NCBI GenBank assembly: GCA_030065585.1
Contig: JASJED010000060.1
Coordinates: 1 to 36,889, forward strand
DNA: 36,889 bases
Origin: Desulfobacterales bacterium
GTDB lineage: Bacteria > Desulfobacterota > Desulfobacteria > Desulfobacterales > UBA5852
Reading direction: 5' to 3'
The notes beneath the pieces are model-generated. The model saw only the letters and a program-made list of their open reading frames with translations, was not told the origin of the DNA and searched no databases. The translations under genes were made by a program, and so were the position numbers. Below are positions 1 to 36,889 of the stretch, piece after piece (positions within the stretch are counted from its first letter, which is position 1; every line of letters begins with the position of its first letter).

Positions 1-159
1 AAATCCGCCAACGAAGCCCTGGAGACCCTGTTTACGCAATCCTTCAACCTGAGCCTGATTCGTCTTTTTCCCTATACCGCGGCTGAATATGATCCCGAAC
101 TCACCGCCCCTGAAAGGGACAACCTCAACCAACTCCAACCAACCCTGTTCGTGGAATAG
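1..159 (+). CDS. 3' end of a CDS (5' truncated by the window), possibly RdgC-like recombination-associated protein
   Basis: Frame 1 is open to TAG at 157-159: KSANEALETLFTQSFNLSLIRLFPYTAAEYDPELTAPERDNLNQLQPTLFVE*. The LFxxxFxLxLIxxxPYT pattern resembles RdgC-like proteins of deltaproteobacteria. Only 52 aa are visible. Confidence 0.45.
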   Translation, partial: KSANEALETLFTQSFNLSLIRLFPYTAAEYDPELTAPERDNLNQLQPTLFVE

Positions 160-162
160 CCT

Positions 163-693
163 ATGCTCGACATTGCGGTCGCCTACAACCGTTTTCAGTT
201 TCTGGGAGAGGAATTTCTGACCTGGCTCTGGTACGTTATCGACAACGACCTGAAACTGCTGCGCCAATTGGATGAAGATCTTGCCGCCCTTGAGATCGGC
301 AACCGCATGGTCCTTGTCAATCGCCGCAACCATGACGCCGGTAAAACGGTTACCATACGGGGGGATCATACCGGTATGGATGAGGGGATGCTCACGCTGC
401 GCAAAGGCGGCATGGTTGCGGAAATGCACCTGGTCTACAAAACCGGCGATCACGAGTGGCAGTTCAGCCTGAAAGGTGAAAGCCTTAACCTCTCAAGTCT
501 CAGGGTTCCCACCACCGGGAAGGTTGAATCCCGGGATGATATCGAAGGCGCGGTGATCGAAAAAATCGATCTGTGCTACAAAGCTGTCGGGCTGATCAAC
601 CGGCTGTATGGCCATTATATCAAACTCAGATTGGGCAACGACTGGAACCGGAAGGTCGTTCCATCCGTTCGCCAGTGGATCAACGCCGACTGA
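163..693 (+). CDS. Conserved hypothetical protein, companion of the upstream RdgC-like ORF
   Basis: Open 176-aa ORF starting 4 nt after the upstream stop. Contains YNRFQFLGEEFLTWLWY near the N-terminus. Confidence 0.7.
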   Translation: MLDIAVAYNRFQFLGEEFLTWLWYVIDNDLKLLRQLDEDLAALEIGNRMVLVNRRNHDAGKTVTIRGDHTGMDEGMLTLRKGGMVAEMHLVYKTGDHEWQFSLKGESLNLSSLRVPTTGKVESRDDIEGAVIEKIDLCYKAVGLINRLYGHYIKLRLGNDWNRKVVPSVRQWINAD

Positions 694-915
694 CCCTGTT
701 GAGGGGGTGTTGATCGGCCGGTCGATAATACGAGGGTTATGAACAAAACCGAATCGGTTGTATACAACAAACGCCCGACGACTAGGCTTTCTCAACCGGT
801 TATGAACCCCGAATATAATAAAAATCATATTAATTATATATAGTTATATACTTATTACGGTTATCGACAAAATTTCTTCTTTTCCCTTCTTATCTTAATT
901 TAAAGGAAAAGGCCT
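694..915. promoter_or_regulatory. Non-coding AT-rich region upstream of dnaN; candidate DnaA-binding/origin or dnaN regulatory region
   Basis: GGTTATGAAC at 735-744 and 798-807, and related GGTTATCGAC at 859-868 (TTATCGACA at 861-869 is one mismatch from TTATCCACA). Perfect palindrome TTGTATACAA at 758-767. AT-rich stretch at about 809-860. Confidence 0.4.
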
Positions 916-4481
<3,566 letters not shown>

Positions 4482-4527
4482 TGACGCCGGCCGGGACGGT
4501 ATCGGCACAAGATCAACAGGAGTTTAA

Positions 4528-5319
4528 ATGAACATTCATCGTATCGTTGCCCGGGATCTGCCGGATCTATGGTTTCAGGCCGTTCACGATATTTTGGATC
4601 ATGGCCGGCGGTTTACCATCGACCGCGGCTCCTACGCCGGCCAGACCCGTCTGGAGTATGATTTCTTCAGCGCGTACGTCAAATTCCCGGGAACTCAGCC
4701 GTTGATTCCCGATATACCGCCCACCTGCGGGATCCCCAACCCGGTCGAGCACGACTATATTTACGGCGGGGAGGGTTACGACCGCTCTTATATCGAATAC
4801 CTGATGACGCCCCACAAGGAACCCGGCGAATCCTACACCTACGGCGAACGCCTGACCCGGGTGCCCCTCACCGGCGACAAGTTGGACTGGTGGCAGGAAG
4901 ACAATCGTGAAATTATCGACCGGCGCCCGGTGGACGGCAAGATGCTTTTCGAGGAGAACGGTCAGCTCTATCTCAACCAGATCGAGTGGATTATCAACAC
5001 CTACCGCGAGTTCGGCGCGCGCAACAACCAGATGGTGCTTCAGGTGGCCCACCCCTCCGACGTAACCCTGGTGGACCCGCCCTGCCTGCGTGCCATCGAC
5101 ACCCGCGTCCAGGATGATACCCTGCACTTTTTCGTCTATTTCCGGTCCTGGGATCTATGGGGCGGGCTGCCGGCCAACCTGGCCGGCATTCAGAATCTCA
5201 AAGACTATATGGCCGGTGAAATCGGCATTAAAGATGGGGAGATGATCGTGGAAAGCAAGGGCTTGCACCTCTACGGCTATGCCGAGGATCTGGCCAAACT
5301 GCGCTGCCTGCGGGAATAG
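4528..5319 (+). CDS. Thymidylate synthase-family protein (archaeal-like ThyA)
   Basis: 263 aa. Active-site-like segment DPPCLRAIDTRVQDDTLHFFVYFRSWDLWGGLPANLAGIQNLKDYMA...SKGLHLYGYAEDL parallels ThyA PCH..Q...L...RS.D..LG.P.N.A....H.Y. Putative catalytic Cys codon at 5083-5085. AGGAG upstream of the start. Confidence 0.82.
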   Translation: MNIHRIVARDLPDLWFQAVHDILDHGRRFTIDRGSYAGQTRLEYDFFSAYVKFPGTQPLIPDIPPTCGIPNPVEHDYIYGGEGYDRSYIEYLMTPHKEPGESYTYGERLTRVPLTGDKLDWWQEDNREIIDRRPVDGKMLFEENGQLYLNQIEWIINTYREFGARNNQMVLQVAHPSDVTLVDPPCLRAIDTRVQDDTLHFFVYFRSWDLWGGLPANLAGIQNLKDYMAGEIGIKDGEMIVESKGLHLYGYAEDLAKLRCLRE

Positions 5320-5331
5320 TGGCGACTTAGA

Positions 5332-5850
5332 TCAATCCTGCCGTTTTTGCCGTTCGCCGGAACGCATCGTTTTTTCTAATTTGTTTCTTAGTTTCCTGCC
5401 TATCCGGCTGCGATAAAAGGTCAGTATCCAGGACAGTAATTTTTTGCTAACGATCATCAACAGGGGCCCAACGACCAATCCCTCGTGGGACCGGATGATT
5501 TTAAGCAACACGATCGGCTCCTGTTGCGGCTTGGTCAACAAGCTTACCAACGGCACAAGATCGTAGAACATCCAGATCAAGCCGAGTGCGGCCAAACCCC
5601 GGGGAAGACGTTGCACGGTTTTAAGAATGGTCTGAAGTTGTTTGGCCAATGCTTCGCTGTGCTGATTGGCGGCTTCGGCCCACTTCCGCAGGGCGTTCGC
5701 GTCTTTAATTTTACGCGGATCGGGAATGAAGTTAATAATATCGCCGTCGATCTGGATGGTCGTCTGGAACTTGGCCCCATCTTTCAAGGCTGTTTCCAGT
5801 ACGATACAGCCATGGGCAAACATCTGATTGATATTCATCAGTTGGCCCAT
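5332..5850 (-). CDS. Hypothetical membrane protein carrying the shared GD motif (protein C of a three-gene cassette)
   Basis: 172 aa. FQTTIQIDGDIINFI motif, then helical and strongly hydrophobic segments (LAALGLIWMFYDLVPLVSLL; GLVVGPLLMIVSKKLLSWILTF). Confidence 0.75.
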   Translation of the reverse strand: MGQLMNINQMFAHGCIVLETALKDGAKFQTTIQIDGDIINFIPDPRKIKDANALRKWAEAANQHSEALAKQLQTILKTVQRLPRGLAALGLIWMFYDLVPLVSLLTKPQQEPIVLLKIIRSHEGLVVGPLLMIVSKKLLSWILTFYRSRIGRKLRNKLEKTMRSGERQKRQD

Positions 5851-5897
5851 TAGATATTCTCTATACCTTCCCTCGTGCGAGACGAATTGATGTTACC

Positions 5898-6788
5898 CTA
5901 TTTGCGAAGCAGCGCCTCGAAAGTACTGCCCACCATATCCGCTACCGTTTTAACCAGGCTCTTCCACATGTTGGTGGATGTGAGGACTGCCTGATTATGT
6001 ATATTCAGGACGGTCTGCTCCGGAGATTGGGCAAAGCTTCGCATGATGCGTGTGGTAACGTCACCTTCGATATCGATGATGGTCTGCATGACAATTTCTT
6101 CGGTGCCCAGATCCCAGGCTTTGCGGAGCCGTAAAATCTGGCTGGGCGACAGATTCAGATCGTCAACGGTTTGAATCGAACCCAAAGAGATATCATTGTT
6201 CCAGCAACGTGATTCGAGATGCTCCGGTTTTTTTTCCGCGCACTTTTCCGCTGTCGGAAGCTCCTTTGGCCCGCTGCTGCCGCTCAGGGTGGCGTACCCT
6301 TCCTTCCCTTTTTTCTTTTTAGGAATGATGCGTTCCAACTCCTTGAAGATACTCACCATCAGTTCGGACTGCGCTTGGATTCTCTGGAGCATACGCCGCG
6401 CGCGTTTCATATTTTGGAGGTTATCTTCAATTTGTTGTCTCTCGGCACGACTGAAGGATAGATCCTTCCCGGATGCCGGCGCTTTGAGTTTAGCTGTTTC
6501 TGATGCGATCTTGATTTTAAAAGCTTTTTCACCTTGCAACGCCCTTTGCCGCAGTTCACCGAATGATCGCATGCCCCCAAATGTCCAGCATTCATCGCCG
6601 CGGACATCTACCCCGAAATCATCTTTGATGTCGATCAATTGGAAATGATAATTCTTAGCTAATTTGCAAAATGCTTCCCTGAAATTGGAAGGCATTTTAT
6701 CGCCCACGGAGGAGCTGTCCTTCAAAATCGTATTGACCTCGAGCTTGAGCAGATCCTTGCCGATGCGCCCTAGAATACTATCGCCCAT
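5898..6788 (-). CDS. Hypothetical protein carrying the shared GD motif near its C-terminus (protein B of the cassette)
   Basis: 296 aa. MQTIIDIEGDVTTRIMRSF motif near the C-terminus. GAGGTG Shine-Dalgarno-like sequence upstream of the ATG at 6788. Confidence 0.8.
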   Translation of the reverse strand: MGDSILGRIGKDLLKLEVNTILKDSSSVGDKMPSNFREAFCKLAKNYHFQLIDIKDDFGVDVRGDECWTFGGMRSFGELRQRALQGEKAFKIKIASETAKLKAPASGKDLSFSRAERQQIEDNLQNMKRARRMLQRIQAQSELMVSIFKELERIIPKKKKGKEGYATLSGSSGPKELPTAEKCAEKKPEHLESRCWNNDISLGSIQTVDDLNLSPSQILRLRKAWDLGTEEIVMQTIIDIEGDVTTRIMRSFAQSPEQTVLNIHNQAVLTSTNMWKSLVKTVADMVGSTFEALLRK

Positions 6789-6858
6789 AAAGACACCTCA
6801 CCTGTTTGCAGGCCATTCCACGCCGATATTGATCTCCGGCCGTGGCGCTGAATCGCGG

Positions 6859-7242
6859 CTATTCGCTTGATCCCGATGGTTTGGACGGCTTCTTGTTCAT
6901 GATACTGACAAGCGTCTCGGCGATCTTCTCCAGCGTTTCCAAATTTTTTTGGATTATTTCCTTTCCGTTTTTTTCACGCTCCATGTGCAGTTTTCTGATT
7001 TCCTGGTATTGATCTTCCATGAATTTGGCGTTCAGGGCCGTGGTAATATCGCCATCAATGAGATCGATCCGCGTGAACATCTCCTCACTGTTAGAGGTAT
7101 CGGCAGTCGCCTTCAGCGTGCCTTGATCCGGACTTAAACTAAATTCTCCAACAATCGTGTGAATCGTCAGCGTCGTCAGGTCGTTGGCTTTTTCCATCAC
7201 GCGATCAAAAAAAGGAATCTTGGGGGGATTTTCGTCTGGCAT
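6859..7242 (-). CDS. Hypothetical protein carrying the shared GD motif (protein A of the cassette)
   Basis: Start chosen at MPDENPPKIPFF (7242), preceded by GGAAAGGAGAGATACC, rather than the longest ORF start at 7344. Contains MFTRIDLIDGDITTALNAKF. Confidence 0.78.
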   Translation of the reverse strand: MPDENPPKIPFFDRVMEKANDLTTLTIHTIVGEFSLSPDQGTLKATADTSNSEEMFTRIDLIDGDITTALNAKFMEDQYQEIRKLHMEREKNGKEIIQKNLETLEKIAETLVSIMNKKPSKPSGSSE

Positions 7243-7744
7243 GGTATCTCTCCTTTCCATGGGGTTCAAAAAAACAGATAAACCGAACCAACGGTTTCTT
7301 GAATCGAACTGATACTCCAAAAGAATTGTTAAGAACACGTGCACGGACTGTAAGTCCAGATGATCGCTGCTTGCTTGAAGGTTGGTTTCGTGAGCGTGGA
7401 TCGGACCGATGCGCTGTGGCCCGAGAAGCTAACATTTAAAAAAATGCTAATTTGCGGTTGGCTTGTCAATATCTTAATATAATCTTGATTATTTGTCATA
7501 AGGTATTAATATAAATATTAATTAATTGCACTCATCACAACGGCAATCATTCCGACGTCGATAAATATTCACTTCATTAGTAAATCTCGCCACCCGCTCA
7601 CCACCAATAGGCCGATTTTCATGCCCCCGATGCAAAAGGTTAGTTTGCAATACTGGTTGGATCAGGCTTGAATTGTGCGTCAGGCAGTAATTTGTCATCG
7701 GTTGCAAGGAAAAATAGCGGTAGGATTACAGGAGCACTTAGGCG

Positions 7745-8767
7745 ATGGCCCAAGGCAACGCAAGCCGTATTTCGAGGATTTGGGAGCGGACGGGTCTCCG
7801 GGGACGAACGCTTTGGGATTTCTTACAGTTACTGATTGTGCCGCTGCTTCTGGCGGTGGTTGCCCATCAGTTGAACATTGCCGCCGATGAGCGGCAACGC
7901 TTGGAAGCCACAGAACGTTACCAAGAGGCGATCTTGAGCGAATTTCTAGATGCCATCACGGGGATGTTATTAACACACGGACTTGAGCAGGCACAACATA
8001 CGGATCCTGTAAAGCCTGTTGCACGGGCCCGGACCTTGACGGCACTGCGAGAAATTGACGGAAGACGCAAGAGAGCATTGGTCGCATTTCTTAAAGAGGC
8101 CAAGCTGATCACGGGCTTCCGGCCGGTGATCTACCTCCAAGATGCTGACTTACGCGGCATTGACTTGAGTGGGATGTACCTTTGGGGCAGTAACCTGGGG
8201 GGGACAGATCTCCGGGCGAGCAACCTGAGCGGTGCGACCCTTTCGACGGCGATTCTGGGGGGCGCCGATTTGCAGGATGCGGACCTCGAGAACGCGCAGT
8301 TGTGTAATGCGTTTTTGCGATATGCTCGCCTAATTAACGCTAATTTGGCTGGGGCCAACCTGATTGACGCGGATCTGGGCCGCACCAATTTAACCGGCGC
8401 CCGTCTCGATGCTGCGCTCTATTCGAAAAAGACGATATTCCCACAAGGCTTTATTGTGGACAACCATGCGATGCATGCGATTATGCCTAGTTCCGACTTG
8501 AGAGGGGTGCAACTGCGAAAGGCATTCTTGAGGGATGTTCAACTCGCCAATGCCGACCTCCGGCACGCCGATCTAGGTGGGTGTCAGTTACAGCGGGCGG
8601 ACCTCAGTGGTGCTGACCTTCGCGGGGCAAATCTATCGGGTGCGCATTTGAATGCAGCGAAACTCGACCACGCAAAGCTCGAGGGGGCGATCCTTTGTGG
8701 AACCACGATGCCCGACGAATCAATTAGTAACCAAGGTTGTGATCTACCCCAAGATCTTCCCAAGTAA
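7745..8767 (+). CDS. Pentapeptide-repeat protein with N-terminal transmembrane segment
   Basis: 340 aa. N-terminal FLQLLIVPLLLAVVAHQL, then many A(D/N)LXX repeats (LQDADLRGIDLSG..., ADLSGADLRGANLSGAHLNAAKLDHAKLEGA), interrupted by an insert of about 30 aa. Confidence 0.9.
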   Translation: MAQGNASRISRIWERTGLRGRTLWDFLQLLIVPLLLAVVAHQLNIAADERQRLEATERYQEAILSEFLDAITGMLLTHGLEQAQHTDPVKPVARARTLTALREIDGRRKRALVAFLKEAKLITGFRPVIYLQDADLRGIDLSGMYLWGSNLGGTDLRASNLSGATLSTAILGGADLQDADLENAQLCNAFLRYARLINANLAGANLIDADLGRTNLTGARLDAALYSKKTIFPQGFIVDNHAMHAIMPSSDLRGVQLRKAFLRDVQLANADLRHADLGGCQLQRADLSGADLRGANLSGAHLNAAKLDHAKLEGAILCGTTMPDESISNQGCDLPQDLPK

Positions 8768-8768
8768 G

Positions 8769-8798
8769 ACAAGGCCGAGGCTGCGCTTGGGGCCTTGT
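8769..8798 (+). terminator. Hairpin immediately after the pentapeptide-repeat CDS, weak terminator candidate
   Basis: ACAAGGCC (8769-8776) pairs with GGCCTTGT (8791-8798). No U-tract follows. Confidence 0.3.
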
Positions 8799-8966
8799 GT
8801 CCGGCTTGCGGTAGCGCTGGCCTGAACGCGCCCGGAAACACGTTGAGGTTGTGTCAGCCACACGGCGCTAATCGGTCGCGAAAAGCGCTGGTTTCTTAGC
8901 AAGGCCGTTGCTCTTTTAAAGACCTTATTTATATACCGCGAGCAGAGCACGATCATGGAGAGCAGC

Positions 8967-10466
8967 ATGTTTAGAGCAAAAAGGAGATGCCCTCGTCGAC
9001 TGTCCAAATTATTTTGCGTCTTGCTGATTAATGTCGGCGTCAGTCTCGTGCCGGCAACTGCCGGGTCGAAGACGGCCGTGGATTTGAGGGGCAATATGAC
9101 TCCGGTCAAGCACCAGGGTAGTCGAAACACCTGCAGCGTCTTTGCCGCGACGTCTTTGATGGAATTCCTCATTAAAGACAAGACAGGCCGCACAGTCGAT
9201 CTGTCCGAGTCCTATAACTACTGGGCTGGCAAGAAACGCGCGCTGACGTCGGACTTTCTCAGAGAACGCTACGCGAACATGGATGGGCTTGCAGGTTTTC
9301 TGGCCGTCGAGGCTTACCGTCATGGGAGCATGCTTGAATCGCAGTGGCCCTATCAAAACCAGACGCAGCTGCGGCAGAACGATCCGCGCTGTCGGTCCGT
9401 TGCCGACAAGGGGCCTACGGAATGCTTCACAGGTCTTCCTCCGAAGAGGGCGCAGCTTCTGCGCTATGCCATCGAACCCACATACATACCGCGAGAAAAA
9501 ATCGGGAATTTTATCTTGAGACATAACAAACCGGTAGTGCTCAATGTCCTCTGGTGCGAAGGGGCCCTAAATCGACGCACCGGCGGTTTCAGATTGCCTA
9601 CCAATACCGAAGTTCAGGACGCTATCCGAAATCATCGTGGCCATGTAATTACCCTGGTGGGCTTCAATCCGCGCACGCGGACTTTCGTCTATCGCAATAG
9701 TTATGGGCCAAACTGGGGGCGTAACGGCTACGGTACGCTACCTGAAGACTATGTGATCAATTACTGCGAAGTCTGTCCTCTGCTCAAAAATCGGCACCAT
9801 GCTTCACCGCCGACCCGGGCGTTTTTGCATCGCGCGAGCATGGGGGTCTCAGGCAAGCTCGTTAAATCCAAAACGGGGGCCGAACTACCCGAAGAAGCCA
9901 CTGGACCGCGACGCCTGGTCGTGAGCTTCCCGGCCGCTCATCTCGTGTATGTGCCCGCTAAGCGCATTGTCCAGGTCAGTGTCGCGGGCGCGGTGGTCTC
10001 GAGCGCGAAGGCCTGGGAGACCAAGACGCTACGGTCCCACCTTTATTTGCTCCAGAAGAAGAGCTGGCGTAATTTCTCCTGGAAAATCAATACAAATACA
10101 AGGCGGCTCTATCGAGCGGAACATGGTTCGGCGGATAAAGTGAAAGGTGTCATGGAAGAATTGACCGGGGAGACGAATCGCCCGGAGCGGATCAAGATTC
10201 GCTTCGATGACGCCTATATTGTCTCCGAACCCACCGAAGGAATGCTTCAACTCATCGTCGGGGGCGCGGTCTTATCCTATGGAGACGATTGGCGCATGCA
10301 ACAGATCGGGCCGCTGCAGTACCATTTGGCCAAAGCCGGCTGGAAAGGGTTCTTCTGGCTTGTGGATGCCTCGCGCGAAAAGCTTTACGCTGTTACGGAC
10401 GCGCGCTTCGGGGAGCACGGCGGGCGCCAGAAGATGCTCGCGGCAGAATTTGAAATCGAGCGTTAG
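8967..10466 (+). CDS. Secreted papain-like (C1 family) cysteine protease with two C-terminal repeat domains
   Basis: The ORF is open from 8955; the start at 8967 (MFRAKRR) has GGAG just upstream. Signal-peptide-like N-terminus. VKHQGSRNTCSVFAATSLMEF (Cys), GHVITLVGFNPRTRTFVYRNSYGPNWGRNGYG (His/Asn). Confidence 0.88.
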   Translation: MFRAKRRCPRRLSKLFCVLLINVGVSLVPATAGSKTAVDLRGNMTPVKHQGSRNTCSVFAATSLMEFLIKDKTGRTVDLSESYNYWAGKKRALTSDFLRERYANMDGLAGFLAVEAYRHGSMLESQWPYQNQTQLRQNDPRCRSVADKGPTECFTGLPPKRAQLLRYAIEPTYIPREKIGNFILRHNKPVVLNVLWCEGALNRRTGGFRLPTNTEVQDAIRNHRGHVITLVGFNPRTRTFVYRNSYGPNWGRNGYGTLPEDYVINYCEVCPLLKNRHHASPPTRAFLHRASMGVSGKLVKSKTGAELPEEATGPRRLVVSFPAAHLVYVPAKRIVQVSVAGAVVSSAKAWETKTLRSHLYLLQKKSWRNFSWKINTNTRRLYRAEHGSADKVKGVMEELTGETNRPERIKIRFDDAYIVSEPTEGMLQLIVGGAVLSYGDDWRMQQIGPLQYHLAKAGWKGFFWLVDASREKLYAVTDARFGEHGGRQKMLAAEFEIER

Positions 10467-11845
10467 AAATCGATCGATCCCGGCGTCCGCGGAAACGGAA
10501 TCACGTCGCGAATATTGCGAATGCCGGTGATCAGCATCATCAAACGCTCGAAACCCAGGCCGAAGCCGCTGTGCGCCACCGTGCCGTAGCGGCGCGATTC
10601 CAGGTACCACCAGTAGGGCTCCTTGTCCAGGCCCATTGCGTCCATGCGGTTTTCCAAAACCGCCAGGCGCTCTTCGCGCTGGCTACCGCCAATCAACTCG
10701 CCGATGCTCGGTACGAGTACGTCCATGGCCGCCACGGTTGCGTTGTCGTCATTCATCCGCATGTAAAACGGCTTGATGGTCTTGGGGTAATCGTAGACGA
10801 TCACCGGCTTTTGGAAGTGCTTTTCCGTTAGGTAGCGTTCGTGTTCGGTCTGTAAATCGGTACCGAAAGAGACCGGATATTCGAATTTTTTCTTGGCACG
10901 CTCGAGGATGGCGACAGCCTCCCGATAGGGCAAACGCTCAAATTGCGAAGCGGTGATGTTCTCAAGGGTGGCCATCAGGGTTTTGTCCACAAAGCGGGCG
11001 AACAGGTTCAAATCCTCCTGGCAGTTTTCCATAATGAAGCCGACCGTCGCTTTAATGAGGTCCTCCGCCAGATCCATGTTGCCCGCCAGATCGCAGAAGG
11101 CCATTTCCGGCTCGATCATCCAGAATTCGGCGGCATGCCGGCGGGTGTTGGAATTCTCGGCCCGGAAGGTGGGGCCAAAGGTGTAGACATCGCCCAGTGA
11201 GAGAGCGAACATCTCCACGGAAAGCTGACCTGACACCGTCAGATTGGTCTCGGTGGCGAAAAAATCCTGGGCATAGTCCACTTGGGCGTCCTGGGTGGGG
11301 ACGTTCATCAGATCCAGGGTGGTGATGCGGAAAAGCTCGCCGGCCCCCTCACAGTCGGATCCCGTGATGATCGGGGTGTGAATGTAGCGAAAGCCACGGT
11401 CACGGAAAAACCGGTGTACCGCGTAGGAAAGCTCGGAGCGGATGCGAAAGGCGGCCCCGTATTTGTTGGTGCGCGGGCGCAGATGGGCAATGGCGCGCAG
11501 AAACTCGTCGGAATGCCGTTTTTTTTGAAGGGGGTAGCTCTCCGGTGCCACGCTGATGACGGTGAGCGTGTCGGCCTGGATTTCCCAACGCTGCCCGCCA
11601 CCCTGCGAGGCCACCAAGGCCCCGGTGACACACACGGCCGAACCGGTAGTTAATTTACGAACCAGGTCATAGTCGGCCATGGCACTGTCGGCAATCACCT
11701 GAATGTTGCCCAGGCAGGAACCGTCGTTGATCTCGATAAACGAAAAGGACTTGGCGTCGCGGCGGGTGCGGACCCAGCCCTTGACCAAGACCTTGGCCAT
11801 CGGGCGGTCAGCGTTGATCAAAGTGGCAATTTTCTGGCGATTCAT
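10463..11845 (-). CDS. asnS: Asparaginyl-tRNA synthetase
   Basis: 460 aa. OB-fold N-terminus VKGWVRTRRDAKSFSFIEINDGSCLGNIQVI, class II motifs FRAENSNTRRHAAEFWMIEPEMAF and GFGLGFERLMMLITGIRNIRDVIPFPRTPG. Confidence 0.96.
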   Translation of the reverse strand: MNRQKIATLINADRPMAKVLVKGWVRTRRDAKSFSFIEINDGSCLGNIQVIADSAMADYDLVRKLTTGSAVCVTGALVASQGGGQRWEIQADTLTVISVAPESYPLQKKRHSDEFLRAIAHLRPRTNKYGAAFRIRSELSYAVHRFFRDRGFRYIHTPIITGSDCEGAGELFRITTLDLMNVPTQDAQVDYAQDFFATETNLTVSGQLSVEMFALSLGDVYTFGPTFRAENSNTRRHAAEFWMIEPEMAFCDLAGNMDLAEDLIKATVGFIMENCQEDLNLFARFVDKTLMATLENITASQFERLPYREAVAILERAKKKFEYPVSFGTDLQTEHERYLTEKHFQKPVIVYDYPKTIKPFYMRMNDDNATVAAMDVLVPSIGELIGGSQREERLAVLENRMDAMGLDKEPYWWYLESRRYGTVAHSGFGLGFERLMMLITGIRNIRDVIPFPRTPGSIDF

Positions 11846-11875
11846 GGCTTAAGGCTCCTTTGACTTCCGAAGCAT

Positions 11876-13381
11876 TTATCCGTTGTTGGCCGGGGTCATG
11901 CGAATGGTGATAAAATAGCGCTGGGTTTTACGTTGCAGCAGCACCACAATGGTTTCTTTTTTTCGATAGCGCACCACCGCACGATAGAAGTCTTGCGGAT
12001 CGGTGATCGGCAGATCTCCGATCTGGCGGATAATATCACCGGGTTTGACCCCCGAGCGCGCCAGGGAGCTGGTGTTGCGGATGGCGGTTATGACGGCGCC
12101 CGATTCGGCCGGTACACGGCGTTTGCCGAAGCGTTGACGCGCGGCGGTGATGCTGTCGACCTCCAAACCGGTGCGCTCGTAGGCTAGCGCCGGCGCTTTG
12201 TGCAGCGGGTAGATCCGGGCTTCGACTAACACATCCTTCTCGCGTCCCTGGCGCCAAAGCGAGAAGACCAAACGGTCGCCGGCGGCAAAGTCGCGGATGC
12301 GGGCATTGAAGTCTTCGGTCGATGCGATGTTGCGATCACCGATGGAAATGATGACGTCACCCTGACGAACACCGGCCTGATGGGCCGGACCGTCCCCATC
12401 GAGTGCCGATACCAGCACGCCCGCTCGCGTCGGTAGACTAAAATAGTGGCTCAAGCCGTTGTCCAGATCCTGAACGTCCATGCCGAGCCAAATTTCGATC
12501 ACCTCACCATATTGGATCAGGTCATTGACGATCCGTCGCGCCTTGTTGATCGGAATGGCAAAGCCGATTCCCTGTGCGCCGGCATAGATCGCCGTATTGA
12601 TCCCGATCAGCTCGCCGTTGATGTTCAACAGGGGCCCGCCGCTGTTGCCGGGATTGATAGAGGCGTCCGTTTGAATGAAATCATAAAAGACGCGCTCGCG
12701 GCTGCGGAAACTACGGTTGACGGCACTGACCACGCCGGTCGTGATCGTATTGGCAAAACCGAAAGGGTTGCCGATGGCGATCACGGTTTCACCGACCATG
12801 AGGTCAGCGCTGTCACCCATCTCGATCGACGGCAGGGGATCATCCGATTCGATCCGCAGGACCGCCAGATCCGAATCCGGGTCTGAGCCCACGATGACGG
12901 CGGTATATTCGCGCTCATCGTTTAAAACGATGTTGACCTTGCCGGTTTTGGCGACCACATGGGCATTGGTCAAAATAAGGCCGCGGCGGCCGTCGATGAT
13001 CACACCGGAGCCCAGGCTGTTGCGCTTGTAGCGGCGATCAAACCCCGGGTCGAAAAAATCCTTGAAAAACTCCTCAAACAGCGGGTTTTGAAACTCGGGA
13101 AACGGGCTAAGACGCTTGCGGACCTCGTACTCGAGATTTATGTTCACCACCGCCGGGCTGACCTTTTCAAAGGCTTCGACGACCGCATCGCGGCGGGGAT
13201 AGATCTTGGCGCCGGGATAGTTGGGGGCCAGCACGATCAACGCCCAAACGAGGGCTGCGCAAAGCGCACCTCGCGGTTTGCGGTTGATTTGTGCCGCCAT
13301 TTCTGACAAGGGGAGCCTCCAAACCATCAGATCGTCGCGAGCGGGTGTTTTCATTGGCTTACGCTTGGTGAAAGAAAACAC
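11876..13381 (-). CDS. Do/DegQ-like HtrA-family serine protease with PDZ domains
   Basis: 501 aa. LTNAHVVA (His), DSDLAVLRI (Asp), INPGNSGGPLLNINGELIGINTAIYAGAQGIGFAIPIN (Ser), two PDZ-like C-terminal segments. The start may be internal (13354 or 13327). Confidence 0.92.
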   Translation of the reverse strand: MFSFTKRKPMKTPARDDLMVWRLPLSEMAAQINRKPRGALCAALVWALIVLAPNYPGAKIYPRRDAVVEAFEKVSPAVVNINLEYEVRKRLSPFPEFQNPLFEEFFKDFFDPGFDRRYKRNSLGSGVIIDGRRGLILTNAHVVAKTGKVNIVLNDEREYTAVIVGSDPDSDLAVLRIESDDPLPSIEMGDSADLMVGETVIAIGNPFGFANTITTGVVSAVNRSFRSRERVFYDFIQTDASINPGNSGGPLLNINGELIGINTAIYAGAQGIGFAIPINKARRIVNDLIQYGEVIEIWLGMDVQDLDNGLSHYFSLPTRAGVLVSALDGDGPAHQAGVRQGDVIISIGDRNIASTEDFNARIRDFAAGDRLVFSLWRQGREKDVLVEARIYPLHKAPALAYERTGLEVDSITAARQRFGKRRVPAESGAVITAIRNTSSLARSGVKPGDIIRQIGDLPITDPQDFYRAVVRYRKKETIVVLLQRKTQRYFITIRMTPANNG

Positions 13382-13398
13382 CGGTAGAATCGAATATC

Positions 13399-15948
13399 AT
13401 GAGCATTGAACACATTCAAGATATCCTCCCGGAAGTCGAAATGCCCAGCCGCTATCTGGGCAATGAAATCAATGCGGTTCGCAAGGACCCCGACAAGGTC
13501 CGCTTGCGCATCGCCCTGGCCTTTCCCGATCTCTACGAGATTGGCACGTCCCATTTCGGGCTTCAAATCCTCTACGACATCCTCAACCAGCGCGAAGACA
13601 TTGCCGCTGAAAGGGTGTATGCGCCGGCGCTGGATATGGAGGCGCGGCTGCGGGAGCGCGGTCTTTCCCTTGGCAGCCTGGAGACGGGCTGGCCCGTAGG
13701 ACGTTTCGATATCGTCGGCTTCAGTTTGCTCTACGAAATGAATTACACCGGCGTGCTGAGCATCATGTCCCTGGGCCGTATTCCCCTCCGCCAGAAAGAC
13801 CGGGAAGCGACCCATCCCTTTGTCGTGGCCGGCGGTCCCTGCACCTGCAACCCGGAGCCGGTCGCTGATTTTTTCGATGCCATGGTCATTGGCGACGGCG
13901 AAGAGGTCATCCTTCAAATGGCGGATGCCTGGCTGGCCTGGCGCCGTGGTCGCGATCGGCACCGCGAGGCCCTGCTGGAGGCCTGGTCTGAAATTCAGGG
14001 GGTCTATATCCCTTCATTTTTCGACGTCGCGATCGATGATCGTGGATTTCAGCAGCTGCGGCCGCGCCGTCAGGGCTACCAGCGCGTCTCGCGCGCCATT
14101 GTCCACCGGCTCGAAGAGGCGGCGTTCCCCACCAATCCGATCGTGCCCTACGGTCGCCCCGTTCACGACCGCTTGCGCTTGGAGCTTTCCAGGGGTTGTA
14201 CACGCGGGTGCCGCTATTGTCAGGCGGGCATGATCTATCGGCCCGTCCGGGAACGATCACCGGCCAAGGTAATGGATTTGTGCAACGCGGCGCTGACGGC
14301 CACCGGGTATGAGGATCTGTCCCTGCTCTCCCTGAGTACGGGGGACTATGGCTGCATCATTCCTTTGATGGAGCAGTTGCTGCGTCGTTACGCCTGTGAT
14401 CGGGTCGCCCTTTCGCTGCCCTCCTTAAGAGCCGGCACCCTTACCCCGGAGTTGATGACACTGATCAAATCCGTTCGCAAAACCGGCTTCACGATCGCCC
14501 CCGAAGCCGGCAGCCAGCGGCTGCGCAATGTGATCAACAAAAACATCAGCGCCGAGGACATCCGCGCCACGGTCCAGGACGCCTTTGCGCAAGGGTGGCA
14601 AGTCATCAAACTCTATTTCATGATTGGCTTGCCGACTGAAACCCAGGCCGATCTGGAGGCCCTCGTCGACCTCGTGCGGCAGTTGCGCGGCCTGAAAGGG
14701 GAGGGCCGTCGGCGCCCAAAGATCAATGTGAGTGTGGCCACCTTTATTCCCAAAGCCCACACGCCTTTTCAGTGGAGCCGCCAGTTATCGCTCGAAGAAT
14801 CGCGGCGCAAGATCGACGGGATCCACGATCAACTGAAGCTGCCCGGGGTCCATTTCAAATGGCAGCGTCCGGAAATCAGCATGTTGGAAGGGTTGTGGGC
14901 CCGCGGCGACCGGCGTCTGGCGGATTTGCTGCTGACGGCCTTTGAATCCGGTTGCCGTTTCGACGGTTGGAGTGACCATTTCAAATTCGATCGCTGGAGC
15001 GCCAGTATGGCCGCCCGTGGGATCGATCCCCAACAGGCGATCTATCGGGAACGCGACCCTGACGAGCCCCTGCCCTGGGATCATATCGACATGAAGGTCA
15101 GCCGAGAATTCCTGCGTGCCGAACTGGAAAAGGCCCTGGAAGCGGAAACGACGGAGGACTGCCGCGACGGCGCCTGTCAGAACTGCGGGGTTTGCGATTT
15201 TAAACGGATTCAACCGCAGGTCTATCCGCGCAGCACAACCCGCATGCCGGCGGTCGTTGATCATGGCCCGCCGGCCAATCCCGGCGCCCTTTATAAAATG
15301 GTGGTCACCTTTGCCAAAACCGATACCGCCCGTTTTCTGGGCCATTTGGAAATGGCCAATACCTTCAAACGCGCCCTGCGCCGTGCGGGGATTGCACTGC
15401 ACTACTCCCAGGGTTATCATCCCAACCCCAAAATGGCCTTTGAAGATACACTGCCGCTGGGTATGGAAAGTCTGTGCGAGCGTATGATCATCACCCTGCG
15501 CACGGCCATGGCCCCCGCGGAAGTGATGCGACGACTGCGCCCCCAACTGCCGGCGGGGTTGTCGATCATCCATTGCGAACCCTTTAGACGCCTGAAAGAT
15601 GTCGCCAGCGTGGTCGCCTATCGTATCCAAATCGACGGCCAGCACTTTTCGCGCGAGGTCCTCGAGGACTATGCGCGGCGGGACCATTTTCACATCCAGC
15701 GTCGAAACCGCAAAGGCCGGTTGAAAAAGATCGACCTCAAAGCTATGCTAAAGAACATTCAACGGACCCGGTCCGACACGCTTGAGGTCACCCTACACCA
15801 GCAGATGGATGCCCTCGTTCGCCCCGATGATCTGCTGCGACACCTTTTTAAGCTTGATCCGGACGTGGTCACGCACGCCCGCGTCATCAAATTGAGCACG
15901 CATCATTGTCCGCGCCCCGCAGCGGACGATGCCGAGAACCAGGACTAA
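13399..15948 (+). CDS. TIGR03960-family radical SAM protein fused to a TIGR03936/DUF2344-like C-terminal domain
   Basis: 849 aa. RGCTRGCRYCQAGMIYRPVRERSP (CxxxCxxC), N-terminal AFPDLYEIGTSHFGLQILYDILNQRE, C-terminal TDTARFLGHLEMANTFKRALRRAGIALHYSQGYHPNPKMAFEDTLPLGMES. Confidence 0.92.
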   Translation: MSIEHIQDILPEVEMPSRYLGNEINAVRKDPDKVRLRIALAFPDLYEIGTSHFGLQILYDILNQREDIAAERVYAPALDMEARLRERGLSLGSLETGWPVGRFDIVGFSLLYEMNYTGVLSIMSLGRIPLRQKDREATHPFVVAGGPCTCNPEPVADFFDAMVIGDGEEVILQMADAWLAWRRGRDRHREALLEAWSEIQGVYIPSFFDVAIDDRGFQQLRPRRQGYQRVSRAIVHRLEEAAFPTNPIVPYGRPVHDRLRLELSRGCTRGCRYCQAGMIYRPVRERSPAKVMDLCNAALTATGYEDLSLLSLSTGDYGCIIPLMEQLLRRYACDRVALSLPSLRAGTLTPELMTLIKSVRKTGFTIAPEAGSQRLRNVINKNISAEDIRATVQDAFAQGWQVIKLYFMIGLPTETQADLEALVDLVRQLRGLKGEGRRRPKINVSVATFIPKAHTPFQWSRQLSLEESRRKIDGIHDQLKLPGVHFKWQRPEISMLEGLWARGDRRLADLLLTAFESGCRFDGWSDHFKFDRWSASMAARGIDPQQAIYRERDPDEPLPWDHIDMKVSREFLRAELEKALEAETTEDCRDGACQNCGVCDFKRIQPQVYPRSTTRMPAVVDHGPPANPGALYKMVVTFAKTDTARFLGHLEMANTFKRALRRAGIALHYSQGYHPNPKMAFEDTLPLGMESLCERMIITLRTAMAPAEVMRRLRPQLPAGLSIIHCEPFRRLKDVASVVAYRIQIDGQHFSREVLEDYARRDHFHIQRRNRKGRLKKIDLKAMLKNIQRTRSDTLEVTLHQQMDALVRPDDLLRHLFKLDPDVVTHARVIKLSTHHCPRPAADDAENQD

Positions 15949-17471
15949 TGTACAAAGAAATCGTCATCAATGTCTCCCAGCGCGAAACGCGTGTTGCCCT
16001 TCTCGAGGACGGCACGATCGTGGAGCTTTTTATCGAACGCGGCGATGCCTCGGACATTACGGGTAATATCTACAAAGGTCGCGTCCAGCGCGTCCTTCCG
16101 GGGATTCAGGCGGCCTTTGTGGATATTGGTTTGAACCAGGCGGCCTTTATTTATGTTGACGATGTCATCCGCAATGGATTTTGCGATATCGAAAAGCAAA
16201 TGGCGCTGGCCGGGGGATGCGGCGCACCGGTGACCCTGGACGACCGTCAATCCCCGATCGAAGATCTGCTGGTCGAGGGGCAGGAGATTCTAGTGCACGT
16301 GGCCAAAGCGCCTATGGGCACCAAGGGCCCGCGCGTGACGTCGTATGTATCCCTTCCGGGACGCTTTCTGGTGCTGATGCCGTTTGCCAATCACATCGGT
16401 GTTTCCCGCCGTATCGAAGATGAAACCGAGCGGTTGCGTTTGAAAAACATGATCGGCGGGATCCGCGACAACCATTTCGGTTACATCGCGCGAACGGCCG
16501 CCGAAGGCATCGATGAACCCCGCCTGCAACAGGAAATGCTGTTTTTGAAGAATTTGTGGGCCAGCATCCAGAAAAAGTTTCAAAACGTCCCGGCCCCCAC
16601 CTTGATTCACCAGGAGCTCTCGCTGAGTTTGCGGGCCGTCCGCGATCTTCTGGTCCACGAAGCCGATCGGCTGATCATCGATGCCCGGCAGCATTTCGAC
16701 ACCGCCATCGCCTTTCTGGAAACGTTCAACCCGGTGTTGATCAACCGGGTCGAACTTTACGACGGCGTTGAGCCGATTTTTGATGCCTTCAATCTGGAAG
16801 GCGACATATCACGGGCATTGAAAAGAAAGGTTTGGTTAAAATCAGGTGGTTATATAATAATCGAACACACCGAGGCCCTTGTCGCCATCGATGTCAATAC
16901 CGGGCGCTATGTGGGTAAACACAACCTTGAGGAAACCATCCTCAAAACGAATCTCGAAGCCGTCAAGGAAATCGCCTACCAGATTCGTCTGCGGGATATC
17001 GGGGGGCTCATCATCATCGATTTCATCGATATGCAGAAAAAATCCAACCAGGAGAAAGTCTACAGCGCGCTGCAGGATGCCCTTCGCAAGGACCGCAGCA
17101 AAACCCATGTGCTGCCTATTTCCGATATGGGTCTTGTGCAAATGACCCGCAAACGCAACAAGGAACCGTTGACCCGCATCATGTGCGAACCCTGCGACTA
17201 TTGTGAGGGTGAAGGCCATATGATGTCGCGGCAGTCCATTTGTTACCGTATTTTTCGGGAGGTGCTGCGCGACAGCCACGACATGGTCGGCCATCGCATG
17301 GCCGTCAATGTCAACCCCGCCATCGCCGACCTGCTGCACGGGGAAGAAAGCGATTTGATCGCGGCGCTCGAGAAGCAGGTCGGGCGCCAGATCGTCATTT
17401 ATCCCAACAGCGCCTTTCACATGGAAGAAGTCAGTATCATCGAGATCCTCAACGAAGACGGTGAACGATAG
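15948..17471 (+). CDS. rng: Ribonuclease G/E family protein (RNase G)
   Basis: Start at 15948 (MYKEIVINVSQRETRVALLEDG) rather than 15906. NIYKGRVQRVLPGIQAAFVDIGLNQAAFIYVDD, AIDVNTGRYVG, GGLIIIDFIDM, CEPCDYCEGEG. Confidence 0.93.
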   Translation: MYKEIVINVSQRETRVALLEDGTIVELFIERGDASDITGNIYKGRVQRVLPGIQAAFVDIGLNQAAFIYVDDVIRNGFCDIEKQMALAGGCGAPVTLDDRQSPIEDLLVEGQEILVHVAKAPMGTKGPRVTSYVSLPGRFLVLMPFANHIGVSRRIEDETERLRLKNMIGGIRDNHFGYIARTAAEGIDEPRLQQEMLFLKNLWASIQKKFQNVPAPTLIHQELSLSLRAVRDLLVHEADRLIIDARQHFDTAIAFLETFNPVLINRVELYDGVEPIFDAFNLEGDISRALKRKVWLKSGGYIIIEHTEALVAIDVNTGRYVGKHNLEETILKTNLEAVKEIAYQIRLRDIGGLIIIDFIDMQKKSNQEKVYSALQDALRKDRSKTHVLPISDMGLVQMTRKRNKEPLTRIMCEPCDYCEGEGHMMSRQSICYRIFREVLRDSHDMVGHRMAVNVNPAIADLLHGEESDLIAALEKQVGRQIVIYPNSAFHMEEVSIIEILNEDGER

Positions 17472-17482
17472 CTGGCCTCATG

Positions 17483-17512
17483 TTGACAAATTATTCGGTA
17501 TGTGATTTTAGT
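17483..17512 (+). promoter_or_regulatory. Putative sigma70-type promoter upstream of rpmH
   Basis: Perfect -35 TTGACA at 17483-17488; weak -10 TTTAGT at 17507-17512 with an 18-bp spacer. Confidence 0.4.
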
Positions 17513-17535
17513 ACCCGATTGTAAAGAATACCGTG

Positions 17536-17565
17536 CCGGAACATCAATTCCGGCTTCTTTATTTA
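17536..17565 (+). terminator. Intrinsic terminator/attenuator-like hairpin between rng and rpmH
   Basis: GCCGGAA (17536-17542), loop CATCAA, TTCCGGC (17549-17555), then TTCTTTATTT. Confidence 0.65.
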
Positions 17566-17602
17566 AGGCGATGGCCAATATCCGGATTAAAGGTTTGAAA
17601 CA

Positions 17603-17743
17603 ATGAAACGTACCTATCAGCCCAGCCGAATCAAACGCGCTCGAACCCACGGGTTTCTGAAGCGCATGTCGACCAAGAGTGGGCGTGCGCTCATCAACCG
17701 GCGGCGTGCCAGGGGGCGTAAACGGCTCGCCGTTAAATATTAA
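17603..17743 (+). CDS. rpmH: 50S ribosomal protein L34
   Basis: Read directly (too short for the supplied ORF track): [46 protein letters not shown], 46 aa. Confidence 0.97.
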
Positions 17744-17829
17744 AGGTCAAGGGTGCTGACCGCTCGAATTGCCGAAACCGTAACGCCGGCCCATACCGGC
17801 ATAGCGGAGCGGTCCGCCAAACTGTCGGT

Positions 17830-18174
17830 GTGATAGCGGTTCCGTTCCAAAAGCAAGACCGAATCCTCAAACGATCGGAATATATTCGATTATCCGAAAT
17901 CGGCCAGCGTTGCCACAGCCCGCTGTTTATCCTCTCTTTTGCGGATGGCCGCAAGGGGCACGCGCGCTTGGGTCTTATCGTTACCAAAAAGGTGGGCTCG
18001 GCTGTTCAGCGGAACAGGATCAAACGGTTGTGCCGTGAATATTTCCGGCTCAACCGGCACCGTTGGCCAATTCCCTATGACATCGTGTTGATCGCCCGAA
18101 GCGTTGCCGCGCGAGCAACCAATGCCGAAATACGTTCGAGTCTTGAAAAAAATTTTCGCCAGCTTCCCCGCTAG
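17830..18174 (+). CDS. rnpA: Ribonuclease P protein component
   Basis: [11 protein letters not shown]...[28 protein letters not shown]; position directly after rpmH. Confidence 0.93.
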
Positions 18175-18403
18175 GCGCCGCCTGATCCAGGTGAGCAGCT
18201 ATGCGGCCACCATCATTATCCGAGGATATCAGCTTTTCCTCTCGCCACTTATCGGTCCCTGCTGTCGTTTCCATCCCTCCTGTTCCGACTACGCATTGGA
18301 AGCCATCAACCGATATGGCATTTTTCGAGGTTTTTATCTGGGTGCCAGGCGTTTGCTGAAGTGCCATCCGTGGCATTCCGGCGGTTTCGATCCGGTACCT
18401 TGA
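18122..18403 (+). CDS. yidD: Membrane protein insertion efficiency factor YidD
   Basis: [61 protein letters not shown]. Start at MPKYVRV, overlapping rnpA. Confidence 0.95.
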
Positions 18404-18580
18404 GCGGGAAGAGGCGGTTCGCGCCCGGATCGGCCAGGATCGTCTCCGGCCTGGGTTATAAACGGAAGTAGTTTGCCGGCTTGGGATTGCCCAGGCAGCG
18501 ATAGACCATGAGTGATTGAAAGGACATTGCCCGGACGTGACCATGGAAATGGCAGCGCGCGGGCCCACCAGGAGAACAAC

Positions 18581-20248
18581 ATGGAACAAACCCGATTGCT
18601 ACTGGCGATTCTGCTGACTTTTCTTGTTTTCGTCGCCTGGGAGTTTTTTTTCAGCAGCCGTCAAGACCTCCAAGCGCCCCCGGACCAGGCGCAGCAATCC
18701 ACCCCTCGTGAGCCAGACGCCCAACCCGCCGCACCACAAGATGTCGCCCCCTCTGCACCTGAGGCGGCCGCGCCGGCGCCGGCCGTCCAACCCGAAACAA
18801 CCCAGCGCCCCGGTCGTCGGATCAATGTCGACACCCCGCTGTTCAAAATCGTCCTGGCCGAGAAGGGGGGGCGATTCGACGAGCTGATTCTCAAGCAATT
18901 TCGGGAATCGGTCGACCCGGATGCCGCTTTCAAGCGCCTGATCCAGCCCGCGGCGACCCGTCATAACATGCAGTTTGGATTTAAGGAAAATAGGGTGCCC
19001 GGAATTGAGGCCGCCGTTTACACGGCCCTTAACGCACCAGACCAGGTCATGATTCGCGATAAAGCCGAAAAGGTTGTGTTGGCGTGGACCAGCGCCGACG
19101 GCGTTGAAATACAAAAAACCTTCACTTTCTATCCGGATTCCTATCTGATCGACGTGGTTGTGCAGGTCACCAATCGCGGCACGCACCCCCTGAAGGATCG
19201 TGCGACCCTTTCCGTGGCCCGCGAGATGGGAGAGAGCCAGCGCGGCGTGGTTTTCGAGGGTCCCAGCGGTGTGATTGACAACAAACTTACGGAAATCGCC
19301 GTCGGGGATATCGAGGACAATCCCATCAATGAAGGGCTCATCAGTTGGGTCGGGGTCGTTGACCGCTATTTTATGACCGCGCTGATGCCTGCCGAGGCGG
19401 TCCAGGGGAAAATGCAGGTCTCCCTGAGTGGCGCGCAGAAAGTCACCAATACACTCGTTTTAGCGGAGAACGACATTGCCCCCGGACAGGTCCGCACGTT
19501 TGCCTTCAAGGCATTTTACGGCCCCAAAAATACCAACCTGCTCAAAGCATACGGCAATAATCTGGCCAAGGCGATCAATTTTGGCTGGTTTGATTTCCTG
19601 GCCAAACCGGCGCTGTGGATCATGAACATGATCTACAGTGTGATTCCCAATTACGGCATTGCCATCATTCTGCTGACCGTCATGACCAAGATCATTCTGT
19701 GGCCCCTGGGCAACAAAAGCTACAAATCCATGAACGAGATGAAGCGCATGCAGCCTTTGATGGCCGAGATTCGCGAAAAGTACAAAGATGACAAAAAGAA
19801 GATGAATGAAGAAATGATGGGGCTGTATCGCACCTATAAAATCAACCCCATGGGGGGCTGTTTGCCAATGCTGGTGCAACTGCCTGTTTTTCTAGCACTT
19901 TATAACATGCTTTACGGTGCTATCGAACTGCGCCACGCGCCGTTTGTCGGCTGGATCAACGATCTTTCGTCCCCGGACCGATTGTTCGATTTCGGGGTGA
20001 GCATTCCCTTTATGACCCCACCGGCAGGTATTCCCGTGCTGACGGTCATTATGGGGGCCACCATGTTTCTGCAACAAAAGATGTCGCCCCCGCCCGGTGA
20101 TCCGGCCCAGGCCAAGATCATGCTCTTTCTGCCGATTATCTTCACCTTCATTTTCATCAATTTTCCAGCGGGGCTTGTATTGTACTGGTTAGTTAATAAT
20201 ATTCTCTCTATAGCCCAGCAGTTTTACATTCAAAAGAAATATGCATGA
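18581..20248 (+). CDS. yidC: Membrane protein insertase YidC
   Basis: Start at 18581 with AGGAGA upstream (MEQTRLLLAILLTFLVFVAWEFFF). MIYSVIPNYGIAIILLTVMTKIILWPLGNKSYKSMNEMKRMQPLMAEIREKYKDDKKKMNEEMMGLYRTYKINPMGGCLPMLVQLPVFLALYNMLY. Confidence 0.97.
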   Translation: MEQTRLLLAILLTFLVFVAWEFFFSSRQDLQAPPDQAQQSTPREPDAQPAAPQDVAPSAPEAAAPAPAVQPETTQRPGRRINVDTPLFKIVLAEKGGRFDELILKQFRESVDPDAAFKRLIQPAATRHNMQFGFKENRVPGIEAAVYTALNAPDQVMIRDKAEKVVLAWTSADGVEIQKTFTFYPDSYLIDVVVQVTNRGTHPLKDRATLSVAREMGESQRGVVFEGPSGVIDNKLTEIAVGDIEDNPINEGLISWVGVVDRYFMTALMPAEAVQGKMQVSLSGAQKVTNTLVLAENDIAPGQVRTFAFKAFYGPKNTNLLKAYGNNLAKAINFGWFDFLAKPALWIMNMIYSVIPNYGIAIILLTVMTKIILWPLGNKSYKSMNEMKRMQPLMAEIREKYKDDKKKMNEEMMGLYRTYKINPMGGCLPMLVQLPVFLALYNMLYGAIELRHAPFVGWINDLSSPDRLFDFGVSIPFMTPPAGIPVLTVIMGATMFLQQKMSPPPGDPAQAKIMLFLPIIFTFIFINFPAGLVLYWLVNNILSIAQQFYIQKKYA

Positions 20249-20261
20249 CTGGAGGTCTTGA

Positions 20262-21026
20262 ATGGCGGCAGATAGAGAGTTCAAAGCGCGCAGCATCGCC
20301 AAGGCGGTCAAAATCGCCTCCAAGGAACTGGGCATTCCGCAGGATCATTTGCAATACGATATAATTTCGCATGGGGCTAGTGGCATATTTGGATTGACCG
20401 GGGTCAAAAAGGCCCGTATTCTCGTTCACCCGCCTGAGACGACCCCTATCGAGAACGATCAACCCTTTGAGGATCGACCCTACTTCCGATCCGCTTCGGA
20501 CGAACACGCCGACACCGATTTCAACCGCGATGAAGACATCCTGGAAATCGACGAGCGTGAAGAGATCTTCGCGGTGGGCGAACAGATGGTGCGTCGCATC
20601 GTCGATGCCATTTCCCCAGAGGCCACCATCAAAGTCCAGCGACACAACGATGAAATCAACTTCAATGTCGAAGGGGGGGAGTCCGGCATCTTGATTGGCA
20701 AACGGGGTCAGACGCTCGAAGCCATTCAGGTTCTGGTCGAAAAAGCCGTTCGACGCCTCAACGGGCACCGGATTCGTGTCACCGTCGACGTTGAAGGCTA
20801 TCTCAAAAACAAAGAGGCCAATCTGGTACGCACGGCCCAACGCGTGGCCCAACGGGTCAAGTCCAAAGGACGGCCTGCATCCATCGGATTTATGAATGCC
20901 CAGGACCGCCGCATCATCCATCTGGCACTCAAGGATAATCACGCCGTTCGCACCCAGAGCGTGGGCGACGGCAGCTACCGCAAGCTCATGGTCTACCCCA
21001 AAAGACGATCGGCGAAACCCTATTGA
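20262..21026 (+). CDS. jag: Jag/KhpB-like RNA-binding protein (Jag-N, KH, R3H)
   Basis: Jag-N-like N-terminus with SGIFGLTGVKKARI; KH-like GGESGILIGKRGQTLEAIQVLVEKAV; R3H-like C-terminus; follows yidC. Confidence 0.92.
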   Translation: MAADREFKARSIAKAVKIASKELGIPQDHLQYDIISHGASGIFGLTGVKKARILVHPPETTPIENDQPFEDRPYFRSASDEHADTDFNRDEDILEIDEREEIFAVGEQMVRRIVDAISPEATIKVQRHNDEINFNVEGGESGILIGKRGQTLEAIQVLVEKAVRRLNGHRIRVTVDVEGYLKNKEANLVRTAQRVAQRVKSKGRPASIGFMNAQDRRIIHLALKDNHAVRTQSVGDGSYRKLMVYPKRRSAKPY

Positions 21027-21059
21027 ACGGTTGTCCTGGTGTTGTATTGAAGACCGCTT

Positions 21060-21083
21060 AAGCCGCTGGAGGACCAGCGGCTT
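21060..21083 (+). terminator. Strong hairpin between jag and mnmE (terminator-like or mRNA structure)
   Basis: AAGCCGCTGG, AGGA loop, CCAGCGGCTT: perfect 10-bp stem ending 14 nt before the annotated mnmE start. Only a weak U-rich tail. Confidence 0.45.
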
Positions 21084-21097
21084 TCCTATATGACCGT

Positions 21098-22498
21098 TTG
21101 CCTATGCATTACCTGTCGAACGATACGATTGCCGCCGTCGCCACCTCCCAGGGGACCGGCGGCATTGCGATCATCAAGATTTCCGGCCCGCAAGCGTTTG
21201 AGATCGTCAGTCGCATCTTCCGGCCTCGCCATCTAACCGCTCGTGGACTTACGGCATGTGATCATCAGCGACTGGTCTATGGGCATATCGTTCATCCTCA
21301 AACCGGCGTTCTTGATGAAGTCTTGGTTGCGGTCATGTGCGGTCCCCGCAGTTACACCACCGAAGACGTGGTCGAGATTAATTGTCATGGGGGCGCCGTC
21401 GTTACCCAGGAAATATTGAACTTGGTCATCACGCAGGGGGCGCGACCCGCGCAACCAGGGGAATTTACCCGGCGTGCTTTTTTAGGCGGACGCATTAATC
21501 TGGCCGAGGCTGAGGCGGTTATCGATCTGATCAATGCCAAAACGCGCAAGGCGGCGCGAGCCGGCCTGCAGCAGCTAAATAATGGTATTGCTCAACAAAT
21601 CAATGAGTTGCAAAATATGTTGATGGAGATCCTCGCCGAGATCGAAGCCTATATTGATTTCGACGATGATCTTGAGGAAACCCTATCGATCAGTCCGCTA
21701 AAGCAAAGAATGACCAGCGATATCCTTCCGGTAATCAACGGGTTCATCAGCAGCTTTCGCGAGGGGCGCATCTTGAAAGAAGGGCTTCGCCTGGTTATCG
21801 CCGGTCGCCCGAATGTCGGCAAATCCAGCTTGGTTAACCGCTTTCTCAATCAAGAGCGGGTGATCGTCACGGCCGTTCCGGGCACCACACGGGACATCAT
21901 CGAGGAAATGATTGATATCGACGGACTGCCTGTCGTTGTCACGGATACGGCCGGGATTCATCGCCGTCCTGATCCGGTGGAAGCTATTGGCATTGAAAAG
22001 TCAGAGGCCGCGATCGCGGAAGCCGATCTCGTGCTCTTTTTGATCGATGGCAGCGAACCGCTTAATTCCGAGGATCGACAAATTTACGGGCAAATCAAAA
22101 GGCAAGATCATTTGGTGGTTCAAAACAAAATCGATCTTTGCCAAGGCCAGCCGCCCCCGCCAACCATTGAAGGGCTTTGTACCGAGGAAGTTGTTAGGAT
22201 CTCGGCGCTTACCGGAGATGGCCTCGAAAGGCTCAAAGAGCAGATTGTTCTGCGATTAGGCCTTGGCATCGATCCTGACGGAAGCCGTATTTTGGTCAAC
22301 CTGCGGCAGCGGAAACTTTTAGAGGCCGTCCAGCAACATCTGGATCAAGCCTGTTGCTACATTGGCCAGACCTGCGAAGCCGAGTTGGTGGCCATCGAAA
22401 TCAAAGATGCCCTCAAAGCCTTCCAGGAAATTTTGGGCCAAGGTGTCAGCGAGGATGTGCTCGATCATATTTTCGAAAGGTTCTGTATCGGCAAATAG
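21098..22498 (+). CDS. mnmE: tRNA uridine-5-carboxymethylaminomethyl(34) synthesis GTPase MnmE
   Basis: DTIAAVATSQGTGGIAIIKISG, GRPNVGKSSLVNRFLNQERVIVTAVPGTTRDIIEE, C-terminal FERFCIGK. The start may be the second Met at 21104. Confidence 0.97.
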   Translation: MPMHYLSNDTIAAVATSQGTGGIAIIKISGPQAFEIVSRIFRPRHLTARGLTACDHQRLVYGHIVHPQTGVLDEVLVAVMCGPRSYTTEDVVEINCHGGAVVTQEILNLVITQGARPAQPGEFTRRAFLGGRINLAEAEAVIDLINAKTRKAARAGLQQLNNGIAQQINELQNMLMEILAEIEAYIDFDDDLEETLSISPLKQRMTSDILPVINGFISSFREGRILKEGLRLVIAGRPNVGKSSLVNRFLNQERVIVTAVPGTTRDIIEEMIDIDGLPVVVTDTAGIHRRPDPVEAIGIEKSEAAIAEADLVLFLIDGSEPLNSEDRQIYGQIKRQDHLVVQNKIDLCQGQPPPPTIEGLCTEEVVRISALTGDGLERLKEQIVLRLGLGIDPDGSRILVNLRQRKLLEAVQQHLDQACCYIGQTCEAELVAIEIKDALKAFQEILGQGVSEDVLDHIFERFCIGK

Positions 22499-22598
22499 GA
22501 TCAATGGTGTATTCTCTATGACAGTCTATGCGGTTTAAATAAGTTCGAAATTCGGGCTTGCGAATTCTAGGGCATGGGGCGTATTAATCGAATGCCCC

Positions 22599-22632
22599 AA
22601 AGGCATAAGCTGCGTATAATGCGGCCTTTTAA
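22599..22632 (+). terminator. Possible terminator downstream of mnmE
   Basis: AAAGGCAT ... ATGCgGCCTTTT imperfect stem ending in a T-run. Confidence 0.35.
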
Positions 22633-22667
22633 ACCTCCATGCAGGATTCGCCCCTTCGAAAAACACC

Positions 22668-22689
22668 CATTGTTTCACGTGAAACAATG
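22668..22689. promoter_or_regulatory. parS-like ParB-binding palindrome
   Basis: CATTGTTTCACGTGAAACAATG is a perfect 22-bp palindrome. Its core TGTTTCACGTGAAACA (22671-22686) matches the conserved bacterial parS consensus. Confidence 0.88.
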
Positions 22690-22737
22690 TTGGACGCAAG
22701 CATTGCATCAAGCACGATGACAGTAAGGAGATCGTCG

Positions 22738-23400
22738 ATGGAGTTTGATCTAACCCCTTATTTCAGACAATACGAAGCCCTTTCCCAAGCCGCCGACCAG
22801 GTCTTTGAAAAAGTCAAATCCGACTATCCCGAATGCGTGAAATGTGAACGGGAGTGTGCGGATTGCTGCCATGCCCTGTTTGACTTGACGCTGATTGAGG
22901 CCATGTACCTCAACGCCAGGTTCAAGGAGCGAATGGCTGACCAAACACGCGAGGGCGTTCTCGAAAAGGCCAATCGGGCGGATCGTAACACCCACAAGTT
23001 GAAACGCAAGGCTTTCAAAGATCTGCAGGACGGCAAAGAAGAAGTGGACATACTGACGGATCTGGCGACCCAGAAAGTGCGTTGTCCGCTGCTCAACGAT
23101 CAGGATCTGTGCGACCTCTACGACCATCGTCCCATCACCTGTCGGCTCTATGGGATTCCGACCTCCATCGGGGGACTCGGGCGCACTTGCGCGCTTTCGG
23201 GCTTCGAAGGAGGCAATCAATACCCCACCGTCGACATCGACAAAATCCACGGCCGTTTGCAGGCAATTTCCGCCGAGCTACTGCGGGACATCCGATCGAA
23301 GCATATCAAATTAGTGGATTTGCTGATGCCCCTCTCCATGGCGCTGCTGACCGAATTTGACGAAGGCTTTCTGGGCGTTGCCACCGATGATGACGATTAA
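22738..23400 (+). CDS. YkgJ-family cysteine cluster protein
   Basis: Start at 22738 with AAGGAG upstream. CVKCERECADCCHALFDLTLIEA and RCPLLNDQDLCDLYDHRPITCRLYGIPTSIGG. Confidence 0.82.
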   Translation: MEFDLTPYFRQYEALSQAADQVFEKVKSDYPECVKCERECADCCHALFDLTLIEAMYLNARFKERMADQTREGVLEKANRADRNTHKLKRKAFKDLQDGKEEVDILTDLATQKVRCPLLNDQDLCDLYDHRPITCRLYGIPTSIGGLGRTCALSGFEGGNQYPTVDIDKIHGRLQAISAELLRDIRSKHIKLVDLLMPLSMALLTEFDEGFLGVATDDDD

Positions 23401-23414
23401 AAAGGGGGTGTCCT

Positions 23415-23771
23415 GTGACGAAACTCTCGCCTGAAGAAGTTGAACGCCGTAAGCAAGCGATCTTCGCGAGCCTCTCGGCGCGCGGGCGCCGGTACGTCGA
23501 AAAAATCGGCTACGACAAATGGGATCCGTTTGAGGCGCCCAAGGATCCCATCGATATTCGTCGTGACGCCACCAAACGGACCACCCAGCAGCTCGTGCGA
23601 GAATTTCTGCAGTCCCGGCCCCCGGAGGCCCCCTACAGCAACGCTTATGGTCAGGCCGTCATGGAGATGGCGATCGGGATCGTAAACGATGACGAACGCT
23701 ACCAGGCCATGTTGGATTTCGCCACCTGGTACAATGAACAGTTGAAGCTTGCCGAACAACATCAGCCCTGA
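23415..23771 (+). CDS. Hypothetical protein (118 aa)
   Basis: GTG-rich spacer then ATG; MTKLSPEEVERRKQAIFASLSARGRRYVEKIGYDKWDPFEAPKDPIDIRRD. Tightly packed with its neighbours. Confidence 0.72.
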   Translation: MTKLSPEEVERRKQAIFASLSARGRRYVEKIGYDKWDPFEAPKDPIDIRRDATKRTTQQLVREFLQSRPPEAPYSNAYGQAVMEMAIGIVNDDERYQAMLDFATWYNEQLKLAEQHQP

Positions 23772-24639
23772 CATAGCCGACGCCTGCGGAGATCACTTGA
23801 ACTTGGACCTCCGCGGAGAGGCGCACGAATCCGTGGAGGCGGTCGTATATCGCTGGGTGGCCGAATCCGCGCGCAAGATGACGGCCTCCTATTTGGAAAG
23901 GCGCTTGGCGCGTCGGTGTGACTGTTCGCGCCCCACAGCCCGGCAGATGATCCGCAAAATGGTCATCGAGGGGCGCTTGCGATTTGTTTACCTTTACGGC
24001 CAGTCCTATATCGATCTTTCCTTTCAGCGCCCGACCGCCATCACACGGCAGGTGTTGCTGGTACCGCCGCAGTGCGCCCCCAGACCTTCGCCAGGGCAGC
24101 ATGCCATCGTTTTATCGCCAGGCGCCGCATTCGGTGATGGACACCATCCGACGACCCGCCTGGCCCTGAAAGGTTTGGCCACGCTTTGGCAATCGACCGA
24201 CGGCCACCCGGCCGTTCTTCGCCTGCGCCGCGGCCTCGATATTGGTACCGGCTCGGGCATCCTGGCCCTTGCCGCCGCCCGGTTCGGCGTCGATCAGCTG
24301 GACGCTCTGGATCGTGATCCCTGCGCCTTAAGCGAGGCCCGCCTGAACGTCGATCACAATCGGTTGGGGCATCGCATCCGGTTGAGCGGCCAACCCCTCG
24401 AAAAGCTTAGTGCCACCTATGATTTGATTCTAGCCAACCTGAGGCTTCCAACCCTTCGTGCGATCGCCCCCTGGATCGCGCTTCACACACGCCCCCAGGG
24501 CCATCTCGTGCTCAGCGGATTTCGTGAATCTGAATCGGCATCCCTGCGTCGTGCCTACCCGGATGACGCCTACCGTGGCCGCTGGTCGGAGATCCAAGCC
24601 GGATGGTGCGGGTCCGTGTTACAGAAAAATCCTCAATAG
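23749..24639 (+). CDS. PrmA-like class I SAM-dependent methyltransferase with N-terminal helical/wHTH-like region
   Basis: SPGAAFGDGHHPTTRLALKGL, LDIGTGSGILALAAARFGVDQLDALDRDP, YDLILANLRLPTLRAIAP. The true start may be downstream of 23749. Confidence 0.8.
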   Translation: MPNNISPDIADACGDHLNLDLRGEAHESVEAVVYRWVAESARKMTASYLERRLARRCDCSRPTARQMIRKMVIEGRLRFVYLYGQSYIDLSFQRPTAITRQVLLVPPQCAPRPSPGQHAIVLSPGAAFGDGHHPTTRLALKGLATLWQSTDGHPAVLRLRRGLDIGTGSGILALAAARFGVDQLDALDRDPCALSEARLNVDHNRLGHRIRLSGQPLEKLSATYDLILANLRLPTLRAIAPWIALHTRPQGHLVLSGFRESESASLRRAYPDDAYRGRWSEIQAGWCGSVLQKNPQ

Positions 24640-24889
24640 CTGGTGTGGGCATCTTGGCCGTCTGATGCCCGGTTTTCACCGGTGGTAAGATAATGGGCTC
24701 TATGTTTCGATCGCTGTCTCATATCGCACCGCTGAGAAACGCCTCACATGCGCAATATGCGATCGCATCCTAAACACTATATGTAGTATTCATCAGTGCA
24801 TTTGAGTCGAATATATGGGAAATGAGGCGGTTCGTCTGCGAAGGCCTGATGGGCAAGGGTTTGCGGCGATCGCTCCGCTGGAAAAGCCC

Positions 24890-24925
24890 AAAAAAAGAGA
24901 CGCGGTCGGGGGGTGACGGCGTCTC
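24890..24925 (-). terminator. Rho-independent terminator for the minus-strand oadG-oadB-rubredoxin operon
   Basis: Minus-strand reading: GAGACGC ... GCGTCTC followed by TTTTTTT (plus-strand arms 24897-24903 and 24919-24925; A-run 24890-24896). Confidence 0.8.
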
Positions 24926-24939
24926 TCTGTTTGATCGGA

Positions 24940-25938
24940 TCAGGATTTGCGATGAAAGACCAGTCGCCCTCCCAGGTAGCCGGCATAAGCGGCAACCCCC
25001 AACATCACGATGTGCAGGCTGAGGTACAGAAAAGAAGGCTGGGCGGCGATGGTGCTATCGATCAGAGCCCAGATGACCAGGATCAGCGCCATCACGCTGA
25101 CCGCCGCGCCGCTGATAAGCTTGCCCTTGAAAAGGGCGGTCATGTGCCCCCCGAATTTAAATTGCCAGTGCAGATAGCCGGTAAACAAGACCACGGGCAT
25201 GGATAGCAGGATGAACACCATGTTGTAGAATCCGGCCCGCCCCAGGGCGGGCATATCGAAAAGGGTTGCCAAAAGGACCATGACAACCGCGATCGGCAAA
25301 ACGCCGTTGGGGATATGAACGGAAATCGGGTGGGCGTGGTTTTCGATGGCCAGATCGATCAGGCGCCGATACGGCGCCAGCAGGGCGTTCAGCCGGGCAA
25401 CCAGCGTCGGCGCGTCCTGGGGATCTCCATCGGGCGCCTGATATGTGGGGGGGGCGGGAGGTGTTTCCGGTGACACGCTGCTGGCCGCCGCCGCCGGTTC
25501 CGATGCCGGTTCGCCGGCTTCCACGACTTCTTCGAAAAAGCTTTGGTCGGCGCCACATACGGGGCATTCCAGCGGTGGTTCCGCGCCGGTATGGATGTAT
25601 CCGCAGATCGTGCAGCGCCATTTGCGCTCCGGCTGTGCTTCGTCCGATATTGCTTCGGGCGGCGGCGCTTCGTCGGCGGTATCGAGGTCAAGGCAGACAA
25701 ACTGCGAGCTGTCGACGCCGCACACGGGGCATTTGTCCGGCGGTTCGGGGCCGGTGTGAATGTATCCGCAGACCGTACACTGCCAGCGGAGGTCACTTGC
25801 CGCCTCCGCCGCCTCGGGTTTTGCGGCCTCACCGGCCGCGACGAACAGGCTGCCGTCCGAGCCGCACACTGGACATTTTTCAGGGGACGAGGCTTCCTTG
25901 GCGATATAGTCACATACGGTGCAGCGCCATTGCTTCAT
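24940..25938 (-). CDS. Triple rubredoxin-domain protein fused to a DUF2231-like membrane domain
   Basis: Three CxxC...CPVCG units (WRCTVCDYIAKEASSPEKCPVCG; WQCTVCGYIHTGPEPPDKCPVCG; WRCTICGYIHTGAEPPLECPVCG), then AHPISVHIPNGVLPIAVVMVLLATLFD and further TM helices. Confidence 0.88.
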   Translation of the reverse strand: MKQWRCTVCDYIAKEASSPEKCPVCGSDGSLFVAAGEAAKPEAAEAASDLRWQCTVCGYIHTGPEPPDKCPVCGVDSSQFVCLDLDTADEAPPPEAISDEAQPERKWRCTICGYIHTGAEPPLECPVCGADQSFFEEVVEAGEPASEPAAAASSVSPETPPAPPTYQAPDGDPQDAPTLVARLNALLAPYRRLIDLAIENHAHPISVHIPNGVLPIAVVMVLLATLFDMPALGRAGFYNMVFILLSMPVVLFTGYLHWQFKFGGHMTALFKGKLISGAAVSVMALILVIWALIDSTIAAQPSFLYLSLHIVMLGVAAYAGYLGGRLVFHRKS

Positions 25939-25972
25939 CGGTATTTCCTTTTCAGGCGTCGTTTGATTCCCA

Positions 25973-27106
25973 TTACATCATGAAGGACCACAAAACCCCG
26001 GCGGCGATAGCCGAACCGATGACACCGGAAGAATTACAGGCCATGGCATGCATCAGCAAATAGTTGCCCGGGTCCTCATGCTGGCCCATCAGATGAACCT
26101 CGCGCGCGGAGCCGGGGACGGCCGAAACACCGGACGCGCCCAGTAGCGGGTTGATTTTCTTGCGCAGAAAGAGGTTCATGATCTTGGCGAAAATGACGCC
26201 GGACGCCGTTGCCAGGCTGAATGCCAGAGCCCCCAGGCAGAAAATCAGAAGCGATTTTTCGGTCAGAAAGACGTCGGCCTGGGTGCTCATCCCGACACAG
26301 AAGCCCAGGAAGACGGTGGCCGTATCGATGATCGCGCTCCTGGCTGTTTTGGCCAGCCGCTCGACCACACCGCTTTCCTTGAGGATATTGCCCAGAAAAA
26401 GCATCCCCAGCAGCGGCAGGGCCGTCGGCGCCAGGAGGCAGCAGAGCAGAACCCCCAGGATGGGGAAAATCATTCGTTCGGTCTTCGCGACTTCGCGCGG
26501 CTCGTCCATGCGGATGCGCCGTTCCTGGCGTGTGGTCAACAGTCGCATGATTGGCGGTTGGATCACGGGAATCAGGGCCATGTAGGAATAGGCCGCAATG
26601 GCGATGGGGCCGATGAGATGGGGGGCGAGCTTGGCGGTCAGAAAGATGGAGGTGGGGCCGTCAGCGCCGCCGATGATGGCGATGGAAGCTGCTTCTTTGG
26701 GAAGAAAATCAAGCGCCAGGGCGCCGAGCAGGGTAAAGAAGACCCCCATCTGGGCGGCCGCGCCAAGGAGCATCAGTTTGGGTTGGGCCAGGAGGGAGGA
26801 AAAATCCGTCATGGCGCCCAATCCGAGAAAGACGATGGAGGGATACAGGCCCGTGGTCACGCCGAAATAGAGATAGTGAAAAACGCTGTTGGCTTCATAG
26901 ATGCCCAGGCCGAAGCCCTTGAAGAACGGAATATTGCCGACCACGATGCCGAAGGCAATGGGGACGAGCAAGAGGGGCTCGTATTTTTTAGCGATTCCTA
27001 AATATAGAAACAGTAAACCCACCAAGATCATGAGGACGTAGCGAAAATCTTGCGAAATGAAATAGTAACCGGTATTGGTGAGAAATGATATCAGGAGTTC
27101 ATACAT
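25973..27106 (-). CDS. Sodium ion-translocating decarboxylase beta subunit (OadB/GcdB/MmdB family)
   Basis: FLGLGAMTDFSSLLAQPKLMLLGAAAQMGVF, IAIIGGADGPTSIFLTAKLAPHLIGPIAIAAYSYMALIPVIQPPIM. Confidence 0.95.
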   Translation of the reverse strand: MYELLISFLTNTGYYFISQDFRYVLMILVGLLFLYLGIAKKYEPLLLVPIAFGIVVGNIPFFKGFGLGIYEANSVFHYLYFGVTTGLYPSIVFLGLGAMTDFSSLLAQPKLMLLGAAAQMGVFFTLLGALALDFLPKEAASIAIIGGADGPTSIFLTAKLAPHLIGPIAIAAYSYMALIPVIQPPIMRLLTTRQERRIRMDEPREVAKTERMIFPILGVLLCCLLAPTALPLLGMLFLGNILKESGVVERLAKTARSAIIDTATVFLGFCVGMSTQADVFLTEKSLLIFCLGALAFSLATASGVIFAKIMNLFLRKKINPLLGASGVSAVPGSAREVHLMGQHEDPGNYLLMHAMACNSSGVIGSAIAAGVLWSFMM

Positions 27107-27142
27107 GGCTTGACCTCACAGTCGCATATGTGGGTGTTGGGA

Positions 27143-27556
27143 TTAGCGCTTCCAACTAAACAGGCCTTCGCTTTCCATCGTCAGAAGACCGGCTTCACGA
27201 AAGCATCGGATTGTGATGTGGGGATGGGGCAGATCGGATTCCCCGGCCACGCGGTAGAGTTCTTTGAGCTCGAAAGGGGCGCCCAGCGGTTCGGTCAGGG
27301 GCTGATAGAGGTCGGCCAGTTCGTCCAGGTTGATGGGACACTGGCCCGACAGCGCTGGGGCCGGGCTTTCGATTTCTGGTTCGACGACCGGTGCTGGGGC
27401 CTGGGCGGCCTTCGCTTGGCGACGTTCCCAAAATGCGACCAGTTTGTGGATTTGAGAGATGGCCAAGGATAGAACGATCAATCCCGTCATGACAATACTG
27501 ATCCCTAAAAAAGCCATGGACCAGCCGTTGTTGGCGGCAATATTGGCGAAACCCAT
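27143..27556 (-). CDS. OadG-family decarboxylase gamma subunit-like membrane protein
   Basis: Single N-terminal TM (WSMAFLGISIVMTGLIVLSLAISQIHKLVAFWERR), Pro/Ala linker, small C-terminal region; directly upstream of oadB. Confidence 0.72.
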   Translation of the reverse strand: MGFANIAANNGWSMAFLGISIVMTGLIVLSLAISQIHKLVAFWERRQAKAAQAPAPVVEPEIESPAPALSGQCPINLDELADLYQPLTEPLGAPFELKELYRVAGESDLPHPHITIRCFREAGLLTMESEGLFSWKR

Positions 27557-27750
27557 TTATTTTCCCTCCAGGGTTTGGATTGATTTTCTAGTGATCGAAC
27601 GGCGAATTGTCAGGCAGACTGGCGGCATGAGGATGATCGGCGAAGAATCAGCGCTTCCAGTGCGCCTTTGCCTATGCCGTCACCTTGATGCCATAAAATT
27701 TCGAATTGGTCACAAAGGGTAGAAAAAGTCAATAGAATTCAAGTTGGCCG

Positions 27751-29265
27751 TCAGGCTTGGCGGCGCGGCGGGTCATCATCCGCGCTGCCGGCCATCATTA
27801 AACCGATGCGTTTGATTTTTTCTTGGTCTTCGGCGGGGAAGGTGTCAACAATCCGGCCCTCGAACATCACCGCCACCCTGTCCGCCAATGCCAGGGCTTC
27901 GGACAAATCGCCGGTGACCAGCAGGATGCCGGCGCGCTCCCGGGCCTTTAAAAGCAGGCGCCAGACTTCTTCGGTCGCGGCGATATCGAGCCCCTGGGTG
28001 GGCTGCTCGGCCACGATCAAACGCGGACGCCGGAAGAACTCGCGGGCAATCACCATTTTTTGCAGATTGCCGCCGGAGAGCTGGCGGGCCATCAGCCGCG
28101 GATTGGGCGGAACGATATTGAAACTGGTGGACAACTCCGCCATCTTGTTTTCGGCCTTGCGGTGCTGCAGCCAGGGACCGACCGCGAATCCGTGCCGGGT
28201 GGTCAGCAACAGATTGTCGGTGAGGCTGAGATCACGGCAGGTTGCCAGCCCCTGGCGATCTTCGGGGATATAGGCCAGATTGCCGTCCCAGCGGCGGCCC
28301 TTGAAAAAACGATGCCAGTCCTGGCCCATGATACGGACCGTTCCGCTCATGGGTGGCTTCAATCCGCACACGGTTTCGACCAGCGGTTTCTGGCCGTTGC
28401 CGGCGACCCCCACGAGTCCTAATATTTCGCCCTGTCGCAGCTCCAGGTGGATATCCTGCAATTCGCCGTCATCGAGGCCCGATATCCGCAGTACCCGTTG
28501 GCGCGCCTCAAAGGGGTCGCGCGCGACCTGCAGGATGACTTCGCGACCGACCATCAGTTGGGCCAGCTCGGCTTTGGACTGAATCGTCGTGGCCGCGGTA
28601 TCGGCCACGACGCGGCCCTTGTGCAGCACCGCGATTTCATCAGAGAGTGCCATGACCTCGTCGAGCTTGTGGCTGATAAACACAATCGCTTTGTGCTGGG
28701 CGGCAAGCTGCCGCAGGGCTTCGAAAAGCTGGTCGGCTTCCTGAGGGGTCAGCACGGCCGTGGGTTCGTCGAAGATGAGGATGCGGTTTTCCCGAAAAAG
28801 CAGCTTCAGAATTTCGACCCGCTGTTTTTCACCCATGGAAAGCGTCGAAACCCGGGCCCGTGGATCGATGGTCAAACTGACCTCTTCCGCCAGGGCGGCC
28901 ACCCGGTCTTCCATCACCGACGGCTTGAGCAGGGGGGGGCCTGGATAGCCCAAAAAGATATTTTCGGCGACGGTCATGGCTTCCACCAGCATGAAGTGCT
29001 GGTAGACCATGCCAATACCGACATTGATGGCATCTTGGGCGGTGCGGAAGCGCGCCGGTTGCCCCTCCACCAGTATGCGCCCTTTGTCGGGCTGAAGTCG
29101 CCCGGCCAGAATGCTCATCAGCGTGCTTTTACCGGCGCCGTTTTCCCCCAGCAGCGATTTTATTTTACCGGCCCGAAACGCGAGGGAAATATCCTGGTTG
29201 GCCTGGACAGGGCCAAAAGCTTTGCTGATGCCATCCAGCGCTATCAAGGGGGGCGTGGTGATCAT
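27751..29265 (-). CDS. ABC transporter ATP-binding protein, two nucleotide-binding domains (nucleoside/sugar importer type)
   Basis: 504 aa. Walker [48 protein letters not shown]; second half with [15 protein letters not shown] and [12 protein letters not shown]. Confidence 0.95.
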
Positions 29266-29762
29266 GACGGTTGGGGCTTCATCCCGACGATCGGTTGCAC
29301 AAACTGCGATTCGGAATCCCAGGGAAAAAGAATCCAGGTGTCCTGGCTGACTTCGGTAACAAAGGTGTCCACCAGGGGGCGTCCGGCCGGTTTGGCGTAA
29401 ATCGTTGCAAAATGCGCTTTGGGCAGCATTTTGCGGACGGTCTCGGCCGTCCGCCCGGTATCGACGAGATCGTCGATGATCAGCCAGTCCTGACCGTCAT
29501 GGTCGATCGATTTAAGCACTTCGATGTCGCCGCGCTGGTCCTGCCAGTCGTAGCTGAAGACGCACACCGTATCGACAAGGCGGATATCGAGCTCGCGGGC
29601 GATGATGGCCGCAGGGACGAGCCCCCCTCGGGTGACCGCCACGATGCCCTTGAAATAGTCGTGATCCAGGAGCCGCCAGGACAGGGCTTTAGCGTCCCGG
29701 TGCAACTGGTCCCAGGAAATCGGGTAGGTTTTGCGATAAGGCTGAGAATCGGCCATAGACAC
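29262..29762 (-). CDS. gpt: Xanthine(-guanine) phosphoribosyltransferase-like protein
   Basis: [38 protein letters not shown]...[42 protein letters not shown] (PRPP motif DDLVDTGRT). Confidence 0.85.
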
Positions 29763-29776
29763 ACCTCTTAGACTGT

Positions 29777-30697
29777 TTACTCGCGGGGTTCGATATTAAT
29801 ACCCAGAGCGGCCGGCGCACTGGCCTGCCGACTTTTCCAGGAAGCCAAAACCAGGACAATCACCGTCAGGGCATAGGGCAGCATCAACAGCAGAGAGGAC
29901 GGCAGGTGGGTGCCGACCGCCTGGAGGCGAAGCTGGAAGGCCATGACGCCCCCGAAGAGATAAGCCCCCAAAAGGGCGCGGCCCGGGCGCCAGAAGGCGA
30001 AAATCACCAGGGCCACCGCAATCCATCCCCGCCCGGCGCTCAATCCGCTGGTCCACAGATGCGTGTAGGCCAGGGAAAGGTAGGCACCGCCCCATCCCAC
30101 CAGAAAACCCCCCGCCAACACCCCGACCCAGCGGTAAAGCAGAACATTGATACCGGCCGCCGCCGCCGCCTGGGGATACTCGCCCACCGATCGCAAGTGC
30201 AGGCCCCAACGGGTCTTGGCCAGAAAAAACCACAGCAGAGGAACGATCAGGACGGAGACGTAGACCAGCAGGTCCTGCTGAAAAAAAATCGGTCCGAGAA
30301 CCGGCAGGTGACTCAGTCCGGGCAGGGCCAGTTTGTCAAAGCCCGGGGCGGTCTGTCCGATCAGGGGTGTCCCCAGGTAATCCGCCAATCCCAGACCGAA
30401 GATGGTCAGGGCCAGCCCGGAAACCACCTGATTGCCGCGAAACCACAGACACACCACACCGTGGGTCGCGCTGATGAGCATGCCGGCCACGCCCGCCAGG
30501 GCAAAGGCCAGAATGGGATTGCCGGTAAATTTCGCCATCACGAAGGCCGCCAGCGCACCGACGATCATAATCCCCTCGACCCCCAGGTTGAGGACGCCGC
30601 TCTTCTCGGTCAGAATTTCGCCCAGGGTGGCAAACAGGATCGGGGTTCCGGATTGGATGGCCGCCGCCAGGAGCGGAATGATCAACTCGGTGTTCAT
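29777..30697 (-). CDS. ABC transporter permease (nucleoside/BMP type, second permease)
   Basis: Start at 30697 ([52 protein letters not shown]), overlapping the upstream permease by ATGA. The 587-aa ORF extension is out-of-frame readthrough. Confidence 0.92.
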
Positions 30698-31758
30698 GCG
30701 GTTCTCCGCAGCTTCAGGCCATATTCCATAAAGAAACCGCCGGCCAGAACCGTCAGCAGGATCAAACCCTCCATGATGCCCCCGAAGGCGGCCGGCACTT
30801 GAAGATCGAGCTGCAGGTTTTCCACACCCACGCGCAGGGCGGCCAGCAGAAAAGAGGCCAGGCCGATGGTCAGGGGATTGAGGCGCGCCAGCCAGGCCAC
30901 GACGATGGCCGTATAGCCATAGCCCACCATGATGCTGGGCTGCAAACGGTTGATGGTCGCCGAGGCTTCCAGCAAACCGGCCCAGCCGGCCAAGGCACCG
31001 CTCAGGACCATGGCCAGGCAGACCAAACGCTGATAGGGCAACCCGGCGTAACGCGAGGCCCGGATGTTTTCGCCCGCGGCCCTGAACTCGAAACCTAGGC
31101 GGGTGAAGCGAAAAAAGACCCAGACGACGACACCGGTCACAAGACAGACCACCAGCCCCCAGTTCAGGTTGGTGCTGCCGATTTTCCCGACGATGGCCCC
31201 GGGACCGAATTCGGGGGTCATCGGGAAACCAAAGCTTTGGGGGTCTTTCCAGCGACCGTAGACCAGATAGTCGAGAATCAGGATGGCGATATAGTTCATC
31301 ATCAGGGTGACGATGATCTCGTTGGCCTGCATGCGCAGTTTGAGCAGGGCCGGAATCAGGCCCCACAACCCGCCCAGAAGGAAGGCCGCCGCGGCCATCA
31401 GCGGCAGCAGCCCGTAGCCGGGAAGATCGGGAAACGCCAGGGCCACCCCGGTGGCGCCGATGGCGCCCAGGGCAAACTGGCCTTCGGCGCCGATGTTCCA
31501 AACCTGCAGTCGAAAGGCGATGGCCACTCCCAACGAGCACAGAAAGATGGGGATGGCCTTAATCAGGCAGTCTTCGATGGCCCATAGGGAACCGAAGGCG
31601 CCCGCGAAGAGAATGCGCAGGCCGTGAAGCGCCGGCTTGCCGTGCACCTGCAGCAGAAGGGCGCTGATTGCCAGAGACAGCAGGACGGCCCCCAGAAAAA
31701 CAAGACAGGAGCGCCATTGAAGCGGCTCCTGTCTCTTGTAGGCTCGAATCGAGAGCAT
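30694..31758 (-). CDS. ABC transporter permease (nucleoside/BMP type, first permease)
   Basis: Multiple TM helices; WNIGAEGQFALGAIGATGVAL and ANEIIVTLMMNYIAILILDYLVYG. Confidence 0.92.
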   Translation of the reverse strand: MLSIRAYKRQEPLQWRSCLVFLGAVLLSLAISALLLQVHGKPALHGLRILFAGAFGSLWAIEDCLIKAIPIFLCSLGVAIAFRLQVWNIGAEGQFALGAIGATGVALAFPDLPGYGLLPLMAAAAFLLGGLWGLIPALLKLRMQANEIIVTLMMNYIAILILDYLVYGRWKDPQSFGFPMTPEFGPGAIVGKIGSTNLNWGLVVCLVTGVVVWVFFRFTRLGFEFRAAGENIRASRYAGLPYQRLVCLAMVLSGALAGWAGLLEASATINRLQPSIMVGYGYTAIVVAWLARLNPLTIGLASFLLAALRVGVENLQLDLQVPAAFGGIMEGLILLTVLAGGFFMEYGLKLRRTA

Positions 31759-31812
31759 GATGGGCGTTCTACCGGTTAGCGGGGGTCGCCTTTGATGGCG
31801 GCCGGGGCCGTC

Positions 31813-32874
31813 TTATTGGGTCGTACCGATAACGCCCTGCACGAACCAATTCATGCCGAGCAGGGTTTCATCGCTGGCGCTCTTACCGGCGGCGATTTTC
31901 TCCTCTCCGGCCTGGTCCCGTATCGGACCGGTAAAAACCTGCATGCTACCGCTTTTGATTTTTTCCTTGCTCGTCATGACCTTGGTCTGAACCTCGGCCG
32001 GGACCATGTCGCTCATGGGGCTCAAGTCAACAATCCCGTTTTCGAGGCCATACCAATAGGCCTTGGATTCCCAGGTGCCCTTCTGGACGGCTTCCACGAT
32101 CTGGGCGTAGAAAGGACCCCAGTTCCAGACCGGCGCACACAGATGGGACTTGGGGGCAAAGGCCGACATGTCCGTGTTGTAACCGATGGAGTAGACGCCC
32201 TTTTCCTGGGCGGCTTCCTGGGGGCCGGGCGAGTCCTGGTGCTGCGCGATCACGTCGGCACCCACATCCAGCAGGCTTTTGGCGGCTTCCTTCTCGGTGG
32301 CCGGATCGTACCAGGTCTTGGTCCAGACCACGCGCACCTGGACATCCGGGTTGACGGATTGGGCGCCTAAAGTGAAGGCGTTGATCCCGCGAATCACCTC
32401 GGGAATCGGAAAGGCGGCCGCGTAACCCAGGATGTTCGTTTTGGTCATGGCGCCGGCCACGATGCCCGAAAGGTAGCGCGCCTGGTACATACGACCGAAA
32501 TAATTGCCCATGTTTTCGGCTTTCTTGAAGCCGGAACAATGCATGAACGTGATTTTGGGAAACTTTTTAGCAACTTTCAGCATGGGATCCATATACCCGA
32601 AACTGGTGGCGAAGATGAGATCATAGTTTTTGCGGGCCATGTTGAGCATGACACGCTCGGAGTCCGGCCCCTCGGGCACGGCTTCGACGTAAGCGGTGGT
32701 CACCCCGTTCATTTTATCGATGAACAGACGGCCCTGATCGTGGGCATAGGACCAGCCGGCATCGCCGATGGGGGAAACGTAAACAAAACCAACCTGCAAA
32801 TCTTGGGCTCCGGCATGACCGGCGCCAAGTGCCAGGATCAGGGCACACAGCATCACCAGCATTCTCAATTTCAT
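31813..32874 (-). CDS. BMP-family ABC transporter substrate-binding protein
   Basis: Signal peptide MKLRMLVMLCALILALGAGHAGA without a lipobox Cys; VGFVYVSPIGDAGWSYAHDQGR, FATSFGYMDPMLKVAKKFPKITFMHCSG, DVIAQHQDSPGPQEAAQEKGVYSIGYNTDM. Confidence 0.93.
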   Translation of the reverse strand: MKLRMLVMLCALILALGAGHAGAQDLQVGFVYVSPIGDAGWSYAHDQGRLFIDKMNGVTTAYVEAVPEGPDSERVMLNMARKNYDLIFATSFGYMDPMLKVAKKFPKITFMHCSGFKKAENMGNYFGRMYQARYLSGIVAGAMTKTNILGYAAAFPIPEVIRGINAFTLGAQSVNPDVQVRVVWTKTWYDPATEKEAAKSLLDVGADVIAQHQDSPGPQEAAQEKGVYSIGYNTDMSAFAPKSHLCAPVWNWGPFYAQIVEAVQKGTWESKAYWYGLENGIVDLSPMSDMVPAEVQTKVMTSKEKIKSGSMQVFTGPIRDQAGEEKIAAGKSASDETLLGMNWFVQGVIGTTQ

Positions 32875-33008
32875 CTTCGGCCTCCTAGAGTATGGTTAGC
32901 ATAATTGACCGCATATAACTTGGTTTCATGGCTTTGGCAATAGCCGGCTGAGTCCTGTGCACGTGGCGTGGCGGGTCGAAAGCCATGGCGCGTAATGCCG
33001 GCGCCACC

Positions 33009-33314
33009 TTACTCCGGTAAAGTCCGTCGCTGGTTCAAATAGGCTTCCCACTCCATGGGCAACAGCTGCTTTTTCTGGTTGTTGCAGTCCTTGCAGGACG
33101 GCACCAGATTGCCCTTGGTGCTGCGGCCCCCGCGGGCGATCGGGACGATATGGTCCATGGTGAGTTCGCGGGCCGGGATTCGGCGTTGGCAATAGTGACA
33201 GATGCCGCGGGCGCATTTGCGTTGCCACCACGGGGAGTTCCGCAGCTCACGCGCCTTGCGGCGCTCGCGCTTCAGATCGGCTTCTTCGATGAAAAAGTCC
33301 AAGGGATCGGTCAT
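33009..33314 (-). CDS. HNH endonuclease-like protein
   Basis: CHYCQRRIPARELTMDHIVPIARGGRSTKGNLVPSCKDCNNQKKQL. Start at MTDPLDFF (33314), overlapping the upstream CDS by ATGA. Confidence 0.9.
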   Translation of the reverse strand: MTDPLDFFIEEADLKRERRKARELRNSPWWQRKCARGICHYCQRRIPARELTMDHIVPIARGGRSTKGNLVPSCKDCNNQKKQLLPMEWEAYLNQRRTLPE

Positions 33315-34171
33315 GGGTGGTCTGATTTCCGGTTTATCGGCGGCCAATCGCGGAGACCTTCCGCTAGCAGGTTATAAAGCCCCTCCGAGCCGCCCAACCC
33401 GCGCCGGCCGAAAAAATAATTGATTTCCAGAAAAATCGGCGTGTCTTCTGCCACTATGGCGGGATCACGCGAAAAGATAAGATCAAATGCGGCCAGGTCG
33501 ATGCCAGTTTCACGGCAGGCCCGGGAGACCATCTCTTCGGCCGCGCGCATCAAATCGGGGTCCGCCCGATCGTCGATATGCCCGCCCTGCGACAGACCAA
33601 CGCGGGCATAGGGGTCGGCGCCAGGCGCCATGACGCGCCAGTAGGTTCGACGCACGGCACCGATCACCACCACCCGCAGCACCCGGGGGGCGCTGGGAAT
33701 AAAGCGTTGAATCACAAACCCGCTTTGAAGTGCGCTCTCGGTGTGCTCAAGGTCTTGTAAAATATGGTTCAGGGACGCCGTGTCCGGGGCCGGGTAAACC
33801 CCCTGGCCTTCACCACCCCAGTCCCGTTTGACCATCAGGGGCGGGGCCAGGGGCATTGCCTCCAGGGCTGGATAACGGGCGTTGAAGTCCTCGATATTCG
33901 CAAAGACCAGGGATTCCGGATGCGGGAGGCCCAGCTCGCGGAAGAGCCGCACCTGGCCGGTCTTGCCGGGATAGGCGAACCGGGCCTCATAGTTGGGGAA
34001 CACCTGGGCACTGGCCCGGCGGGCCGCCCGGTAGAGCGATTCCCGGCAGCCCTGCGGCAGGAGGATGGCCGTGGCCTGTTCCATGACCGCCAGGTCCTCG
34101 GGACCGGGATCGCGGCCGGCACAAATCCGATTGACGTCGCCTTCGAGGATGGGATGAAAGGAAAGCAGCAT
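33311..34171 (-). CDS. ATP-grasp domain protein (RimK/glutathione synthetase-like)
   Basis: 286 aa. APPLMVKRDWGGEGQGVYPA, FVIQRFIPSAPRVLRVVVIGAVRRTYWRVM, IDLAAFDLIFSRD...PIFLEINYFFGRRGLGG. Confidence 0.82.
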   Translation of the reverse strand: MLLSFHPILEGDVNRICAGRDPGPEDLAVMEQATAILLPQGCRESLYRAARRASAQVFPNYEARFAYPGKTGQVRLFRELGLPHPESLVFANIEDFNARYPALEAMPLAPPLMVKRDWGGEGQGVYPAPDTASLNHILQDLEHTESALQSGFVIQRFIPSAPRVLRVVVIGAVRRTYWRVMAPGADPYARVGLSQGGHIDDRADPDLMRAAEEMVSRACRETGIDLAAFDLIFSRDPAIVAEDTPIFLEINYFFGRRGLGGSEGLYNLLAEGLRDWPPINRKSDHP

Positions 34172-34174
34172 GGG

Positions 34175-35086
34175 TCAATAGCCGAATTTGCGCAGGGCGC
34201 GCGTATCGCGGCTCCAGTTTTTCTGAACGCGCACGAAAAGCTCTAGATAGACCCGTGCCGCCAGCAGCCGTTCGATATCCGCGCGGGCGGCCTGGCCGAT
34301 CTCTTTGAGTTTGCGACCGCCCTTGCCGATGATAATGCCCTTTTGCGATCCGCGCTCCACATGAATCGAGGCATGGATGCGAATCGTTTTGCTGCGGCGC
34401 TCCTCCTTGAAGGCCTCCACCGTGACTGCCGATGCATAGGGGATTTCCTCACCGGTCAGGCGAAAGACCTTCTCGCGGATGAGCTCGGCCACGATAAACC
34501 GTTCGGGCACGTCCGTCAGGGTGTCTTCCGGAAAAAAGGGCGGGCCCTCGGGCAGCCGCGTTTGCATGGCATCCAGCAGCGATTCGATCGCAAGCCCCCG
34601 CAGGGCGGAAATGGTCAGAATGGCCTCGAAGGGGCGCCTTGCCGACCAGGCCGCCATTTGGGTCAGGAGTTCGTCTTTGGGGATCAGGTCGATTTTGTTG
34701 AGGGCCAGCAGGAGGGGTTTGCCGCTCGCCTCCAGGCGTTTCAGCAGATAGTTTTCGGCCGCCGGGTTGGGCTGGGCGGCATCGGCCAGGATCAGGACCA
34801 GATCGACATCGGCCAGGGCCGCCAGGGCCGCATCGACGATCCGCACGTTGAGCGGCGTTTTTGATTGATGAACGCCGGGCGTGTCGATAAAGACAAGCTG
34901 GGCCTTCGCGCGGTGGACCACCCCCAGAATGCGGTTGCGCGTGGTTTGCGGCTTGCGGGAGGTAATGGCGATTTTTTCACCCAGCATGCGGTTGAGCAGG
35001 GTGGATTTGCCGGCGTTGGGGGCCCCCAGTATGGCGATGAAACCGGAGCGAAAGCCTTGGAAGTCGTGTGGGGTGGAAGGGGTCAT
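34175..35086 (-). CDS. era: GTPase Era
   Basis: ILGAPNAGKSTLLNRMLGEKIAITSRKPQTTRNRILGVVH, DTPGVHQ, KH-domain SQKGIIIGKGGRKLKEIGQAARADIERLL. Confidence 0.97.
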   Translation of the reverse strand: MTPSTPHDFQGFRSGFIAILGAPNAGKSTLLNRMLGEKIAITSRKPQTTRNRILGVVHRAKAQLVFIDTPGVHQSKTPLNVRIVDAALAALADVDLVLILADAAQPNPAAENYLLKRLEASGKPLLLALNKIDLIPKDELLTQMAAWSARRPFEAILTISALRGLAIESLLDAMQTRLPEGPPFFPEDTLTDVPERFIVAELIREKVFRLTGEEIPYASAVTVEAFKEERRSKTIRIHASIHVERGSQKGIIIGKGGRKLKEIGQAARADIERLLAARVYLELFVRVQKNWSRDTRALRKFGY

Positions 35087-35673
35087 GACACGGATCCCAG
35101 CATCTCCTCGATATGATTCCAGACCGCGGCAAGCCCTAGCCCGCTCTTGGCCGAAAACAGCACGAGGGCGTCGTCGGCCAGCGCCAGTTGGGCTGCGATC
35201 TGGCGCGCGGGGCGGATCTGTTTGTTGCGCGACAGTTTGTCGGCCTTGGTGGCCACGATCCGGCAGGCAATCCCATGGTGGTCGAGCCAGTGCAGCAGGT
35301 CCTCCTCCTCCACGCCGGGCGTGCGCCGGATGTCCACGATCAGAATCAATCCCTTAAGGCAGCGGCGCTGCGTGAGATAGGTTTCGATCATGGGCCCCCA
35401 TTGGCGCCGCACCCCGGCCGGCACCTTGGCGTAACCGTAACCGGGCAGGTCCACGAAGCGGAAGGCCTGGTTGATCGCGAAGAAATTGATGAGTTGGGTG
35501 CGGCCGGGTGTACTGCTGGTCTTGACGAGCCGTCGCCGGTTGACGAGCTTGTTGATCAGGGAGGACTTGCCCACGTTGGAGCGGCCGGCAAACGCGATTT
35601 CGGGCAGGTCCGCCGGCGGGTACTGCGGCGGTTGGATCGCGCTGGTGATGAATTCAGCGGATTTAACGATCAT
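35083..35673 (-). CDS. engB: Ribosome biogenesis GTP-binding protein EngB/YsxC
   Basis: EIAFAGRSNVGKSSLINKLVNRRRLVKTSSTPGRTQLINFFAINQAFRFVDLPGYGYAKVP. Start chosen at MIVKSAEF (35673); the ORF is open to 35730. ATGA overlap with era. Confidence 0.94.
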   Translation of the reverse strand: MIVKSAEFITSAIQPPQYPPADLPEIAFAGRSNVGKSSLINKLVNRRRLVKTSSTPGRTQLINFFAINQAFRFVDLPGYGYAKVPAGVRRQWGPMIETYLTQRRCLKGLILIVDIRRTPGVEEEDLLHWLDHHGIACRIVATKADKLSRNKQIRPARQIAAQLALADDALVLFSAKSGLGLAAVWNHIEEMLGSVS

Positions 35674-35738
35674 ACCCGGGCCTTGACTGCTCGGCACACC
35701 GGAAACCGCCGTCGGAGGCGCTGATCGCATCGGTGGCC

Positions 35739-36887
35739 TTATGAGCGCTGGTCCAGATAGCGCGCCAGGCGATCCATGCCCTCGGCGATGTTTTCAATCG
35801 AATTGGCATAGGAAAACCGCAGGTAGCCCTCGGCGTTGGGGCCGAAGTCGATGCCCGGCGTGACCCCCACGCGGGCTTTTTCCAGAATGTCGAACGCCAG
35901 GCGGTAGGAGTCGTTCGAAAGGTGTTTGGCGTTGGCAAACACATAGAACGCGCCCGTGGGCTCGACCGTGATGCCGAAACCCATCTCCCGCAGCCGGCGG
36001 ATCATGAAACGGCGCCGTTCGTCGTAAATCGTCTTCATGCGCTGCGTGTCGGCTTCCGCCGCCGGGTCGGTCAGGGCCGTGATGCCGGCCATCTGCACCA
36101 TGGCGTTGGTTGAAATGAAAAAATTCTGGACCATCTTTTGTATCGGCCGGATAAATTCCGGCGGGGCAATGAGGTAGCCCAGCCGGAAGCCGGTCATGGC
36201 GAAAAGCTTGGAAAAGCCGTTCAGCACAAACGCCCGGTCGGTGAATTCGAGGATGCTCTTTTCGCGGCCCTCATAGACCAGGCCGTGATAGATCTCGTCG
36301 GATACAACCGCCGGCCCCAATTGGCTAATGGCCGCCATGCGCTCGGCCGAGAGCAAGTTGCCCGTGGGATTGGAGGGCGAATTCACGAAAATGGCTTTGG
36401 TGCGATCCGTTATTTTTTCACGGATGGCTTCCGGTCGGTACTGAAACCCGTCTTCTTCGTAGACCGGTACCGTCACCACCCGTCCCTGAACGAATTTGAT
36501 GAAATTGGGATAGCAGGCGTAATGCGGATCGGAAATGATGACCTCGTCGCCGGGTTCGAGCAGGGCGGCAAACAGCAGAAACATGGCCGGTGAAGTGCCG
36601 GGTGTGATCACCACGTTGTCGGGATCGACGGCAACATCGTAAGTGCGGCGGTAGTAGTCGCCGATGGCCTGGCGCAGTTCGGGCAGCCCCAGGCTGTGGC
36701 AGTAGTGGGTGTACCCCTGCTCCATGGCCTGGCAGGCGGCCGACCGTATGCAGGCCGGGGTGTCGAAATCCGGCTCCCCAACTTCAAGATGGATCACGTC
36801 CCGCCCTTGCGCATCCATCTCGCTAGCCTTCTCGAGGACGTCCATCACGATAAACGAGCTGATCTCTTCGGTGCGTTTGGCCACCAT
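35739..36887 (-). CDS. Pyridoxal phosphate-dependent class I/II aminotransferase
   Basis: VIHLEVGEPDFDTP, VITPGTSPAMFLLFAALLEPGDEVIISDPHYACYPN, NSPSNPTGNLL, VLNGFSKLFAMTGFRLGYLIAP (PLP Lys). The start lies at the window edge and could extend further. Confidence 0.93.
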   Translation of the reverse strand: MVAKRTEEISSFIVMDVLEKASEMDAQGRDVIHLEVGEPDFDTPACIRSAACQAMEQGYTHYCHSLGLPELRQAIGDYYRRTYDVAVDPDNVVITPGTSPAMFLLFAALLEPGDEVIISDPHYACYPNFIKFVQGRVVTVPVYEEDGFQYRPEAIREKITDRTKAIFVNSPSNPTGNLLSAERMAAISQLGPAVVSDEIYHGLVYEGREKSILEFTDRAFVLNGFSKLFAMTGFRLGYLIAPPEFIRPIQKMVQNFFISTNAMVQMAGITALTDPAAEADTQRMKTIYDERRRFMIRRLREMGFGITVEPTGAFYVFANAKHLSNDSYRLAFDILEKARVGVTPGIDFGPNAEGYLRFSYANSIENIAEGMDRLARYLDQRS

Positions 36888-36889
36888 GG

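Follow-up and report, generated by a model that had tools for sequence, protein, structure and literature searches.

We found that three adjacent minus-strand genes in a 36,889-nucleotide stretch of a Desulfobacterales genome (contig JASJED010000060.1, hereafter the window) encode proteins, designated A, B and C, that share a domain without a match in the libraries we searched, and we consider that they probably arose by ancient duplication and form the subunits of a single accessory protein complex. The three open reading frames, and the peptides that an earlier note on this DNA had quoted from them, were found where that note had placed them (Table 1). The 47-nt gap that it gave between B and C was also correct, and the gap between A and B, given as 69 nt, measured 70 nt. 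The longest open reading frame for gene A would begin at GTG 7344; we took its start to be ATG 7242, which is preceded by a Shine-Dalgarno-like sequence (GGAGAG) and agrees with the alignment of its relatives. Upstream of A there are promoter-like minus-strand sites at 7515-7488 and 7499-7471, which are consensus matches only (7 such matches found versus 3.1 expected across the scanned region). Inspection by eye showed no evident signal peptide in any of the three proteins.

Table 1. Positions of the trio, its shared motif and the surrounding features in the window.
Feature	Coordinates	Strand	Remarks
thyA-like gene	4528-5319		PF00303
Accessory 5.1-kb block	5320-10462		Trio, pentapeptide-repeat gene and papain-family gene
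Gene C	5332-5850	minus	172 aa
Shared motif in C	5737-5763	minus	TTIQIDGDI
Gene B	5898-6788	minus	296 aa
Shared motif in B	6057-6083	minus	TIIDIEGDV
Gene A	6859-7242	minus	127 aa
Shared motif in A	7045-7074	minus	TRIDLIDGDI
AT-rich divergent intergenic region	7243-7744		Upstream of A
Pentapeptide-repeat gene	7745-8767	plus	Divergent from trio
Papain-family gene	8955-10466	plus	PF00112; divergent from trio, overlaps asnS end
asnS	10463-11845

The motif proposed in the earlier note as common to the three proteins matches B and C literally; it fails on A, which has one more residue before the GD (TRIDLIDGD). When relaxed to T-x-I-x-[IL]-x(1,2)-G-D-[IV] it matches three times in the six-frame translation of the window (43,916 residues), once each in A, B and C. 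We gathered homologues from whole-genome searches in the class and one wider scan of genome contigs, retrieved their flanks and read the open reading frames, and from the resulting 28 distinct loci we built A-, B- and C-only profiles that were compared pairwise, with reversed profiles as controls. The homology that the note had suspected proved significant by hhalign for A and B over the motif and helix (E = 3.1e-7), with a second match (E = 1.1e-4) at the N-terminal helix and strand (TLEIxTAVG / LEVNTIxK), and for B and C over the motif (E = 2.8e-8), where the reversed controls gave E-values of 0.15-0.16. These comparisons rule out a chance motif. Direct similarity between A and C was weak (E = 0.004), so the homology link between these two runs mainly through B. 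Searches with hmmsearch gave the same picture: the A profile matched 17 of the 28 B sequences at E ≤ 1e-3, the best at 1.3e-8, without matching any other open reading frame, the C profile matched 22 of the 28 (best 3.4e-10), and matches to unrelated open reading frames numbered zero for the A or B profiles and one, at 0.011, for the C profile. Downstream of the GD aspartate there is a conserved histidine, at +21 in most A and B sequences and at +19 in most C sequences.

Pfam gave no match that stands up for the window proteins or for 10 A, 11 B and 11 C sequences, PHROGs and the PDB (by sequence and by Foldseek) returned only sub-threshold matches, and a search of NCBIfam with B found nothing significant. 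PADLOC was without a match for the window's A, B and C, and the 28 C sequences yielded one match, at 0.0013, in one member. No protein of the trio matched a characterised family, and the earlier note's statement that it recognised no named family holds. We found no published description of the trio in the open-licence literature, and since none of the three proteins could be placed in a known family or described system, within these libraries and that literature, we regard the trio as new. A phage origin was rejected, there being zero matches to the trio both in phage records and in viral contigs.

The trio recurs as an adjacent cassette, a question that the earlier note had raised: A-B-C stand in the same order and on the same strand in 27 of the 28 loci, with median intergenic gaps of 5 nt (A-B) and 4 nt (B-C), often overlapping. 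The exception, L046, is without A, which may be dispensable there; at L057, B is without the conserved N-terminus. The loci fall in at least six phyla, namely Desulfobacterota, Planctomycetota (Brocadia and Loosdrechtia), Chloroflexota, Pseudomonadota (Alpha and Gamma), Acidobacteriota and Nitrospirota; one locus filed under Myxococcota (L044) is a contig of G178, from the window's own order, and was not counted as an extra phylum. Profile searches of 246 genomes of the class found B and C together in 11 genomes and A in 10 of these, and never A, B or C alone at strength, the C profile having two extra marginal matches within open frames of 517 and 585 residues. Fisher tests for co-occurrence, counting the 11, gave P = 6e-17 (A-B) and 2.5e-19 (B-C), values that are overstated because the genomes are not independent. 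The trio is rare (~4% of the sample from the class, 3 of 398 in that from the phylum), and the class profile searches found one locus per genome, likewise one in G000. B was also matched in seven Azospirillum plasmid records, and the cassette was repeated in held-out loci, where the profiles recovered A, B and C in three Azospirillum records and in a further genome of the phylum, G519. By eye, the G519 trio (L106, 4409-6225) is the closest relative of the window form among those seen, its B having a linker of the same style as the window's B (WNNDI, then an LRKAWDLGTE-like stretch).

A tree of B has two clades (100/100), one joining Nitrospirota with two Desulfobacterales and a large one that mixes phyla; its inner branches are mostly poorly supported and the window's row is long. 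Judged from these sequences, horizontal transfer of the trio is likely, by a route that the B tree does not place. Four loci (L036, L037, L060 and L061; 100/100 in the B tree) form a second subtype in which B is longer and C, extended at its N-terminus, has one detected membrane segment. At another locus (L032, 2593-4590) an IS66-type transposase-like open reading frame, identified by eye, starts 58 bp from a truncated A of 86 residues that is without the N-terminal helix, while B and C are intact; this is perhaps a natural disruption of A.

Within the window's own lineage the trio is an accessory. B had no match in G001-G005, of which four are of the same genus and one is of the same family. 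In the four of these with a match to the thyA-like gene (G001, G003, G004 and G005) asnS lies ~35 to 520 bp past it, versus 5.1 kb in the window, and we call the trio accessory because these relatives keep the thyA-like/asnS junction uninterrupted. Around other trios, a papain-family gene lies 81 bp upstream of A in Brocadia (L049) and another 3.4 kb downstream of C in Loosdrechtia (L043), with an M36 fungalysin in between. Similar proteins are encoded downstream of C in three Desulfobacterales loci (L031, 9580-9918; L038, 4778-5158; L039, 3878-4261), assigned to AhpC-TSA_2 (PF13911) by Pfam in L038 and by similarity in L031 and L039. In the three Azospirillum plasmid records examined (L062-L064) the trio comes immediately downstream of a gene pair for an AAA ATPase and ParB, and ParA/ParB was not found recurring directly beside other trios. 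We rejected all of these as a conserved partner gene: AhpC-TSA_2, papain (two anammox loci and the window) and ParA/ParB are sporadic, their recurrence being limited to a few related loci.

The three architectures differ as first described. AlphaFold2 models of A and B, each as a single chain, were confident (mean pLDDT 87.2 for A; pLDDT 81.5 and pTM 0.76 for B). A is modelled as an N-terminal helix, a small beta sheet, a short helix and a long C-terminal helix (residues 77-116), with D65 in the T-x-I-x-L-x-x-GD-I hairpin and the conserved H86 and N100 in the long helix. The model of B begins with a helix and strand 1 (residues 15-22), continues with a mostly helical insertion of ~200 residues, and then has strands 2-3 carrying QTIIDIEGDVTTR, with the GD hairpin at 231-248, and a long C-terminal helix at 258-295. 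Because these ~200 residues lie between strand 1 and the GD hairpin, B reads as A with an insertion. B is the most conserved subunit of the trio, with R222, K223, W225, Q235, G242, D243, R247, H264 and W275 invariant across 28 sequences. C has the shared domain at its N-terminus (FQTTIQIDGDII), followed by a helix and by hydrophobic segments at residues 86-104 and 125-143 with basic flanks; the shared domain is conserved better than the membrane segments.

To call hydrophobic segments in the 28 C sequences we used a hydropathy window of 19 residues and set the cut at 1.25. Two or more were found in 16, the window's C included, one in nine (L037, L036, L060 and L061 of the Nitrospira-type clade, and L041, L045, L047, L055 and L056) and none in three (L050 and L052 from gammaproteobacteria, and L058, where C is cut by the contig end); some of the one-segment sequences may hold a second stretch just below the cut. 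Flanking charge, computed for the 16, is basic before the first segment and after the second, with 0-3 basic residues in the loop, which suggests that both ends of C are inside. The membrane anchoring proposed in the earlier note was supported by hydropathy and flanking charge for these 16 and is less clear for the other 12. A predicted two-helix membrane anchor is supported for the window's C and 15 other C sequences, rather than for the whole family.

Common ancestry, obligate linkage, closely spaced genes in an operon and the presence of membrane segments in one of the three subunits all suggest a heteromeric complex at the inner face of the membrane, and the reading we favour, as reasonably likely, is an A-B-C heteromer that C tethers to the cytoplasmic membrane. 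C would anchor this complex to the inner side of the cytoplasmic membrane by means of a helical hairpin whose two ends both lie inside, and A and B, both presumably cytosolic, would assemble on it through their shared GD hairpins and long helices, forming a mixed oligomer of A, B and C in which the helical insertion of B may be a regulatory or client-binding part. As to role, a conditional stress or envelope function is a guess. A fuller description, which we offer tentatively, is of a hitherto unrecognised complex for sensing or defence that is exchanged horizontally, tethered to the membrane and built from three diverged copies of a single new domain, with two subtypes and spread over at least six phyla. 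The complex reading concerns assembly and the alternatives below concern role, and the readings are not fully exclusive.

The first alternative is a three-gene defence or self-killing system, in which A and B would sense or restrain C and a released C would perforate the inner membrane. It would suit the rare, patchy and near all-or-none distribution of the trio across phyla, the position of the accessory block at a housekeeping junction, and a C that is a small membrane protein with divergent hydrophobic segments. However, PADLOC was empty for the window's A and B and gave nothing above noise for the 28 C sequences, the trio is absent from the phage records and viral contigs searched, conservation is higher in the shared domain than in the membrane segments, and in several C sequences one segment or none was detected. 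A link to defence-island gene sets, raised in the earlier note, was not borne out either, as no defence family recurs near the trio (each listed PADLOC family accounts for 1 of the 83 neighbouring open reading frames, a count with no random background), and we consider this role unlikely.

A larger system, in which the trio is one arm alongside the divergent pentapeptide protein and papain-family protease of the 5.1-kb block, seems to us quite improbable. At that junction the four relatives lack the block in its entirety, and the Brocadia and Loosdrechtia loci also have papain-family genes near the trio; against this, those two anammox-locus genes are the only papain-family members among the 83 neighbouring open reading frames, and the window's peptidase differs in its surrounding architecture. 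Since the other scanned neighbours gave no match, we place the papain family outside the conserved core. Very improbable, finally, is a nucleoid or cargo-positioning complex with a distant YbaB/EbfC-like fold. YbaB structures are among the Foldseek matches of A (3f42, 1j8b and 1pug) and of B (1pug, with an rmsd of 3.0 across 60 columns), the order is helix-sheet-long-helix, and an AAA ATPase/ParB pair adjoins the trio in the three Azospirillum records, but the Foldseek E-values (0.8-2.7) are not significant, hhalign against a YbaB profile, itself shallow (11 sequences, Neff 1.6), gave E-values of 0.44-0.85 that are no better than reversed controls, and ParA/ParB does not recur directly beside other trios.

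Returning to the membrane-tethered complex, three family-less paralogues that occur nearly always together, in one order and across phyla, would amount to an obligate heteromeric machine overlooked by annotation; the genes are annotated as hypothetical in Azospirillum. The trio offers a defined domain, conserved residues (GD and His, and RKxW in B) and a membrane-anchor candidate, and its cultured hosts include Azospirillum brasilense, Plasticicumulans lactativorans and Ferruginivarius sediminum. In A. brasilense Sp7 the three proteins are WP_035669672, WP_035669669 and WP_236778316.

Among known systems, YbaB/EbfC (PF02575) is like A and B in the order of a helix, a small antiparallel sheet and a long C-terminal helix, the Foldseek matches being weak; it differs in being without the GD...H signature, in not forming a three-paralogue operon and in having no membrane member, and the Pfam scans of the window proteins and the 10 A, 11 B and 11 C sequences gave no PF02575 match. 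The CorA/ZntB two-TM transporters resemble C in having a cytosolic domain and a helix leading to two membrane segments. However, it is B, which has no membrane segments, that Foldseek matches weakly to their soluble domains (best matches at prob 0.63-0.75, E about 0.6-3); the trio has no Pfam match to CorA/ZntB, and by eye the alignment has no conserved pore loop between the membrane segments of C. While no trio protein has a Pfam match as a MoxR, vWA or VMAP component, the trio is like the vWA-MoxR ternary conflict systems (Kaur et al. 2020, PMC7159879) in being multi-component and accessory and in occupying partly the same bacterial range.
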